DNA of 64,000 nt from Rhodanobacter sp. ANJX3 (lineage in GTDB: Bacteria; Pseudomonadota; Gammaproteobacteria; Xanthomonadales; Rhodanobacteraceae). The notes beneath the pieces are model-generated. The model was not told the origin of the DNA and ran no database searches. It saw nothing but the letters and a program-made list of their open reading frames with translations. This document shows positions 1 through 64,000 of the stretch, in pieces. Position 1 is the stretch's first letter. Each line of letters starts with the position of its first letter. The stretch is from NCBI RefSeq assembly GCF_014200755.1, contig NZ_JACHCM010000001.1:770367-834366 (forward strand), given 5' to 3'. The translations under genes were made by a program, and so were the position numbers.

Positions 1-36
1 ATCAAAACGCAAAGCACCATCAAAAGGCAAAGCACA
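1..36. repeat. 18-bp direct repeat at the left edge
   Basis: Two tandem 18-bp units (1-18 and 19-36), each reading ATCAAAA then GCAAAGCAC around one variable base, differ at two positions. They lie just before the GH1 start, and that reading frame stays open through them to the edge. Confidence 0.6.
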
Positions 37-1269
37 TTGAACGAGGCACCTCGTCCCGCTCCTAAAAATTTCCTTTGGGGTGTAGCTATCTCCGCGCACC
101 AGAGCGAAGGCAACAATACCAATTCCGACATCTGGCTCGCCGAGAATGTCACGCCGACACTCTTCGTTGATCCTTCCGGAAAAGCCTGCGACAGCTACCA
201 CCGTTTTGCCGAAGACATTGCGATTGCTGCCGACCTCGGATTCAACTGCTATCGATTTGGCATCGAGTGGGCGCGCATCGAGCCAGAGCCTGGAAAGTTT
301 TCGATGGCCGAACTCGACCGCTATTCACGCATGCTTGATTTATGCGCGCAGCGCGGGCTCGCACCCATGGTGACTTTCAGCCATTTCTCCGTACCACTCT
401 GGTTTGCGGCGCGCGGCGGTTTCGAGGTAGCCGACGGTGCCGATCTGTTCGCTCGGTTTGCCGAGAAAGCCACCGAGCGGTTGGGTGATCGCATGGCTGC
501 GGCTACCACGTTCAACGAAGCGAATGTGCAGCGGCTACTTGCCCTGATCCGCACGTCCGATGCGCAACCTGGGATTGACGCGATGTTGGAAGCATGTGCC
601 AGGCGATGCGGCTCAGCGCGTTTTTCATCGCTAGTATTTACCGATTTCAAAAAGACCGAGCCGGTGCTGCTGGACGCGCACCGCAAGGCGATGGCCGCGA
701 TCAAGGCCGGACCAGGCCGTTTTCCCGTCGGCATCTCGCTGACCATGCAGGACGTTCAGGGTGTTGGCTGGATCAACTTGGCAAAGGTCGTCACCGACCG
801 ACTTTACGGCCCGTGGCTGGATGAGGCCAAAGGCGCCGACTTCATCGGTGTACAGACCTACACGCGCGTACAGATAGGGCTACGTGGACGCATCGACCCA
901 CCAGCGGATGCCGAGATGACGACTGCCGGCTACGAGTTTTATCCGCAAGCGCTGGGCGCCACAATACGATTGGCTGCCGCTCGCACCGGGAAGCCGGTCT
1001 ACGTGACCGAGAGCGGCGTCGCCACCGACGATGATTCGCGTCGCATTGCCTACATCGACGCGGCACTGGCTGAAGTAAAGGCATGCATCGATGAAGGCAT
1101 TGATGTCCGCAGCTTTATCCAGTGGTCACTACTGGATAACTATGAATGGACTGCCGGTTACGGTCAGCGATTCGGCTTGGTCGAAGTCGACTTTGACACG
1201 TTCGAACGCAAGCCCCGGCCAAGCGCTTTTCATCTCGGGTCGCGTGCGCGCCAAAACCTTTTTGGGTAA
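37..1269 (+). CDS. Glycoside hydrolase family 1 (beta-glucosidase-like)
   Basis: The protein (410 aa from a TTG) has the GH1 TIM-barrel pattern. It begins FLWGVAISAHQSEG, followed by RFGIEWARIEP near residue 75. The acid/base glutamate is Glu161 in TFNEANV (family norm NEP) and the nucleophile is Glu325 in YVTESG. GH1 enzymes are retaining glycosidases that release terminal sugars. No signal peptide is visible, so it is probably cytoplasmic. At 410 aa it is somewhat short for the family. The start is uncertain: the frame is open to the window edge, so the real start may lie outside. The replacement of Pro by Ala after the acid/base Glu suggests a divergent subfamily, and substrate cannot be told. 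Confidence 0.8.
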   Translation: MNEAPRPAPKNFLWGVAISAHQSEGNNTNSDIWLAENVTPTLFVDPSGKACDSYHRFAEDIAIAADLGFNCYRFGIEWARIEPEPGKFSMAELDRYSRMLDLCAQRGLAPMVTFSHFSVPLWFAARGGFEVADGADLFARFAEKATERLGDRMAAATTFNEANVQRLLALIRTSDAQPGIDAMLEACARRCGSARFSSLVFTDFKKTEPVLLDAHRKAMAAIKAGPGRFPVGISLTMQDVQGVGWINLAKVVTDRLYGPWLDEAKGADFIGVQTYTRVQIGLRGRIDPPADAEMTTAGYEFYPQALGATIRLAAARTGKPVYVTESGVATDDDSRRIAYIDAALAEVKACIDEGIDVRSFIQWSLLDNYEWTAGYGQRFGLVEVDFDTFERKPRPSAFHLGSRARQNLFG

Positions 1270-1758
1270 CGCAGGCTTTTGTAATACGAATCTGAGTCCT
1301 GGCGGCTTCCGTCTCGAGCAAACTTCAAACAGGGACCGATTCAACGGACTGGGCATGCGCTCATTAATGACGCAAAAGTTCGGTCGCGAGCGCCCCTGAT
1401 CGAAATGCCTTACCAAAGCCTGCACATCTTTCCGTCGTTACGATGGAGTCGCACTGAGAGGCTCACTTTGATGGAAGCTTGGCGCTAACCTCAGGCGCCT
1501 GCTGGCCATATGTCAAAGAGACGAAGAACTTTGTCCATGTCGAGCAAACAGTCTCTCCATCCATTGGAATGTGGACTGCCTTTCCCATACCCAAGGAATT
1601 TAAGCCGAGCCAAGTCGGCCCAACTCGATTCGAGGACCTAAGCTGAAGGCATTGGGAAGCCGTATTGGTTGCATGGCAATCGTCGATTGCCGCTAAGGGG
1701 GAGACTGGACGCGATTTCGGATCGAAAGCTCGCTGACGCCCACGAGTGAAAAAACCAT
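1270..1758. other. Intergenic, no gene recognised
   Basis: This 489-bp gap between the GH1 gene and the convergent dehydrogenase gene holds only short ORFs without recognisable sequence or ribosome sites. Confidence 0.5.
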
Positions 1759-2703
1759 TCATGGCGCGACAAACTCTTGGTTGCGTAACGCCAGCAAACC
1801 AAGCAACACCTCATCACGTTCCGAAACAAGCTGGGCAAATGGACGGTTATGGAGTTCTTCTGTTGCACCCTGGGCAATCATCGCGCAAAGCTCAGGTGTA
1901 AGAACGGGGGAACCGAGCGCACTCCATAAAGCATTCATCGGACCGGTGAACTGTTCAAGAAAATGCGCGATGCCGCCTTCCCCACCTCCTAGATTGAATA
2001 GCATCGTCGGCCCCATCACACCCCATCGAAGGCCCGGACCCCAAGACACGGCGGCATCGGCGTCTTCGACACTGACAACGCCTTCTGCAATCAGATGAAC
2101 TACCTCACGAAAAAGCGCTGCCTGCAGCCGGTTGGCAACGTGGCCGGGAACCTCCTTGCGAAGACGAATCGTCTTTTTCCCAAGCGACCTGTAGAACCGG
2201 GTTGCGCGCTCAATCGTATCCTCCGAGGTCAATGCGCCACCGACGATCTCTACCAAGGGAATCAGATGCGGTGGATTGAAGGGGTGGCCGATGACGCATC
2301 GCTCGGGGTGTTTCGTACAAGCCGACTGAATGGAACCCATAGTGAGGCCCGACGAGCTCGACGCAATGATGACGTTGGCATCAAGCAATGCATCCAGATG
2401 CTCGTAAAGACCACGCTTGAATTCGATTTTCTCCGGCCCGTTCTCCTGAACAAGATCCGCCGACTTCACGGCCGTTTCAAGATCTCCTGAAAACGTCAGG
2501 CGCTCGCGTGACGCGTCTTTGGCTAGCCCCAGCTGCTCTAAAGCTGGCCACGCCTCGCTGATGTATTTGCGCAAACGCACCTCGGCACCAGGCGCGACGT
2601 CGTTTGCTGAAACATCAAGGCCGCTTGCCAGAAAAGCAGCTGCCCAACTTGCGCCTATGACGCCTGTGCCAACAATGGCCACACGTTTGATCGGAGAGGT
2701 CAT
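1759..2703 (-). CDS. 3-hydroxyacyl-CoA dehydrogenase-family NAD-dependent dehydrogenase
   Basis: A 314-aa soluble enzyme with an N-terminal Rossmann fold (VAIVGTGVIGASWAAAF, residues 8-24) and the GHPFNPPHLIPLVEI motif of the 3-hydroxyacyl-CoA dehydrogenase superfamily near residue 140. The C-terminal helical domain follows. Close relatives include L-gulonate 3-dehydrogenase (lambda-crystallin) and L-carnitine 3-dehydrogenase, so it probably oxidises a small 3-hydroxy acid with NAD+. It is not a fatty-oxidation multienzyme because no enoyl-CoA hydratase domain is attached. It stands alone with no pathway neighbours, so the substrate is unknown. Confidence 0.8.
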   Translation of the reverse strand: MTSPIKRVAIVGTGVIGASWAAAFLASGLDVSANDVAPGAEVRLRKYISEAWPALEQLGLAKDASRERLTFSGDLETAVKSADLVQENGPEKIEFKRGLYEHLDALLDANVIIASSSSGLTMGSIQSACTKHPERCVIGHPFNPPHLIPLVEIVGGALTSEDTIERATRFYRSLGKKTIRLRKEVPGHVANRLQAALFREVVHLIAEGVVSVEDADAAVSWGPGLRWGVMGPTMLFNLGGGEGGIAHFLEQFTGPMNALWSALGSPVLTPELCAMIAQGATEELHNRPFAQLVSERDEVLLGLLALRNQEFVAP

Positions 2704-2847
2704 GCAATATCCTTGATTTGTCCAACACCGAGGTTCCGCACAAGGCTCGGTGTTTTCAGCAATAGCTATACGACTTACGGCTAAGCCCGGCCACCGGCAC
2801 CATCGGTGCCGCCGCCAATCACGAGGTTGGTGAATATGTGGGCCGCG

Positions 2848-3384
2848 CTAAAAAACCAGTCCCAACAAAGCCATGGTCTCGCCGCGATTAGGATCATGGA
2901 TGCCGCCGTTGGAGATATGACGCACGGCGACGCTGAAATGCTTGGTCTGCCAACCAAGTGAACTGGTGAATTCATAAGGGCTGCTCAGCGCGAGCGTCCG
3001 CCCCGTGTTGAAGGTCGGCTGGAAACTGAAAAATAGGTGCCTGTACCAGTCGGCCTTATTGCCGTATTGGAATCGGGCTCCAGCCGCCGCAACGAATGCG
3101 TGATCGCGAACGTCATAGCGGCCAGGTCGATAATTGAATTCATTGCGCCCATCTATCCAACCAAAAGAGACATCGGCAGCCCAGCTGAAACGGCTGATGC
3201 CAATAGGCGTTGGTTCGAACACATTCTCCAGGAACAGCGTATTCGTACCCCGGCTGTCGGAATAACTTCGTCCCGCCTCGACTTCCAGCGTGTTGGCGCT
3301 GGCGGACAAGCTGGAGCAAAAAAGGCAGAAAACCACAATCGCGTGGAAGGGTCGGATCGAATATTTCATATGCGGCGTAGTCAT
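2848..3384 (-). CDS. PagL-like lipid A 3-O-deacylase (outer-membrane beta-barrel)
   Basis: A 178-aa protein with a signal peptide (hydrophobic stretch around FHAIVVFCLFCSSL, cleavage near ASA). A barrel-like body ends in aromatic-rich strands and a final Phe. Near the C-terminus it has RHISNGGIHDPNRGE, matching the His-Ser catalytic pair and following acidic residue of PagL deacylases. PagL removes the 3-O-linked acyl chain from lipid A in the outer membrane. I chose the ATG at 3384 because TTAGG lies 6 nt upstream; ATGs at 3369 and 3426 are alternatives. No neighbouring LPS gene supports the call, so it rests on motif and topology. Confidence 0.65.
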   Translation of the reverse strand: MTTPHMKYSIRPFHAIVVFCLFCSSLSASANTLEVEAGRSYSDSRGTNTLFLENVFEPTPIGISRFSWAADVSFGWIDGRNEFNYRPGRYDVRDHAFVAAAGARFQYGNKADWYRHLFFSFQPTFNTGRTLALSSPYEFTSSLGWQTKHFSVAVRHISNGGIHDPNRGETMALLGLVF

Positions 3385-4208
3385 GTGTTGCCTAAGGAAA
3401 ATTTGTTCCATCAGCGTCGATTGCATTTCCGGGCGACGGCTTGAGCGTGAGGTGCAAGAAGCAAGCCGTATCGAAAGAAGTCGTTGCCGATGTCGATTGC
3501 CCTCCTAATCTAAACAGCGAGCCACCAGACGTCTTGGCTCTTTACGCGGGTTTTTGACTTTTCCGATTGGCAACGAATAACGCAAGGGACCGAGCATCCA
3601 AAGATTCGCAGCAAGAACTGAGTGCGACCCACAAATTGTTTGGTGTCTTCGGATTACGCCCAAGCTAAATGGGGAGGTCGCTACCAGGCACTTGCAGTCC
3701 GCGCATTAGATTGATGACCAAGAGCCGATGTTTCGTGACTGCTCCCAGCCGCCGAACGATGTGGTGAAGCGGAATATCTCGGGCGCTCTAGGGTGCGGCA
3801 GTGCGCTTGAAATCGATTTTGATCAAATATCACCAAGTCTGCTAAGAATGAACAAGTCACCGTTGCGGGCTCAGACGAAGCTCGACTCCCGGTCGGCCGA
3901 TGAGCGATTGAGTGAGGTTTGCCGTCTCGCAAGCTTTCCAACGGCAAGGAATGCTATCGAGCCGGAGAAGTGCAGCGGGCCCGGCAGCAAAGGCTGTTCA
4001 CACGGCCAAGCTCTGTTGATTCTTTCGGCACGATCTATAGACAACATGCAAGAGATGAGCATCAGCATTTCCCGGAGCTCTGCGATGCTTCTGCCAGTAA
4101 AACCGACGCCTAAACGGCAAATAAAGAATTCGGCTGGCTAGTTCCGGGTTTGCTTGACCGTCCTTGCTGGTACCCATGCCAGCGGACCACATTCTGCGGA
4201 GACTGCTG
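3385..4208. other. Intergenic, no gene recognised
   Basis: An 824-bp stretch whose composition looks less GC-rich than the flanks. Its ORFs on both strands lack family sequence and ribosome sites. A short inverted repeat, GAGCCA with TGGCTC, occurs at about 3520-3541. Confidence 0.45.
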
Positions 4209-4505
4209 ATGCCCACTCTGAACTTTACCCGTGTCGCCGACGACTTGGCCCGCCTTCGCGCGGAACGCGAAGCCCTGGTCGCATCGGCGTTCGATGATCT
4301 GCAAGCACTGCGCCCATCTCTTGCCGATATGCTGATTGAGCGGATGAGCACACCCCAGCGCGCTGCGCGATGGATGGCCCGCTCACACCGATCTGCCAAT
4401 CACCGCACTCCCTGGGAGCTGCTTGCCGAGGGCAATGAGGATGAGGTTTGGGACTTGCTCGATCCTCCGGACGAAGTGGATATCAACGTGACGGAGCGCC
4501 GTTAA
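4209..4505 (+). CDS. MbcA/ParS/Xre antitoxin-like small protein
   Basis: A 98-aa acidic protein. Residues around RAARWMARSHRSANHRTPWELLAEG.. resemble the C-terminal DUF2384 (MbcA/ParS toxin-binding) domain, which has a W followed by GRTP-type and LL.....V..LL motifs. Antitoxins of this type neutralise RES-domain NAD-degrading toxins. No RES toxin gene is adjacent, so if the assignment holds it is an orphan. The ATG at 4209 was chosen because it begins the compact helical N-terminus; longer upstream starts add unrelated sequence. Small size makes this tentative. Confidence 0.45.
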   Translation: MPTLNFTRVADDLARLRAEREALVASAFDDLQALRPSLADMLIERMSTPQRAARWMARSHRSANHRTPWELLAEGNEDEVWDLLDPPDEVDINVTERR

Positions 4506-4634
4506 GGCTCTTTGCTCAGAGAATCGCATTGACGCTCTCAGTTATCTGTAGATAGGCCGACTGCATTAAGGATTCCGCTGAGATGGCGAGCCCGATGGCC
4601 TTGCCGCTACTTCACCGTATTGCCTCAAATCCCA

Positions 4635-5396
4635 TCAGTGGGATGGATGATTGCAATACGGATGAGCGGAAGGAGTTGGCTCTAGCTCCGACAAGAACCT
4701 CGCATGCCGCAAAACCTCAGCTGCCTCAAGCGGTCCGCCATGGCCCATATGAAAGCGCTTCGCGCCGCCCTGGACGAGGCGTTCGAGTTCACGCGCAACC
4801 CGTTGCGGGTCATCTTCGAACGGAGGGCGAATAGCATGGCCTTTGAACGCGATACCACCGATCAGAATTCCCGATGCAATCAAGTCACCAACCAGGGCAT
4901 CTTGCGTCGATAGTTCAATCGCGATCGAGCCGGGGGTGTGCCCTGCCGTGTGGCGGACAATTCCGTCTATGCCAAAATCAAGCAGGCTCACGGCCTTCAC
5001 TTTATCCATCAGAATATCGGGCTCGAAGCCTTCATAAGGCTCGTGCGGAGCTGGCGTTTTCAGAAAAAGTTTGCCGAACCAACCGGTCGGACAGTAAGTC
5101 ATCGGCACTTTACGATTATAAAAATCGGCGTCGGCCTCGTGCGCCAAGATGGGTGCACCTGACAGTTTCCGTACACCTGCAGCGCTGCCCGCGTGGTCGG
5201 TGTGTGCATGCGTCACGACAATCAACTTGATGTCCTTGAAGGACAGGCCGTGCTGATCGAGTACCCGCGCGATTTTTCGCTCTGAACCGGGTATCCCTGT
5301 ATCGACGAGTATGCAGCCTGCCTCGCTTTTGATCAGGTGCGCGTTCACCATGCCGAAGGGCAAGATGGGGATCCGAATGATCTCTGGATTAGACAT
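4635..5396 (-). CDS. Metallo-beta-lactamase-fold hydrolase
   Basis: A 253-aa MBL-superfamily protein. It has the metal-binding motif THAHTDHAG near residue 62, then GHTPGS with a metal His, then GD (VGDLIASG) and a final GHGGP, so the whole binuclear metal site is present. Such enzymes hydrolyse thioesters, lactones or phosphodiesters in the cytoplasm. The start at ATG 5396 follows GAGG by 8 nt. It is distinct from the gloB gene at 11.6 kb and I cannot assign a substrate. Confidence 0.85.
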   Translation of the reverse strand: MSNPEIIRIPILPFGMVNAHLIKSEAGCILVDTGIPGSERKIARVLDQHGLSFKDIKLIVVTHAHTDHAGSAAGVRKLSGAPILAHEADADFYNRKVPMTYCPTGWFGKLFLKTPAPHEPYEGFEPDILMDKVKAVSLLDFGIDGIVRHTAGHTPGSIAIELSTQDALVGDLIASGILIGGIAFKGHAIRPPFEDDPQRVARELERLVQGGAKRFHMGHGGPLEAAEVLRHARFLSELEPTPSAHPYCNHPSH

Positions 5397-5538
5397 GAGC
5401 TTTTCCTCTGAGGTGCATGGGGTTAAATGCAAAACTGTGGGGTCAATCTTCATGGAGCGGATGCGTTGGGCCACCGTGTGAGTGACTCCAGCCATGTGGT
5501 GCTAGGGCCGTCACTTCTCACAACGTTCCCGAGCGAAG

Positions 5539-6411
5539 TCAGTTTCTGCCGGTCGCCGGGCGGGCCGCCCAACATTCTGGACACCTCAATAAGGCGGTCT
5601 GTGCATGCTGGGACCTTGAGGGGAATCCTTCCTGCACGATAGATAACGCGAACGTTCTGATCAGATCGGCGACGAGGTCGGGCGCTTCCAGCGGTGAGAG
5701 GTGGCCGACCTTAGGCAAGACGTAAAGCTCCGCCTGCGGTATGCGCGGGAGAAGCTCACGCCGCAGTCCTTCCGGTGGATCTACCCGATCGTGTTCGCCC
5801 GAGATGACGATGACCGGCACATCGATCGCCGCCACCGCTGTGGCGATGTCTTCCTGACTGCTGGCCAATGGCCACGCCTCTTTCGCTGCAGCAGCACCTG
5901 CAAGACTGTCGGCAATGACGGTTTCCCGGTCCTCCGCGTCGAGTCCGTCCGGCGCGAGCACCTGATCGAGCGTGGCGATGATGCTCTCGCGTGAATCGTA
6001 GGCCCGCACCATCCCTTCGCGAATCTCAAGTGGAAGATTGAGCGGCGTCGGCGGCGCTGGCGCCACCAGCGCAAGGCCAACCAATCCGCGCGGGCGACGC
6101 GACGCGATTAGCTGCGCCACCTTGCCGCCCATCGAATGCCCGACCAGGATGTAACGCTCCAGGTCGAGCGCTTCGACCACGGCCAGCGCATCGTTGGCCA
6201 TGTCCGCCAAAGCGTAGCCGCTCGCTGGCGCCGCCGACCTTCCCCAGCCGCGCTGATCGATCGCGATGGTGCGCAGATCCGGCGCCAGCGGGTCAACGAC
6301 GTGCTGCCACGTGCGCGAGGAGCCGCCCCAGTAGTGCAGAAAAACGACGGCGGGAGAGCCGGCGCCGCGCTGCTCAACGTGCAGCTCGATGCCATTGGAT
6401 ACGATCATCAT
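5539..6411 (-). CDS. Alpha/beta-fold hydrolase
   Basis: A 290-aa hydrolase. It has the oxyanion-loop segment FLHYWGGSSRTW, the nucleophile elbow GHSMGG (Ser about residue 95), an acid region with ISGEHDRVDPP and the catalytic His in VGHLSPLE. The fold ends near residue 255. The last ~35 residues (from IVQEGFPSRS) do not look like the family and may be a read-through tail after an old frameshift. It lies 36 bp from a second hydrolase gene on the same strand, so the two are probably cotranscribed. Confidence 0.8.
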   Translation of the reverse strand: MMIVSNGIELHVEQRGAGSPAVVFLHYWGGSSRTWQHVVDPLAPDLRTIAIDQRGWGRSAAPASGYALADMANDALAVVEALDLERYILVGHSMGGKVAQLIASRRPRGLVGLALVAPAPPTPLNLPLEIREGMVRAYDSRESIIATLDQVLAPDGLDAEDRETVIADSLAGAAAAKEAWPLASSQEDIATAVAAIDVPVIVISGEHDRVDPPEGLRRELLPRIPQAELYVLPKVGHLSPLEAPDLVADLIRTFALSIVQEGFPSRSQHAQTALLRCPECWAARPATGRN

Positions 6412-6447
6412 GACTGTGGTCCTAGCGGGAAAGATGGCGAGCTTTGG

Positions 6448-7131
6448 TCAGGCGGCGGCGTCGAGAATGATGGCCGCCACCGCCTTCGGCTGGGAAAGCA
6501 TCGGCACATGGCTGCTGTCCACATGCACTACCGTTGCGTTCATCCGGGCCGCCATGCGCTCTTGCTCGACCCGCGGGATCGCATGATCCTGGTCGCCGAT
6601 GAGGTAGTACGTCGGCCGGCTGCGCCACGCGGCCTGTCTCAACACACCACCCAGCGCGGCACCGTTGATCGGACCCTGAGTAGCAAACGCCACGGTTTTT
6701 TCGTCGTCGCTCAGATCCTGCGCGAACAGCTCGAAGATGCCCGTGCGGGTGAGCTTGAGAAAGCCTTCGGCGTCGGGCCGAATCTCGGCATTCAGCGGGG
6801 CCGACTGGAACTGGGCGAACAGCGTGCCCGCCGACTCACCGGCGTCCGGCGCGAACGCGTCCACATAGACCAGGCGCACGACCTTGGGATCGTTGCCGGC
6901 CTCACCGATCACCGCGCCGGCATAGCTGTGGCCGACCAGTACCGCATCGCCCTCGGCCAGCGTTATCGCGCGGCGCACCGCCGCGACATCCGCCTCGAAG
7001 CCCGTGAGCGGCAGCTGCACGGCCGTGACGGCCATCCCTTTTTCGGCAAGCAGCGGAATCACCTTGGCCCAGTTCGAACCATCGCCCCAGGCGCCATGAA
7101 CCAGAATTACGTTTGATACGGTCGTCATCAT
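6448..7131 (-). CDS. Alpha/beta hydrolase (salicylate-esterase/EstC-like)
   Basis: A 227-aa protein opening with NVILVHGAWGDGSNW (oxyanion region), nucleophile motif GHSYAGAV near residue 67, acid residue in the YLIGDQDHAIP segment and catalytic His in DSSHVPMLSQP. The HGAW...W and GHSYGG-type elbow place it with small esterases such as EstC and plant MES-like proteins. The gene is divergent from the GlxA-type regulator, which starts 120 bp away, so that regulator may control it and the next hydrolase gene. Confidence 0.8.
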   Translation of the reverse strand: MMTTVSNVILVHGAWGDGSNWAKVIPLLAEKGMAVTAVQLPLTGFEADVAAVRRAITLAEGDAVLVGHSYAGAVIGEAGNDPKVVRLVYVDAFAPDAGESAGTLFAQFQSAPLNAEIRPDAEGFLKLTRTGIFELFAQDLSDDEKTVAFATQGPINGAALGGVLRQAAWRSRPTYYLIGDQDHAIPRVEQERMAARMNATVVHVDSSHVPMLSQPKAVAAIILDAAA

Positions 7132-7251
7132 CTTTCTCCGTGAGTGGTTGGCCGTCGGCGGCGGTTGAATCGACAGGAGAAAGTCTAGGCTTGGCAGCAG
7201 CTGGCGGAAATGACATATTTCCCTCTTATTCTGCCAATCAAGGAAAGCGCC

Positions 7252-8217
7252 ATGCAGCGTCTCGGTGTATCGAGAACCCTCTGGTTCGTGGTGTTTCCCG
7301 GCTTCGAATTACTCGACCTTGGGGGACCGCTTTGCGCGTTCAACCTTGCCGTGGACTTCCATCAGGCGCGCTACGACATCCGCATCGTTTCAACCTCCGG
7401 CGGACTGGTGCGCGGGTCCTCCGGCGTAGCGATCGACAGCGTGCCGCCGCCGTCGCCGAACCACTTGGATACGCTGATGGTGGTCGGGGCGCCCACCGTG
7501 GATATCCTTGACGAGCAAACGGAGACCGCCGCTCTCGTGCGCGCGCTCGCCCCGCGCGCAAGGCGCTCGGCGAGCGTCTGCACCGGCGCGTTTTTGCTGG
7601 CCGCAGCAGGATTGCTCGACGGTCGCCGCGCGACCACGCACTGGCGCTACGCCGCCAAACTGCAACAGCGCCATCCGTCGATCAAGGTCGAGGCGGATCG
7701 CATCTTCGTTCGTGAGGACGATCTCTGGACGTCGGCCGGCATCACCGCCGGCATCGACCTCGCCCTGGCGATGATTGAAGAGGACTGCGGCATCGAGACG
7801 TCCAAAGCGATCGCCCGAGATCTTGTCGTGTATCACCGACGCAGTGGCGGCCAGTCGCAGTTCTCCACCATGCTTGAGCTCGAGCCGCGGCCCGGGCGTA
7901 TCCGTGACGCCCTCGCCTACGCCCGCACGCACCTGGACGAACGCCTCTCCGTCGAGCAACTGGCCGACGTGGCCAACATCAGCGCGCGCCAGTTTGCGCG
8001 CCAGTTCGTCGCGGAAACCGGCGAAACGCCGGCACATGCCATCGAACGCCTGCGCTGCGAAGCGGCGCTTCCGCGCATCGAGGGCACACGAGAACCGCTC
8101 GACCAGATCGCGATCAAAGTAGGATTCGGCGCGATGGAGCGTATGCGCCGCGTGTGTCTTCGCATCTACGGCCAGTCGCCACAGGCGCTGCGTCGACGGG
8201 GTCGCGCACAGACTTAG
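7252..8217 (+). CDS. GlxA-type transcriptional regulator (DJ-1/PfpI + AraC)
   Basis: A 321-aa regulator. Residues about 10-180 form a DJ-1/PfpI amidotransferase-like domain with the elbow cysteine in ASVCTGAFLLAAAG. Residues about 225-315 form an AraC helix-turn-helix domain (LSVEQLADVANISARQFARQF, split here as LSVEQLADVAN and ISARQFARQF). GlxA proteins usually sense small metabolites and activate neighbouring catabolic genes. The ATG at 7252 follows AGGAAA and gives the family N-terminus, better than the earlier start at 7210. The divergent esterase genes are the obvious target. Confidence 0.85.
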   Translation: MQRLGVSRTLWFVVFPGFELLDLGGPLCAFNLAVDFHQARYDIRIVSTSGGLVRGSSGVAIDSVPPPSPNHLDTLMVVGAPTVDILDEQTETAALVRALAPRARRSASVCTGAFLLAAAGLLDGRRATTHWRYAAKLQQRHPSIKVEADRIFVREDDLWTSAGITAGIDLALAMIEEDCGIETSKAIARDLVVYHRRSGGQSQFSTMLELEPRPGRIRDALAYARTHLDERLSVEQLADVANISARQFARQFVAETGETPAHAIERLRCEAALPRIEGTREPLDQIAIKVGFGAMERMRRVCLRIYGQSPQALRRRGRAQT

Positions 8218-8385
8218 GTAATAAGGAAGGCCTGCAAGTGCCTGCCTCCAAGGCGGTTGAATCGGTTACGTATCAAAAATGGAAGTTTCGCGCGCCGCGC
8301 TAAGGGGCAAGCCTGCGGCTGTTCGAATGCGTTCCGGACGCATTCGGCGAACCCCTGAGGTTCTCACCCTGTCGTCGTCCGCCAG

Positions 8386-8512
<127 letters not shown>

Positions 8513-8624
8513 AAAGGCTTTGCATGGTGGTTCATGCGAGCCGGAGATGATACGCGCAGAGGGCTTTCGTGACAACAACCATGACATCCGGCATGCTCCA
8601 CCCACTCGCCGCACCAGACAAGTC

Positions 8625-9326
8625 ATGATCGAATTCGGACACGGAACGCACGTTGGCCTGCGCCGCCTGCGCAACGAAGACACCTATTACGCCGACGCAT
8701 CGCTGGGCCTGTTTCTGGTCGCCGACGGCATGGGCGGTCACCAGCACGGCGAGGTGGCCTCGGCGATGGTGCGCGACACCGTGGTGGATCTGGTCACGCG
8801 CGGCCACAGCTTGGTGGAGGCCGTGCAGGGTGCGGGCGAGCGGTTGCTGGCGCATGCGCGCGGAGGCCGCGAAATGCTGCCGATGGGCACCACCATCGCG
8901 GCGCTGCGCGTGGTTGCCGACGGTTACGAGGTAGCCTGGGTCGGCGACAGCCGCATCTATCGCTGGAAGGCCGGGCTGCAGCAGATCAGCCACGATCACT
9001 CGCTGGTGCAGGCGTTGGTGGAGTCCGGCCAGTTGGACGCCGCGCAAGCGTCGAAACATCCGCAGCGCAACGTGCTGACACAGGCGTTGGGCGTCACGGC
9101 GACGGAGCAGCTGCATATCGGCATGGCGCGCGGTCGGCTGGAAGCCGGCATGGCGTTCGTGCTGTGCACCGACGGCCTGACCGAGAGCATCAGCGACGCT
9201 GCGATTGCCCACACTGTTACGCGCACGGATCTGGCCTCGCAGGAATGCGTCGATCAGCTCTTGCTCGGTGCGCTTGACGGCGGCGGCGATGACAACATCA
9301 CGGTCGTCATGGTGCGCTACACCTGA
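8625..9326 (+). CDS. PP2C-family serine/threonine phosphatase
   Basis: A 233-aa soluble phosphatase (PP2C/Stp1-like). It shows RLRNEDTYY, the metal motif LVADGMGGH (about residue 36), MGTT, WVGDSRIY, LCTDGLTE and the terminal GGGDDNITVV, so all metal-binding aspartates are present. Such enzymes reverse Ser/Thr phosphorylation of cytoplasmic proteins or act with type VI secretion or kinase partners. No kinase gene lies in the window. The start at ATG 8625 begins the domain exactly; an upstream start at 8520 would run through the tRNA leader. Confidence 0.9.
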   Translation: MIEFGHGTHVGLRRLRNEDTYYADASLGLFLVADGMGGHQHGEVASAMVRDTVVDLVTRGHSLVEAVQGAGERLLAHARGGREMLPMGTTIAALRVVADGYEVAWVGDSRIYRWKAGLQQISHDHSLVQALVESGQLDAAQASKHPQRNVLTQALGVTATEQLHIGMARGRLEAGMAFVLCTDGLTESISDAAIAHTVTRTDLASQECVDQLLLGALDGGGDDNITVVMVRYT

Positions 9327-9339
9327 CGACCGGATTCGC

Positions 9340-10047
9340 TCAGTTGAGCTGGCGCCAAAGACTTTTACCGCCGGCGCTTTTATCCAGCGCATCCAGCCGC
9401 TGTTCGTGCAGCGCCAGCTCGTCGGCATCGGCACGGAGAATTCGCGGGCGCGCGCGCAGCGTGATCGGCGCCAGGGTAACCGCGTGGTTCTCTTCGCCAG
9501 CGCTTTCAAAGCCGAGGTCGAAGGCGACCTGCCCCGATGTCATGGCCAGATAGACATCGGCCAGCAGCTGCGCATCGATGAGGCCACCGTGCAGATCGCG
9601 ACGCGAGTTGTCCACGCCCAGTCGTTTGCACAGCGCATCCAGGCTGTTGCGCTGGCCGGGGTAGCGATCGCGCGCCATCTTCAACGTATCCAGCACGCTG
9701 CAGCGGTCGGTGATGCAACCCAGGCCCTGCTCCAGCGCAGCGAGTTCGGCGTCCAGAAAGCCCACGTCGAAGCTGGCGTTGTGGATGATCAGCTCGGCGC
9801 CATCGACAAAGGTCAGAAACTCCTGCACCACGTCGGCGAACAGCGGCTTGTCGAGCAGAAACTCGTCCTCGATGCCGGTGACCTGCCGAGCGCCTTCGTC
9901 CATGGGGCGGCCCGGGTTGAGATAGGTCTGGTAGTAGCGGCCGGTGAGGCGGCGCTCGACCAGTTCGACGCAGGCGATCTCGACCAGGCGATGGCCCTGA
10001 CGCACCTCGAGGCCGGTGGTTTCGGTATCAAGGACGATCTGCCTCAT
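9340..10047 (-). CDS. dnaQ: DNA polymerase III epsilon subunit (proofreading exonuclease)
   Basis: A 235-aa DnaQ. It has the exonuclease motifs Exo[11 protein letters not shown] (residues 5-14), Exo[13 protein letters not shown] and Exo[17 protein letters not shown], and a C-terminal tail that would bind the alpha subunit. It removes misincorporated bases in the replisome. The start codon overlaps the rnhA stop by 4 nt, and the rnhA-dnaQ pair is a standard gammaproteobacterial arrangement. Confidence 0.95.
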
Positions 10048-10532
10048 GCCGGGCTCCGGGTTTGGGCAGTCGGCGTTTGCGCCGACGTCGACGGAGCAGA
10101 TTTCATCCGTTCGGCCTGCTCGCGCGCCGCCTGATCGACGCGCTCGTTCTCGGCATGGCCGTTATGTCCTTTCACCCACTCCCAGCGAACCTGATGCGTG
10201 CTCACCGCCTCGGACAGCCGCTGCCAGAGATCCTGATTTTTCACCGGCTTTTTGTCGGCGGTGCGCCAGCCGTTGGCGCGCCATTTCGGCACCCACTGTT
10301 CGATGCCCTGCATCACGTAGCGCGAGTCGGTGGTCAGCTTGACCTTGCAAGGGCGCGTAAGCGCCTCCAGCGCGCCGATCGCCGCCATCAGCTCCATGCG
10401 GTTGTTGGTGGTATCCGGATCGCCGCCGGCGACCACACGCTCGCCGCCCTTGGCGCGCAGCAGCGCGGCCCAGCCGCCGGGCCCCGGGTTGCCGAGGCAG
10501 GCGCCATCGGTGAATGCTTCCACTTCGCTCAT
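10044..10532 (-). CDS. rnhA: Ribonuclease HI
   Basis: A 162-aa RNase HI with the catalytic DEDD set: [13 protein letters not shown] (Asp7 region), NRMELMA (Glu), TTDSRYV (Asp) and the [12 protein letters not shown] segment (Asp). It cleaves the RNA strand of RNA-DNA hybrids. Its last codons overlap the dnaQ start, indicating translational coupling. Confidence 0.95.
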
Positions 10533-10556
10533 CGGTACTCGTCTTTCTGGTCAAAA

Positions 10557-11246
10557 CTAAAGGCTGGCGCTGCGCCGCGTACTCGGCGACAGCCGGCCGG
10601 TTGCCGGCACCGCGACCGGGTTGGTTTGAATCCGCAGCGGCGTCACCGCGCGCCGGCGCTTGCGCGCGATAAGCACGAAGCCACCGCCAAGCAGTTTGGC
10701 GCTGCTTGCGTGCGCGGTTGCATTGCCCGGCAGTACGCCGCCCACCCGCTGGGCTTGCTCGATGTCGAAACCCTCGCGCTGCAGATCGGTCATCAGGCGC
10801 AGCGGCATGCTGAACTTGAGGCCCGCGCCGCGCGAACGCCAGCGGACCCAGGGCGCCCACGCGCTCATCGGATGCACGCCGGTGATTGCGAGCACTCCAC
10901 CCGGCGCCAGCACGCGAACCGCTTCGTCCAGCAAGGGGCCGGGCACGGTACTGGCTTCCAGAGCATGCTGCAACAGAACCAGTTCAAAGGCGTCATCGAC
11001 AAACGGCAGCGACTCGTCGCCCGCCGCCAGCAGATCGCCGCGATAGCGGCCACCCTGCAGCTGCATGCGGATCCAGCATCCAAGCATGGGCAGTGCCGGT
11101 GGCGCAGCCTCGTCGGGCGAGGTTCCGATCAGCAGCGCGTAATCGCCTACGCAGCGCTGCAAGGCGGGAGTCATCGCCCGCGTCTGCTCATCCTGCAAAC
11201 GGCGTACCGGCGCACTGGCGTAGATATTTTCGTCGCGTCGGGACAT
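10557..11246 (-). CDS. SAM-dependent methyltransferase-like protein
   Basis: A 229-aa class I methyltransferase-like protein. It has the post-motif region LPFVDDAFELVLLQHALE and VLAPGGVLAITGVHPMS, but motif I is poorly conserved (no clear GxGxG). It sits just upstream of rnhA and dnaQ on the same strand, as in other Xanthomonadales and Pseudomonas, and may be cotranscribed. The start at ATG 11246 (MSRRDENIY) was preferred to an upstream frame extension lacking family sequence. Its substrate is unknown. Confidence 0.75.
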   Translation of the reverse strand: MSRRDENIYASAPVRRLQDEQTRAMTPALQRCVGDYALLIGTSPDEAAPPALPMLGCWIRMQLQGGRYRGDLLAAGDESLPFVDDAFELVLLQHALEASTVPGPLLDEAVRVLAPGGVLAITGVHPMSAWAPWVRWRSRGAGLKFSMPLRLMTDLQREGFDIEQAQRVGGVLPGNATAHASSAKLLGGGFVLIARKRRRAVTPLRIQTNPVAVPATGRLSPSTRRSASL

Positions 11247-11573
11247 GCGGTCTTTCCGGTTGGAACTACCGTGCGAGTGTAACGGCTCACGGCAAGGCGG
11301 TGCCGCTCGCCCATCGATCGCCGTAGGAACTCGGCCGGCGAGCTGAACCATTCATCCGGCGGTTAACGCCTTGATAACGACCCGCCGGGCGGAGCTGTTT
11401 ATAGTCGCTCGGCTTACGCCTGCCCGACTTATTTGCGCAAGGGGATGATCGAACACCAGACATACCGCCGGCCGTGCGCGAGTTGCGCCATAAGTTGAGA
11501 AAAGGCCGGTGACCGCTGCAGCTTTTCGGCAGCCCATTCTCAGATTGTCGATCCAGAGAGTTCGGAGATCCTC

Positions 11574-12338
11574 GTGCACCTCATACCCTTGCCGGCGCTC
11601 GCCGATAACTACATCTGGCTCCTCCATGACGACGAAGGTATGGCGATCGTGGTCGATCCGGGCGACGCCGCGGTGGTGCAGCACGCTTTGACGACGCGAC
11701 ATCTCACTCTGCGGGCGATCCTGCTGACGCACCACCACCCCGATCATATCGGCGGCGTGGCCGAACTGCGCCGTCATCACGACGTGCCCGTGTATGCGCC
11801 GACCGACGATCGCATCGGCGAAGCCACGGTGCATGTGCACGACGGCGAACGCATCGCGCTGGCCTCGCCGTGCGTCGAGTTCGAGGTGATCGCGGTTCCT
11901 GGGCATACCCTCAGCCACGTGGCCTACGTCGGCGACGGCCTGCTGTTCTGCGGCGATACTCTTTTCAGCATGGGCTGCGGCCGACTCTTTGAAGGTACGC
12001 CGCAGCAGATGCTTAGCTCGCTGGATCGGCTGTGCGCACTGCCCGATACCACCGAAGTCTGCGGCGGCCACGAGTACACCCAAGCCAATGGGCGGTTTGC
12101 CTGCACCATCGAGCCGCACAATCCCCATCTGCACGAGCGCATGAAAGAAGTAGCCATACTGCGCGCGCAGGAAAAGCCGACGCTACCCGTAACGATAGCC
12201 GTCGAACGCGCGACCAATCCGTTTCTTCGCGTGGACAGCGACGCGATCGCGCAATGGTGCAGTCAGCAAGGCGCCACTGGCGACGATCGCATCGCCCGTT
12301 TCGCGGCGCTGCGCAGCGCCAAGGACGCTTTCCGTTGA
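11574..12338 (+). CDS. gloB: Hydroxyacylglutathione hydrolase (glyoxalase II)
   Basis: A 254-aa MBL-fold enzyme with the glyoxalase II signature THHHPDHIGG near residue 53, GHTLSHVAY, FCGDTLFSMGCGRLFEGT and GGHEYTQAN. It hydrolyses S-lactoylglutathione to lactate and glutathione in methylglyoxal detoxification. Translation starts at GTG 11574 (MHLIPLPALADNYIW, the standard GloB N-terminus). The stop overlaps the mltD start in TTGA. It is divergent from the methyltransferase-rnhA-dnaQ genes, another classic arrangement. Confidence 0.95.
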   Translation: MHLIPLPALADNYIWLLHDDEGMAIVVDPGDAAVVQHALTTRHLTLRAILLTHHHPDHIGGVAELRRHHDVPVYAPTDDRIGEATVHVHDGERIALASPCVEFEVIAVPGHTLSHVAYVGDGLLFCGDTLFSMGCGRLFEGTPQQMLSSLDRLCALPDTTEVCGGHEYTQANGRFACTIEPHNPHLHERMKEVAILRAQEKPTLPVTIAVERATNPFLRVDSDAIAQWCSQQGATGDDRIARFAALRSAKDAFR

Positions 12339-13570
12339 ACGCCCGGCGATGGCGGTCGCTGCTGCCGGCCCTGTCGATACTCCTGGCCGCCTGCGTCGGC
12401 ACGCCCTCGCAAAGTCCTCGTCGAGCGGTTATCAAGAAGCCCGTCGTCGTTATCAATCACGTCACTCCGCCGGCGGTCACTCCACCCTCGGTAAACGTAC
12501 CCGCGGTGCCCGACTTCTGGCCGCAGATGCGCAGCAGTTTTGCGATGAGCGATTGCGATGCGGACCCTGCCGTCCTGGCGTGGGCGCAGCGCTATACCAA
12601 AAACCCCGACCACTTCGAGGATCAGCTGCGCCAGGCGATGCCGCAGTTGATCTATGTGCACGAGGTGGCCACCCGCTACGGCGTTGCCGGCGAATTCGCG
12701 CTGCTGCCGTGGATCGAAAGCGGTTTTCAATCGCTGCCGGGACGCCGCAACCGACCCGCCGGCATGTGGCAGATCATGCCGATGACAGCCAACAAGATGG
12801 GGCTGCGGGTGGACGGCCGCTTCGACGCACGGCTTGACGTGGATGCTTCCGCCAACGCGGTCATGAAATTGCTCAGCCACTACCACGATAAATTCGACGA
12901 CTGGCGCGTCGTCGATTACGCGTACAACACCGGCGAATTCAACGTCGCCAAGCTGGTCGACAAATTCGGTACGCCACCGGCGGAACCGGTAATCCCGCAT
13001 CTGCCGGTCAAAAGCGGCACGAAAGAGCACCTGACGCGACTGCTGGCGATGGCCTGCGTAGTGCGCGAACCAGAGCGCTTCGGCGTCAGCTTGCCGACCA
13101 TTTCCGACGAACAGCATCTGGTGCAGGTGGGCATCTCGCAATCCATGCCAATGGCCAAAGCTGCGGATCAGGCCGGCATACCGGTGAGCAAGATGAAAGA
13201 TCTCAACGCGGCGTTTCGCGGCAACACGATGGATGCCGGCGCCGTGTCGTATGTGCTGTTGCCTGCCAATCATGCACAGCAGTTTCGTGACTCGCTACTG
13301 CAGACGCCGAGCGCGACTGATACCAATGCCGTGCCGTCTGCGGATGACGTCCAGCAGGACGCCGACGCAACGGCTGAAACAAACCCTTCAAAAGCAGCCA
13401 CGAGAAAACCGGCACCGAGCGGAAAAACCCATACAGTAAAAAGCGGCGAAAGCCTGTGGCAGATCGCGCACCGATATTCTGTCAGCACCAAGAAACTGCA
13501 GCAGTGGAATCATCTGCGTGGCCCTGCGCTGAAGCCTGGACAGGTGCTTAAGGTGAGCGGCGACGAATGA
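12335..13570 (+). CDS. mltD: Membrane-bound lytic murein transglycosylase D-like lipoprotein
   Basis: A 411-aa protein. It has a lipoprotein signal peptide ending LLAAC, an SLT domain with the catalytic Glu128 in LPWIESGFQS and GMWQIMP, YNTGEFNV, and a C-terminal LysM domain (HTVKSGESLWQIAHRYSVS). MltD cleaves peptidoglycan glycan strands to 1,6-anhydro products at the outer-membrane inner face. The TTG start overlaps the gloB stop. Only one LysM repeat is visible, where E. coli MltD has two. Confidence 0.9.
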   Translation: MNARRWRSLLPALSILLAACVGTPSQSPRRAVIKKPVVVINHVTPPAVTPPSVNVPAVPDFWPQMRSSFAMSDCDADPAVLAWAQRYTKNPDHFEDQLRQAMPQLIYVHEVATRYGVAGEFALLPWIESGFQSLPGRRNRPAGMWQIMPMTANKMGLRVDGRFDARLDVDASANAVMKLLSHYHDKFDDWRVVDYAYNTGEFNVAKLVDKFGTPPAEPVIPHLPVKSGTKEHLTRLLAMACVVREPERFGVSLPTISDEQHLVQVGISQSMPMAKAADQAGIPVSKMKDLNAAFRGNTMDAGAVSYVLLPANHAQQFRDSLLQTPSATDTNAVPSADDVQQDADATAETNPSKAATRKPAPSGKTHTVKSGESLWQIAHRYSVSTKKLQQWNHLRGPALKPGQVLKVSGDE

Positions 13571-13637
13571 ACTTGCCGACGCGGCTGATCCGTCCTGAAT
13601 TGAGTTGACGCCTTTTTCCTGAAAAAAAGGCGATCTC

Positions 13638-13850
13638 ATGAATTCAAGGATCAAACGCACATAACGGGGCTACACGCTGACTTTTAAGCTGTCGGTGATC
13701 GAGCAAGTGGAAAAGACGAGCTGATCTACAGGCAGTCCCTGGCCCGATACCCAGGCCCACCAAGGCATCCAGGGGCGCTCGACCGCGTTCCAGGCACGGC
13801 CGGCAAGACTGGCGCGATGGTGCATCATCGATGCCTATGTCGACCTCGCC
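13638..13850 (+). pseudogene. Decayed IS transposase orfA fragment (IS3-type)
   Basis: Translation from ATG 13638 starts MNSRIKRT, stop, RGYTLTFKLSVIEQVEK, which matches the N-terminal HTH of IS3-type OrfA proteins. A stop and frameshifts follow, with recognisable remains such as QGRSTAFQ. The flank GATCCGTCCTGAATTGAG (from about 13586) resembles an IS end. No orfB is present. The remnant sits between mltD and the R-body operon. Confidence 0.65.
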
Positions 13851-13969
13851 TAAGAGCCTGTTCGAGGCAATGCTGTCAGCGCCATAAGTGCAGGCTCACA
13901 GGATTCCATGGTGGACCTGCCGGAAATGCGAAGCGATGGCAGAGAGTGCCCCCACCGCTTCGGCATTCG

Positions 13970-15040
13970 TCAGACGATGAACATCGGCAGGCGATCGTTG
14001 CTCACCCATACGCCCTGCCGGCGGCCCAGTTCGACATATCTGCCCTGCGCGTACTGCAAGATCTGGTAGCTGGACTCGCCAGGCAATTCGGTGAAAAGGA
14101 AATTGTCGGGATCGTTGACGTCGACGCGTCCGGTGCGGGCGTTGTAACGACCTACCTGGAAGATCGGCTCGGGAAAATGGTTACCCGCGTAAGACATGCC
14201 GTCGGTCAACATCACCAGCGCACCATCGCGTACGGCCACGGCCTGGTCGACGATGGACATGCCGCAGGAGGTCACCAGCTGTAGGTCGAGATTGATCGAG
14301 TCCGGGCCCAGCGATTGCCGGATGACGCTGACCGCGTTCTTCACCACCTGCATGCAGTGATCAAGGCACACCTCGAGGCCGAGGCTCATGCCGTCCCAGT
14401 AGATCAGGTTGTCGAGATGCTGGTCGGGATTGAGACGGAAACTGTAGGTGGTGGTGGGGTCCAGGTTGGCATGCGAGTGTGGGTCGGGGCCGTCGATATT
14501 GGAAATGTAGTGCTTTTCCATCAGAACATAGGGAACACTGTCATCCATCACCGGCCGCCTGCCACGCAGCATAATGGCCGTGTTGAGCAGGTTCAGCCGC
14601 CCATCGGGGCGCGGAGTCATGGCCGAGCAGATGGTGCCAGCGACAATCGTCCAGTCATTGAACAGGGCGGACTGATGGATAGCGTCGTAGAGCGCTTCGG
14701 CGAGGGCGTAGCGAGATTCCTCCGGATACGAGCCGAAACTGGTTCCCGGCACGAAGCCGCCACGGCGCACTTCTTCCGCGGAAGCCTTGCGGAAATAGAA
14801 CTCCGGAACGATGAACACCTTCAGCGTGTCGCTGTCGGCCATGCCATCGTGATCTTTGTAGGTGTTTGCAGTCCAGTACAGGACGTTGACTAGGCGCTGG
14901 GCGCGAGCCTGGAGGTCCGGATCCTGAAGCTGGATCAGCGGCGCCTGGCCTTTGGGCTGTACGATGCCATGGTCCGCGGGATAGAACGTGGGCGCCATGA
15001 GGCTGAGCGGCAGTATGGAGCGATATCGAGGTGTCGGCAT
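13970..15040 (-). CDS. Nitrilase-superfamily carbon-nitrogen hydrolase, end of R-body-type operon
   Basis: A 356-aa enzyme. The Glu-Lys-Cys triad of the nitrilase superfamily is recognisable: Glu in FIVPEFYFRK, Lys in LMEKHYIS and Cys in GLEVCLDHC. Family members hydrolyse nitriles or amides or transfer acyl groups. Long insertions between motifs distinguish it from common amidases, so substrate and exact fold remain open. It is the last gene of the minus-strand cluster that starts with four RebB-like genes; a 96-bp gap separates it from the previous gene. A carbon-nitrogen hydrolase in such a cluster is unexpected. Confidence 0.7.
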   Translation of the reverse strand: MPTPRYRSILPLSLMAPTFYPADHGIVQPKGQAPLIQLQDPDLQARAQRLVNVLYWTANTYKDHDGMADSDTLKVFIVPEFYFRKASAEEVRRGGFVPGTSFGSYPEESRYALAEALYDAIHQSALFNDWTIVAGTICSAMTPRPDGRLNLLNTAIMLRGRRPVMDDSVPYVLMEKHYISNIDGPDPHSHANLDPTTTYSFRLNPDQHLDNLIYWDGMSLGLEVCLDHCMQVVKNAVSVIRQSLGPDSINLDLQLVTSCGMSIVDQAVAVRDGALVMLTDGMSYAGNHFPEPIFQVGRYNARTGRVDVNDPDNFLFTELPGESSYQILQYAQGRYVELGRRQGVWVSNDRLPMFIV

Positions 15041-15136
15041 GATGCTGTACTCCTGCAGTGGCTGAGTATGGGTACGCCCTGGTTCAAGCTATGACCCGGG
15101 TCCGGGGCGCACCGGAACCCGATCGTCGACCGGCTT

Positions 15137-15832
15137 TCAAAGCGCCAGCTTTGCCAGCCAGTAGATGGCCCGCGCTGCTTGCAGCCCGATGGTCTGGTCT
15201 TCCGCGGCGATCGCCTTCGTGGGCAAGGCGAAAGGCACCGGTATGCCGGGGACAATGACGATCGGGACGCCATGGATATCCGTGGACAGCGGCCGCGGTT
15301 CGGGCACGCCGGCGAACGCGTGGCGCAGCGCCATGACGATGCCCGCCAGTACGAGGATGGCGAGCATGGCGATCAGCAGCACGATGTACTTTATGGGAGG
15401 AACGGGAATCTTCTGGATAAGGTTCGCGACGAAGCCGACGGCGATTTGGCAATCGAGGTTCAACGGGCAATTCAGCGTCCGGGCGAGTTCGTCCTGCACT
15501 AGATCACCGGGTTGCTGGATGAAGGTCACCTCATAGGATTTTCCCTTGACGATCACGGGAGCGACGAGGCTTCGCTTGCCCTGGACATTGGTTTGCGCAA
15601 GGTAATCGACGCGACTTATGTCCGTTCCCAGCGGAGTGGGCGCGTGAAGCGTCAGCCAGTCGATGACATGCCGGGGCAGCACAACTTCCTGGCTATTCGC
15701 CTGCACCACGAAGAAATCGCCATCGGGTTGTGGCGCACCGGACGGCCACGAGGACTGGCTCCAGGCGTCGGGAAACGCAACGACGATCACCTGTTCGGGA
15801 AGTGGCCGAGGTTCGTAGCGCTGCCTGGTCAT
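15137..15832 (-). CDS. Membrane protein of the R-body-type operon, unknown function
   Basis: A 231-aa protein not recognised by family. The N-terminal ~140 residues are soluble and beta-rich. One strong membrane helix follows (YIVLLIAMLAILVLAGIVMA, about residues 149-168), then a hydrophobic, proline-rich C-terminal tail. It starts 4 bp after the preceding gene, so it is translationally linked to the small genes upstream. Its place between RebB-like genes and a nitrilase suggests a role at the membrane in the same system, which is inference. Confidence 0.7.
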   Translation of the reverse strand: MTRQRYEPRPLPEQVIVVAFPDAWSQSSWPSGAPQPDGDFFVVQANSQEVVLPRHVIDWLTLHAPTPLGTDISRVDYLAQTNVQGKRSLVAPVIVKGKSYEVTFIQQPGDLVQDELARTLNCPLNLDCQIAVGFVANLIQKIPVPPIKYIVLLIAMLAILVLAGIVMALRHAFAGVPEPRPLSTDIHGVPIVIVPGIPVPFALPTKAIAAEDQTIGLQAARAIYWLAKLAL

Positions 15833-15836
15833 GGGT

Positions 15837-16058
15837 TCAGTCCTTTCGTGCCAGCGCCGTCACGGCTTCATAGGCGAAAAGGCCTTCCACGATAGCCGTG
15901 CCGCTCAAGGCCAGCGAGGCGAAGATGAGCGGCGTGGCCTCGTTGCCCAGGATTTGCATCATGAAGGTGTAACCGGCTTCTGCGCTCGGTATCGCCGTCG
16001 CGTTGAGCGCGTCGGCGGCCGCGAGCGGTGCCGTGACGATGCTTCCGGTCGCCGCCAT
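15837..16058 (-). CDS. Small hydrophobic protein of the R-body-type operon
   Basis: A 73-aa Ala-rich protein with two hydrophobic stretches (about residues 29-52). It begins 3 bp after the upstream gene and ends 4 bp before the next, so all three belong to one transcript. Family unknown. It may be a membrane microprotein or a small R-body-associated subunit. Confidence 0.6.
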   Translation of the reverse strand: MAATGSIVTAPLAAADALNATAIPSAEAGYTFMMQILGNEATPLIFASLALSGTAIVEGLFAYEAVTALARKD

Positions 16059-16061
16059 GGC

Positions 16062-16265
16062 TCAGCGGCCCGGTGCGGGTGGAAGGTTGTAGAGCTTGCG
16101 GATGCGATCGAGCACCTTGTTGTTCTCTTCCGTGATGATGCGCATCTGCTCATCTGCGTCGCCTTCGACGCCGAGCAATGCGATGTTCGTCGCAACCTTC
16201 GTCATCGACTCGGCGATTCGTTCCACGGCCTCGCTGAGTTGCGAGATCGATTCCTTCTCGTTCAT
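16062..16265 (-). CDS. Small coiled-coil protein of the R-body-type operon
   Basis: A 67-aa acidic, highly helical protein (SQLSEAVERIAESMTKVATN then NNKVLDRIRKLYN) with heptad-like spacing. Its ATG overlaps the preceding stop as ATGA. It is not recognised as a known family. Its size and helicity would suit an assembly factor for R-body subunits, but that is only inference. Confidence 0.65.
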   Translation of the reverse strand: MNEKESISQLSEAVERIAESMTKVATNIALLGVEGDADEQMRIITEENNKVLDRIRKLYNLPPAPGR

Positions 16266-16576
16266 CGCCTTGTCCTCGCAGAATGGGTGGTGTCGTCATT
16301 CGACTCCAGGAGTGGATGCCTCGGCTTTCCCGGATCGACGACGAGCTGCCGGTTGACGTACTGGATGCAATCCGCGAATGGGCGGGGACCAAAGGCCGGG
16401 GGCTGGTCTTCCGATAGCGAACTGGCGGGCACGATGGTGAGAATCCTGTCCTCGCCGGTGTGCACCACCGCGTAGTGCGGCACGACGAGGTTTGCCTTGA
16501 AGCCCTGTTGCGCGCGCGAGGTGATCTGCTCGATGAGCATCCGGTTGTAATCCTCCATGGGCGTTTCGTTCGTCAT
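16262..16576 (-). CDS. Small protein of the R-body-type operon, unknown function
   Basis: A 104-aa soluble protein of unknown family, starting at ATG 16576 with a 4-nt overlap with the RebB-like gene before it. The N-terminal half is helical (DYNRMLIEQITSRAQQGF), a central segment predicts beta strands (LVVPHYAVVHT, DRILTIVP) and the C-terminus is basic and probably disordered. Confidence 0.65.
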   Translation of the reverse strand: MTNETPMEDYNRMLIEQITSRAQQGFKANLVVPHYAVVHTGEDRILTIVPASSLSEDQPPAFGPRPFADCIQYVNRQLVVDPGKPRHPLLESNDDTTHSARTRR

Positions 16577-16920
16577 GGCGATGCGAACGCCTCGATGGAT
16601 GCCTTGAGCCCGGCGATCTCGCGTGCCAGTTCATTGGACGTGAACACGGTGACGGCGGATCGTGCCGTCGTGGGTGACGTTGTCTGTACGGCGTTTACCG
16701 CGTCGGCGAGAATCATCTGCCGCAACCGGTACATAGCATCCTGGTTGGCGACCTGCGACCGCGCCGCCATGCCAGTGCTGCCGACCTGGTTGGAAAAGGC
16801 CAGATCGCTCAGGGCGCCAGGAAGTTCGGCAATGGTCGCGCCGGCCACGGAAACCGCTCCCTTGGGGCCGGCGCTGCCGTCGGCCTCTTCGATGGATATG
16901 CTTACGTCTATCGTTTCCAT
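16573..16920 (-). CDS. RebB-like R-body protein, divergent paralogue
   Basis: A 115-aa protein aligning with its upstream neighbours: LPGALSDLAFSNQVGSTGMA, then SQVANQDAM, then TTARSAVTVFTSNELAREIA and a closing LKASIEAF. It is the most divergent of the four RebB-like copies, having lost the N-terminal ISEQP segment and gained a beta-like leader. GAGGG precedes the ATG. RebB-family proteins polymerise into R-bodies, retractable cytoplasmic ribbons. Assignment follows the paralogues rather than direct family recognition. Confidence 0.5.
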   Translation of the reverse strand: METIDVSISIEEADGSAGPKGAVSVAGATIAELPGALSDLAFSNQVGSTGMAARSQVANQDAMYRLRQMILADAVNAVQTTSPTTARSAVTVFTSNELAREIAGLKASIEAFASP

Positions 16921-16985
16921 GTTTACGACCCTCTGAAAAGCCGGGATGGCCGCACGGCCATCCCGGAGTCATTGCCGCAAGGCGA

Positions 16986-17486
16986 TTACCGCGAACGCTT
17001 CACCCTGAGGACGATGCCGCGACCAGTATCGACGGCCACTTCCACATCATCCTTGGTGAACTTCCCTGGGATGAAGACCTCAAGTGCCCGGCCATCGGGC
17101 ACGACAACCACCAGCTGTCCCTGATCGTTGATCGCCAGATCGAGATCACGAAGCCGCAGGTGCTTTGCGCCCTTATGCGGAGCGGCGAAGGCTTCGACGG
17201 AGGCCTTGAGATCGGCGATCGTCTGGGCAAGCTCGTTGTTGGTGAGCACATCCAACGCGGAACGACTGTCCATCGGGCCGAGATCGGACACCGTGTTGAC
17301 CGCTTTCGCCACGATCGGTGTGCTGATCTGGTTACCGGCCTGCTGGTTGGCCACAGCGTTCTGCTGGCCCAGGTTGGTGGTGGATACCACGTTCGAGTAG
17401 GCCAGGTTGGACAACAAGGCCGGCTGCTCCGAGATCGCCTTGAGGTTGCCCGTCGCCACCGCACTGACTATCTGTTCATGTAACAT
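16986..17486 (-). CDS. RebB-like R-body protein with C-terminal extension
   Basis: A 166-aa protein. Residues 1-100 closely match the next upstream paralogue (ISEQPALLSNLAYSN, then QQNAVANQQA, then NNELAQTIADLKAS). Residues about 105-166 are a unique beta-rich tail (QGQLVVVVPDGRALEVFIPG then GIVLRVKRS). The QQNAV...QQ pattern is what I recognise from RebB killing-trait proteins. A strong AGGAGG lies upstream of ATG 17486. The tail may give this copy a different role, such as capping or nucleation. Confidence 0.6.
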   Translation of the reverse strand: MLHEQIVSAVATGNLKAISEQPALLSNLAYSNVVSTTNLGQQNAVANQQAGNQISTPIVAKAVNTVSDLGPMDSRSALDVLTNNELAQTIADLKASVEAFAAPHKGAKHLRLRDLDLAINDQGQLVVVVPDGRALEVFIPGKFTKDDVEVAVDTGRGIVLRVKRSR

Positions 17487-17521
17487 GATCCGTCCTCCTG
17501 ATTAACGGCAGTGCTATCGAC

Positions 17522-17836
17522 TTACTTGGGGAACGCCTGCAGCGTTGCCTTCAAGTCGGCGATGGTCTGTGCCAGCTCGTTGTTGGTCAGGATGTCGACG
17601 GCCGAACGGGCTTCCAGGGGGCCGAGGTTGCTGATCGTGTTGGAGGCCTTGGCCACGATGGAGATACCGAGCTCATTCATGGCCTGCTGGTTGGCCACGG
17701 CGTTCTGCTGCGACAGGTTGGTGCTGGCCACGGTATTGGAGTAGGCCAGGTTGGACAGCATCGCGGGCTGTTCGGAGATGGACTTCAGATTGCCGATTGC
17801 AACTGCGCTCACGACGTCTTCGGGAAGGGTTGCCAT
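17522..17836 (-). CDS. RebB-like R-body protein
   Basis: A 104-aa protein with the core pattern VVSAVAIGNLKSISEQPAM, LSNLAYSNTVASTN, QQNAVANQQA and a shared C-terminus NNELAQTIADLKATLQAF. RebB proteins build R-bodies, coiled protein ribbons first known from Paramecium endosymbionts, which unroll on a trigger such as low pH. AGGAGA precedes ATG 17836, which I chose over an upstream in-frame start without a ribosome site. It is a close paralogue of the next gene downstream. Confidence 0.6.
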   Translation of the reverse strand: MATLPEDVVSAVAIGNLKSISEQPAMLSNLAYSNTVASTNLSQQNAVANQQAMNELGISIVAKASNTISNLGPLEARSAVDILTNNELAQTIADLKATLQAFPK

Positions 17837-17976
17837 ACGAATTCTCCTGTTAGAAGGTGATGGTTGATGTATCCGACTTGCCTGATGAGAGCCTCCTGAC
17901 GGAGGCATCCACCGCATTCACTTGCGATGAATGCGCATGAATTCGCTATGCGGGTGGCGCGATCCACGAACACCCG

Positions 17977-18312
17977 TCATGTGTCGTCCTGGGACTGGCG
18001 CCCCTGCTCCTTGTTCTTGATGAGCCGCTCCATGTCCTTGACAATCTTCTCTATGTCCTTGCCCATCTGGTCGATGGAGGACTGGTTCTTGCAGCCGGCG
18101 TTGTCGATTATCGCCACGCATTTGGCCGTGGCGGCCATCTGCACTTGGTTCATCGCCTGCTGCTGGCTCAGACTGATCTGCTGCTGCATGTTCTGGTTGA
18201 AGATCTGCTGGGCGAGTGCCAGGTTCGCCAGGATGGCTGGTTGCTCGCCGATCGATTTCGCGTTGGATATCGCGATTGCCTGGACTATGTCATCCGGAAG
18301 TTGGCCAGCCAT
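17977..18312 (-). CDS. RebB-family R-body protein, first gene of operon
   Basis: A 111-aa protein and the best RebB match of the set: IAISNAKSIGEQPAILAN, then LALAQQIF and SLSQQQAMNQVQMAATAKCV, corresponding to the N-k-l-P...QQ...AAT pattern of the RebB (killing trait) family. The C-terminal third is a charged coiled coil (MGKDIEKIVKDMERLIKNKE). The ATG at 18312 follows a GGGGGA ribosome site. The gene leads the operon. It contains one central Cys pair (KCVAIIDNAGC) absent from the other copies. Confidence 0.65.
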   Translation of the reverse strand: MAGQLPDDIVQAIAISNAKSIGEQPAILANLALAQQIFNQNMQQQISLSQQQAMNQVQMAATAKCVAIIDNAGCKNQSSIDQMGKDIEKIVKDMERLIKNKEQGRQSQDDT

Positions 18313-18382
18313 GTGTCCCCCATGGATTAAAGGGCGACGTGTTGTCGTTCGCCCGTTTCGATGGAGTGATCTTATGAGCGCA

Positions 18383-18435
18383 GGTACCGGATACAAGTAT
18401 CGTTACCGTAACCGCGGATGCCGTGTTGCGGTAAC
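18383..18435. promoter_or_regulatory. Inverted repeats between R-body operon and regulator
   Basis: The divergent intergenic region has an imperfect palindrome GGTACCGGATAC-AA-GTATCGTTACC (18383-18407) overlapping a second pair GTTACCG (18402-18408) and CGGTAAC (18429-18435). Their location upstream of the first RebB-like gene suggests an operator, probably for the divergent regulator or another factor. Confidence 0.4.
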
Positions 18436-18704
18436 AATGCCTGACTGCAGCGGCTCTGGAGTTATCGTCGGAGACGCAGACCCAGTCGACTCCATCCATG
18501 CGCCATACACTCCTAGCCGTCGGCAATTCGGCTGATGCCGTTTTCTTGACGCCGGCATTCGCGCCCGGACGAGAGGGCGGAGGTCCAAGGGGCAGGTCGA
18601 CGCGTATCGGACATCCTTCCATCTGACCCGTACGCCCCCACAGCACGCCACTGGGCCGGGCGCGCGCCATCTAGGACGGAGTGGGATTTCAAGGAGGGGG
18701 GAAT

Positions 18705-19448
18705 GTGGTGAAGAATGACAACGAAGTCAGTGAGGATGTAGCCAAGGGAGAGATACGAGTCGCTTACGAGTCGGTGCTGGCCAGTGAAACCTTCCTGAAG
18801 GCACATCGCATGCGTCGCCTTTTCCGATACCTCGTGGATCAGGCGCTGGAAGGTTGTTCGGGCAATGTCAGCGAGTACACCATCGGCATCGAGGTATTCG
18901 ATCGGCGGCCGGAAGATTTCATCTCAGAGGATCCAGCCATCAGGGTGCAGGTGGGCCGACTCCGTCACCGCCTGGCCGGCTACTACACCGAACACGCGGT
19001 ATCGGGCGATGTCGAGATCAGTATCCCGTTGGGACGTCTGACGCCGGTGTTCCGCCGTATCGTGCGGCCGGAGCAGTCGGTGGCGCAGGACGACCGCCTT
19101 CTGGTTCAGCCGATCAGATATCTGGCGGACCGCACGGAAGGCAGAGCGTTCGCAAACGGACTATACGAAGAGCTGATCAACCAGCTGTTCTCATCATTCG
19201 GTGATGTTTTCGTGCGCCAGGAGGCGGCATCGGACGCCGCAGGCCCCGGCACGCCGCGCCGGCTTATCGAGGGCAGCATGAGGGTGGACGCGGAGCGGAT
19301 ACGTACCTCCATACGACTGGTCGATTACTCGCTTCGGCGTATCACATGGGCGCAGAATTTTGATCGCTCCGTGCAGTTCGGTATACGGGAGCAGGAGGAA
19401 CTGGCGGCATCGATATGTCATGCGTTGCGTGGTGTGGTATCGACGTGA
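18705..19448 (+). CDS. Putative regulator divergent from the R-body operon
   Basis: A 247-aa soluble protein. Its N-terminal half (RMRRLFRYLVDQAL, EYTIGIEVFDR, then IRVQVGRLRHRLAGYY) is a module seen at the N-terminus of adenylate-cyclase-like and TolB-domain regulators. The C-terminal half resembles the TolB/FlgO-like segment (GRAFANGLYEELINQL, then GSMRVDAERIRTSIRL and WAQNFDR). It is likely a transcriptional or signalling regulator of the adjacent operon. The GTG at 18705 was chosen because AAGGAGGGGG lies just upstream; the GTG at 18681 precedes that site. No clear helix-turn-helix is seen. Confidence 0.6.
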   Translation: MVKNDNEVSEDVAKGEIRVAYESVLASETFLKAHRMRRLFRYLVDQALEGCSGNVSEYTIGIEVFDRRPEDFISEDPAIRVQVGRLRHRLAGYYTEHAVSGDVEISIPLGRLTPVFRRIVRPEQSVAQDDRLLVQPIRYLADRTEGRAFANGLYEELINQLFSSFGDVFVRQEAASDAAGPGTPRRLIEGSMRVDAERIRTSIRLVDYSLRRITWAQNFDRSVQFGIREQEELAASICHALRGVVST

Positions 19449-19533
19449 CACCCGCAAACGATTCGTTCGATGCTCGCCACGAGTTCCGCATGCGGTTGGC
19501 CGCTCTACGCTGAGGTTTTCCGCGTGGCTTTGG

Positions 19534-21465
19534 CTACATTTGCGCCTTGTTGATCTGGATCTTGATTTTCGCTCTCAGCTGATCGATCAATTCGCTGGTC
19601 GCTTCGGCACCGTAGGCCTGGGCCATCTGCTGGCGCAAGGCATCGCGCTCTTCGGTCGGAACCTTGGACAGATCGCCGTCCTGTACCTTGTCCACCGCCA
19701 GCAGTGCGAACGTGCCGTCGCCCATGTCCACCGCGGCGAACTGCGACTTGCCGGCTGCCGGGTGCGGCATCAAAAACGCCTGCTTGAGCAGCGGCGCCGG
19801 CGTGGGCGTGGTCGTTGCAGAAGCCTGAGGCGCCTGACTGCGAACGGCCTCGGCCACTGTCTTCAGCGGTGCGTTGACCGACGCGGCAACCGACTGCATG
19901 GCTTCACCCTTGTTCAAGGCAGCGACCATGTCCTGCGCCTGCTTCTTTTCAGCGGCCAGCGTGCGCTCGCCGAGAATCTTTTTCTGCACGTCGGCCTTGA
20001 CCTCGGCCAGCGGACGCAGCGCGGCCGGCACGAGCTTGTCGATATGCAGCACGACCGAATGGTCGTTGCCCAGGTCGATCAGCGCCGAGTTATTGCCCTG
20101 GACCAGCACGTCGTCGCCAAAAGCGGCCGCGACAAACTTGGGGTTGGACGACAGCGCATCGCTGCCGCCCTTGCGCGAGAACAGGGCCGTAGTCTTGATC
20201 GGCAGGCCGAGCGCCGCGGCAGCCGGCTCAAGCGACGACGGGTTCTGATAGGTATTGTCGGAAAGCTTGCCGGCCACCTCGTTGTACTTGCGATCCTTGC
20301 CGCCGGTGGAAAGCTCCTTGACCAGCTGATCGCGCACTTCGTTGAACGGCTTGGACTCGCCGCTGCGCAGGTCGCGCAAAAAGATGATGTGGTAGCCGTC
20401 GGGCGAAAGCACCGGCTTGGAAATCTGATTCTTCTGCAAAGCGAACATCGCCGCTTCGAACGGCGCATTGGTCACGCCCTTCTGCAGCCAGCCCAGATCG
20501 CCGCCCTGCAATTTCGAACCCAGATCCTCGGAATCCTGCTTCGCCAGGCTGGCGAAATTGCCGGGCGTGGCCTGCGCCGCAATTTTCTCGGCCTTGGCCA
20601 GTGCAGCCTTCTGCTGATCCGGCGTGGCGTTGGTCGGCACGTTGATCAGGATGTGCGACACCAGCCGCTGCTCGGGCTGCACGAAGCGCTGCTTTTCGTC
20701 TTCGTAGCGCTTTTTGAGTTCGTCGTCGCTGGGCGCCGCATCGGGCTTCAGATCGGCGCCGTTGACTTCGAGATACTTCACCGAAACCTGCTCGGGATTC
20801 ATGTAATCGGCCTGATGCGCCTTGTAGTAGGCGTCGATCTGGGCGTCGGTGACTTGAGCATCGGCAAGCTTCGGCCGCGGCAGCACGAAGTAACGCAGAT
20901 CGCGGCGCTGGCTGATAAGACTGAGAAAACGATCCGTGGTGGCATCGGTGATGATGGTGCTGTCGTTGACCGCATCGGGAATCAGCTGAGTCGCCAACGA
21001 TGCGCGAATTTCGTTTTCGAAGCTGTCGGGCGTCTGCCGCTGACTTTCGAGATAGGTACGGTACGTGGTCGGATCGAACTGGTTGTTCAGCTGAAACGCC
21101 GGGATCGTCGCGATGTAATCGCGAACCGCCTGATCGGATACGCGCATGCCCCAGTCGTCGTTGGCCTGCAGCAGGAGCTGCTGATCGACCATCGCATCGA
21201 GAATCTGCTGTTTGACCTCGGGCTTTTCGAACGCGGTGGAGTCGAACTGGTCGCCCTCCTGCTCGCTGAGTTGCTGGCGCCGCTGGTTCACGCGCGTCTG
21301 GAAATCATTCTGGGTGATTTCGTGCTTGCCGACCTTGGCCACGAACGTATCGTTGTGCGAGGTGAAATAGCTTTCCATACCGAACAGCGACATCGCCAAA
21401 ACGCAAATACCCAGAAGAATGACCGATGGCCACCCATGCATCTTGTTACGTATTGCCTGCAGCAT
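19534..21465 (-). CDS. ppiD: Peptidyl-prolyl cis-trans isomerase D (SurA/PpiD chaperone)
   Basis: A 643-aa inner-membrane-anchored periplasmic chaperone. It has an N-terminal signal anchor (WPSVILLGICVLAMSLFGME), a SurA-like N-terminal region and a parvulin domain (about residues 265-365, LVSHILINVPT and GGDLGWLQKG then YHIIFLRDLRSGE). A long C-terminal region follows. PpiD helps newly exported proteins leave the Sec translocon. ATG 21465 gives the canonical start MLQAIRNKMHGW. It follows hupB, lon, clpX, clpP and tig in the conserved host order. Confidence 0.95.
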   Translation of the reverse strand: MLQAIRNKMHGWPSVILLGICVLAMSLFGMESYFTSHNDTFVAKVGKHEITQNDFQTRVNQRRQQLSEQEGDQFDSTAFEKPEVKQQILDAMVDQQLLLQANDDWGMRVSDQAVRDYIATIPAFQLNNQFDPTTYRTYLESQRQTPDSFENEIRASLATQLIPDAVNDSTIITDATTDRFLSLISQRRDLRYFVLPRPKLADAQVTDAQIDAYYKAHQADYMNPEQVSVKYLEVNGADLKPDAAPSDDELKKRYEDEKQRFVQPEQRLVSHILINVPTNATPDQQKAALAKAEKIAAQATPGNFASLAKQDSEDLGSKLQGGDLGWLQKGVTNAPFEAAMFALQKNQISKPVLSPDGYHIIFLRDLRSGESKPFNEVRDQLVKELSTGGKDRKYNEVAGKLSDNTYQNPSSLEPAAAALGLPIKTTALFSRKGGSDALSSNPKFVAAAFGDDVLVQGNNSALIDLGNDHSVVLHIDKLVPAALRPLAEVKADVQKKILGERTLAAEKKQAQDMVAALNKGEAMQSVAASVNAPLKTVAEAVRSQAPQASATTTPTPAPLLKQAFLMPHPAAGKSQFAAVDMGDGTFALLAVDKVQDGDLSKVPTEERDALRQQMAQAYGAEATSELIDQLRAKIKIQINKAQM

Positions 21466-21587
21466 CGAAATCTTCCCGCAACGTGATTGATGGCGCGTCA
21501 AACGGGTACCCACCAGTAGCACAGACATAGCCGCAAGCGGCCGCTACCTGTTTACTGCACCCCAACAAACGCGCACTGCCGAAATAA

Positions 21588-21612
21588 CAAAGGCGCCACA
21601 GGGGCGCCCTTG
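21588..21612 (-). terminator. Terminator 3' of the tRNA-Asp/tRNA-Val genes
   Basis: GGCGCC repeated around a 5-nt loop, followed on the minus strand by TTTGTTATTTC, lies just downstream of tRNA-Asp. Confidence 0.6.
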
Positions 21613-21619
21613 CGAACTG

Positions 21620-21696
21620 TGGCGGAGCGGACGGGACTCGAACCCGCGACCTCCGGCGTGACAGGCCAGCATTCTAACCAACTGAACTACCGCTCC
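21620..21696 (-). tRNA. tRNA-Asp(GUC)
   Basis: A 77-nt tRNA with acceptor GGAGCGG pairing CCGCTCC, anticodon GTC in CCTGTCACG, T-loop GGTTCGAGTC and encoded CCA. Confidence 0.95.
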
Positions 21697-21705
21697 ACAT
21701 TTTTC

Positions 21706-21780
<75 letters not shown>

Positions 21781-21796
21781 GAAACCAAGCAGCCGC

Positions 21797-22069
21797 TTAG
21801 TTTAAGGCATCCTTGAGAGTCTTGCCAGCCTTGAAAGCGGGTACTTTCGAAGCCTTGATCTTGATCGCTTCGTTCGTGCGCGGGTTGCGGCCGGTACGTG
21901 CTGCGCGCTTGCGCACGGTGAAAGTGCCGAAACCGACCACCGAAACGTCTTCGCCCGCTTTCAGCGACTTCTGCACGGTGGCGAAGAAAGCCTCCAGGGC
22001 GCGGCCGGCGTCGGCCTTGGTCAGTTCGGCGGATTCGGCGATGGCATTGATCAGATCAGTTTTATTCAT
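21797..22069 (-). CDS. hupB: DNA-binding protein HU-beta
   Basis: A 90-aa HU protein: [40 protein letters not shown] and the C-terminal [15 protein letters not shown]. It is a histone-like dimer that bends and compacts DNA. The ATG at 22069 gives the standard HU length; a longer in-frame start would add an atypical leader. It lies downstream of lon, the usual Xanthomonadales order, and is followed by two tRNA genes. Confidence 0.97.
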
Positions 22070-22228
22070 TGAGAAACTCCCTTGATTCGGTTTACGGCCG
22101 GCGTTTATCGGAAATGGAGGAAAAGGCGCCGACACGGATGGTTAAATCTTTGCTCTTACTCTTGCTAAGCGCCGTTACGCAACCCGCATGACTGCGCTCA
22201 CACGTAGCGCCTGGATTGCGATAACGTC

Positions 22229-22258
22229 TTTATACCAGTGCGTTGCCAGACTCCGCAA
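22229..22258 (-). promoter_or_regulatory. Sigma70-type promoter candidate for hupB
   Basis: On the minus strand TTGCGG and TATAAA are separated by 18 bp in the 374-bp lon-hupB gap, about 160 bp upstream of hupB. The rest of the gap shows no gene. Confidence 0.5.
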
Positions 22259-22443
22259 CACAAGCTGCACCAACGTTTTTGGCCTGTACACACTTGACAA
22301 AATCGGTTGCGAAACAAAAGCGGAACCGTCACGACGGAACATCGTGTTGCAATGATCGTCATCCACAAAAAAAATGCTCCGCCGCAGCGAAGCATTTCTT
22401 CAAATCGCCACAACCCTATCCATGACGTGCGACACGCCGCCGA

Positions 22444-24921
22444 TCAGTGCGTGCGCGAGTGCACTTCCGGCGGCTCGCCGACCGCGGCCGTAGGCGTCTC
22501 TTCCTTGGCCTGATTCGGCTGCAGCGGACGCTCCAGCGCGATGTCCAGCACCTCGTCAATCCAACGCACCGGATGAATCTCCAGCGACGAGGTGATGTTC
22601 GCCGGCATGTCCGCCAGATCCTTCTTGTTGTCTTCAGGAATGATCACCGTGGTGATACCGCCGCGATGCGCCGCCAGCAGCTTTTCCTTGAGGCCACCGA
22701 TCGGGAGCACGCGACCACGCAGGGTGATCTCACCCGTCATCGCCACTTCGGAACGCACCGGCACCTTGGTCAATACCGACACCAGCGCGGTGCACATCGC
22801 GATGCCCGCACTCGGACCGTCCTTCGGCGTGGCGCCTTCCGGAACATGGATATGGATATCCAGTTTCTGATGGAAATCCGGGTCGATGCCGAGCTGATCG
22901 GCGCGCGCGCGCACCACCGAAAGCGCCGCCTGAATCGACTCTTTCATGACATCGCCCAGCTGGCCGGTATGCACCAGCCGACCCTTGCCGGGAACGACCG
23001 ATGCCTCGATGCTCAGCAACTCGCCACCGACCTGAGTCCATGCGAGACCTGTAACCAGACCCACTTCGTTCTGCAGTTCCTTGCGCCCGAAGTCGAAGCG
23101 GCGCACGCCAAGATAATGCTCGAGATTGTCGGAGGTCACCTTCACCTTGCCGACGTTGGCCTTGGCTTTGGCCTTGGTCGACTTCGTCGATGCAGCGACG
23201 CCGGCCTTGGCCTTATTCACTTCGCCAAGAGTCAGTTCCTTGACCACCTTGCGGCATATCTTGGAGATCTCGCGCTCGAGATTGCGCACGCCCGATTCGC
23301 GCGTGTAATAACGCACGATGTCGCGCACCGCTTCCTCGTTGACGCTCAGTTCTTCAAGCTTCAACCCGTTGGCCTTGAGCTGCTTGGGCAACAGATATTT
23401 CTGCGCGATGCCGATCTTTTCATCCTCGGTGTAGCCGGGAATGCGGATGACTTCCATGCGGTCCAGCAACGGACCGGGAATGTTCAGCGAGTTGGCCGTC
23501 GCGATCCACATCACTTCGGAAAGATCGAGATCGACCTCCAGGTAATGATCGTTGAACGCGTGGTTCTGCTCCGGATCCAGCACTTCGAGCAGCGCCGATG
23601 AGGGATCGCCGCGGAAGTCCATCGACATCTTGTCGATCTCGTCCAGCACGAACAGCGGATTTTTTGCGCCTACCTTGTTGAGGTTCTGCACGATACGCCC
23701 CGGCATCGAACCGATATAGGTACGGCGATGACCGCGAATTTCCGCTTCGTCACGCACGCCACCCAGGCTCATGCGCACAAATTTGCGATTGGTCGCCTTG
23801 GCGATCGACTGTCCCAGCGAGGTCTTGCCCACGCCGGGCGGGCCGACCAGACAGAGAATCGGGCCTTTCATCACGCTGACCCGCTGCTGCACGGCGAGGT
23901 ATTCGAGGATGCGATCCTTGACCTTTTCCAGACCGAAGTGATCGGCGTCGAGCACTTCCTGTGCCATCTGCAGATCCTTGCGAACCTTGCTGCGCTTTTT
24001 CCACGGCACGCCGACCAGCCAGTCCAGATAGTTGCGCACGACTGTAGCTTCCGCCGACATCGGCGACATCTGCTTGAGCTTGTTGAACTCCTGCCGGGCC
24101 TTCGTCAGCACCGCCTTCGGCATGCCGGCGGCTTCGATCTTTTTCTGCAGATCTTCGACTTCGTTGGTACCGTCTTCGCTGTCGCCGAGCTCCTTCTGGA
24201 TCGCCTTCATCTGCTCGTTGAGGTAGTACTCGCGCTGGCTCTTTTCCATCTGCGACTTGACCCGGCCGCGGATGCGCTTTTCGACCTGCTGCAAATCCAT
24301 CTCGCCGTCGACCAGCCCGATCAGCAGCTCCAGGCGCTCGCCCACGTCGGTGGTTTCAAGCACCTTCTGCTTGTCGGCCATACGCACCGAAAGATGCGCT
24401 GCGATAGAGTCGGCAACGCGCGACGGATCATCGATACCGGAAAGGCTGGCCAACACTTCAGGCGGCAGCTTGCGGCTTTGTTTGACCAACTGCTCGAACA
24501 GCGAAATCAGGGTACGAGACACCACGTCGAGCTCGCGCTCCTTGGCGTTGTAGACCGGCTCGATCACGCGCGAACGCGCGGTCAGCATGCCGCCCTCTTC
24601 GCGAAAATCCTCGACTGCCACGCGCGACTGGCCCTCGACCAGCACCTTGACCGTACCGTCGGGAAGTTTCAACAGCTGCAATACGCCGGCGAGCGTGCCG
24701 ATCTGATGCAGGTCGGAAATCTCCGGATCGTCGATATCCGGGGATTTCTGAGCGACCAGCAAAATCTGCCGCTCGCCCTCCATCGCCCGCTCGAGCGCGC
24801 GCATCGATTTGTCGCGTCCGACAAACAGCGGAATGACCATGTGCGGGTAAACCACCACATCTCGCAATGGCAATACCGGCAGCGCGTCAATCAGCACGGG
24901 AGGTGAGATGTTCTTGGCCAT
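22444..24921 (-). CDS. lon: ATP-dependent protease La (Lon)
   Basis: An 825-aa Lon. It has an N-terminal LON substrate domain ([21 protein letters not shown]), a coiled-coil, an AAA+ module with Walker [12 protein letters not shown] and Walker [10 protein letters not shown], and a Ser-Lys protease domain with catalytic Ser in [10 protein letters not shown]. It degrades damaged and regulatory proteins in the cytoplasm. A low-complexity insertion rich in Lys and Ala ([19 protein letters not shown]) sits between the AAA+ and protease domains, longer than in E. coli. The ATG at 24921 (MAKNISPP) is preferred to an upstream start. Confidence 0.97.
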
Positions 24922-25035
24922 CGAAGAGGGTTCCCTCGGAAATCGAATATAAGTTAGCCCCGACACGGCGTCGGGTGCATCTGTTACTCATGTGGAGGCC
25001 AACCAGCGCCCACTCAAGGTATCACCGTTGCGTAA

Positions 25036-25067
25036 AGCAAAAACGGCTCCGGAATTCACCGGAGCCG
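25036..25067 (-). terminator. Rho-independent terminator downstream of clpX
   Basis: A perfect 9-bp stem CGGCTCCGG/CCGGAGCCG with a 6-nt loop followed on the minus strand by TTTTTGC separates clpX from lon. Confidence 0.9.
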
Positions 25068-25104
25068 CTGTTGATGCCGACTTACGCAGCATGTTGCGAT
25101 CGAA

Positions 25105-26397
25105 TCAGGCAGCGTCGCCGCCCTCTCCTGCCACACGCTGCTGCAGGTTGCCGCGATAGATCAAGTAGGGTTCGGCCTGACCATTGATCACCGCGTCATC
25201 CACAACGACCTTGCTGACGTGCTCCAGCGACGGCAGTTCGTACATCGTATCCAACAGAACCTGCTCGAGAATGGTGCGCAGACCGCGCGCACCGGTCTTA
25301 CGCTTCAACGCTTTGCGGGCAATCGCCTGCAGCGCCTCCGGACGAAATTCCAACTCCACTTCTTCCATCTCGAACAGCTTCTTGAACTGCTTGGTGACGG
25401 CGTTCTTGGGCTCGGTGAGAATCTTGACCAGCGCCGGCTCATCCAGTTCGTCGAGCGTGGCCACCACGGGCAGACGACCGACGAATTCGGGAATCAGGCC
25501 AAAGCGAACGAGATCCGCGGGCTCCACATCGGACAACGTCTTGCCGAGGTTTTCGGTGCGCTCCTTGCTGCGCACTTCGGCCGAGAAGCCGATGCCGGTG
25601 TTCTCGGAACGCTGCTGGATGACTTTTTCCAGCCCGGCGAACGCGCCGCCGCAGATAAACAGGATGTTCTTCGTGTCGACCTGCAGAAACTCCTGCTGGG
25701 GATGCTTGCGGCCACCCTGCGGCGGCACCGAAGCCAGCGTGCCCTCGATCAGCTTCAACAGCGCCTGTTGCACGCCTTCGCCGGACACATCGCGGGTGAT
25801 CGACGGGTTTTCGCTCTTGCGCGAAATCTTGTCGATTTCGTCGATATAGACGATGCCCGACTGCGCCTTTTCGACGTCGTAGTCGCACTTCTGAAGAAGC
25901 TTCTGGATGATGTTCTCGACATCCTCACCGACATAGCCCGCTTCGGTCAGCGTGGTGGCGTCGGCGATCGTGAACGGCACATTGAGCAGCCGAGCCAGCG
26001 TTTCCGCCAGCAGCGTCTTGCCCGAGCCGGTCGGACCGATCAGCAGGATGTTGGACTTGCCAAGCTCGATGTCGTCGCTTTTCTGACGCGATTCGATACG
26101 CTTGTAGTGGTTGTAGACGGCAACGGCGAGCGCTTTCTTGGCGCGCGTCTGGCCGACCACGTACTGATCGAGCGATTCTCGAATTTCACGCGGCTTGGGC
26201 AGCTGGGTGCGGCCGGATGCGGCCTTCTCCTCCAGCTCCTCGCGGATGATGTCGTTGCAAAGCTCCACGCACTCGTCGCAGATGAACACGGAGGGACCCG
26301 CGATCAGCTTGCGTACTTCGTGCTGACTTTTGCCACAAAAGGAGCAATAGAGAATCTTGCCACTATCGCTAGAACGGCCCTGCCGATCGTCACTCAT
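25105..26397 (-). CDS. clpX: ATP-dependent Clp protease ATP-binding subunit ClpX
   Basis: A 430-aa AAA+ unfoldase with an N-terminal zinc-binding domain ([11 protein letters not shown] then CDECVELC), Walker [16 protein letters not shown] and Walker [11 protein letters not shown]. It unfolds substrates and feeds them to ClpP. It lies 109 bp downstream of clpP on the same strand and ends before a strong terminator. Confidence 0.98.
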
Positions 26398-26506
26398 ACT
26401 TTCGATCCCGCTGGTAAATCTGGGTGCGTCCCGAGAATAACACAGCGTTCCGCCTCTGCATGCAGGAGCGAAACGCTGGTCGGGACACGCGTGTGCAGCG
26501 AGGGGA

Positions 26507-27136
26507 TCAGGCCGATTTGACCGTGTCGCCCGCGCGTTTGCCGAGCACTTCGTCGATCAGGCCGTAAGCCTTGGCGTCGACGGCGTTCATGAAGCGATCG
26601 CGCTCCATGTCCAGCTCGATCTTCTCGATCGGCTGGCCGGTGTGCTCGACGTAGAGCCGGTTCAGGCGCTCGCGGATGTAGAGAATCTCGCGTGCCTGAA
26701 TCTCGATGTCGGTCGCCTGCCCCTGCGCGCCGCCGGAGGGCTGGTGGATCATGATGCGTGAATTCGGCAACGCATAGCGCTTGCCCTTGGCACCCGCCAT
26801 CAGCAGGAACGAACCCATGCTGCACGCCTGACCGATGCACATCGTGCTGACGTTCGGCTTGATGAATTGCATGGTGTCGTAGATCGCCAAACCGGCCGTG
26901 ACCGCGCCGCCCGGGCTGTTGATATAGAACTGGATATCCTTGTCTGGATTTTCCGATTCCAGAAACAGCATCTGGGCGACCAACAGATTGGCGACCTGGT
27001 CGTTGACTTCACCGACCAGAAAGATCACGCGCTCCTTCAACAGCCGCGAATAGATGTCGTAGGAGCGCTCGCCGCGGGCCGTCTGCTCGACGACCATCGG
27101 TATCAAATTGAGATTCTGGATTTGGTCCATAGCCAT
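26507..27136 (-). CDS. clpP: ATP-dependent Clp protease proteolytic subunit
   Basis: A 209-aa serine peptidase with the nucleophile Ser in [10 protein letters not shown], catalytic His in [10 protein letters not shown] and Asp in the ERDRFM region. It forms the tetradecameric barrel for ClpX and ClpA. It lies 35 bp downstream of tig, so tig, clpP and clpX probably share transcripts. Confidence 0.98.
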
Positions 27137-27171
27137 GGTTGCAGCTCTCCGTTGAATGGACCTGGTAAGGC

Positions 27172-28464
27172 TCAGGCGTTAGCCGGACGCATCACGTCAT
27201 CGAAACTCAGATCTTGCTGCGTAGTTTTAGCATGTTCTGCCACCCACTCCGCGACTTGGTCTTCCATCACACGATTCTGCAGCCCAGACATCAATTGGGG
27301 GTCGCCGTTGTAGAGTTCAATGACTTTCTCGGGCTCTTCGTAGGTGGACGCGATAGCTGCCAGCTGCTCGGCGACGCGCTTGCGATCGATCACCAGCGAC
27401 TGCTTACGGGCGATTTCGCCCATCAACAACCCGGCAATCACACGCTTTTGCGCGATCGGCAGCGCCGCTTCGATCAACTGCGGCGGCGGCTGCTGGCCGC
27501 GCGGCACGTTGCCCGCGGCCATGTTCTGCGCCTCGGACTGCACCATCAGCTTGGGCACTTCCAGCTCGCCGTGCAGATTGGCGAGCTTTTCCGCCACTTC
27601 GGACTTCAGACGGGCCATCAGCGCCGCCTTCAGCTCGCGCTCGAGATTGGCGCGCACTTCCTTGCGGAACACTTCCAGATCGCCGTCTTCGATACCGAAA
27701 AGCTTGGCGAATTCGCCGTCGATCTCGGGCAGCTTGGGCTCCTGCACCTTGATGATCTTGAAGCTGACCTTGGCGGTCTTGCCGGCCAGCTCCTCATTGC
27801 GGAAGTCGGCCGGAAAGGCGATATCGGTGTCGAAGCTGTCGTCGGCCTTGTGACCGACCAGCGCATCGTCCAGCGCCTTGAACAGGTTGCCCGAACCCAG
27901 CACGCTGCCCGCGCGCTCCATGCCTTCGGCTGGGAAACGATACTCGCCGGCCTCGGCGGAATATTCGAACATCACAAAATCGCCTTCCACCGACGCCCGC
28001 TCCACTTCATCGAAGCTGCGGCGCTGCTGGCGCAGGGTTTCGAGCATCTTGTCGATGTCGGCATCGGTCACCACGGCGACCGGGCGGGTGATTTCCAGAC
28101 CCGATACGTCGATGACCGGGAACTCCGGCAGGATTTCGAAGGTAGCGGTGTAGGCAATTTCGCCATCTTCCGGCTGGCCGGTCGTGTTGATCGAGGGATT
28201 GGCGATGGGCTGCAGCTTTTCCTGCTCCACCGCTTCACGCAGCGTGCTGCCGATCAGGTCGGAAAGCACCTCGCCACGCACCTGCGCGCCGAAGCGCTGC
28301 TTGATGACCGTGGTAGGCACCTTGCCCGGACGAAAGCCCTTCAGACGCACCGTACGGCCCATTTCCGCAATACGTGCAGTCACCTGCGTCTCGAACCGCT
28401 CCGCGGGAAACTTCACCGTGAGCTTGCGCTCGAGCGTGCCGATGTTTTCAACCGAAACCTGCAT
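27172..28464 (-). CDS. tig: Trigger factor, ribosome-associated chaperone
   Basis: A 430-aa trigger factor with the N-terminal ribosome-binding domain containing the GFRPGKVP signature ([18 protein letters not shown]), a central FKBP-type PPIase domain ([13 protein letters not shown]) and a helical C-terminal domain. It shelters nascent chains at the ribosome exit. Its start codon lies about 90 bp from the tRNA-Leu remnant that marks the prophage edge. Confidence 0.97.
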
Positions 28465-28555
28465 GACGTCTCCTGGTACAACCTGATGTTATGGGCCTGC
28501 AATAGGCACCCTGGCAGCAACCGCCGCCGACAAAAAAAAGAAAAATCACCCGGTT

Positions 28556-28609
28556 TGGTGCGAAAGGGGGGACTCGAACCCCCACGATGATTAGTCGCCA
28601 GAACCTAAA
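28556..28609 (-). other. attL: 3' half of tRNA-Leu(UAG) at the prophage boundary
   Basis: On the minus strand this reads from the anticodon loop TTTAGGTTCTGG through the variable arm and T-arm (GGGGGTTCGAGTCCCCCC) to TTTCGCACCA. The 5' half expected at about 28610-28642 is missing: no GCGAAAG acceptor strand and no anticodon-stem partner to TCTGG. Integration therefore used the anticodon loop as crossover, leaving the original 3' half next to tig. The intact tRNA should be at the other end of the element, beyond this window. Confidence 0.75.
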
Positions 28610-28649
28610 GCCGACGCATCCAAACAATAAACAGCCACTTAGCTTAACA

Positions 28650-28712
28650 GGTGCCGTTTTCGGTGCCAATCAGGTCCCAGCGGTGCCTCTCGGGGTGCCA
28701 TCGGCAGGTGCC
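28650..28712. repeat. Array of GGTGCC repeats beside attL
   Basis: GGTGCC occurs at 28650, 28662, 28682, 28694 and 28707, with a variant GGTCCC at 28673. The spacing of 9-13 bp is close to one DNA turn. The array lies between the tRNA remnant and the first phage promoter, where arm-type integrase sites or operators are expected. Confidence 0.7.
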
Positions 28713-28719
28713 AGGTGGA

Positions 28720-28742
28720 TATAAACACAAGCCTAGGGGAGA
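28720..28742 (+). promoter_or_regulatory. Phage RNA-polymerase promoter P1
   Basis: TATAAACACAAGC-CTAGGGGAGA recurs, with small changes, at 31702 and 42130. The right end GGGAGA is identical to the initiation region of the T7 class III promoter. It precedes the KilA-N and RNA polymerase genes. Confidence 0.75.
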
Positions 28743-28759
28743 CGAACCAAGAGAGAGAA

Positions 28760-28776
28760 CCTAAAGACTCTTTAGG
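28760..28776 (+). other. 5'-leader hairpin after promoter P1
   Basis: CCTAAAG-ACT-CTTTAGG forms a 7-bp stem about 20 nt after the predicted transcription start. T7-type mRNAs often carry such 5' hairpins. Confidence 0.55.
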
Positions 28777-28822
28777 AGCACTACCCGGTCTCCAGTGTGT
28801 CCCCCTTCCATCTTCATTTCCA

Positions 28823-28856
28823 GCCTCGGAGCCACACGGTTCCGGGGCTTCTTTAT
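28823..28856 (+). terminator. Terminator or attenuator before the KilA-N gene
   Basis: An 11-bp stem (allowing G-U pairs) GCCTCGGAGCC/GGTTCCGGGGC with a 4-nt ACAC loop is followed by TTCTTTATG. It sits between P1 and the next gene. Confidence 0.6.
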
Positions 28857-28873
28857 GTGTCCAGGAGAACCCC

Positions 28874-29581
28874 ATGAGTATCGTCCTCGGTAACACCACC
28901 GTCCGCATGGACAGCGTGGGCAGATTCAATCTGAACGACATCCACCTCGCTGCAGGCGGGGCGCACCACCACAAGCCTGCCTACTGGCTGCGCAACAAGC
29001 AGGTGAAGGAAATCATCGCCGACCGGCTAAAGGCACAAATTAGTGACTTAGCGCCTGTGGTCGCCACGCGCGGTCGATACGGCGGCACCTACGTCATCAA
29101 GGGCCTCGTCTACTCCTACTCCATGTGGGTATCGGCTCCCTTCCACAATCAAGTAGTCGATGCCTATGACGCTATGGCGCAAGTCGCCGAGCCAGGGCAC
29201 GTGCTGCCGTCGAACCTATCAAAGATTTACCGGGAGCTGGCTGACCTGCACGACGAGAACGCGGCACTGAAGAAGAACCTCGAAGGTGCCGATGAGGCGC
29301 TGCGGTTCCACTCGAAGGTCGGCGACCTGAAGGGCACCTACTCGATCACAGAAGCAGCCCACCTCTTAGAGATGAGTGGGCAGGCCCTCGGTCTCTGGAT
29401 GGATTCCAAAGGACTCCTCTACAAGATGGGCGGCCCCTGGCTGGCGAAGCAGGCGATGCTCAACGAAGGCTATCTCGTGACCCGGATAGTGGAGAGGAAC
29501 AACGGTCTCCGCCAGCAAGTCCGCGTCACCGCGAAGGGACTGCTTTACCTGCACCGCAGGTTGAAGCGCGCCACCGCCTGA
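28874..29581 (+). CDS. KilA-N / antirepressor-like DNA-binding protein
   Basis: A 235-aa protein. Residues about 1-95 form a KilA-N domain (GRFNLNDIHLAAGGAHHHKP then GTYVIKGLVYSYSMWVS). A linker coiled coil follows. Residues about 160-235 match the phage antirepressor KilAC (ANT) domain (YSITEAAHLLEMSGQALGLW then LLYKMGGPWL and VTAKGLLYLHRRL). Such proteins bind DNA or neutralise repressors and control lysogeny. ATG 28874 follows AGGAGAACCCC. An in-frame ATG at 28715 would begin before the promoter and run through the terminator, so it was rejected. It is the first gene after attL, just upstream of the phage RNA polymerase. Confidence 0.85.
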   Translation: MSIVLGNTTVRMDSVGRFNLNDIHLAAGGAHHHKPAYWLRNKQVKEIIADRLKAQISDLAPVVATRGRYGGTYVIKGLVYSYSMWVSAPFHNQVVDAYDAMAQVAEPGHVLPSNLSKIYRELADLHDENAALKKNLEGADEALRFHSKVGDLKGTYSITEAAHLLEMSGQALGLWMDSKGLLYKMGGPWLAKQAMLNEGYLVTRIVERNNGLRQQVRVTAKGLLYLHRRLKRATA

Positions 29582-29607
29582 TCCACCAACAACTCATTCA
29601 CCACCTC

Positions 29608-29633
29608 AAGGCCCCCTCACCGGGGCCTTTTTC
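29608..29633 (+). terminator. Terminator between KilA-N and RNA polymerase genes
   Basis: AAGGCCCC-CTCA-CCGGGGCCTTTTT-type stem-loop with a terminal T-run, 18 bp before the polymerase start. Confidence 0.85.
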
Positions 29634-29650
29634 GTTTCTAGGAGACCCGC

Positions 29651-32071
29651 ATGGATACCGTGCAGCAGACCGCTTCCCTCCGCGACAGACAGCTCGCCCT
29701 CGAAGAAGAATCCCTGACCCTCGGCATCGACCGCTACCAGAAGGAGCGCGGACGCCAGGACGAAGCCGACTCCGGCCCCGGCCGCCGTCTCATCACCGAC
29801 AGCATCAACCCCCTCTCCGTAGCCATCGACACCTTCGTGTCCGACGCTCGCAACGGGAAGCCCGGCAAGAAGCATACCGCTGTGCGCTGGGTCGAGAAGT
29901 TCCCGTCTACCGAACTCGCCTACATCACCGTCCGCCACTGCCTCAACGCTATCTCGAACAGGGATACCCGTGTGCAGACGGTCGCTGAGGCCATCGCTAC
30001 GTCGATTGAGGACTCCATCAACTACTCGCGATTCCGCGAGGTCTCCCCCGGTCTCCACAAGCACATCCAGAACGTCCTGAAAAAGAGCACATCGCAGCGC
30101 CACTCGCGCAACGTGATGGAAGCAGCAACCCGCCGCGTCGAGCTGGAGCAGTTCGCGTTCCCCGGCCACGATGGCGTCCACTTCGGCATGAAGATGGTCG
30201 AGCTGTTCATCGAGTCCACCGGCTTCGGCATGCTGTTCAACGACTCGTCCCACGGGAAGACGAAGGAGCGCGTCCTGCTGCGCGGCACGCAGCACGTCCT
30301 CGACTTCCTTGAGAACGCGCACGACGCGGCAGCTCACTTCAGCCCCATCCGTATGCCCATGCTGGTTCCTCCGACACCTTGGGTGTCCTCCAAGGGCGGC
30401 GGATACCTGACCGACGCTGGCGGCCTGGTGCCGCTGGTGCGTACCCGAAACAAGCCCTACCTGCGCGAGCTGGGGAACGTGGACATGCCAGCCGTCTATC
30501 AGTCGGTCAACGCGATCCAGGCAACGGCCTGGAAGATCAACACATCGGTACTGAATGTCATGCGTGATGCGTGGGATGCAGGCGGCGGTATCGCTGGCCT
30601 GCCCTCCCGCGACCTGATCGAAGTGGCACCACTGCCGTCGCTGGATATGGACAGATATAAGGTAGAGCAGCCCGAGGAGTTCAAGGCGTGGAAGCGCGCC
30701 CGCGCCGACGTTTACGAACTCAACGCACGCACTACCTCACAGCGCGTCTCGGCGGCGCAGAAGATCGCGCTCGCTACCCGCTTCTCCAGCGAGGAGGCCA
30801 TCTACTTCCCGCACTCCCTGGACTTCCGGGGCCGCGTCTATCCCGTACCGGGAACCCTGAATCCCCAGGGCGACGACACGGCGAAGGCGCTGCTGACGTT
30901 CGCCAAGGGCAAACCGCTGGGTTCCAGTGGCGCGCGTTGGCTGGCAATCCACGTTGCCAACCTGTTCGGCGTGGACAAGGTGCCGTTCGCCGAGCGCATC
31001 CAGTGGGTGAAGGATCACCAGGAGCAGATTCTCGACTCCGCCCTGCAGCCGCTCGACGGGCAACGCTTCTGGACTGAAGCGGATTCCCCGTGGTCGGCGC
31101 TGGCCGCCTGCTTCGAGTGGGCCGGCTATGTAATGACTGGCACGGAGTTCGTGTCACACCTCCCCATCGCCCTCGACGGCTCATGCAATGGCCTGCAGAA
31201 CTTCAGCGCCATGCTGCGTGACCCCGTGGGCGGCAAGGCAACCAACCTGATCCCCCAGGAGAAACCCGCTGACATCTATACGCAGGTGATGAAGGTCGCC
31301 GCCGAGCGCATCAAGAAGGAAGCCGAAGGCGGCGACCCGATGGCGGCCCGCTGGGACGGCCAGCTCACGAGAGACATTGTTAAGCGTCCCGTGATGACCC
31401 TTCCTTATGGAGTGACCAAGGCAGGCATGCGCGGTCAGCTCATGGAGAAGATGGGCAACGACCGTGACAAGGGTGCCCACGAGGAAGCCTCGTACCTTGC
31501 TGGTGTCCTGTGGGATTCCATCGGTCAGGTCGTGATCGCCGCGCGCGTCGCGATGGATTGGCTGAAGGCGTCGGCGAAGGTTGCAGCGAAGGGCGACATG
31601 CCTGTGAGCTGGACTACGCCGGCCGGCTTCCCCGTCCTTCAGGAGTATCGCGAAAGCCTCGCAACGCAAGTCCAGACCTATGTTTCCGGCAGATCGGTGC
31701 GTATAAACACAAGCGTAGAAGGAACAAAACTTGATTCACGTCGTCAGGCCCTCGGCATCTCGCCGAACTTCATCCACTCCTGCGACGCGGCCCACCTGAT
31801 GCTCACTGTCTGCACCGCCCTTGAGAACGGCATTGTGGACTTCGCCATGATCCACGATTCATACGGCACCCACGCGGCGGACACCGACGTGCTGGCGGCC
31901 TCGCTGAGAGCTGCGTTCAACGAGCAGTATTCCCGTGAAGTCCTCACCGACTTCCGCAACGAGCTGGTCGCTCAGCTACCCGCTGAAGTGGCCGTAGAAC
32001 TTCCCGAACTCCCGCCGAACGGCGACCTCGACCTCTCCCTCGTGGAGCAGTCCCTCTACTTTTTTGCCTAA
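29651..32071 (+). CDS. T7-like single-subunit DNA-dependent RNA polymerase
   Basis: An 806-aa phage RNA polymerase (T7 gp1: 883 aa). Catalytic residues match T7: Asp509 in ALDGSCNGLQNFSAML, Lys578 and Tyr586 in KRPVMTLPYG, Asp736 in MIHDSYGT. The protein ends in the -FFA foot that closes the active site. It transcribes the phage middle and late genes from phage-specific promoters and ignores host promoters. ATG 29651 follows AGGAGACCCGC. A copy of the presumed cognate promoter lies inside the gene at 31702. Confidence 0.97.
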   Translation: MDTVQQTASLRDRQLALEEESLTLGIDRYQKERGRQDEADSGPGRRLITDSINPLSVAIDTFVSDARNGKPGKKHTAVRWVEKFPSTELAYITVRHCLNAISNRDTRVQTVAEAIATSIEDSINYSRFREVSPGLHKHIQNVLKKSTSQRHSRNVMEAATRRVELEQFAFPGHDGVHFGMKMVELFIESTGFGMLFNDSSHGKTKERVLLRGTQHVLDFLENAHDAAAHFSPIRMPMLVPPTPWVSSKGGGYLTDAGGLVPLVRTRNKPYLRELGNVDMPAVYQSVNAIQATAWKINTSVLNVMRDAWDAGGGIAGLPSRDLIEVAPLPSLDMDRYKVEQPEEFKAWKRARADVYELNARTTSQRVSAAQKIALATRFSSEEAIYFPHSLDFRGRVYPVPGTLNPQGDDTAKALLTFAKGKPLGSSGARWLAIHVANLFGVDKVPFAERIQWVKDHQEQILDSALQPLDGQRFWTEADSPWSALAACFEWAGYVMTGTEFVSHLPIALDGSCNGLQNFSAMLRDPVGGKATNLIPQEKPADIYTQVMKVAAERIKKEAEGGDPMAARWDGQLTRDIVKRPVMTLPYGVTKAGMRGQLMEKMGNDRDKGAHEEASYLAGVLWDSIGQVVIAARVAMDWLKASAKVAAKGDMPVSWTTPAGFPVLQEYRESLATQVQTYVSGRSVRINTSVEGTKLDSRRQALGISPNFIHSCDAAHLMLTVCTALENGIVDFAMIHDSYGTHAADTDVLAASLRAAFNEQYSREVLTDFRNELVAQLPAEVAVELPELPPNGDLDLSLVEQSLYFFA
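31702..31724 (+). promoter_or_regulatory. Phage RNA-polymerase promoter P2, inside the polymerase gene
   Basis: TATAAACACAAGC-GTAGAAGGAA lies in codons for VRINTSVEG of the RNA polymerase. It shares the left 13 bases exactly with the site at 28720. It would drive the small early genes and replication genes. Confidence 0.75.
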
Positions 32072-32104
32072 TCACTTGACTCTAGTCAACCCTTGAGGAT
32101 GCGT

Positions 32105-32245
32105 ATGACCATTCAATACAACTCGATGCTGCATACCCACACCGCCACCGACCGCTACGGCGTGGTGCTGGCCGTCTACAACCCGGCCGTCCACGGCACC
32201 CTCGCGGACTTCCGCGCCACCGCCCGCGCCCTGGTCGGAGGCTGA
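32105..32245 (+). CDS. Small hypothetical phage protein
   Basis: A 46-aa protein starting MTIQYNSMLHTHTATDRYGV, with GAGG six nt before the ATG. It is the first gene after the RNA polymerase, in the position of T7 class II host-takeover genes. No family recognised. Confidence 0.6.
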   Translation: MTIQYNSMLHTHTATDRYGVVLAVYNPAVHGTLADFRATARALVGG

Positions 32246-32249
32246 CCCG

Positions 32250-32405
32250 GTGCTGATCTGGACTCTGAGCGATGTCATCGCCGTCTCCTTCTTCGCCCTC
32301 GCTAGCGGCGCTCTCGTCGTCCTCTGGATTTTCGAGCTGAGCCGCCGCGCCGCGCGCCGCATCCGCAACTCCTTCCGCAACCTCTGGAACCGCAAACATG
32401 GCTAA
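32250..32405 (+). CDS. Small single-span membrane protein
   Basis: A 51-aa protein from GTG 32250, with CGGAGG 8 nt upstream. It has one hydrophobic helix (VIAVSFFALASGALVVLWIF, residues 9-28) followed by a strongly basic tail (SRRAARRIRNSFRNLW), so N-out/C-in topology is expected. The stop overlaps the next gene. Function unknown. Confidence 0.65.
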   Translation: MLIWTLSDVIAVSFFALASGALVVLWIFELSRRAARRIRNSFRNLWNRKHG

Positions 32406-32634
32406 GGCACGCACCGTCTCCCCGTTCTACACCAAGCGCATGCAGCGCATGGCCGTCGCCGCTACGCGCACCAACGATCTGAACCTGATCCTCACCGTCA
32501 CCGGCGAGATCAAGCGTGCGATCAAGTGGCGCGCGTACAACCACCTGCTGCGCCACTCGTGGCCTCGTCCGATGTCCGGCGTCAATTACGCCCGCATCGA
32601 CACGAACCTCGGCCTGATGGCGCGCTTTTCTTGA
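32398..32634 (+). CDS. Small basic hypothetical phage protein
   Basis: A 78-aa basic protein (MAKARTVSPFYTKRMQRMAV) that overlaps the previous gene by 8 nt and the next by 4. Central segment LNLILTVTGEIKRAIKWRAY predicts helix. Unrecognised. Confidence 0.65.
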   Translation: MAKARTVSPFYTKRMQRMAVAATRTNDLNLILTVTGEIKRAIKWRAYNHLLRHSWPRPMSGVNYARIDTNLGLMARFS

Positions 32635-32918
32635 GTCTCGCGTCAACCGTCCGGGATCGCGTTCTCTCCTCGTCCCCTGAAGCTGCGGCTCAGGGGGCCT
32701 TCGAGGTCATCAACGCCCTGCAAGACCTTCACCCGGCTCGCCAGGTTCTCGCACTGGCCGCCGCGCTGAAGGTGACCGCCGATGTCTTCGAGATCGACCC
32801 CCGCGAACTGCTGGGGATCGTCACTCGCATGGAGGCTCAGGCGCGCTTCGACAACCAAGACTTTTTCACCGCCGTGACGCTGTACGTCGAAGGCGAAATC
32901 AAAAGGAAATACGCATGA
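32631..32918 (+). CDS. Small hypothetical phage protein (TTG start)
   Basis: A 95-aa helical protein starting at TTG 32631 in a TTGA overlap with the preceding stop. Sequence includes RQVLALAAALKVTADVFEID. The earlier in-frame ATG at 32526 gives a proline/arginine-rich leader that is just the shifted reading of the gene before it, so the later start was chosen. It overlaps the next ATG by 4 nt. Confidence 0.65.
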   Translation: MSLASTVRDRVLSSSPEAAAQGAFEVINALQDLHPARQVLALAAALKVTADVFEIDPRELLGIVTRMEAQARFDNQDFFTAVTLYVEGEIKRKYA

Positions 32919-33439
32919 GCCACAAGAAGTTCAACGTCGGTGACCGAGTGAAGTTCATCAAGGACTACAGCGTCCACGGCGCTCCGCTGGGTTCGGTGGG
33001 CGTCGTCAGGTCGTTGGGGAATTACGACTGCTACTACGTAGAGCTGGACAACGGCACCTTCCCTGAGCCTGCTGCTGAGCATCGCTTGGAGCTGGTCAAG
33101 GCCGCAAAAGGAAAGCCAAGCACTGCGTTCAAGACCGGCATGAAAGGCAAGACCGAGGCAGGCCATAAGTACGAAGTGCTCGCTGTCTTCCCGCAGCGCG
33201 CGAAGTCCATCATCGCTGACGTTAACGGAACCGTGCGCGATTACTACCCGGATGGGCGAGCCTCGAACCTGGGCCACTGCGGCTTCGATCTGATCCCCAC
33301 CAAGTCCACGCTCACCACGTTCATCAACATTTACCGCGACGGCTACTCCACCGGCCATCCAACCCTGCACGCGGCCCGCGTCGCAGCAAACCTCGGCGTA
33401 CTCATCGTCGGCCACGAGCTGACCGTCGAAGCCCCGTGA
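32915..33439 (+). CDS. Hypothetical phage protein with SH3-like N-terminus
   Basis: A 174-aa protein. The N-terminal 60 residues (NVGDRVKFIKDYSVHGAPLG then VGVVRSLGNYDCYYVELDNG) look like a KOW/SH3-type barrel. The C-terminal half contains YEVLAVFPQRAKSIIADVNG. No family assigned. The position in the early region suggests a DNA-metabolism or host-interaction role, as inference only. Confidence 0.7.
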   Translation: MSHKKFNVGDRVKFIKDYSVHGAPLGSVGVVRSLGNYDCYYVELDNGTFPEPAAEHRLELVKAAKGKPSTAFKTGMKGKTEAGHKYEVLAVFPQRAKSIIADVNGTVRDYYPDGRASNLGHCGFDLIPTKSTLTTFINIYRDGYSTGHPTLHAARVAANLGVLIVGHELTVEAP

Positions 33440-33585
33440 TAACCCCCACCGAACTCCTCCGGGACGCCTACCGGGAGCTGGATGAATCCGGCTCCCTGTC
33501 CCCCACGACCCTGCGCAATCTCCACACGGCCGGCATCGACACCGCCGTGTTGACTGCAATCTCAACCCTCGAAACGGAAGACTGA
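33436..33585 (+). CDS. Small hypothetical phage protein (GTG start)
   Basis: A 49-aa acidic protein (MITPTELLRDAYRELDESGS) starting at GTG in a 4-nt overlap with the previous stop and ending directly before the SSB ATG, so it is translationally coupled on both sides. Unrecognised. Confidence 0.6.
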   Translation: MITPTELLRDAYRELDESGSLSPTTLRNLHTAGIDTAVLTAISTLETED

Positions 33586-34251
33586 ATGGCACAGAAGAAG
33601 TACCCGATCCTCAACACCCCGAAGGGTGTGGCCGTATGGCCGAACCTTAACGCCCCGGACACGAAGTTCAAGCCCGAAGGCGAGTACACCGCGCGACTGG
33701 CGTTCGATCCGAACCTGCCCGAAGTGCAGAAGCTCATCTCCACGCTGGAAAAAGTCCGCGACGAACTGTTCGAGGAGTTCAAGGCTGAGAAGCCGGCCCA
33801 CAAGAAGTTCGAGGTTGCCCCGGTGTTCACCGAGGAGCTGGACAAGGAAGGCGAAGAAACCGGCCGCATCACGATCAACTTCAAGATGAAGGCGAGCGGC
33901 GTCAGCAAGAAGACGAACAAGCCGTGGACGCGCAAGCCCACGATCTTCGACAGCAAGGGCAAGGAAATCAAGAACCCGCCGACCATCGGTGGCGGTTCGG
34001 TTCTCCGCGTTGCCTGCGAGCTGGGTGGCGGCGGCGTGCCGAGCGCCAAGAAGTTCTACCTGTCACCGAAGCTGGTCGGCGTGAAGCTGCTGGAGCTGGT
34101 GACGTTCGGTAGCGTGACCGCTGCAGGCTGCGGCTTCGGCGAAGACGAAGGCGGCTACGAGGCCGACGACGACACACCGGCATCGGGTTCGTTCGACTCC
34201 GACGAGTCGGGCAGTGACGAGGGCGATCATGGCGGCAGCGGGGACTTCTAA
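33586..34251 (+). CDS. Single-stranded DNA-binding protein (T7 gp2.5-like)
   Basis: A 221-aa SSB of the T7 gp2.5 type. An OB-fold body (LNTPKGVAVWPNLNAPDT, then GEYTARLAFDP) is followed by an acidic, flexible tail ending GDF with a terminal Phe, the polymerase and helicase contact in T7. It coats ssDNA and coordinates the replisome. The gene overlaps the RusA start by 23 nt. Confidence 0.9.
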   Translation: MAQKKYPILNTPKGVAVWPNLNAPDTKFKPEGEYTARLAFDPNLPEVQKLISTLEKVRDELFEEFKAEKPAHKKFEVAPVFTEELDKEGEETGRITINFKMKASGVSKKTNKPWTRKPTIFDSKGKEIKNPPTIGGGSVLRVACELGGGGVPSAKKFYLSPKLVGVKLLELVTFGSVTAAGCGFGEDEGGYEADDDTPASGSFDSDESGSDEGDHGGSGDF

Positions 34252-34675
34252 GTTCCTGACACCGGGCATGAAGCCGGAAGCAGTGGTGGCGGGACATCTC
34301 GCCACCATCGTCATCCCACTCGAACCTCTACCCGCATCCCGCCCCCGCGTTACCAAGTGGGGCACCTACATCGCAAAGCCGTACAAGCAGTGGATCGACG
34401 CTGCACTCAAGGTCGTCCCCCAGGGCAACCTCTGGCTCGACAAGAACCTCCCGCTCCTCGTTGTGACCACGGCCGTCTGTACGAAGGCCCGCACGTCCAA
34501 GCTTTTCTTCCCCCGCATGGATGTCGATAACACCGCAAAGGCGGCCCTCGACATCATCACGAAGATCGGCGGCTACTGGGCTGACGACAATCAGATTGTC
34601 CACCTGGTTACAACCAAGCGCTTCGTCAGACCTGACGAGCCAGCGCACACCTCCCTCAGTATTTACTCGTTGTGA
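34229..34675 (+). CDS. RusA-family Holliday-junction resolvase
   Basis: A 148-aa nuclease. It has the RusA pattern PLPASRPRVTKWGTYIAK, then PRMDVDNTAKAALDIITKIG and GYWADDNQIVHLV, carrying the essential Asp residues. RusA enzymes resolve Holliday junctions. It occupies the place of T7 endonuclease I (gp3), which is unrelated, so the function is probably conserved by replacement. ATG 34229 follows GAGGG by 5 nt; the earlier GTG at 34214 lacks a site. Confidence 0.85.
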   Translation: MAAAGTSKFLTPGMKPEAVVAGHLATIVIPLEPLPASRPRVTKWGTYIAKPYKQWIDAALKVVPQGNLWLDKNLPLLVVTTAVCTKARTSKLFFPRMDVDNTAKAALDIITKIGGYWADDNQIVHLVTTKRFVRPDEPAHTSLSIYSL

Positions 34676-35064
34676 AGATCAAAGCCCTCGACACCATCGA
34701 GCGCATCTTCGTTACCTGTTCCATGACCGCTCCCTCCGCCGACATCGGCGTTGCGGAACTGGCGAGCGCACATCGCCGCCAGGGTTACTCCGAGATCGCT
34801 GTTCACTACGTCATTCGACGGGACGGCACCGTGGAGAAGGGACGCGACGAAAGCTTGCGTGGTGCTGCTGCGCCCACCCATGCCTCCAGCTCGCTCCAGG
34901 TCTGCCTCATCGGTGGCCTTAACGAGTCCCTGGAAACCAAGGGTCGATTCACTCCTGAGCAGATCAAGGTGCTGCGGCGCGCTTCAGAGCTGCGTGGCGT
35001 GCCGTTGGCGTTCGGCCACGAGCCACCCCTCCTCTCACTGAAAGAACTCCTCAAGGAATCCTGA
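34672..35064 (+). CDS. Degenerate T7 lysozyme (gp3.5) homologue, probable RNA-polymerase regulator
   Basis: A 130-aa homologue of T7 gp3.5: IFVTCSMTAPSADIGVAELA, EIAVHYVIRRDGTVEKGRDE, then LQVCLIGGLNE and FTPEQIKVLRR. In T7 it is both a zinc amidase and an inhibitor of the phage polymerase. Here zinc ligand His17 is replaced by Thr (IFVTC for IFVHC), the Cys130 and Lys128 region is replaced by PPLLSL, and Tyr46 by Val; only the HE near the C-terminus survives. Amidase activity is therefore unlikely, while the fold that binds polymerase remains. GTG start overlaps the RusA stop. Confidence 0.8.
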   Translation: MKIKALDTIERIFVTCSMTAPSADIGVAELASAHRRQGYSEIAVHYVIRRDGTVEKGRDESLRGAAAPTHASSSLQVCLIGGLNESLETKGRFTPEQIKVLRRASELRGVPLAFGHEPPLLSLKELLKES

Positions 35065-35417
35065 TGAACCTCCCGCCGCAATCAAAGACCGTGCTCGCGC
35101 ACCTCCGTGCCGAAGCGCACATCACCTCATGGCAAGCCGAAGGCGTGTACCGCATCCGACGCCTTGCCTCGCGCATCGACGAGATCGTTGCGGCGGGATA
35201 CGAGGTCACCAAGACCGAGGCGCGTGACGCCACTGGTCAGCGTTACATCCGCTACTCCCTGAGCGCAGCGCAGAAGCGCTACGCCGGCCCCATCAATCCG
35301 CCGCGCGCGAAGTGTCTGCGCCTGACCGTCGAACACATCGAAGAAACGATGCACGAACTCGGCTACTGCCGCTGCGCTGTGGAAAAACTCATCAACCGCC
35401 TGAAGGAATCTGCATGA
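35064..35417 (+). CDS. Helix-turn-helix domain protein (phage winged-helix type)
   Basis: A 117-aa protein. Its N-terminal 70 residues (TVLAHLRAEAHITSWQAEG, YRIRRLASRIDEIVAAGYEV then GQRYIRYSL) match the small phage winged-helix family HTH_39. The C-terminal part has HIEETMHELGYCRCAVEKLI. It may regulate phage or host transcription. Its ATG overlaps the previous stop and its end overlaps the next start. Confidence 0.65.
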   Translation: MNLPPQSKTVLAHLRAEAHITSWQAEGVYRIRRLASRIDEIVAAGYEVTKTEARDATGQRYIRYSLSAAQKRYAGPINPPRAKCLRLTVEHIEETMHELGYCRCAVEKLINRLKESA

Positions 35418-35575
35418 CCCGTACTGCCACCGCTATGCGTAACGCGTTCCACAGTGCCTACATCGCTGCGAACCACACCAACAAGACAACCGCACTCGTC
35501 GGTTCGGCGCTGAAGCGCCACGTCGGTCTGGTGACCCGCAAGACCATGTGGTCGATCCAGCGTGGAAAGCGCTGA
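35414..35575 (+). CDS. Small basic hypothetical phage protein
   Basis: A 53-aa basic protein (MTRTATAMRNAFHSAYIAAN) in an ATGA overlap with the previous gene and overlapping the primase-helicase start by 14 nt. Unrecognised. Confidence 0.6.
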   Translation: MTRTATAMRNAFHSAYIAANHTNKTTALVGSALKRHVGLVTRKTMWSIQRGKR

Positions 35576-37184
35576 ATCCGAGCTGGTCTCGAAAGGCTCT
35601 TGCGACGACTGCGGTTCCTCTGATGCGTGTGCCCTCTATTCCGATGGGCACACGCACTGCTTCTCCTGCGGCAAGACCCGCCAGGGCGACGGCACCAACA
35701 CACACAAACGGAGCAAGCGAATGTCCGCTGAGTTTCTACACGGACAGCCCCAGGCTCTAACGAAGCGTGGGCTGTCAGAGGATACCTGTGCCAAGTTCCG
35801 CTACACAGTCGGAGAGCACCACGGGAAGCCAGTACAGATCGCCAACTACATCCGCGATGGCGAAGTGGTTGCGCAAAAAGTCCGGTACGCCGGCAAAGAG
35901 TTCAACGTGCGCGGCTCACTCAAGGGCGCTGGCCTGTACGGTCAACACCTCTGGAGTCCGGGCCGCAAGATCGTCGTCACTGAAGGCGAGATCGACTGCC
36001 TGACCGTCAGTCAGGTACAGGACAACAAGTGGCCCGTCGTGTCCGTTCCCAACGGCGCGCAGGGCGCACGCAAGGCAATCGCTGCCGAACTCGAATGGCT
36101 GGAGAAGTTCGAGGAAGTGGTGCTGCTGTTCGACATGGACGAAGTGGGCCAGTCCGCCGCACAGGAGTGCGCGCTGCTGTTCACACCGGGCAAGTGCAAG
36201 ATCGCCCATCTCCCGATGAAAGACCCGAATGAGATGCTGCTGGCCGGCAAGGCCCGCGACATCATCACGGCTATCTGGAACGCCAAGGTGTTCCGTCCCG
36301 ATGGCATCGTGACCTTCGGCGACATCAAGGAGAAGGCGCTCTCCGCCGTGACTCAGGGACTCCCCTGGTTCCTCCCGACGCTGACTGCTGCCACCTACGG
36401 CCGCCGCTACGGCGAGAGCTACTTCTTCGGTGCCGGCACAGGCGTGGGCAAGACCGACCTGTTCACTCAGGAGATCGTCCACACCGCCATCGACCTCAAC
36501 GAGAAGTGCGGCTTGTTCTACCTGGAGCAGCCACCTGTCGAGACCGGCAAGCGTGTTGCTGGCAAGCTCGCCGGCCGCCGCTTCCATGTGCCTGACGACT
36601 CGTGGTCACAGGAGGAGCTGACCGACGCGTTCGAGAAGGTCGAGGCCAGCGGCAACGTCTTCATGTACGACTCCTTCGGCAGCACCGAATGGGCCACCGT
36701 GCTCGCAAAGATGAAGTACCTGGCCGCTGCCGAGGGCGTCAAACACTTCTTCCTCGATCACCTCACGGCCCTTGCGGCTGCAGAGGAGGACGAGCGGAAG
36801 GCCCTGGAAAAGATCACCGCCGAGATCGCCTCGTTTGCACAGGCGAACAACGTGTGCATGTACGTCATCTCGCATCTGGCTACGCCCGAGGGCAAGCCGC
36901 ATGAGGAAGGTGGCCGCGTGATGATTCGCCACTTCAAAGGCTCCCGCGCGATTGGCTTCTGGGCGCATTTCATGTTCGGCCTGGAGCGTGACCAGCAGGC
37001 GGAGGACATCGCAGTCCGCCAGCACACCACGTTCCGCATCCTGAAGGATCGCTTCACCGGACAAGCGACGGGCAAGACCATCGGTCTCGGCTACGACGTG
37101 GAGTCCGGCCGGCTGTTCGAGCAGGAGCTTGAGGAGTCCCCGATGTTCCCTGATGAACCAGGGGAAGGCAGCAACGACTTTTGA
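35562..37184 (+). CDS. DNA primase-helicase (T7 gp4-like)
   Basis: A 540-aa bifunctional protein. The N-terminal zinc finger uses Cys14, Cys17, Cys33 and Cys36. A TOPRIM primase core follows (VVTEGEIDCLTV then LLFDMDEVGQSAA). The C-terminal RecA-like helicase has Walker A GAGTGVGKTDLF, HFFLDHLTAL (Walker B) and MYVISHLATP. The acidic tail ends in Phe like T7 gp4. It unwinds DNA and makes primers at the fork. The GTG start at 35562 includes the zinc finger. Confidence 0.95.
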   Translation: MESAESELVSKGSCDDCGSSDACALYSDGHTHCFSCGKTRQGDGTNTHKRSKRMSAEFLHGQPQALTKRGLSEDTCAKFRYTVGEHHGKPVQIANYIRDGEVVAQKVRYAGKEFNVRGSLKGAGLYGQHLWSPGRKIVVTEGEIDCLTVSQVQDNKWPVVSVPNGAQGARKAIAAELEWLEKFEEVVLLFDMDEVGQSAAQECALLFTPGKCKIAHLPMKDPNEMLLAGKARDIITAIWNAKVFRPDGIVTFGDIKEKALSAVTQGLPWFLPTLTAATYGRRYGESYFFGAGTGVGKTDLFTQEIVHTAIDLNEKCGLFYLEQPPVETGKRVAGKLAGRRFHVPDDSWSQEELTDAFEKVEASGNVFMYDSFGSTEWATVLAKMKYLAAAEGVKHFFLDHLTALAAAEEDERKALEKITAEIASFAQANNVCMYVISHLATPEGKPHEEGGRVMIRHFKGSRAIGFWAHFMFGLERDQQAEDIAVRQHTTFRILKDRFTGQATGKTIGLGYDVESGRLFEQELEESPMFPDEPGEGSNDF

Positions 37185-37360
37185 TTGAGTCCGAAGCTGT
37201 CGAGCACGTTTTCTACATCCCCAAGGACGCCCCGCTACTCGCTGCAGCGTCCGCCTGTTTCCCCTACGCAACCCCATCCACCGCCACCGATGCCGCCTTG
37301 CGATTCCCGCAGGGCGGCCGACGTGTGCGCGTAACCATCACTGTCGAGGAACTGCCATGA
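37181..37360 (+). CDS. Small hypothetical phage protein (TTG start)
   Basis: A 59-aa protein (MIESEAVEHVFYIPKDAPLL if TTG is read as Met), starting in a TTGA overlap and ending in an ATGA overlap with the next gene. The coupling on both sides supports it as real. Function unknown. Confidence 0.55.
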   Translation: MIESEAVEHVFYIPKDAPLLAAASACFPYATPSTATDAALRFPQGGRRVRVTITVEELP

Positions 37361-37605
37361 ACCTGTTTTTCAAGAACCTGATCGCTGCTGTCGTCTCCGC
37401 TGTCGTGCCGACCACCGTTGACGCGATCACCAACCGCTTCAACAAGGACGTGTCCAAGCTGGAGAAGCTGGCACTGGATCACCGCGCTGCTGCCGAGTCG
37501 CACACCGACCTGGCCCATGACTTCCTGGACATGGCCGACGCTGCGCATGACGAAGCCGACCGCGCCGAGCGCGTTGCTGCCCGCGTCAAAGCCCTGATCG
37601 ACTAA
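37357..37605 (+). CDS. Small helical hypothetical phage protein
   Basis: An 82-aa protein with a mildly hydrophobic N-terminus (FFKNLIAAVVSAVVPTTV) and a long charged helix with heptad spacing (AHDFLDMADAAHDEADRAE). It sits directly before the DNA polymerase. Not recognised; possibly a membrane-associated helical oligomer. Confidence 0.65.
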   Translation: MNLFFKNLIAAVVSAVVPTTVDAITNRFNKDVSKLEKLALDHRAAAESHTDLAHDFLDMADAAHDEADRAERVAARVKALID

Positions 37606-37612
37606 GCACTCG

Positions 37613-39457
37613 ATGCTCATATTCGACATCGAGACCAACGGCCTCATCCCGGAAATGGATCGCGTTCATTGCATCGCAATGCGCGACATCAAGAAGGGCA
37701 TCACGTACAGGGCCAACGATCACGGATCGAAGCTGAGCATTGAGGAAGCACTGCGCATCCTGATGGAAGCCCCGGACATCTGCGGGCACAACGTCATCGG
37801 CTTCGACATCCCTGCGATCCAGAAGGTCTACCCATGGTTCAAGCCGAAGGGTCGTGTGTGGGACACGCTAATTATGTCCCAACTCATGTTCACCGATCTG
37901 TTCAACGATGACGTGAAGCGAGTACGGCAGCACGAGAAGGATGCTGCAGCGGGCCGGCGCACTGCCGGCATCTACCCGAAGAGGCTCATGGGCAAGCACT
38001 CGCTCGAAGCGTGGGGCTGGCGTATGGGCGTCTGGAAGGGCGACTACTCCGACATCATGAAAGCCAAGGGCCTCGACCCTTGGGCGGAGTGGAATCAGGA
38101 GATGGACGACTACTGCGTCCAGGACATCCGCGTCACCGCCAAGCTGTACGACAAGCTGATGGCTCTAGGCTTCAGCGAAGACAGCATCCGCCTGGAGCAC
38201 GACATCGCGCCGATCCTTCGGCGGCAGGAGGCTTACGGTTTCCTGTTCAACAAGGCGAAGGGTGCGGAGCTGGAAGCTACGCTGATCGGCCGCCGCGCCG
38301 AGCTGGTCGAGAAGCTGCGTGCGGTGTTCCCACCGTGGCAGGCGAAGGCCGGCATCATCATCCCGAAGCGCGCCAACAAGGCGAAGGGCTACGAGGTCGG
38401 TGTCCCCTTCCAGAAGTGGAAGACCGTGACCTTCAATCCCGGATCACGCGCGCACATCGCCGACCGCCTGTCCGCACTCTACGGCTGGAAGCCCACGGAG
38501 TTCACCGACGCCGGCACGGTCAAGATGGACGAGACCACGCTGGAGGGCCTGAAGTATCCCGAGGTGCCCCTGCTGATCGAATACCTGACCGTTGAGAAAC
38601 GGCTGGGCCAGCTCAGCGAAGGCAAGCAGGCATGGTTCAAGTCAGTGAAGGCGGACGGCCGTATCCACGGTCGAGTGAATCAGAACGGCGCAGTCACCGG
38701 TCGCATGACGCACTCCTCGCCCAACATGGCGCAGGTGCCCTCCTCCGGTTCCCTGTACGGCCCTGAGTGCCGTGCGTTGTTCGGCGTGCCCAAGGGCAAG
38801 AAGCAAGTCGGCGCAGACGCCAGCGGTCTTGAGCTGCGGTGCCTCGCTCACTTCATGGGCCGATGGGATGGCGGTGCATACGCGAAGGTGATCCTGGAAG
38901 GTGACGTTCACACCACCAACCAGCTCGCCGCCGGACTCCTCACCCGCAACGAAGCCAAGACCTTCATCTACGCCTTCCTCTACGGAGCAGGTGACGCGAA
39001 GATCGGCTCGATTGTCGGCAAGGGTGCGAAGCGAGGGGCTGAGCTGAAGGCTCAATTCCTGAAAGGACTGCCAGCTCTGGACTCGCTCATCAAGGCGATC
39101 CAGCAGACCGTTCGCAAGCAGGGATACCTCAAGGGCCTGGATGGCCGCCGTGTGCATGTCCGCAGTGCCCACGCTGCATTGAACACTCTGCTGCAGGGTG
39201 CCGGTGCAATCGTGATGAAGAAGGCTCTCGTGCTACTTGATGAGCGTCTGCAAGAGAACGGCCTGATCCCCGGCCTCCACTACGAGTTCGTCGCCAACGT
39301 GCATGACGAGTTCCAGTTAGAGGTCGATGAGGAACTTGCCGAGACCGTAGGTGCCGCCGCCACCGACGCGATCTTCCGCGCTGGTGAGTATTACGGCTTC
39401 CGTTGCCCGCTGGCCGGCGAGTTCAAAGTCGGCAACAACTGGCACGACTGCCACTGA
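37613..39457 (+). CDS. Phage DNA polymerase (T7 gp5-like, family A)
   Basis: A 614-aa polymerase with a 3'-5' exonuclease domain (LIFDIETNGL, residues 2-11) and family A motifs: GADASGLELRCLAHFMG (A), AKTFIYAFLYGAGD (B) and VANVHDEFQLEVD (C). It replicates the phage genome with gp4 and SSB. It is about 90 residues shorter than T7 gp5. Much of the difference falls where T7 has the thioredoxin-binding loop: about 24 residues here versus about 70 between the FPPW-type and FNPGSR motifs. ATG 37613 gives the normal exonuclease N-terminus. Confidence 0.95.
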   Translation: MLIFDIETNGLIPEMDRVHCIAMRDIKKGITYRANDHGSKLSIEEALRILMEAPDICGHNVIGFDIPAIQKVYPWFKPKGRVWDTLIMSQLMFTDLFNDDVKRVRQHEKDAAAGRRTAGIYPKRLMGKHSLEAWGWRMGVWKGDYSDIMKAKGLDPWAEWNQEMDDYCVQDIRVTAKLYDKLMALGFSEDSIRLEHDIAPILRRQEAYGFLFNKAKGAELEATLIGRRAELVEKLRAVFPPWQAKAGIIIPKRANKAKGYEVGVPFQKWKTVTFNPGSRAHIADRLSALYGWKPTEFTDAGTVKMDETTLEGLKYPEVPLLIEYLTVEKRLGQLSEGKQAWFKSVKADGRIHGRVNQNGAVTGRMTHSSPNMAQVPSSGSLYGPECRALFGVPKGKKQVGADASGLELRCLAHFMGRWDGGAYAKVILEGDVHTTNQLAAGLLTRNEAKTFIYAFLYGAGDAKIGSIVGKGAKRGAELKAQFLKGLPALDSLIKAIQQTVRKQGYLKGLDGRRVHVRSAHAALNTLLQGAGAIVMKKALVLLDERLQENGLIPGLHYEFVANVHDEFQLEVDEELAETVGAAATDAIFRAGEYYGFRCPLAGEFKVGNNWHDCH

Positions 39458-39774
39458 GGCAGAGCGCCACACCGGCAAGCCGTCTACTTGCACTGACGAA
39501 GCACCGGGCGAAGAAGCGGGGCATCCCATTCAACCTCTCGATAGAGGACGTGGTGATCCCCGACTTCTGCCCGGTGCTGGGCTTACCGCTCTACCGCAAC
39601 ACCGGAGGACTGGCCCAAGGCCCGAACTCCCCATCCCTCGACCGCAACGACCCGACCCTTGGTTACACGAAGGGAAACGTCACGGTCATCTCGTCCAAAG
39701 CCAACGCCATCAAGAGCAACGCAACTCCCGAGGAGCTGCTGCGCGTGGCCGCCTATTACCAGGAGCACAGGTGA
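39454..39774 (+). CDS. Putative HNH-type endonuclease, non-canonical start
   Basis: A protein of about 106 aa with CPVLGLPLYRN, PSLDRNDPTLGYTKGNVTVI and SSKANAIKSNATPEELLRVA, a pattern common in small phage HNH or endonuclease VII-like proteins; I do not see the full H-N-H triad. No ATG, GTG or TTG lies near the polymerase stop. The likely start is CTG 39454 in a CTGA overlap; a TTG at 39403 would sit deep inside the polymerase gene. Such enzymes are often homing endonucleases next to DNA polymerase. Confidence 0.5.
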   Translation: MRQSATPASRLLALTKHRAKKRGIPFNLSIEDVVIPDFCPVLGLPLYRNTGGLAQGPNSPSLDRNDPTLGYTKGNVTVISSKANAIKSNATPEELLRVAAYYQEHR

Positions 39775-39923
39775 ACAAACTGATTCAGTTCGTCCTCGCA
39801 GGCATCGTCGAGACCATCACGCAGAAGCGTCTGCACAAGAGCCGCGAGCGTGCCGCACGCCACAACCTGCAGCTCGCGAAGTACGCCGCTGCAATTCGCA
39901 AGATGCAGACCAAGGAATCCTGA
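39771..39923 (+). CDS. Small basic hypothetical phage protein (GTG start)
   Basis: A 50-aa basic helical protein (VNKLIQFVLAGIVETITQKR) with AGGAG upstream of GTG 39771. It overlaps the previous stop by 4 nt and ends in a 1-nt overlap with the next ATG. Unrecognised. Confidence 0.6.
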   Translation: MNKLIQFVLAGIVETITQKRLHKSRERAARHNLQLAKYAAAIRKMQTKES

Positions 39924-40240
39924 TGCCACCGAAGACCACCACGAAAGCCGAGCTGCAGCGTCAGCTCGAAGCGATGAGCCACGCCGTAAGCAACATGAAG
40001 GAAGCGCAAGTTCTGAAGGTCGGCGCGGAGTCCGTCATTGACCACATGAGCATGGTGAACTCCCGCCTGGAGATGGATCGCCTCGATCACATCCGCGAGG
40101 CCAAACGTCGTCGATTCGCGCATGAGCTGGCCGACGCGCTGATCCGGTCAGGCATGGTCAAGATGAACGAGTTCCTGGATGAAGACCCGCGCCGCTTCTG
40201 CCGCGTGCTTCGTATCGAAGGATCACTGTCGGTTTGCTGA
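39923..40240 (+). CDS. Hypothetical coiled-coil phage protein
   Basis: A 105-aa charged protein with a central coiled coil (LQRQLEAMSHAVSNMKEAQV then MDRLDHIREAKRRRFAHELA). It starts in a TGATG overlap and ends overlapping the exonuclease by 7 nt. No family recognised. Confidence 0.65.
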   Translation: MPPKTTTKAELQRQLEAMSHAVSNMKEAQVLKVGAESVIDHMSMVNSRLEMDRLDHIREAKRRRFAHELADALIRSGMVKMNEFLDEDPRRFCRVLRIEGSLSVC

Positions 40241-41043
40241 CCCTCCTCATCGACGCCGACGTTCTCCGCTACCAACTGTCGTTCAAGAACACCAAGACAG
40301 TGAAGTGGGAAGACGAGGACGATGGCGCTGACGTAGTAGTCGCAGAGGTCACCAACCCCGAGAAGGCTAAGGCCGACCTGGACGACTATATCGAGGAGCT
40401 GCTGGAGAAGTTCGGCACCCGCAACTTCCTCCTGCCCCTCTCGGTGTCCACGAACTTCCGCAAGGGAATCCTGCCGACCTACAAGGGCAACCGCACGAAG
40501 CCGAAGCCGGCCCTGTGGAACGCAGTGGATGGCTTTCTGCACGAGCTGTACCCGGAGAAGATCATCACCCGCGAATACCTCGAAGGCGATGACATCCTGG
40601 GTCTGCTGGCAACCATGCCGAAGCCGCGCCTGTGCCCTGGGAAGCGAATCATCGTGTCCATCGACAAGGACATGCAGACCATCCCCGGCCGCCTCTACAA
40701 CCCCGGCAAGCCCGACATCGGCACCCGCTCGATCACCGAGCACGAAGCCGATCTGTTCTGGATGAAGCAGGTGCTCACCGGGGACACCGTGGACAACTAC
40801 AAAGGCTGTCCCGGTATCGGCCCCAAGAAGGCCGACGAGTTCCTTGTGCCAGCGCATGAGGCCCTGATGGGCCTGTCGGTAGAGGAGCACCTGGCCGCCC
40901 TATGGGCGACCGTGCAGATGGTCTACGAGTCCAAGGGCTTCCCCGCTGAGGACGCGCTAGTCCAGGCCCGTTGCGCTCGAATCCTGCGCGACGGCGACTA
41001 CAACTTCAAGACCGAGGAGGTCAAACTCTGGACACCACAGTAA
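40234..41043 (+). CDS. 5'-3' exonuclease (T7 gp6-like)
   Basis: A 269-aa FEN/T7 gp6-type nuclease with acidic metal sites: LLIDADVLRYQL at the N-terminus, YLEGDDILGLLA, IIVSIDKDMQTIPG, then VLTGDTVDNYKGCPGIGPK with the helix-hairpin-helix-like GIGPKKA. It removes RNA primers and degrades host DNA in T7. TTG 40234 is the only start that gives the complete first motif. It overlaps the next gene by 16 nt. Confidence 0.9.
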   Translation: MLTLLIDADVLRYQLSFKNTKTVKWEDEDDGADVVVAEVTNPEKAKADLDDYIEELLEKFGTRNFLLPLSVSTNFRKGILPTYKGNRTKPKPALWNAVDGFLHELYPEKIITREYLEGDDILGLLATMPKPRLCPGKRIIVSIDKDMQTIPGRLYNPGKPDIGTRSITEHEADLFWMKQVLTGDTVDNYKGCPGIGPKKADEFLVPAHEALMGLSVEEHLAALWATVQMVYESKGFPAEDALVQARCARILRDGDYNFKTEEVKLWTPQ

Positions 41044-41375
41044 AAACGGGAATCAAGCACGATGCCGGTAAGGCACCGCTCAGCTTGATCCCCGCTGACG
41101 CCATCACCGAGATCGCAAACGTCTTCGGTTTCGGCGCTCAGAAGTACGCCGCGTTCAACTGGACTGGCGGGTTCGACCATCGGCGTCTGTACGACGCCAT
41201 GCTTCGACATACGTTCGCTTCGTTGGCCGGGGAAGATACCGACCCGGAGAGCGGCCGTGACCATCTCGCGCATGCAGGATGCTGCATCTTGATGCTGCTG
41301 TCTCATCGGCTACGCGGTCTCGGTACAGACGACCGTGGCCCGAAGGAACAAGTCCGCGTGGCTTCCGTAGATTAA
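41028..41375 (+). CDS. MazG-like dATP/dGTP diphosphohydrolase-family protein
   Basis: About 115 aa. Sequence KHDAGKAPLSLIPADAITEI, VFGFGAQKYAAFNWTGG, LRHTFASLAGEDTDPESGRD and HLAHAGCCILMLL matches the small phage family often annotated dATP/dGTP diphosphohydrolase (DUF5664). The GED...ESG..H residues suit metal-dependent nucleotide hydrolysis. The best start is CTG 41028, seven nt after GAGGAGG; no ATG, GTG or TTG lies in that window. A longer ORF start at 40971 lies inside the exonuclease gene. Confidence 0.7.
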   Translation: MDTTVKTGIKHDAGKAPLSLIPADAITEIANVFGFGAQKYAAFNWTGGFDHRRLYDAMLRHTFASLAGEDTDPESGRDHLAHAGCCILMLLSHRLRGLGTDDRGPKEQVRVASVD

Positions 41376-42082
41376 GGCTGCGTGGCTAGTTCTTTGGTTG
41401 CGTTTTCAACAATTCGCATCCGAAGGCCGACTAGCGTCTCGATACCAAGGATGGTTCTGAGCTGTTGAAGTGCCGTGTTTACAGCTAGCTCGTCGGTAAG
41501 TTGCTGGCCTGACCATTCCTTCATATTCGCTACCTTCGCAAACGTTCGGTACATCTCCTCCAGGACTTTTTGGCGCTCGGCATTTGGGGGTATGGACTCG
41601 TCGTAAACAATGCTGGCACCCATTGCAAGCTCCAGCAAAGCCTTCTCGAACTTTTGCAGCTGCGAATCAATGTCTTTTGTGAGCCACACAACGTAATCGT
41701 GCCTGAGATTCGACAGCTTATTGGCCTGGTCGCGCACGTCTTTTGTCGGCCCTTTGCGGAATAGCTCAAAAAGAGCCTCAAGCAGTCCTTTCGCGTACGC
41801 CTCACTGAACTCCACATGTTTATCAAAAGCTACGGCTGCCATGTGCGATGTTGCGGCAAAGGTGAAATTGTTCTGCGCCGCATTTTTAGCAATTTCGCGC
41901 TGATGTGCTGATTCATCCAGCAAAATCTTCACCAACAGTCCCACCAATGAACCCACAAGTGGGACACCGGATAACTGCTGGAAAAGGTCGCCTCGTGGCA
42001 AAACGTAATAGACAACACCGGACGCAAGAAATACACCTGCGATCCAGAAATATATATGCGACTTTGTTCGGACTATCCCCAT
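41372..42082 (-). CDS. Minus-strand membrane-anchored cargo protein (moron) 1
   Basis: A 236-aa protein on the strand opposite to the surrounding phage genes. It has an N-terminal membrane helix (IYFWIAGVFLASGVVYYVLP, about residues 10-29), a second hydrophobic stretch (VPLVGSLVGLLVKIL), then a long helical domain (EAYAKGLLEALFELFRKG, HDYVVWLTKDIDSQLQKFEK). Codon use looks less GC-rich than its neighbours. The start is ATG 42082 or GTG 42088, neither with a ribosome site. Family unknown. The form suits a lysogenically expressed exclusion or defence protein, which is inference. Confidence 0.7.
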   Translation of the reverse strand: MGIVRTKSHIYFWIAGVFLASGVVYYVLPRGDLFQQLSGVPLVGSLVGLLVKILLDESAHQREIAKNAAQNNFTFAATSHMAAVAFDKHVEFSEAYAKGLLEALFELFRKGPTKDVRDQANKLSNLRHDYVVWLTKDIDSQLQKFEKALLELAMGASIVYDESIPPNAERQKVLEEMYRTFAKVANMKEWSGQQLTDELAVNTALQQLRTILGIETLVGLRMRIVENATKELATQP

Positions 42083-42129
42083 AGGCACGGAGGATAGCTG
42101 GCATCTCCCGCGAACGCACAGAGGCGGGG

Positions 42130-42152
42130 TAAAAACACAAGCATAGGAGGAA
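42130..42152 (+). promoter_or_regulatory. Phage RNA-polymerase promoter P3, upstream of structural genes
   Basis: TAAAAACACAAGC-ATAGGAGGAA differs from the copies at 28720 and 31702 mainly in one A/T base and the initiation end. It lies just upstream of gp7.3 and the connector. Confidence 0.75.
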
Positions 42153-42170
42153 ACAACCGTTTCCCATCAA

Positions 42171-42216
42171 GGGTTCCGACGGTTCCTGAAGATCCCGTTC
42201 ACGAACCACGGAACCC
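42171..42216 (+). other. 5'-leader hairpin after promoter P3
   Basis: GGGTTCCG (42171) pairs with CGGAACCC (42209) and GGTTC (42181) with GAACC (42203), making a two-part hairpin about 20-65 nt after the start site, directly before the next ATG. Confidence 0.5.
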
Positions 42217-42219
42217 CCT

Positions 42220-42399
42220 ATGTCCGACACCATCCCCCTTCACGCCTACGACCTGATCGACGAGCTGGATAAGCGATACCCCGAGGTCATCTACGACCCG
42301 AAAGGGGATCACAACGAGTTCCTTCTGAGATCAGGTGAACGTCGGCTGGTGTTGTCCCTCCTGCGAAAGCGACAGCTCGAACAAGAGGAGCAGCACTGA
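42220..42399 (+). CDS. Small hypothetical phage protein
   Basis: A 59-aa acidic protein (MSDTIPLHAYDLIDELDKRY) with no strong ribosome site, the first gene after promoter P3. It ends immediately before the gp7.3-like ATG. Not recognised. Confidence 0.65.
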   Translation: MSDTIPLHAYDLIDELDKRYPEVIYDPKGDHNEFLLRSGERRLVLSLLRKRQLEQEEQH

Positions 42400-42582
42400 A
42401 TGTGTACCAGTAAACCCAAGGCCCCCAAGCCTGTCGAAGCGGAGAAGCCGGCAATCCTGCTGACCGCCCGCGACGGACTTGGGGATCAGGAGAGTGCGAC
42501 TGCCGGTCGAAAGAATCTCCGCATCGACCTGAATAACTCCACCTCCACCCCTTACGGAAGCAGTCTCGTCATCCCAACTTGA
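42400..42582 (+). CDS. T7 gp7.3-like tail assembly protein
   Basis: A 60-aa protein beginning MCTSKPKAPKPVEAEKP, similar in opening and composition to T7 gp7.3 (MCFSPKIKTPK...), with a GRKNLRIDLN segment like T7 GRKGLKVERD. In T7 this small virion protein is needed for tail assembly and host range. Directly upstream of the connector, as in T7. Confidence 0.7.
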   Translation: MCTSKPKAPKPVEAEKPAILLTARDGLGDQESATAGRKNLRIDLNNSTSTPYGSSLVIPT

Positions 42583-44150
42583 GCACGTCCGCCCCGCAGA
42601 CCGTCTCAGCAGAAGGCCGTTACTCTCAGCTCAAGTCTGATCGCAACAACGCCGAGTCCCGCGCCAAGCAATGCGCAACTCTCACACTGCCGACGCTTTA
42701 CAAGGAAGTCTCGAAGGGCAAGTCGAGTTCTTCCCGCACCACCCCGTACCAAGGCACAGGCGCGCGATGCGTTAACTCGCTGTCCGCCCGTCTACTGCTG
42801 GCGCTGTTCCCCGCGAACGCCAACTTCTTCAAGCTGTCACCCGATGGTATGGACGCTAACCAGCTCGCAGAGCAGGCCGGCATCCAGCAGGGTGAACTGG
42901 AGATGGGTCTAGCTGAGATCGAGCGCACCGTCATCAACGACATCGAAACGTCCGGTATGCGTGGACGCTTGGGCCTCGGCCTGAAGCATCTCGTGGCAAC
43001 CGGCAACGTGCTGATGTACGTGCCCGACGAAGGCAACGCCAAGATGTACCCGCTGACCCGCTACGTCGTTGACCGCGACGGGATGGGTTCCGTCCTTGAG
43101 ATCATCACCCTCGACAGCATCGCTCCGTCCACCTTGGGCGACGAGCTGAAATCCTCGTTGGGTCTCGACGAGAAGAAAGGCGGCAAGACCGATTCCGGCC
43201 CCGAGCAGGACGTTGAGCTGTATACCCGCATCTACCGCGACGGTGAGCTGTGGCAGGTGTACCAGGAAGTGAACAGCAACATCGTTCCCGGCTCCCAGGG
43301 CACCTACCCTATCGACGCGTGCCCCTGGATTCCCCTGCGGATTCCCGAGGAAGACGGCGAGGACTACGGCGCTGGCCTGATCTACGACTACTACGGCGAC
43401 TTCGATGCACTGGAGAAGCTGAGCAAGGCCATCCTCAAGGGAGCCGCAGCAGCCGCCAAGGTTCTGTGGGCACTCGATGAGAACGCCGCGATCCGCCCGA
43501 AGACCATCACCGAAGCCGAGTCCGGCGACGTGCTGCGCTTCAAGGCCGAACAGCTCAAGGCCGTGTCACAGGAAAAGTTCGGCGACTTCAACTTCGTCGG
43601 TCAGCACATCGACAAACTCATCTCGCGGCTGGAGATGGCCTTCGGTGTACGCACCTCGATTCAGCGCAATGGCGAGCGTGTCACTGCAGAGGAAATCCGT
43701 TACCTGGCTCAAGAGCTGGAGGACGTACTCGGTGGCATCTACTCGATCCTTGCTGAAGACCTACTGCTTCCCCTGGTTCGCCGAATCATGGATCGCCTCA
43801 CCCGCGCCCATCGGCTCCCTGATCTGCCCCCTGGTCTCATCAAGCCTCGCATCGTTGTCGGCGTCGCCGCCCTCGGTCGTGGTCAGGACATGCAGAAGAT
43901 CATGGAGTGGTCGCAGGCTGCACAGACAGCCCTCGGGCCGCAGGTGTTCGCTCAGTACGTCAATCCAGGCGAGCTGATGGCCCGTATGGGCGCGGCTTCC
44001 GATCTGACCATGAAGGGTCTCATCAAGTCGGACGATCAGCTTCAGCAGGAACAGCAGCAAGACACCATGCACCAGGCCGCCATCCGCGCAGCCCCAACCA
44101 TCGCAGGTGCCGCTATGGCACCACAAGGAGTTCCAAGTGGCGAAAGCTAA
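42579..44150 (+). CDS. Portal / head-tail connector (T7 gp8-like)
   Basis: A 523-aa portal (T7 gp8: 536 aa). Features include an N-terminal YSQLKSDRNNAESRAKQCAT, TPYQGTGARCVNSLSARLLL, then TRYVVDRDGMG and the C-terminal QEQQQDTMHQAAIRAAP tail. Twelve copies form the DNA channel at one capsid vertex and anchor the tail. Translation starts at TTG 42579 in a TTGA overlap with gp7.3. Confidence 0.93.
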   Translation: MSTSAPQTVSAEGRYSQLKSDRNNAESRAKQCATLTLPTLYKEVSKGKSSSSRTTPYQGTGARCVNSLSARLLLALFPANANFFKLSPDGMDANQLAEQAGIQQGELEMGLAEIERTVINDIETSGMRGRLGLGLKHLVATGNVLMYVPDEGNAKMYPLTRYVVDRDGMGSVLEIITLDSIAPSTLGDELKSSLGLDEKKGGKTDSGPEQDVELYTRIYRDGELWQVYQEVNSNIVPGSQGTYPIDACPWIPLRIPEEDGEDYGAGLIYDYYGDFDALEKLSKAILKGAAAAAKVLWALDENAAIRPKTITEAESGDVLRFKAEQLKAVSQEKFGDFNFVGQHIDKLISRLEMAFGVRTSIQRNGERVTAEEIRYLAQELEDVLGGIYSILAEDLLLPLVRRIMDRLTRAHRLPDLPPGLIKPRIVVGVAALGRGQDMQKIMEWSQAAQTALGPQVFAQYVNPGELMARMGAASDLTMKGLIKSDDQLQQEQQQDTMHQAAIRAAPTIAGAAMAPQGVPSGES

Positions 44151-44346
44151 ACCAGTGACCGACGCGCCGGCTGATCCGGCAGCAACCCCCGAAGTCACCG
44201 ACACGGCCACTGCGGCCGTCGATACGACCCCTGCGGTCACCCCCGAGGTCAAGCAGGAAGCCCTGGCTCCCGCTGACCCGTTGGCGAAATACCGCAAGGT
44301 CGTTGACGGCCTGTCGATCTACAACTTCACTGAGGTCGCACTGTGA
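44137..44346 (+). CDS. Small Ala/Pro/Thr-rich phage protein
   Basis: A 69-aa low-complexity protein (VAKAKPVTDAPADPAATPEV) ending DPLAKYRKVVDGLSIYNFTE. AAGGAG lies 7 nt before GTG 44137. It overlaps both the portal and scaffold genes. Function unknown; placement suggests a minor head component. Confidence 0.6.
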   Translation: MAKAKPVTDAPADPAATPEVTDTATAAVDTTPAVTPEVKQEALAPADPLAKYRKVVDGLSIYNFTEVAL

Positions 44347-45104
44347 GCGAAAAGACCGAACTCGTACTCAATGTCGAACACCCGGTCGAGAGCAACCCGG
44401 CGTCTGAAGAAGTCACCTATGGTGGCTACAAGACCGTCGAGGAGCTGGTAGCCGCTCACGCTGAGCTGACGGCGAAGACCGCCGCGCCGGCCAAGACCGC
44501 CGAGGACATCGCTGCTGAAGAAGCGGCGGCTTCTGCCGGAAACGAAGCCGACAAGCCGCCTCTGGAAATCCCTGCTGGGGACGAGGAGGCTCAGAAGGTT
44601 GTCGAGGGTGCCGGCCTGGACTGGGACGCGCTCAATGCGGAATACGCGAAGGACGGGAAGCTGTCCGAGGAAACCTACGAGAAGCTGGCGAAGTCCAGCA
44701 TCCCGCGTGAAGCCGTTGACACCTACATCCAGGGCAAGCAGGCACAGGCCGACGCATACGATGCGGCTGTTTACGGCACCGCTGGTGGCGAGGAGGCTTA
44801 CGGCTCTCTCGTGACGTGGGCGAAGTCCGCGCTGTCCGAGGCCGAGAAGGTTGCCTTCAATGACGCCGTGACATCCGGCGACGCCGCCCGTGCAAAGTTT
44901 GCTGTGGAGGCATTGACTGCCCGCCACGCCAAGACGCACGGCGTTCCACCGAACAACCTGCTAAATGGCAAGAAGGCCGCTACCGGCGTTGAGCCGTTCA
45001 AGTCGCAGGCCGAGGTAACCGTCGCGATGAACTCGCGGCAGTACAAGACTGATCCTGCGTTCCGCGCAAAGGTCGTGGAGCGGCTGGCCCTCTCCGAGTT
45101 CTAA
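44343..45104 (+). CDS. Capsid assembly scaffold protein (T7 gp9-like)
   Basis: A 253-aa acidic, Ala- and Glu-rich, largely helical protein (AKTAEDIAAEEAAASAGNEA). The last ~100 residues are conserved in kind (EEAYGSLVTWAKSALSEAEK, then HAKTHGVPPN) as in gp9 scaffolds. It guides procapsid assembly and exits before packaging. GTG 44343 overlaps the preceding gene. It lies between portal and major capsid genes. Confidence 0.9.
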   Translation: MSEKTELVLNVEHPVESNPASEEVTYGGYKTVEELVAAHAELTAKTAAPAKTAEDIAAEEAAASAGNEADKPPLEIPAGDEEAQKVVEGAGLDWDALNAEYAKDGKLSEETYEKLAKSSIPREAVDTYIQGKQAQADAYDAAVYGTAGGEEAYGSLVTWAKSALSEAEKVAFNDAVTSGDAARAKFAVEALTARHAKTHGVPPNNLLNGKKAATGVEPFKSQAEVTVAMNSRQYKTDPAFRAKVVERLALSEF

Positions 45105-45214
45105 ACAAGACCCCCGCACCCACGTAGCCACTGCCCGGTAAGAGCAGCCGATGCGTCGTCGACGGGGGGCTTCCACTACTCATCCAATACCAAAGGGAAA
45201 TACCCAAGAACAAA

Positions 45215-46162
45215 ATGGCAAACGCTACTCCGAACCGCCTTGGTCAGATTCAGGGCGCTGGTGATGCACAGGCACTATTCCTCAAGCAGTACGCTGGTGA
45301 GGTGTTGGCTTCGTTCGTCGCCGAGTACGCAATGGCCGGTCATGTGACCGAGCGCAACATCATGCACGGCAAGTCGGCGTCGTTTCCGGCCATCGGCACC
45401 ATCGGCTCCGAGTACCACGTACCGGGCACCGAGATCACGGGCCTGAACGTGCAGCACAACGAAGTGATCGTGAACCTCGATCCCATGCTGATCTCGCATG
45501 TGTTCATCCCGAACATCGACGAGGCCATGAACCACTACGATGTGCGCAGCGAGTACACCAAGCAGCAGGGCTTGGAACTGGCGAAGCAGCGTCAGCTCAA
45601 CGAAATCCGTTGCGCGATCCTGGCCGCACGTCAGACGACCGGCCCGGTTCCCGGCCAGCAGGGCGGCATGATCGTCAAAGCGGCGACGATGGCAACCGAC
45701 GCAACGCTCGTTGCTGCGGCGATTCGTCAGATTCGTCAGAACTTCGACGAGAAGAACATCCCCGAGGAAGACGTGATCGCCACGTTGAAGCCGGCGATGT
45801 GGTACTTGCTGACGCAGGTGAAAGACCTGGTTGACCGTGACTACAACCCGACCGAAGGCGCTTCGCTTTCGCAGGCTGTGATCCAGTCGATCGCTCGCAT
45901 CAAGCTGCTGAAGACCAACCACTTCCCGAACCAGGACGACTCGGCTAACGCCAGTGTTGTTGCTGCGCGTCGCGCGGACTACAGCAAGTCGGTCTGCGCC
46001 GTGTTCCACAAGAGCGCGGTGGCTACGCTGAAGCTGATGGACTTGGCACTGGAAAGCACCTACGACCCGCGCCGTCAGGGCACCCTGATGCTGAGCAAGT
46101 TCGCGCTGGGCCACGGCCCGCTGCGAGCTGCTGGCGCTGCTGAGATCGCTGTCGGCACCTAA
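45215..46162 (+). CDS. Major capsid protein (T7 gp10-like)
   Basis: A 315-aa HK97-fold-type capsid protein of the T7 group (T7 gp10A: 345 aa). It begins MANATPNRLGQIQGAGD and contains LFLKQYAGEVLASFVAEYAM and FPAIGTIGSEYHVPGTEI. It is preceded by a 110-bp leader and followed by a strong terminator, as gene 10 is in T7, supporting high expression. Weak purine-rich sequence precedes the ATG. Confidence 0.95.
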   Translation: MANATPNRLGQIQGAGDAQALFLKQYAGEVLASFVAEYAMAGHVTERNIMHGKSASFPAIGTIGSEYHVPGTEITGLNVQHNEVIVNLDPMLISHVFIPNIDEAMNHYDVRSEYTKQQGLELAKQRQLNEIRCAILAARQTTGPVPGQQGGMIVKAATMATDATLVAAAIRQIRQNFDEKNIPEEDVIATLKPAMWYLLTQVKDLVDRDYNPTEGASLSQAVIQSIARIKLLKTNHFPNQDDSANASVVAARRADYSKSVCAVFHKSAVATLKLMDLALESTYDPRRQGTLMLSKFALGHGPLRAAGAAEIAVGT

Positions 46163-46174
46163 GCGACGCCCCCG

Positions 46175-46214
46175 AACCCGTCACGTCCCTAAAAAGGCGT
46201 GGCGGGTTTTTTTT
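46175..46214 (+). terminator. Terminator after the capsid gene (T-phi position)
   Basis: An 11-bp stem AACCCGTCACG/CGTGGCGGGTT followed by eight T residues (46207-46214). T7 has its main class III terminator at the same place, after gene 10. Confidence 0.92.
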
Positions 46215-46231
46215 GTTCCCACTGGAGACTC

Positions 46232-46816
46232 ATGCAACTATCCGCAACCACTGAGCTTGAGGCTGTCAATCAACTGCTGAAAGCAGTGGGTGAGAGTCCG
46301 GTCAACTCGCTTGATAACCTGGGCTTCACCGACGCATCCATTGCGCGTGACACGCTCCGCACCAAGGCACGCGAAATCCAGTCAAAGGGCTGGTACTTCA
46401 ATCGTGACTACGACTTCTACTTCACCCCGGCCAGCGATGGTCAGGTAGTTCTACCGGCGAACGTCATCTCGATTCGCCCGTCCACCGCCGAGTCGCGACG
46501 CATCACGCCACGCGCCGGCAAGCTCTACAACAACGACGGCTCCACCTACGTGTTCCCGCTGGACAACGGCCCGACCGTCGAGGTCGTCTGGATGTTCGAC
46601 TTCGAGTCGCTGCCCGAGACGGCACGTCGCTACATCACTGTCACCGCCGCTACGCAGTACCAGGCGCAGTTCCAGGGTAGCGAGCAGTCCTATGGGTTCA
46701 CCAAGGACGACGAGAAGTTCGCGCTGATCGCACTGCTGGAGGAGGAGCGCAGCTTCGAGCCGCGCGCCAATATGTTCAACGACGGCAACGACGTGTCCGA
46801 AATCTTCACCCGCTGA
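46232..46816 (+). CDS. Tail tubular protein A / gatekeeper (T7 gp11-like)
   Basis: A 194-aa protein (T7 gp11: 196 aa): ELEAVNQLLKAVGESPVNSL, TKAREIQSKGWYFNRDYDF, RYITVTAATQYQAQFQGSEQ. It forms the dodecameric adaptor under the connector. ATG 46232 follows GGAGA; an upstream GTG at 46199 lies in the terminator. It overlaps gp12 by 1 nt. Confidence 0.93.
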   Translation: MQLSATTELEAVNQLLKAVGESPVNSLDNLGFTDASIARDTLRTKAREIQSKGWYFNRDYDFYFTPASDGQVVLPANVISIRPSTAESRRITPRAGKLYNNDGSTYVFPLDNGPTVEVVWMFDFESLPETARRYITVTAATQYQAQFQGSEQSYGFTKDDEKFALIALLEEERSFEPRANMFNDGNDVSEIFTR

Positions 46817-48939
46817 TGCCGCTGACCTCTGGAACCATCCCGTCGATGATTGGCGGGGTCTCTCAGCAGGACGCGTCGGTGCGCCTGCCGACTCAGGTTG
46901 CCGATGCGGTGAACTGCGATCTCAGTCCGGCGCGTGGTGCTGGCCCCCGGCCACCTGCCGAGTTCGTCAACGTCCTGGGGTCGGACATCCCGGACAACGC
47001 GTTCTTCCACAGCATCGTGCGCGACAGCCGTGAGCGTTACATGGTGGCGGTCTACCCCGGCAACGTCCGCGTGTTCAATCACGAGACCGGAAAAGAGTAC
47101 GTGGTCATCAAGGACGCTGCTTCGCTGGCCTATCTGGCGACCCAATCGGAACCCTGGCAGTCCTTCAGGGCCGTCACAGTGGACGACTACACCTTCATCG
47201 TGAACCGCGACGTGCGTGTGGCGATGACCGCGCAGAAGACGGCCGGCACTCTCAGTGGTTCCGTGCAGACCTTCCAAGACCTCCCAAAGACCGCAGTGGT
47301 CAACGCGATCTACGAGATTCGCGGGGACGGCGCAAACGCCTTCGATAACTACTTCGTGCAGTACCAGTCCGCCCTTGTGTGGAAAGAGGTCAGCAAGCCG
47401 AACGAGCTGGGTTACCTTGATTCCGCAACGATGCCCCACGGGCTGAAGCGCATCCCCGACACCATCAACCCAGACGGCTTCTACTTCTCCTACGGCCCCC
47501 TGGTGTACGACTCGCGCTACGCGGGCGACACGCAGTCGAGTCCGCCTCCGTCCATCGTGGGCCAGCGCCTCGGCGACGTGTTCTTCCACCGTGACCGCCT
47601 GGGTCTCCTGGCGAGCGCCGGCAACATCGTGATGTCCGAGATCGGGCACTACTTCAACTTCTGGCGCACGACGGTGACCTCGCTGCTGGACAGCGACGTG
47701 ATCGACGTGAACGCCCCGACTGAAGGCGTGGCTGAGATGCTTCACTGCGTCTCCTACCAAAAGGCGCTGATGATCTTCGCCTCGGGCAAGACCTCGTTGT
47801 TCCAGCTCACCGGCACGCCGACGCTGACGCCCAAGACGGTAAAGATTGACCCGGTGACCACCTACGGTGTGTCGCCCACGATCAAGCCAGTGCTGGCCGG
47901 CAGTAGCCTGTTCTTCATCGACGACAACCAGGCGAAGCCCTGGAGCACCGTGCGGGAATACTTCGTGTCCGATGACACGGTAACCCCCGAGGCCGCCGAT
48001 GTGACCGCTCACGTCCCGTCGTATGTACCGGGCAACTCCCGATGCATGGCGGAGGCCGGCGATGCCGACATGCTGTTCGTCGCTCAGCGCAACGCTGCAG
48101 GCGGCGAGGTGTTCGTCCACCAGTACAAATGGTCGGGCGATACCAAGCAGCAGTCCGCATGGGGCCGCTGGTTCATCTACGGCACCGGCTTGGTGCTACA
48201 CGTCCATGCCATCGGCACGATGCTCTACGTGATTACGAAGGCTCCCGCGGGCGGCGTGGAACTCCTGCGCCTTAACCTGAGTTCTGCGCCGACGTATCCG
48301 CTGATCTCCTCGGCCCATGACATCTACCTCGACCGCCGTGAGGCGGTGACTCCGGTGTGGCAGCAGTTCGGCAACTACACCGACATCACTGTCCCCTTCA
48401 CCCTGCCGACCCTCTCGGGCCTTTCGGTGCTCAAGACGACCGACTGGCCCTCACCGGGAACGTATGTCGATCTGCGCTCCGCCACGCTGGTTAACGGCGG
48501 GCAGACGATCCGCCTACCGGGCCGAGTGGACACAGGACGTGTCGTGGTGGGCTACCGATACAACCGGCGCATCACGCTGAGTCAGCAGTTCATTCGCGAC
48601 CAGAACAACGTGAGCAAGCTGATCGGTCGCCTGCAGCTCAAGCGGATGACCGTGCGCTACAACGACGCCGCGTACTTCCGGTGCCTCGTGACGCCCAAGG
48701 GTCGCCCGCAGGCCATCGACGCCATCGTGCCGCAACTGGAGAGCACGTTCACCAACCGCACGACCGGGGACGCTGCGTTCCTTACGAGCACCCCTGCAAT
48801 CCACTCGGGCACCTACAGCTTCCTCGTGGCCTCGCGCTCCGATGCAGTCGATGTTTCTTTCACCAACGACTCACCGTTCCCCGCCTGGTTCCAGTCGGTG
48901 CAATGGGAAGGTCTCTACACGGCCAAGGTACAGCAATGA
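46816..48939 (+). CDS. Tail tubular protein B / nozzle (T7 gp12-like)
   Basis: A 707-aa beta-rich nozzle protein (T7 gp12: 794 aa). Its start SGTIPSMIGGVSQQDASVRLP is characteristic (shown in part), and VGQRLGDVFFHRDRLGLLAS follows near the middle. It is the hexameric end of the tail tube. The gene overlaps gp11 and gp13 by 1-4 nt. Confidence 0.95.
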   Translation: MPLTSGTIPSMIGGVSQQDASVRLPTQVADAVNCDLSPARGAGPRPPAEFVNVLGSDIPDNAFFHSIVRDSRERYMVAVYPGNVRVFNHETGKEYVVIKDAASLAYLATQSEPWQSFRAVTVDDYTFIVNRDVRVAMTAQKTAGTLSGSVQTFQDLPKTAVVNAIYEIRGDGANAFDNYFVQYQSALVWKEVSKPNELGYLDSATMPHGLKRIPDTINPDGFYFSYGPLVYDSRYAGDTQSSPPPSIVGQRLGDVFFHRDRLGLLASAGNIVMSEIGHYFNFWRTTVTSLLDSDVIDVNAPTEGVAEMLHCVSYQKALMIFASGKTSLFQLTGTPTLTPKTVKIDPVTTYGVSPTIKPVLAGSSLFFIDDNQAKPWSTVREYFVSDDTVTPEAADVTAHVPSYVPGNSRCMAEAGDADMLFVAQRNAAGGEVFVHQYKWSGDTKQQSAWGRWFIYGTGLVLHVHAIGTMLYVITKAPAGGVELLRLNLSSAPTYPLISSAHDIYLDRREAVTPVWQQFGNYTDITVPFTLPTLSGLSVLKTTDWPSPGTYVDLRSATLVNGGQTIRLPGRVDTGRVVVGYRYNRRITLSQQFIRDQNNVSKLIGRLQLKRMTVRYNDAAYFRCLVTPKGRPQAIDAIVPQLESTFTNRTTGDAAFLTSTPAIHSGTYSFLVASRSDAVDVSFTNDSPFPAWFQSVQWEGLYTAKVQQ

Positions 48940-49394
48940 CAATCACCTTCCGCGAACCAACAAGGGAATCGCTTGAGTACATCGCGGCTCACATGTGCGC
49001 GGAAGACTTGGATGAGCTGGCCGCCTGTGGCTGGGCGTCACCCCTGCAAGCCCTCATCGAATCCGTAGAGAGCAGCAGGGAAGCCTCCGTGGCCTGGTGG
49101 GACGGATTCCCCCAGGCCGCGCACGGCGTCGCTGACTTCACCCTTGATACAACCCTGGGTGTCCCTTGGATGCTCAGCACCGGCCCGCGTGGCCGTATCG
49201 CTCGTGCCTTCCTCAAGGTCTCCGAGAAGTTCATCGCGGACATCTCCCCGATGTATTCCGGCCTATTCAATCTCGTCGATGCCCGCCACCTCCGCGCACA
49301 GCGGTGGATGCTCGCGCTCGGCTTCAAGCCGTACAAAGTCCACGACTGCAACGGCTTCCCTTTCATCGAGTTCGGATTATTCCCTAGTGTGTGA
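48936..49394 (+). CDS. Internal virion protein A (T7 gp13-like)
   Basis: A 152-aa protein starting MTITFREPTRESLEYIAAHM, with a GNAT-like segment (RHLRAQRWMLALGFKPYKVH). T7 gp13 is a 138-aa protein required for head morphogenesis. Its gene overlaps gp12 in ATGA and gp14 by 8 nt. Confidence 0.8.
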   Translation: MTITFREPTRESLEYIAAHMCAEDLDELAACGWASPLQALIESVESSREASVAWWDGFPQAAHGVADFTLDTTLGVPWMLSTGPRGRIARAFLKVSEKFIADISPMYSGLFNLVDARHLRAQRWMLALGFKPYKVHDCNGFPFIEFGLFPSV

Positions 49395-49827
49395 ACCCGT
49401 GAGCATCACGGCAGGTGTGCTCGCCGTTGTCGGCGCAGCATCCGCCGTCTATAGCGCCAATCAGCAGCAGAAGGCGCTCAACCAGCAAGCGCAGGCGCAG
49501 CAGAAGCAGATCGATCAGGCTGCATCGGCACGGACCGATGATCGCCTCAAGGTCGCACGCGAGCAGCGCGCTGCCGCCCGTGCTGCGTCCGCCGAGTCCG
49601 GTACGTCCGGCAATTCCACCGACGCGATCCTCAATGACCTCCTGATGCAATCCGGCCGCGACGTATCGCGCATCGAGAAGAACCGTGAGAACGGTCAGCT
49701 CGAAAGCCAGCAGGAAGTCAGCAGCAAGACATCCGAAATCAACGGCCAGCTCGTCTCCGGTCTCGCTGGCTCCGCATCCGCTGGGGCGAACGCCTACAGC
49801 AGCTACAAGATCAAGACCGGCAAATAA
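49387..49827 (+). CDS. Internal virion protein B (T7 gp14-like)
   Basis: A 146-aa protein. GTG 49387 gives MCEPVSITAGVLAVVGAASA, the usual start for this phage family. A Gln/Ala-rich helical body follows (NQQQKALNQQAQAQQKQIDQ) and AGSASAGANAYSSY near the end. In T7, gp14 is ejected first and forms a pore in the outer membrane. Shorter than the T7 protein (196 aa). Confidence 0.85.
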   Translation: MCEPVSITAGVLAVVGAASAVYSANQQQKALNQQAQAQQKQIDQAASARTDDRLKVAREQRAAARAASAESGTSGNSTDAILNDLLMQSGRDVSRIEKNRENGQLESQQEVSSKTSEINGQLVSGLAGSASAGANAYSSYKIKTGK

Positions 49828-49845
49828 CCAACCCAAGGGATCAAC

Positions 49846-52167
49846 ATGCCCCGCAACGACGCACAACGCATTACGCCTCGGCAGGCTGTGGATTCCTCGC
49901 AGTCGGCGAATCCCGCACTCGCGGTACAGGCAAACCTCCAGGCAGCCAGCGGTTCCGGCAGCACCATGTTCGCCGTCGCGAAGGCCCTCAATGGCGCTTC
50001 CAATATCGTCGGCGACATCGGTGTTCAAGAGGCCCGTCAGAAGAACGCCAAGGCTGCGGCGAAGAAGGAAGACGAAGACAAGCGCCTTGGCGAAGCGAAA
50101 GCCGCTGAGCACGCTGTCTCTGGTGTAGATCAGACTGCATGGCTCGATCAAGCGAGTCAGGTCGCGAAAGACAGCTACATGGAGACCGACGGCATCAACG
50201 CCGTGGACAAGTTCCACTCGTCCATCCAGGCCGACTTGGCGAAGATGGAGCCTGGTGCTGACATCGACGGCTTCATAAGGGAAAGCTCCGAGAAGTTCAT
50301 CGAAGAAAACGACCTCAAGGGTCGCGCGCGTGACTCGTTCCTCATGGGCCTCGCAAAGACCCAGGACGGGATCAAGCAGGGCTACCTGAAGCAGTCCATC
50401 AAGGAGTCGATGAAGCGCGAGGAGGAAGGCGCATCTGCCCTCCTCGTCAATGCGATCACCAAGGGCGGCCCGGACATCGCGTCCAACTACGCCGGCTGGC
50501 GCGCGTTCAATGCCAGCAAGGGCATGACCGACGACGAGATGGATCACATCGCCGTGGACGCCGTGAAGGCATCCCTCGCATCCGGTGACATGGACATCGC
50601 CAAGGGCATGTCGATCCTGCAGACCCCATCGGCTCCTGGCCGTCCCGTGCTGGCAGACATACCCGAGCACAAAGAGGAACTGCAGCTCGCCTCCAAGCGT
50701 GGCGAGGCGATCCAGAAGGATCGTGCTGAAAAGGCACGCTACGACCAGGAGGTTGCCGAGACAGTGCAGATCGACGCGCTGGCCGACAAGGGCATCCTCG
50801 GTAAGTCCCGCGCCCTCGCGTGGGGCAAGGCGAATGACAAGTCCGCCGCCGAGGTCGCTGCCAAGATCAACGCATCCCGCAATGCAGCCGAGCGGCTGGC
50901 GAAGGAAGCGCACAAGGCCCAGGCCGAGCGTAACGCCGACCGCGCCTGGGCCAACTACGACGCCCTCGCGGCGAACGCTGCCGGCATCAAGCCGGATGAC
51001 GTGGGCAAGGCGGGCGACCGCGCGTTCACTACGGCGCTCCAGTCCGGCGACGACAAGCAGGTGCAGGCCATCCTCAACAAGTCGGCTCTGACCGGCGCAC
51101 CCATTCCGGCTCTCAGGGGCATCCTGTCGGGCAGCATCGACGAGAGCGATCCCAAGCGGGCCACGCGCTACGTGCAACTGTTCGAGCAGATGCAGCGCAT
51201 CTCCCCCGAGTGGGCCGCACGCCAGTTGGACGACAAGACGCTTTCGCGCATCACGGCCTACCAGACCGCGAAAATGCAGGGCGCTGACGACACGCAGGCA
51301 TGGTCGAAGGTCAAGATGGTCAGCACGCTCGATCACGAGACGATCTCCACGAACGTCGCTGCAGCGATGAAGCTGGTGGCGAAGGATGCCCCCAAGGACT
51401 TCGGCGACGGCGGCTGGTTCAGCTCGAACACCAAGATCGCCAACACTACCGAGATGGACACGGCCTACCGCCTCGCCGTCAAGGACATGGTGGAGTCCGG
51501 CGCTTCTCCCGAGGTGGCTGCAAAGGCCGCACTGACCCGAGTGAAGTCCTCCTTCATCCGCGTGGGTGATCGCATGGTGCGCAACTACGGCACAGGCGAT
51601 GGTATGGACGAACACACCAGCGAGGTCATGACCGAAGCCAGCAAGCTGTGGAAAGACAAGCTTGTCGCTGCGAACGTGGTGGGCAAGGAAGACCCTGTGT
51701 GGTTCACGCCTGTTCCCGGCGACGCGAACAAGTGGCGACTCAGCTACTTCGCTGCGGGCGGCGTGCCGCTCCCCGTGACCCATGAGGTGACCCGCAAGCG
51801 CGCTGATGGAGTCGAGAGGACAACCGCGGAGTTCGTCGATGTCATCCCGTCTGCCGCACGCGCCAACTACTCGGCATGGGACAAGCAGGAGAAGGACAAG
51901 AAGGTTCGCAACGAGCAGATGTTCAAGCAGCTCCAGCGCGATCCGACCGACCTGACCCCCGAGAACGTCAAGCAGCTCAATGACCAGTACGCCCCGCTCC
52001 TCAAGGGCAAGCTGAAGCTCCCCGCAGGAACCGATCCGGCCACTGCAGAGTTCCAGCAGCGTCAGTGGGACGCCTCCGTGGCCACTGCCAAGAAGGTCAC
52101 CGACTACGCCAACAACCCCGCGAATCACGTCCAGTCCTTCGCGGACTTCATCACCAGCAATCACTAA
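49846..52167 (+). CDS. Internal virion protein C (T7 gp15-like)
   Basis: A 773-aa protein, near the T7 gp15 length (747 aa), long, helical and charged, containing PDIASNYAGWRAFNASKGMT and AYRLAVKDMVESGASPEVAA. In T7, gp15 with gp16 forms the trans-envelope channel that carries DNA into the cell. ATG 49846 follows AAGGGATCAAC. Position between gp14 and gp16 supports the call. Confidence 0.88.
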   Translation: MPRNDAQRITPRQAVDSSQSANPALAVQANLQAASGSGSTMFAVAKALNGASNIVGDIGVQEARQKNAKAAAKKEDEDKRLGEAKAAEHAVSGVDQTAWLDQASQVAKDSYMETDGINAVDKFHSSIQADLAKMEPGADIDGFIRESSEKFIEENDLKGRARDSFLMGLAKTQDGIKQGYLKQSIKESMKREEEGASALLVNAITKGGPDIASNYAGWRAFNASKGMTDDEMDHIAVDAVKASLASGDMDIAKGMSILQTPSAPGRPVLADIPEHKEELQLASKRGEAIQKDRAEKARYDQEVAETVQIDALADKGILGKSRALAWGKANDKSAAEVAAKINASRNAAERLAKEAHKAQAERNADRAWANYDALAANAAGIKPDDVGKAGDRAFTTALQSGDDKQVQAILNKSALTGAPIPALRGILSGSIDESDPKRATRYVQLFEQMQRISPEWAARQLDDKTLSRITAYQTAKMQGADDTQAWSKVKMVSTLDHETISTNVAAAMKLVAKDAPKDFGDGGWFSSNTKIANTTEMDTAYRLAVKDMVESGASPEVAAKAALTRVKSSFIRVGDRMVRNYGTGDGMDEHTSEVMTEASKLWKDKLVAANVVGKEDPVWFTPVPGDANKWRLSYFAAGGVPLPVTHEVTRKRADGVERTTAEFVDVIPSAARANYSAWDKQEKDKKVRNEQMFKQLQRDPTDLTPENVKQLNDQYAPLLKGKLKLPAGTDPATAEFQQRQWDASVATAKKVTDYANNPANHVQSFADFITSNH

Positions 52168-52179
52168 CGAGGTACACCT

Positions 52180-55100
52180 GTGGATCAGCTACCGAGCATG
52201 TACGCTCAACCGGGGGATAACGTCCCCCTCGTGCCGTCCGCAGGTGTCACCAAGCTGGACGCAAAGGCCCGCACGGATGCGGCCGAGGCACAACGCATCA
52301 AGAACAATACGACCTTCCGCGACCTCATCGGCGCGAAGATCGTCCAGGGGCCTATCGGATGGGCCGACTGGGCACTGCAAGAGAACGGCGTGGCGCGCGA
52401 CGAGAACTTCTACGGCGACGCGCTCAAGCCGGTGATCGAGGATTGGCGCAAGGCTGGCCTCGAAGATCAGATGGAACTACTGGAGCGCGCACAGTCTCCA
52501 GCGCACGCCGATCTCCTCAAGGGATTCGCGATGCAGAACAAGATGGCGCAGGAAGACTCGGCTCAGTTCGGTCTCCTGGGCAACGCAGCAGCGGGCCTAC
52601 TCGACCCGTCCATGTTCGCTATCGGAGCCGCCTCCGGTGGCCTGGGTTACTCAGCCACGGCTGGGCGACTGGCGAACGCTGTGCGATCCGGTATCGTTGC
52701 CGGTGCAACCAACGTGGGCAGTGAAGCACTGTCCTCGCAATACGACCCTTCGATTGATACGGGCCACCTCGTCACCGCTGGAGCCTTCGGGTTCCTCATG
52801 GGTGGCGCGTTCGGCTTCCGTGGCCCTGAGCTGGCAGAGCTGGCGCATGGCACCAACAAGTACACCAAGGCCGCAACGGCCGCCGAGAGTTCCAAGCCGA
52901 ACACGGCTGACTCGATGGGCGCCGCACGCGTCGAGGGTTTGAACGTCCCGAAGATGGACGGCCCCGCCGTGGGAACTCCCGACTGGCAGCAGGCGCTCCA
53001 GGATGACGCCGCACAGAACTCGACTGTCCGTGGTGCCTTCCTGAAAATCCGCCGCGACCTCTCGGCCCGCTTCGGAAACAGTAACTCCGCTGTGGCCCGT
53101 AACGAGGGCCGCAAGTTGCTGCGTGACTCCGTGGGCACCACTGATCGGAACGTCGCGACTAAGTTCACCGCAGCCGAGGAATCGGAGCTGCTGGATCACA
53201 CGATCCACGGTGCCTACCGCACGGCCGTCGAACAGGAGTGGGCGAAGTATTCCGCGTCCACAGGTGTGCGCGGCGACGTTGCCCGCCAGCGATTCAATGA
53301 GTCGGTCGGCTATTACATCCGTGGCGTAGCGAAGGACATGGGGCCTGAAGTCGAGGCTACTGCCAAGCACGCCGCTGCAGCCTTCAAGAACATGACGGAC
53401 GAGCTACGTGCCCGTGGCGTCCCCGGCTTCGAGAATGAGATGTCGCAGGACGGCTATCTGCCCCGCATCTTCTCCGCGAAGGGCTACACCGACCTCAATG
53501 CAACCAAGGGCCTCTCCTTCGAGAACCTGCGGGAGAACCTGGTGAAGCCTGCGATGCGCAGTGCGTGGCTCAAGAACCTGAAGCCTGGTGAGGAGATCGA
53601 CAATGACCTCCTCCACGAAGTCAGCGGAGCATGGCTCAAGCGCGGCTACGAAAAGGCGATGGGCGGCCCGAGCGATCTGCATGGCACCCTTGCTGCGGCC
53701 GACGCCAGTAGCGTGCGTGAGCTTCTGACCGAGGCCGGCGTAGACGCCAAGAAAATCGACGCGATTGTCAGTAAGCTGGAACGGGACGCGACCGACAAGG
53801 CCGTCCATGCCCGCGCGAAGTCCCGCATCGATCTTGATGAGTCCTACGGTGCAACGCTGAAGGACGACTTGGGCAATGAGCACACTGTCCACCTCGCTGA
53901 TCTCCTGGAGAACAATGTGGACAACCTGGTGCCCGACTTCATCCGTGAGATGTCCGGCTGGGCCGCGCTGAAGAAGCACGTCGGCGTGGGCACGCAAGCT
54001 GAGCTGGATCGCTACAAGGCGTTCGTGCTGAAGCAGAGCAAGGAGGCCGGTGACTCTGACCTGACCCGCGCTCTGGACATCACGGTCAACTCGATCCTCG
54101 GCAAGTCCACCTCGGACGCTCCGAACTCTGCGTGGACGCGCGGCTCCCGCTTGATCCGCTCGCAGAACTTCCTGACCACGATGGGCCAGGTGGGCTACAC
54201 GATGCTGGAAAGCGTCGGCGGCGCGCTGGGTGCCGTGGGTTTCCGCAACGCCATCAAGGCGGCCCCTGCGGCGGCCAACATGGTCAAGAAGATGCGGATG
54301 GGCAAGTTCGACCAGGAGGAAGCGCGCTGGCTCGCAGACGTGACCGGCCTTGGCACAGACTTCGTGCGCAACCAGCCGTATCTGCGTCTCGATGCCGTGG
54401 GCGAATCCGTGTGGAACAACGACAAGGCCGTAGGTCGCGCACTCAACAAGCTAGACCGTGGCATGCAGTACGGCCAGCGCGCGATGAGCGTTGTCTCTGG
54501 CATCGCACCGATGCAGCAGTTCCTTCAGGGCTTCGCAGGTGTCGGCATCGCCGGCCGCCTGGTGCAGCTCGCCAACAAGGAGGGCCTGTCCGCAAGTATG
54601 GTTCGCCGGCTCCGTGCTGGCGGTCTCGATGCCAAGGATCAAGCCACGATCTTCGCGAAGCTCAAGGGCATGAACAGTGTCCACGACATCGCAAAGAACT
54701 GGGGCACCTGGACTGCCGATGAGAAGCGCCTGACGGCGTTGTTCGTTCAGCGCAATGCTAAGCGGACGCTCGGCGAAGGCGGCGTAGGAGATACGGTGCA
54801 GCTCATGCACTCGGCCACCGGCCGGATCTTCACGCAGTTCCGCACGTTCATGACCAACTCCTACACGGCGGTGTTGCTGCACGGCTTGCACATGCGTGAC
54901 TGGCAGACGGCACAGATGTGGATGGGTTCGACGCTGTTCGCCGGTATCGGCATGGCAGCGCGCAACTACATCAACACCATCGGTGACGACACCGACAAGC
55001 GGGAGAAGCTGATGGCGTGGGACTCGCTCGCCAAGCAGGCGTTCCAGCAGTCGAGCTATTCCTCGGTGATCCCATTTATGACGGACACCATCGCGCACGA

Positions 55101-55383
55101 CCTGGGCGTCAAGAAGGCCCTTGGCGGCGATGACACCCCTGTGTTCGCCTACGGGCGCTCTACGGGACTCGACAGTGGCGTCCAGGGCATCCCAACCCTG
55201 GCGACCGGACGTGCCCTGTGGGGCCTACCAAGGCTCGCAGTGACCGCGCTTGATCCCCACTCGAACGTCACTCAGAAGCAAGCGAAGGACGCAATGTCCC
55301 TGCTGTGGTTCCAGAACGTCACTGGCGTTCGCAATGGCCTTTCGTGGATGGCTAACCAACTCCCGAAAGACGACCCTCAATAA
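52180..55383 (+). CDS. Internal virion protein D (T7 gp16-like), no transglycosylase domain seen
   Basis: A 1067-aa protein (T7 gp16: 1318 aa), the longest in the window. It has hydrophobic/Gly-rich stretches such as GNAAAGLLDPSMFAIGAASG and a C-terminal TTAL/PHSNVTQ region. T7 gp16 carries an N-terminal lytic transglycosylase domain that opens peptidoglycan; here the N-terminus (MDQLPSMYAQPGDNVPLVPS) shows no such motif, and the deficit is about the size of that domain. DNA-ejection role is inferred from position and homology. Confidence 0.85.
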   Translation: MDQLPSMYAQPGDNVPLVPSAGVTKLDAKARTDAAEAQRIKNNTTFRDLIGAKIVQGPIGWADWALQENGVARDENFYGDALKPVIEDWRKAGLEDQMELLERAQSPAHADLLKGFAMQNKMAQEDSAQFGLLGNAAAGLLDPSMFAIGAASGGLGYSATAGRLANAVRSGIVAGATNVGSEALSSQYDPSIDTGHLVTAGAFGFLMGGAFGFRGPELAELAHGTNKYTKAATAAESSKPNTADSMGAARVEGLNVPKMDGPAVGTPDWQQALQDDAAQNSTVRGAFLKIRRDLSARFGNSNSAVARNEGRKLLRDSVGTTDRNVATKFTAAEESELLDHTIHGAYRTAVEQEWAKYSASTGVRGDVARQRFNESVGYYIRGVAKDMGPEVEATAKHAAAAFKNMTDELRARGVPGFENEMSQDGYLPRIFSAKGYTDLNATKGLSFENLRENLVKPAMRSAWLKNLKPGEEIDNDLLHEVSGAWLKRGYEKAMGGPSDLHGTLAAADASSVRELLTEAGVDAKKIDAIVSKLERDATDKAVHARAKSRIDLDESYGATLKDDLGNEHTVHLADLLENNVDNLVPDFIREMSGWAALKKHVGVGTQAELDRYKAFVLKQSKEAGDSDLTRALDITVNSILGKSTSDAPNSAWTRGSRLIRSQNFLTTMGQVGYTMLESVGGALGAVGFRNAIKAAPAAANMVKKMRMGKFDQEEARWLADVTGLGTDFVRNQPYLRLDAVGESVWNNDKAVGRALNKLDRGMQYGQRAMSVVSGIAPMQQFLQGFAGVGIAGRLVQLANKEGLSASMVRRLRAGGLDAKDQATIFAKLKGMNSVHDIAKNWGTWTADEKRLTALFVQRNAKRTLGEGGVGDTVQLMHSATGRIFTQFRTFMTNSYTAVLLHGLHMRDWQTAQMWMGSTLFAGIGMAARNYINTIGDDTDKREKLMAWDSLAKQAFQQSSYSSVIPFMTDTIAHDLGVKKALGGDDTPVFAYGRSTGLDSGVQGIPTLATGRALWGLPRLAVTALDPHSNVTQKQAKDAMSLLWFQNVTGVRNGLSWMANQLPKDDPQ

Positions 55384-55396
55384 CCTCTGGAGATGC

Positions 55397-57346
55397 ATGA
55401 CACCTCTCGCTCGCGGCTACTCCTTCGTCATGTATCTGGCGGAGGCTGGAGCCACGTACACCATCCCCCTCCCCTTCCTGCACACGGACGACGTTCGTGT
55501 GTTCGCGGGGGATGTAGGGGATGCTGTGGAACAGTCCTACACCTGGACTAGCCCCACCTCAATTCAACTGGCCGGCGCGCTTCCCGCAGGGATTCTCGTC
55601 ACCATCCGCAGGTTCACTCCGCGCGACCGCACGCTTGTCGAGGTGCAGGATGGAGCACAGCTCCCCGCGAGTGACCTGAACCTCAATAGCAAGCAACTCC
55701 TCTACATCATGCAGGAGCAGATCGACTTCGGCACCTACGGGGGCCACGGTCTCCCTGGCGGCGGCTCTGGCTGGCCCGATGGCAACGGCGCACCGTCCCT
55801 GCCGATCCAGCAGATCATCGACGCCCTCATGGCCTCGCCTATCATGGCGATCCTCACTACACGCCTGGACGACATCGACAACACCGCCGAGACGCTGATG
55901 GAAGAACTCCTCCGCAGCGATCAGACCTTCGACCAACGGCGGAAGACTGAAGGACGCCTCGCGCTCGCCGAGAGCACGCTGGAGACCATTGAGGACAACT
56001 CGAAGTCTGTGGCAATGCAGATCACCGAGCTGTTCGCCAAGTTCGACGACAGCGCCGCGCAGTTCATCCAGGTCAACAAGGCCATCGCCACGGAGACCGA
56101 GGCACGCGTAACGTCCGGTACGCAGCTCAGCGCGGCCATCAAGGACAACCTGGCGCAGATCACCATTGTCTCCCAGGCGGTCGCTACGGAGGCCGACGTG
56201 CGCGCTCAGGCGATCACGAAGGTCGTGGCTGACTTCAAGCAGGCTGACGATACGGTCACCAAAGCGATCACGCAGACCCTGCAGACCTCCTACGCTACCA
56301 AGGACTACGCCCAGGCCGTGGCGTCTACTGCGGTGGAGGCGTTCTCCAATGGCAAGTACGCGCACTTGGAGCAACGCTTCGAGGCCCTGGTGGACGGCAC
56401 CAACGACCCTGACGGTCAGTGGCAGGCGAACTACTCCGTCCGCATCAACGCTGGCTCGATCAACGGCGTGCCCGTCATCGCCGGTATCGGCCTCGGCGTA
56501 GACAGGAAGACCGGCAGCAGCTTCATCGTGATGGCTGATCGTTTCGGCTTCGTCTCTCCGACCTACACCTCCAACGGTGGCGTCCAGCAGATGAAGTACC
56601 CCTTCGTGATCGGCACGGTCGGCGGCGTGAGCACCGTGGGTATCCAGGGGCAGCTCATGGTCGATGGCTCGGTCACTGCAGACAAGATCAGGACGAACAC
56701 TCTGTCCGCCCTATCGGCCAACATGGGCGAAGTGAATGGCGGCACGTTCCGCACGTTCCAGCTTGACGCCAACGGGGCCATCATCAACCCGCAGGAGTTC
56801 CGCTGTGAGCTGACGAACAACCCAGGAGATGCGTACCCCGTGTGGGTCGGTGCTGGCGTCAAGAACTACAACAACGCAGTCTTTGCTGTGGATCGCGCGG
56901 GCAATGCCAAGTTCGCCGGCAAGATCACCGCCAACAACATGATCGGCACACTGCAGTCCAACGCTAACGCAGTGTGGACAGGCGACATCACGGCGTCATC
57001 CAACGGCGTTGGCCCGATCATTACGCTCTCCGCTCCAGCCTTGCTAGGCGAAGTACAGCTCCCGCTGATCCATGTCGAGACGAAGATCAACAACCCATCC
57101 GGCAATCCAGCCACAGGCGGTATCTACCTCGAACGGCTCTCTGGTTCTACGTGGGTCACGGTCAAAGTCCACAACCATTTAATCGGAGGCGGTGCGACCG
57201 ACTTCGATTCCCTACTGGCCTTCGACGCCCCAACGACTGGTGCCGTCCAGTACCGCGTGCGTATCGGTCTCGATCCGTACTCACAGACTAACTCGGGCAA
57301 CTTCCACGGAACTGCCATCACCATCTACGCAATCGGCATGAGGTAA
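55397..57346 (+). CDS. Tail fibre with T7-type N-terminus and lambda-J-like C-terminal region
   Basis: A 649-aa fibre. Residues 1-110 match the T7 fibre N-terminal domain that binds the tail (LARGYSFVMYLAEAGATYTI, then DLNLNSKQLLYIMQEQID). A coiled-coil region follows (about 150-330). Residues about 370-480 look like the DUF1983 domain of lambda-type tail-tip protein J (INAGSINGVPVIAGIGLGVD, IVMADRFGFVSP, VDGSVTADKI). The end is beta-rich. ATG 55397 follows TGGAGA. A mosaic host-recognition protein. Confidence 0.85.
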   Translation: MTPLARGYSFVMYLAEAGATYTIPLPFLHTDDVRVFAGDVGDAVEQSYTWTSPTSIQLAGALPAGILVTIRRFTPRDRTLVEVQDGAQLPASDLNLNSKQLLYIMQEQIDFGTYGGHGLPGGGSGWPDGNGAPSLPIQQIIDALMASPIMAILTTRLDDIDNTAETLMEELLRSDQTFDQRRKTEGRLALAESTLETIEDNSKSVAMQITELFAKFDDSAAQFIQVNKAIATETEARVTSGTQLSAAIKDNLAQITIVSQAVATEADVRAQAITKVVADFKQADDTVTKAITQTLQTSYATKDYAQAVASTAVEAFSNGKYAHLEQRFEALVDGTNDPDGQWQANYSVRINAGSINGVPVIAGIGLGVDRKTGSSFIVMADRFGFVSPTYTSNGGVQQMKYPFVIGTVGGVSTVGIQGQLMVDGSVTADKIRTNTLSALSANMGEVNGGTFRTFQLDANGAIINPQEFRCELTNNPGDAYPVWVGAGVKNYNNAVFAVDRAGNAKFAGKITANNMIGTLQSNANAVWTGDITASSNGVGPIITLSAPALLGEVQLPLIHVETKINNPSGNPATGGIYLERLSGSTWVTVKVHNHLIGGGATDFDSLLAFDAPTTGAVQYRVRIGLDPYSQTNSGNFHGTAITIYAIGMR

Positions 57347-57375
57347 TCATCGCAACCAACGATCCAACCGGCTAC

Positions 57376-59076
57376 GTGTCCAACGGGACACTAGCTGCAC
57401 GCATCTCCGCGCTCGTCGATAAGTGGAACGGCTACAAGAACGCACTACGCGACCTGTTGACCAAGGCGACCGGCACGGTGGACATGGAAGACGGCTTGGG
57501 TGTCATCGTGACCCTTCCAACCTTCCCGCAACTCCAGAAGTCCGTGAACATCCTCACCGACTCACTGACGGGCGCGGTGTCGCAGGCGCAGTCCATCAAC
57601 TCGCAGACTGTGATCTACATGAACGCGGCCGCCAAGTCGGCAACTGACTCGGACACAGCGCGCGCTGCGGCAGTGGTCGCTAAGGATGCTTCCAAGGCTT
57701 CCGCGGATGCGTCGGCAACATCGGCGTCCAGCGCGGCAGCACAGGTTCCCCTTGCGACCGCACAGGTAACCCTTGCGAAAGGGCAAGTATCCCTCGCTAC
57801 CGATCAGGTCACCGTAGCTACCGCGAAGGCCGTAGCGGCCGATACGAGCGCGAAAGCTGCTGCTGGCAGTGCAACCGCTGCTGGCACGCAGGCAACCACC
57901 GCCACAACCCAGGCCGGCATCTCCACGACCAAGGCCGGTGAGGCATCGGCAAGCGCGACGGCTGCCAACACCTCGCAGAACCTCGCGCTGAACTACGCGA
58001 ACGCTGCGGTGAACGTAGAGGTCACGCCGGGGCAATACTCGGCTCGCCATTGGGCTGAGCAGGCCCGCCTGAACGTGCTGGGTTCCCTGGTATTCAAGGG
58101 CCGCTTCGATGCCAGCAAGGGCTCCCTGCCGGCTTCGCCTAACCTGGGCGACTTCTACCTGGTCAGCATTGCCGGCACGATCAGCTCCGTGAAGTACGGT
58201 GTTGGCGACATGCTGTTCTATGACGGCTCCCAGTGGGATCGCATCGACAACCAAACGGTAGTGCAGAGTGTTGCAGGCCGCACGGGTAACGTCACGATCA
58301 GCACAGGAGACGTGGGTGGACTGCAGGGTCTTCTGGATGCCAAGCAAGGCACCCTCGGTTTCAACCCAGTCCAGCAAGGAACAGGCATTGGGCAGACAAC
58401 CAATACCATAAAGATCGGATGGAGTTCTGGCGCGAAATTGAAGGTCACGGTGGATTCCACCGACCTCGGCAATATCGCTACAGAGAACTGGGCCGCTGGG
58501 GTCTTCTGCCAGCCGAGCGGGAACATCAACAACGCCTACAACCTCAATGGCGTTGCAGCCTCGAACTATTTGCAGCGAACCGGCAGAGCGAACACGGCTG
58601 GTTTGCAGTTCGATTCCAGCGCTCCGCCGAACATGGCAGCTATCGACGGCTCGGGAAATAACCGGAACACCTCGCTGCAGATCGGCAATGCCGGCAATAC
58701 CAGCGCATCGGCAATGATGTCTTTCATTCGCGAAGGTCAGTGCGGTGTCCACTTCGGACTCGACACCGACAACGTAATGAAGATCGGCGGCTGGTCGTTC
58801 GGAGCCACCACGGCGTACCGCATGATCCACGAGGGCGTCGCAGACTGGTATTGCACCGGCACTGTCACGGCCGGCTCGTTCGCTGTGCGTAACTCCAACA
58901 GTGCATGGATTGACGGTAACGGCAGCGGCGCTCAGATGAACGGAACTTGGTACAGGAGAGGTGAACAGCAACATATATGGGCAAACAGCGCTGGCTGGGT
59001 CAGGGCGCCTCGGACATTCGTACAGAGCGCTGATCCCGGTTCTGCTGCTGGCGAAGGCGACCTGTGGATATGGTGA
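57376..59076 (+). CDS. Second tail fibre / receptor-binding protein with Ala-rich stalk
   Basis: A 566-aa protein from GTG 57376. An N-terminal segment (LVDKWNGYKNALRDLLTKAT) is followed by an Ala-rich stalk (about residues 75-205) with short repeats such as LATAQVTLAKGQVSLATDQV. A globular C-terminus follows (VAGRTGNVTISTGDVGGLQG) and the protein ends GEGDLWIW. The open frame reaches back to 57349 with a plausible sequence (IATNDPTGY); an ATC codon there has TGAGG five nt upstream, so the true start is unsettled. Confidence 0.75.
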   Translation: MSNGTLAARISALVDKWNGYKNALRDLLTKATGTVDMEDGLGVIVTLPTFPQLQKSVNILTDSLTGAVSQAQSINSQTVIYMNAAAKSATDSDTARAAAVVAKDASKASADASATSASSAAAQVPLATAQVTLAKGQVSLATDQVTVATAKAVAADTSAKAAAGSATAAGTQATTATTQAGISTTKAGEASASATAANTSQNLALNYANAAVNVEVTPGQYSARHWAEQARLNVLGSLVFKGRFDASKGSLPASPNLGDFYLVSIAGTISSVKYGVGDMLFYDGSQWDRIDNQTVVQSVAGRTGNVTISTGDVGGLQGLLDAKQGTLGFNPVQQGTGIGQTTNTIKIGWSSGAKLKVTVDSTDLGNIATENWAAGVFCQPSGNINNAYNLNGVAASNYLQRTGRANTAGLQFDSSAPPNMAAIDGSGNNRNTSLQIGNAGNTSASAMMSFIREGQCGVHFGLDTDNVMKIGGWSFGATTAYRMIHEGVADWYCTGTVTAGSFAVRNSNSAWIDGNGSGAQMNGTWYRRGEQQHIWANSAGWVRAPRTFVQSADPGSAAGEGDLWIW

Positions 59077-59079
59077 CCT

Positions 59080-59544
59080 ATGACCTTCGCTCGTAGATCA
59101 GGCGGCGACTGGGCAACCCCTGGAACCTGCAAGCGTTACACGAACGGCGCGTGGGCGGACGTGGCAAACATCTACCGTCGCCAAGGTGGCGGCTGGGTGC
59201 TCGCCTGGAAAGCCTACAAGAACGTCACCGGAACTATCACGCCAGCCGCCGCGAACGGGAGTGCCAGCGGCGCACCGATTAGCGGGAATGTGGTCACTAT
59301 CCCGGTCACGGCGCAAGGTGCTAACGGCAACGGCAGCTATACCTATGCGTGGTCGGTGTCGAATGTGAGCAGCGGTGCCGCTCCGAATATCGCAACCCCC
59401 AACAGCGCATCGACAACCTTCAGCCGAGTCGTCAACGGCAACGACGGAAACGTGACGTTCACCGCCAACTGCACGATCTCTGATGGGCAGTCCTCTGTCG
59501 TCGTCAGCGTGCCCGGTCGTCTCTCATACGCAAACAGGAACTAA
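59080..59544 (+). CDS. Tail-associated protein with Ig-like domain
   Basis: A 154-aa protein. The N-terminus (FARRSGGDWATPGTCKRYTN) resembles small phage fibre-tip modules. The C-terminal ~95 residues (TPAAANGSASGAPISGNVVT then GSYTYAWSVSNVSSG and ISDGQSSVVVSV) look like a phage Ig-like/PKD fold. Such domains help virions adhere to surfaces. ATG 59080 begins 4 nt after the previous stop. Not assigned to a named family. Confidence 0.65.
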   Translation: MTFARRSGGDWATPGTCKRYTNGAWADVANIYRRQGGGWVLAWKAYKNVTGTITPAAANGSASGAPISGNVVTIPVTAQGANGNGSYTYAWSVSNVSSGAAPNIATPNSASTTFSRVVNGNDGNVTFTANCTISDGQSSVVVSVPGRLSYANRN

Positions 59545-59546
59545 GC

Positions 59547-60278
59547 ATGGACATTGAACTTCAGAACCGTCTAATCGACGCAAAGGTATCCGGCGCAACT
59601 AGCATGTTCGGTCAACTCCTGCTTGAGTGTGGGGACATCGTGGAGAAGGAAGCTCTCAGCCTTCTCTCCACAGTGGGCGAGGGTCGCTTCGACATGGATG
59701 CAGGCCAGCTCGACGAGGCTACGCGACTACTGCGGCTGATCGACAGGGACACTAAACCCGCGATCACCACTGTAGTCGAGAGCGCAACTCGCCGGCTCGC
59801 CGAGCTGACCATCGCGGTATCCTCCGCATCCCCTCTGTCACCTGCTGCGTTCACTGCGGCCGTGCGGATGGCCGAGCGGTTCCCCGAGATGGCCCCGATG
59901 GTCGATGCGATCCAGCAGGACGCTATGGAGGCCGCGAGGGTGCAGGTGTCGCTATGGCGCACGCACGAGCCTGCAGTGCTCTCGGACAACCTGCCGGTGT
60001 TGCTGCGGCTCTCGACCGATCGCTCCCGCGTGGAGACCAGCAAGGGCCAGAACGTGCCCGTGTCGGTATGCGAGCGCATCTGGCGTCTGTCGAACCTCGC
60101 TCAGAAGCTTGGGCGTGCGCTGACCGAGGACGAATACCTCAACGAAGGCGGCGCTGCTGTCGGCTCCTTCTCGCTCGTCCAGGTGGACGCATGCGGCTCT
60201 ATCACTGTGAGCTGTCACCGCCTGAGCATCGACGAGATCAACAAGATTGCCGACGACCTCGGCTTCACTCCCACTTAA
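59547..60278 (+). CDS. Hypothetical phage protein
   Basis: A 243-aa helical protein of unknown family between the fibres and the holin. It contains ATRRLAELTIAVSSASPLSP and the C-terminal LSIDEINKIADDLGFTPT. ATG 59547 lies 3 nt after the previous gene. Nothing links it to lysis or tail function beyond position. Confidence 0.65.
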   Translation: MDIELQNRLIDAKVSGATSMFGQLLLECGDIVEKEALSLLSTVGEGRFDMDAGQLDEATRLLRLIDRDTKPAITTVVESATRRLAELTIAVSSASPLSPAAFTAAVRMAERFPEMAPMVDAIQQDAMEAARVQVSLWRTHEPAVLSDNLPVLLRLSTDRSRVETSKGQNVPVSVCERIWRLSNLAQKLGRALTEDEYLNEGGAAVGSFSLVQVDACGSITVSCHRLSIDEINKIADDLGFTPT

Positions 60279-60286
60279 AAACCACA

Positions 60287-60571
60287 ATGGATAACGACAC
60301 GAAACTACTCGCCTCCTTGGGCGTTACCGGGGCCATCATCGGCCTCGGTAAAACCCTTGCTTCTACCGATCCTGCCAACTGGAAGATCGCACTCGCACGT
60401 TGCATCACCACGGCTGGTCTCAGCATGAGCGCAGCTTTCGCTGTCGTCATCTTCCCCACGCTCTCCTTCCCGGCCCATGTGGGTCTCGCGGCGGCCCTGG
60501 CTTCCCTCGGCACTACCGCGCTGGAGAGCTTGTTCTCTCGCTTCCTAGGAGGTTCTGGTGGCAGCAAGTAA
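60287..60571 (+). CDS. Holin-like small membrane protein
   Basis: A 94-aa protein with three hydrophobic helices: LLASLGVTGAIIGLGKTLA (7-25), ITTAGLSMSAAFAVVIFPTL (40-59) and VGLAAALASLGTTALESLF (65-83), and a basic-poor end. It sits just before the terminase genes, as holin gp17.5 does in T7, so it is probably the holin that times lysis. It overlaps the small terminase start by 14 nt. Confidence 0.75.
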   Translation: MDNDTKLLASLGVTGAIIGLGKTLASTDPANWKIALARCITTAGLSMSAAFAVVIFPTLSFPAHVGLAAALASLGTTALESLFSRFLGGSGGSK

Positions 60572-60797
60572 AGAATCACTCGAACGCCTGCACACGGCGG
60601 TCGTGGACAAACTGACGGAAAGCATTGACGCGATCCCGGCTGGCGAAAAGGGCCTCGCTGCGATCCTCAATGTGGCCCGGCAGATGCTCAAGGACGAAGG
60701 GATCGAATCTGTCCCCGTCCCTGGCAGTGCGACCGGCAAGCTGGCCGACAAGCTCAAAGAGTTTCCCTTCGACCCAACCACTGATCGGAGTCATTGA
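60558..60797 (+). CDS. Terminase small subunit (T7 gp18-like)
   Basis: A 79-aa protein (T7 gp18: 89 aa), GTG start after TAGGAGG. It is helical and ends DKLKEFPFDPTTDRSH; an -FPFD- segment is typical of this family. It recognises concatemer DNA for packaging with the large subunit, which it overlaps by 4 nt. Confidence 0.8.
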   Translation: MAASKESLERLHTAVVDKLTESIDAIPAGEKGLAAILNVARQMLKDEGIESVPVPGSATGKLADKLKEFPFDPTTDRSH

Positions 60798-62452
60798 GCG
60801 AGCCGCATCCCTTCGAGGACTTCCGTAACTTTGTCTTCCACATCTGGCAGCAGCTCGGCCTTCCGGCGCCTACTCCTGTCCAGTACGACATCGCTGCATA
60901 TCTGCAGTACGGCCCTCGCCGTCGCGTCATCGAAGCCTTCCGAGGCATCGGGAAATCCTGGATCACCGCAGCGTATGTCTGCTGGCTCCTGTGGCGCGAC
61001 CCGCAGCACAAGATACTCGTCGTCTCAGCATCTAAGGATCGCTCTGACGCGTTCTCGATCTTCACCAAGCGTCTGATCGAGACTATCCCCGAACTGGCTC
61101 ACCTGAAGCCACGCGGCGACCAGCGCAACTCGAACCTCGCGTTTGATGTCGGCCCCGCGAAACCCGACCAGTCCCCTTCCGTGAAGTCGGTGGGCATCAC
61201 TGGTCAGCTCACCGGCTCCCGCGCTGACACGATCATTGCGGATGACGTAGAGGTCGTGAAGAACTCAGCTACCGTCGCGCAACGCGAGAAGCTGGGCGAA
61301 CTCATCAAGGAGTTCGACGCGATCCTGAAGCCGCTCGATCACGCGGAGATCGTCTACCTGGGCACGCCGCAGACCGAGGAGTCCATCTACAACCAGCTCC
61401 CCGCGCGTGGCTACGAAATCCGTATCTGGCCGGCCCGGTATCCGAAGGATCAGAAGCACTACTCGCAATACAACGGACGGCTCGCGCCGTTCATCGCCGA
61501 GGCGTTCGAGAGGAACCCTGGCATCGCATGGACTCCTGTAGAACCCACGCGGTTCCATGAGGAAGACTTGCTGCGCCGTGAGGCGTCCTACGGTCGTGGC
61601 GGCTTCCTGCTCCAGTTCATGCTCGACACCACGTTGTCCGATCAGGAGCGTTACCCGCTAAAGCTTGCCGACCTCATCGTCATGGACGTTGATCGAGAAG
61701 CTGCTCCTGTAAGAGTCATGTGGGCCAGCGGCAAAGAACAGGTGATCGACGACATCCCGTCAGTCGGATTCACTGGTGATCGGCTGCACCGCCCTATGTA
61801 TCTCTCCAAGGATGTCGAGGAGTACACCGGCTCGGTAATGTCCGTTGACCCATCCGGTCGTGGCGGCGACGAGACCGGCTACAGCGTTACCAAAATGCTG
61901 CGCGGCATGGTCTATCTCCGCCGAGCCGGTGGCCTCAAAGGAGGGTATGACGACGCCGTTCTGGAGGGCATCGCCCATATCGCTCGCGCTGAGAAGGTGA
62001 AGCTCATCCTGGTCGAAGGCAACTTCGGCGACGGCATGTTCATCAAGCTCTTGGAGCCTGTGCTGCGGCGTATCTATCCCTGCACCGTCGAGGAGACGCA
62101 TAGCTCGGGACAGAAAGAGCGCCGCATCATCGACACGCTGGAGCCAGTGCTTAACCAGCATCGCCTCATCGTTGACGCCGCGCTCATGCGCGCCGATCAA
62201 AAGGATGAACCGAAGTTCCAACTGTTCCACCAACTTAGCCGTATCACGCGTGACCGTGGTGCCCTCCGACACGACGACAGGCTCGATGCGCTGGCGATGG
62301 CGGTCGCCTACTGGACGCAATACCTCGACCGCGACGTGACGAACGAGGAGGAGAAGCGTCTCGAAGAACTGATGGAGCTTGAGTACGCGAAGTTCGCTGA
62401 GTCTGTCATCGGGCATAAGCCGTCTCGTCCTAATTTCTTTGACAACTATTGA
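60794..62452 (+). CDS. Terminase large subunit (T7 gp19-like)
   Basis: A 552-aa packaging motor (T7 gp19: 586 aa). ATPase motifs: AFRGIGKSWITAA (Walker A-type) and ADTIIADDVEVVKN (Walker B). The C-terminal nuclease includes MSVDPSGRGGDETGYSV and LRHDDRLDALAMAVAYW. It powers DNA into the procapsid and cuts concatemers. The TTG start lies in a TTGA overlap. Its end overlaps a convergent cargo gene by 7 nt. Confidence 0.95.
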   Translation: MSEPHPFEDFRNFVFHIWQQLGLPAPTPVQYDIAAYLQYGPRRRVIEAFRGIGKSWITAAYVCWLLWRDPQHKILVVSASKDRSDAFSIFTKRLIETIPELAHLKPRGDQRNSNLAFDVGPAKPDQSPSVKSVGITGQLTGSRADTIIADDVEVVKNSATVAQREKLGELIKEFDAILKPLDHAEIVYLGTPQTEESIYNQLPARGYEIRIWPARYPKDQKHYSQYNGRLAPFIAEAFERNPGIAWTPVEPTRFHEEDLLRREASYGRGGFLLQFMLDTTLSDQERYPLKLADLIVMDVDREAAPVRVMWASGKEQVIDDIPSVGFTGDRLHRPMYLSKDVEEYTGSVMSVDPSGRGGDETGYSVTKMLRGMVYLRRAGGLKGGYDDAVLEGIAHIARAEKVKLILVEGNFGDGMFIKLLEPVLRRIYPCTVEETHSSGQKERRIIDTLEPVLNQHRLIVDAALMRADQKDEPKFQLFHQLSRITRDRGALRHDDRLDALAMAVAYWTQYLDRDVTNEEEKRLEELMELEYAKFAESVIGHKPSRPNFFDNY

Positions 62453-63069
62453 GGCGACGGGCTGCCAAGGACGGCACCTGCAGAATGGCCCTCTGGCAAA
62501 GCGAATCCAGGGAAGACCGCTTCAATGCTCACAAGAGTTCGATAGATTCTTTCCAGCTCCTTTGATGCCGGGAGCATGTCGTCGTTGATTTTGCTGCTAA
62601 TCATTTGCCAGTCCACAGGCTGACCGTTAGTAGTGCGCTTGTGGACCATGTGCAGGTAGACATTCGCTGTTCCGACCAGCACTAACACCTGTTTGTCTAT
62701 CTCGTCTGCAGCCTGTTTGGGGAGATAAATGCGGTTCCCATAGAAATAAGTCCTGAAGTTATTGAGCGCATCGACTACCTCTGGAAGGCCTTCCTCATCC
62801 GTTGGACCGCCGCTTATCCCTTTGGTCAAGTCCGTGTATCGAATCACTTCCTGAGTAAACCGCGAGAGGAGGACAAGCGACTGAGTGACGACCTCCAGCG
62901 CCTTCTCGTGCAATCGCGGATAAACAGTTTGATGCTCGAACGCCTGTCTCCCCAACGCGGCATTGAAGAGAGCGACGCGCTTCGTTTCATTTCTGTCTAG
63001 CAGCCACTTCACGACCAACAGAAACAAGCCGTTTGTCAGCAAATTACCTAACAACGTCCATCCATTCAT
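62446..63069 (-). CDS. Minus-strand membrane-anchored cargo protein (moron) 2
   Basis: A 207-aa protein between terminase and lysozyme but on the opposite strand. An N-terminal membrane helix (LLGNLLTNGLFLLVVKWLL) leads into a helical cytoplasmic domain (FEHQTVYPRLHEKALEVVTQ, then EIDKQVLVLVGTANVYLHMV). ATG 63069 follows GGGAAGACT; an upstream start at 63210 would run inside the lysozyme gene. The layout resembles cargo protein 1 at 41.4 kb. Family unknown; superinfection exclusion or defence is a guess from setting and topology. Confidence 0.72.
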   Translation of the reverse strand: MNGWTLLGNLLTNGLFLLVVKWLLDRNETKRVALFNAALGRQAFEHQTVYPRLHEKALEVVTQSLVLLSRFTQEVIRYTDLTKGISGGPTDEEGLPEVVDALNNFRTYFYGNRIYLPKQAADEIDKQVLVLVGTANVYLHMVHKRTTNGQPVDWQMISSKINDDMLPASKELERIYRTLVSIEAVFPGFALPEGHSAGAVLGSPSPQ

Positions 63070-63099
63070 AGTCTTCCCCCTTCCCCCCTTGGAGTATCC

Positions 63100-63549
63100 A
63101 TAGCCTATCAAATCACTCCCCGCCTGGAAGACTTCATCATCGAAGTCGAAGGCGAGCGGCTTGTCGCGTATCCCGACACAAACGGCACCCTGACTATCGG
63201 TGTCGGCCACACCGGCCCGGATGTAACCAAGGGTCTCCGCATCACCCCTGAGCGCTCCCGTGCGCTCCTCCAGGCCGATCTTCTGACCGCCGTGACCTGC
63301 GTGAACCGCTACGTCCGCGTGGCTCTCACAGAGGCTCAGTGGATCGTCCTGGTGTCCTTCGTGTTCAACGAGGGACGCACTGCTTTCGTGACCTCCACCC
63401 TGCTCCGCCTGCTCAATGCCGGCGACTACGCAGCAGTCCCTGGACAGCTTGTGAAGTGGAACAAAGAAACCATCAACGGCGTTCTCGTCGTCAACAACGG
63501 TCTCGCGAATCGTCGTGCTGCCGAAATCAAACTCTGGAATAGCAAATGA
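63100..63549 (+). CDS. GH24 phage lysozyme (endolysin) with ATA at the start position
   Basis: A protein of about 149 aa with the GH24 signature EGERLVAYPDTNGTLTIGVG then HTG and ..FNEGRTAF; catalytic Glu, Asp and Thr of the T4/P22 lysozyme family are present. It cleaves glycan strands and would need the holin for release, as no signal sequence is visible. The frame continues upstream without ATG, GTG or TTG. At the best start position, five nt after GGAG (63091-63094), the codon is ATA (63100), giving (M)AYQITPRLEDFIIEVEGER. Either ATA is used or an ATG was lost. Confidence 0.75.
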   Translation: MAYQITPRLEDFIIEVEGERLVAYPDTNGTLTIGVGHTGPDVTKGLRITPERSRALLQADLLTAVTCVNRYVRVALTEAQWIVLVSFVFNEGRTAFVTSTLLRLLNAGDYAAVPGQLVKWNKETINGVLVVNNGLANRRAAEIKLWNSK

Positions 63550-63734
63550 AAGCTCTGACTCAATTCCTCGCCGATCACTCTTGGGCCTGGGTAATCTTCA
63601 AGTTCACCGTCCTGCCCGTGGTGGCCGTCTACGAAATCTGCAAGGATCGCCTGCCGGCCATCGTCGCTGAGTACCACAAGGACGTGCTGCAGATCGACGC
63701 CGACCTGGCCGCCTATCGCGCGTCTAAAACTTGA
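63546..63734 (+). CDS. Small membrane protein of the lysis cassette
   Basis: A 62-aa protein in an ATGA overlap with the lysozyme. One membrane helix (WAWVIFKFTVLPVVAVYEI) is followed by a charged helical tail (IVAEYHKDVLQIDADLAAYR). By position it may act in lysis (for example spanin-like), but no family is recognised. Confidence 0.6.
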   Translation: MKALTQFLADHSWAWVIFKFTVLPVVAVYEICKDRLPAIVAEYHKDVLQIDADLAAYRASKT

Positions 63735-63851
63735 AGGCGGTCGCGCGCACTAGCCGCCAAACTCGCGCTTAGTGAGAAAACCCACCTAATTGGCCAAATA
63801 GGGGCTAGTGTGTCTATTGGGGAACTTACGTGGCGCTGGAGCGCTTGTGAC
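63735..63851. other. Intergenic before the right edge
   Basis: No copy of the tRNA-Leu att core is present. A GC-rich hairpin (GGCGG/CCGCC, 63735-63757) has no T-run. Base composition drops from about 63770. Confidence 0.5.
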
Positions 63852-64000
63852 ATGGAAAAGCTCTGCGTGCTTATAGTTGAAGATCATCCAGCTGTGCGAG
63901 ATTCAATCGAGTGGGTAGTCGAGCAATGGCCCGACGTAGAAATTCTTTCAGCCGAAAACTTCATCAGTGCTGCAATCTGGATCAATACTACCCCGAGGAT
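63852..64000 (+). CDS. Response regulator receiver domain, truncated by the window edge
   Basis: The first 49 residues of a receiver domain: MEKLCVLIVEDHPAVRDSIE then WPDVEILSAENF. The acidic pair (ED at 10-11) that binds Mg2+ is present; the phospho-acceptor Asp and any output domain lie beyond 64000. The opening VLIVEDHP is common in NarL/LuxR-type regulators. Whether it belongs to the prophage or the chromosome is undecided, because no attachment site separates it from phage genes. Confidence 0.75.
   Translation, partial: MEKLCVLIVEDHPAVRDSIEWVVEQWPDVEILSAENFISAAIWINTTPR

Follow-up and report, generated by a model that had tools for sequence, protein, structure and literature searches.

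A probable avenae-type R-body operon in Rhodanobacter sp. ANJX3 with a possibly exchangeable enzyme gene at its end

To our knowledge, the basis of R-body toxicity and the identity of the helper proteins have been an open question since the work on the Paramecium killer trait. A locus of Rhodanobacter sp. ANJX3, located at positions 13970–19448 of the 64,000-nucleotide stretch that we analyzed (the window), bears on this question, as small Reb-like genes are followed there by several other genes, the last of which encodes a predicted enzyme. Which of these products would form a ribbon, and does the enzyme belong to it? The initial annotation had described nine co-directional genes (g1–g9) with a divergent regulator, and a check of the open reading frames in the window agrees with this layout and its coordinates (Table 1). 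From g1 to g9, the intergenic gaps range from −4 to 140 nt. We conclude that the locus is probably an "avenae-type" divergent R-body operon, in which the last gene encodes an exchangeable enzyme.

Table 1. Features of the locus (positions in the window)
Feature	Position	Strand	Evidence
g1, Reb-like protein, 111 aa	17977..18312	-	motifs KSIGEQPA, QQQ; canonical Reb HMM
g2, Reb-like protein, 104 aa	17522..17836	-	PF11747 20.2 bits (E 6.2e-4); profile match
g3, Reb-like protein with ~60-aa C-terminal extension, 166 aa	16986..17486	-	PF11747 21.4 bits (E 2.7e-4); profile match
g4, most divergent Reb-like protein, 115 aa	16573..16920	-	profile link to g2
g5, small protein, 104 aa	16262..16576	-	in 14/14 ten-gene loci
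g6, small protein, 67 aa	16062..16265	-	in 14/14 ten-gene loci
g7, small protein with hydrophobic stretches, 73 aa	15837..16058	-	in 14/14 ten-gene loci
g8, N-terminal beta part followed by long helices, 231 aa	15137..15832	-	in 14/14 ten-gene loci
g9, predicted nitrilase-superfamily protein, 356 aa, triad E80/K176/C225	13970..15040	-	model, Foldseek, triad
Divergent putative regulator, 255 aa	18681..19448	+	in 14/14 ten-gene loci (one in two frames)
Tandem palindromes GTTACSGYAAC, 12 nt, GTTACSGTAAC, then GATACTT	18395..18435	-	upstream of g1
Putative -10-like TAAGAT, 20 nt after the GATACTT box	18369..18374	-	inference

Because all ten genes recur at 13 further loci (14 copies per gene with the window included; at locus L062 the regulator match is split over two frames) and dN is far below dS for each of them between the window and two Luteibacter copies, we regard them as real. 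Against locus L060, for example, dN and dS are 0.004 and 0.28 for g2, and 0.092 and 0.61 for g9. The regulator and g1–g8 are found in 18 clusters in all, 14 with g9 and four without. Carriers span Luteibacter, Dyella, Lysobacter and relatives, and Acidovorax avenae ATCC 19860; they are scattered soil and plant bacteria of distant genera, and the module is patchily distributed and accessory. The empty-site reading covers five of 14 congener genomes and the flank comparison eight of 14 loci; alignment A6 excludes locus L062. Among 299 genomes of the order to which the window belongs, g8 occurs in four, each time together with the Reb-like quartet g1–g4, so that the downstream genes do adjoin Reb-like genes, as the R-body proposal had anticipated. 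For g9, this holds in part: three of its five copies in the same 299 genomes lie beside the quartet, but two are solitary. A search for g9 across the phylum returned 1 of 398, namely the window's own genome.

The quartet had been taken for paralogues, which is confirmed by comparison of the profiles in pairs (g2–g3, 7.6e-58; g2–g4, 4.1e-32; g1–g2, 9.1e-16). In a search with the RebB model PF11747, which had been proposed as a check for all four proteins, g2 and g3 gave hits below the curated cut-off of 24 bits (Table 1), whereas g1 and g4 gave none; a g2 relative at locus L101 (E 6.9e-54 with the g2 HMM) reaches 24 bits and is therefore at the cut-off. An HMM of canonical Reb proteins from 19 of the 21 loci L011–L031 (two failed the filter) recovers all 14 copies each of g1 (the window copy with E 1.6e-5), g2, and g3, as well as 4 of 14 g4 copies at E ≤ 0.001, and finds nothing better than E 0.47 among the copies of g5–g9 and the regulator. 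At the level of profiles, g2 (probability 91%, full-length) and g3 (94%, E 1.1e-7) align with canonical Reb over ∼100 columns, g1 aligns more weakly over 58 columns, and the direct match of g4 is weak (33%).

Reb proteins are characterized by two motifs, KxxxD/E plus a proline, and NAV/QQ (PMC13430693). Both are present in g2 (NLKSISEQPA and NAVANQQ) and g3 (NLKAISEQPA and NAVANQQ). The NAV/QQ pattern that the initial annotation assigned to all four proteins is literal in these two only; g1 has NAKSIGEQPA and, for the second motif, QQQ, and g4 possesses neither motif in full. The QITD signature is absent from the 12 aligned Reb-like sequences. Tandem reb genes, at least three by the criterion applied, number four in each of the 14 ten-gene loci and in the four clusters lacking g9. 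Judged by sequence, all four proteins of the quartet are Reb homologues, which for g4 follows mainly from its relation to g2 and g3. A heat-shock identity considered by eye for the C-terminal extension of g3 was discarded, as its three PDB matches are weak and none is a heat-shock protein.

R-bodies were reportedly observed in A. avenae by Wells and Horne in 1983. The genome of A. avenae ATCC 19860 contains all ten genes and matches the window gene for gene, and the g3 profile finds exactly four matches in it, all within this cluster. This equals the number of "very divergent" Rebs counted in ATCC 19860 and linked to the R-bodies of A. avenae in the sections of Raymann et al. (2013) drawn on here (PMC3583457). 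With PF11747, none of 17 Acidovorax genomes gave a match over the cut-off. Because of the Reb-profile homology and the confinement of the g3-profile matches of ATCC 19860 to the cluster, the R-body role initially proposed for the locus is supported; for the window organism we infer R-bodies from its genes, the ribbon reports being from A. avenae. The same sections of Raymann et al. (PMC3583457) do not describe g5–g9, the regulator, or the palindromes for the ATCC 19860 locus, nor its carriers in the Xanthomonadales, and we found no description of the avenae-type partner set in the literature searched. A paper on the outer-membrane proteome of A. avenae contains no R-body terms (PMC3499465).

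In common with canonical loci (the Caedibacter reb genes, Raymann Groups 1 and 2, and the reb cluster of P. aeruginosa PA14), the locus features tandem small Rebs with KxxxE-Pro and NAV/QQ motifs. In contrast to them, its quartet lacks QITD, and g5–g9 and the regulator had no significant match in 20 canonical reb regions (from 18 of 29 other RebB-positive genomes), in which their profiles found nothing better than E 0.34. The partners of the Group 1 and 2 loci are given as HP1.1–1.4 or HP2.1–2.4 in the sections of Raymann et al. cited above (PMC3583457). One carrier of the module, Luteibacter anthropi, also has a canonical RebB gene (E 2.1e-17). The sub-cut-off scores of g2 and g3, the missing RebB matches of g1 and g4, and the lack of QITD count against an R-body. 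Together with the negative searches for g5–g8 and the regulator at the 20 canonical loci, they would fit a quartet that assembles not into a coiled ribbon able to extend but into an inclusion or a helical polymer of another type, in a module with a different job. We consider this improbable in view of the Reb homology, which includes both motifs, the R-bodies reported for A. avenae, and the g3-profile matches of ATCC 19860 that fall only in the cluster.

No match to g5 was found in Pfam, NCBIfam, PHROGs, or PADLOC. The structure model of g8 is of low confidence (pLDDT 54.6), and the protein is possibly a membrane anchor. We take the divergent protein to be a regulator by its family; the window copy has no Pfam match over a cut-off. 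The repeats mentioned in the initial annotation are present upstream of g1 and are best termed tandem palindromes. Their pattern matches once in the window, compared with no match in 100 shuffles, and occurs at a single place in the genome. At the position of the −10-like box, the aligned orthologues have TAAGAT, TAGGAT, or similar; a scan for sigma-70 promoters found nothing.

The g9 protein had been assigned to the nitrilase family. It has no match in Pfam, NCBIfam, PHROGs, or PADLOC and no significant one in the PDB, its profile finds no PDB chain at E 10, and the Pfam nitrilase domain matches none of 16 g9 members scanned. Because the sequence searches gave no family match, we modelled its fold (pTM 0.86). 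Foldseek returned 15 matches to the model at E ≤ 0.001, all of them nitrilase-superfamily enzymes (for several, this assignment is presumed by us). The model assumes the α-β-β-α fold by which the superfamily is defined, and the Glu-Lys-Cys triad is conserved in all 14 cluster copies. Predicted fold and triad are shared with the nitrilase superfamily (formamidase AmiF, Nit2/Nit3, and carbamoylases), whereas the missing Pfam domain match and the low TM-scores (0.34–0.43 by query length for the 15 best matches) set g9 apart. As modelled, g9 has a nitrilase-superfamily fold with an intact triad, which supports the assignment.

An identity of g9 with HP1.1 was considered and set aside as unproven. 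HP1.1 comprises about 360 aa and has a copy on an Azospirillum brasilense plasmid, according to the sections of Raymann et al. used here (PMC3583457). On plasmids, g9 matches only one homologue (24.9%), present in two records of A. argentinense (Azospirillum); around it in one record (L071), blastp at E 0.1 detected neither g1–g8 nor the regulator, and g5–g8 and the regulator were not matched by profile either.

Because it is absent from 4 of 18 clusters, g9 is dispensable to the gene set. In two of these four (L107 and L106), its position is occupied by a glycoside-hydrolase-like (GH-like) protein (PF08924, 59 and 55.6 bits; cut-off 27.2), a third has a short remnant, and one has an unrelated 187-aa protein. 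A relative of the GH-like protein (57–59% identical) lies in the canonical reb region L041, a further likeness between avenae-type and canonical loci, although it is found at only 1 of the 20 canonical regions. We tentatively propose that the avenae-type module may act as an R-body weapon with constant ribbon genes, g5–g8, and switch, and with a slot at its end in which the enzyme can be exchanged. On this reading, the slot would hold R-body effectors, because the GH-like protein is common to a canonical reb locus. The clusters without g9 and the single canonical region with a GH-like protein count against the reading of the locus as an R-body operon that ends in an enzyme gene.

Alternatively, g9 and the other end genes would not contribute to the R-body and would be passengers or serve metabolism instead. 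The g8–g9 gap (76–127 nt in the 13 clusters where the two adjoin) is wider than the spacing from g4 to g8, g9 is missing from the four clusters named, three copies are solitary (in Lysobacter-side genomes), and the distant Azospirillum homologue has no adjoining g1–g8. However, g9 is part of 14 of the 18 clusters, which come from distant genera, and at locus L061, where its position is shifted, it still lies next to the regulator. Moreover, Cys-225 is retained in 14 of 14 cluster copies and replaced by glycine in the solitary copies only (3 of 3), and a second enzyme-like protein, which also occurs at a canonical reb locus, takes the place of g9 in two clusters. We therefore regard a passenger role as unlikely.

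A patchy accessory module with an enzyme, a possible membrane protein, and a switch of its own might also suggest an anti-phage or abortive-infection system with a membrane-active polymer. This is very improbable, as a PADLOC search at E 0.1 gave no match for any of the ten proteins, and no relatives were found in two viral-contig scans (g9 and g3) or in phage records (g2). The viral-contig and phage searches also led us to reject a phage origin.

Under the R-body reading, the products of g1–g4 would polymerize into a coiled ribbon, and g5–g8 may act in its assembly or in its attachment to the membrane. By binding the tandem palindromes, the regulator would switch the operon, and the last gene would supply an enzyme working together with the ribbon, presumably an amide-acting relative of nitrilases in the window genome and a GH-like protein in two other genomes. 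The weakest step is the role of this enzyme as an effector, as opposed to a maturation or release factor.

By combining a constant ribbon part with a varying enzyme at the end, the operon names candidate R-body effectors. The reported R-bodies of A. avenae gain a full candidate gene set together with a candidate regulatory site, and the avenae lineage is extended to Luteibacter, Dyella, Lysobacter and relatives.

The cluster consists of nine minus-strand open reading frames (g1–g9) and a tenth, the regulator gene reg, facing away on the opposite strand, an arrangement the initial annotation had described correctly. The products of g1–g9 and reg comprise 111, 104, 166, 115, 104, 67, 73, 231, 356, and 255 amino acids. 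In the window, gaps of 140, 35, and 65 nt separate the genes from g1 to g4, those from g4 to g8 overlap or lie at most 4 nt apart, and 96 nt separate g8 from g9. The flanking genes, which we take to be ppiD-like, mltD-like, and others, were not found in the DNA around the 13 other ten-gene loci. In congener loci, ppiD and mltD are direct neighbours and the cluster is absent (5 of 5 examined).

Coordinates of the cluster and of related features in other genomes
Feature	Locus	Coordinates	Strand	Detail
g1–g9, nine genes (ORFs)	window	18312 down to 13970	minus	
reg (ORF)	window	18681-19448	plus, divergent	
Palindromic boxes	window	18395-18435		GTTACCGCAAC, 12 nt, GTTACGGTAAC, then GATACTT; upstream of g1; pattern search
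g3 extension	window	16986-17170		IPG..(K/R)E(D)(V/I) pattern, seen by eye
g3-extension-only ORF	L108	3869-4324		
g3-extension-only ORF	L109	3743-4153		
g3-extension-only ORF	L110	3920-4405		
g1-like and g2-like genes	L101 (G214)	8504-9722		
g1-like and g2-like genes	L103 (G265)	8194-9144		
Three Reb-like genes	L102 (G003)	8402-9768		
reg matches in two frames	L062	4931-6250		
reg in two pieces	L105 (G317)	11139-13201		about 1.1 kb apart
Distant g9 homologue	L071	8001-8648		PEFFFR motif
PF08924 (Rv2525c glycoside-hydrolase-like) protein	L106 (G318)	7301-8011		after g8; 55.6 bits, cut-off 27.2
PF08924 (Rv2525c glycoside-hydrolase-like) protein	L107 (G321)	6554-7294		after g8; 59 bits, cut-off 27.2
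Unrelated 187-aa ORF	L104 (G292:C23)	8224-8787		after g8
Relative of the PF08924 protein	L041	297-983		canonical reb region

Assignment of all four Reb-like proteins to the RebB family (PF11747) held in part: g2 (20.2 bits, E 6.2e-4) and g3 (21.4 bits, E 2.7e-4) match below the 24-bit cut-off, but the Pfam search gave no RebB match for g1 and g4. Genome-wide, PF11747 finds a single place, g3 (23.1 bits). Their proposed paralogy is borne out by profiles: matches to g2 and g3 have E values no worse than 5e-14 for g1 and no worse than 4.1e-32 for g4. When 19 canonical Reb proteins, all of the same order as the window, are aligned and used as a profile, g2 and g3 match along ∼100 columns (91% and 94% probability), the matches of g1 and g4 are weak (36% and 33%), and g5–g9 show no match in profile–profile comparison with g1–g4 and canonical Reb. 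At E ≤ 0.001, the corresponding HMM recovers g1, g2, and g3 in 14/14 copies each and g4 in 4/14, the best E among the remaining cluster proteins of the 14 loci being 0.47. In the reverse search of 3146 ORFs from 21 regions, the best matches of the g1–g4 profiles are the PF11747 places, a coincidence worked out by hand from the twelve matches listed per profile.

KxxxE-Pro, NAV/QQ, and QITD are given as motifs of Reb proteins in PMC13430693. Both g2 and g3 carry the first two, and the QITD signature was not found in either. The C-terminal extension of g3 has a pattern that, by eye, resembles part of a small heat-shock domain. In three genomes of the genus Paracidovorax, a separate small ORF without a Pfam match resembles only this extension and not the Reb part. 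Minimal sets also exist: two genomes have only g1-like and g2-like genes and a third has three Reb-like genes, all without g5–g9 or reg. The g2 relative of L101 attains the RebB cut-off; in L101 and L103 the g1-like protein has an N-terminal extension, shared between the two.

g9 occurs in 5/299 genomes of the order, our own included, and across the phylum in 1/398, namely our own. A pattern-based scan with the g9 alignment over an 84,980-species collection returned 11 loci, nine with all ten genes and two, from Lysobacter, with g9 alone. Several searches combined yield 14 distinct ten-gene loci: Luteibacter (2), Dyella mobilis, Lysobacter penaei, “[Pseudomonas] boreopolis,” the genus Paracidovorax (7), genome G189, and the window. 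The survey of downstream genes proposed earlier finds g5–g9, and also reg, recurring in these loci beside the Reb-like quartet g1–g4. Gene order is identical in 12 of the 14; in L061 g9 lies beyond reg, and in L064 reg follows g9. Among eight loci compared, flank similarity across genera is confined to a 311–412-aa protein (28–45% identity) at differing distances.

The palindromes upstream of g1 match once in the window versus 0 in 100 shuffles, and at a single place genome-wide, on both strands. With at most one mismatch, the pattern is present in 13/14 ten-gene loci; in L007 the boxes are separated by one base fewer, and L064 keeps the palindromes although reg is relocated. Allowing four substitutions, it is found in 0/20 canonical regions. 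The reg of the window has no Pfam match over a cut-off and presumably resembles winged-helix and TolB-like domains; we infer that it binds the palindromes. The regulators of L062 and L105 are possibly broken or mis-sequenced, because their matches are spread over two frames or pieces.

The claim of a nitrilase-family enzyme agrees with the AlphaFold2 model of g9, built on 16 g9 sequences (pTM 0.86, mean pLDDT 78). Its 15 Foldseek matches with E ≤ 0.001 comprise formamidases, Nit2/Nit3, CJ1056C, carbamoylases, an amidase, a pyrimidine-degrading enzyme, and an NAD synthetase, all of which we take to be nitrilase-superfamily enzymes. As judged from the model, g9 is a distant member, because TM-scores by query length reach only 0.34–0.43. 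The triad Glu-80, Lys-176, and Cys-225 is kept in 14/14 cluster copies; the solitary copies L009, L010 (= L069), and L070 retain Glu and Lys and replace Cys with Gly (3/3). These three belong to Lysobacter-side genomes, each of which has canonical reb genes at another place. The distant g9 homologue lies on a plasmid of Azospirillum argentinense, and no g1–g8 or reg homologue was found beside it.

In the genus Paracidovorax, the g3 profile detects the quartet in 10/17 genomes, and g9 is present in 7/17. G317, G318, and G321, together with G292 of the order Xanthomonadales (a draft assembly of 410 contigs), retain reg and g1–g8 and lack g9. None of these clusters matches the strict palindrome pattern; L105, L106, and L107 have two boxes 21–22 nt apart, and L104 has the second box only. 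After g8, G318 and G321 encode a PF08924 protein, G317 retains no more than a short remnant of this protein, and G292 carries an ORF without a Pfam or NCBIfam match and with none in plasmids; the last position of the cluster therefore varies. The glycoside-hydrolase-like protein is found in 0/14 g9-bearing loci. Among 50 sequences searched, it has one more relative (57–59% identical), downstream of the reb genes and on the same strand in the canonical region L041; the frames lying between include a 356-aa ORF.

Pseudomonas avenae, since renamed Acidovorax avenae, is a species in which R-bodies were observed, and its strain ATCC 19860 has four Reb homologues, termed very divergent (Raymann et al. 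2013, PMC3583457, citing Wells and Horne 1983 for the R-bodies). G310, taken as this strain, has the ten genes in order, and the g3 profile gives exactly four matches, all inside this locus, the number counted by Raymann et al. PF11747 scores over its cut-off in 0/17 Paracidovorax genomes; G306 has a match below it (18.8 bits) elsewhere in the genome. Within the order, 30/299 genomes have PF11747, and Luteibacter anthropi additionally has one canonical RebB gene. Unlike the window cluster, canonical reb loci lack detectable g5–g9 and reg partners in 20 regions sampled from 18 of the 29 other PF11747-positive genomes (best E 0.19 by tblastn and 0.34 with profiles).

A published link already connects four Rebs with the R-bodies of A. 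avenae; our additions are the partners, the regulator, the palindromes, a last gene that varies, and carriers in Xanthomonadales. In the openly accessible articles searched on Reb and R-bodies, including Acidovorax and Hydrogenophaga, we found no description of the partner set, and no paper treating Reb, R-bodies, and nitrilase together. PMC13430693 names Acidovorax and ignores non-Reb neighbours. We propose that g1–g4 would build a ribbon, which g7 and g8 (the latter modelled with low confidence) may tie to the membrane and in which g5 and g6 may assist, and that the last gene would supply an enzyme working together with the ribbon.
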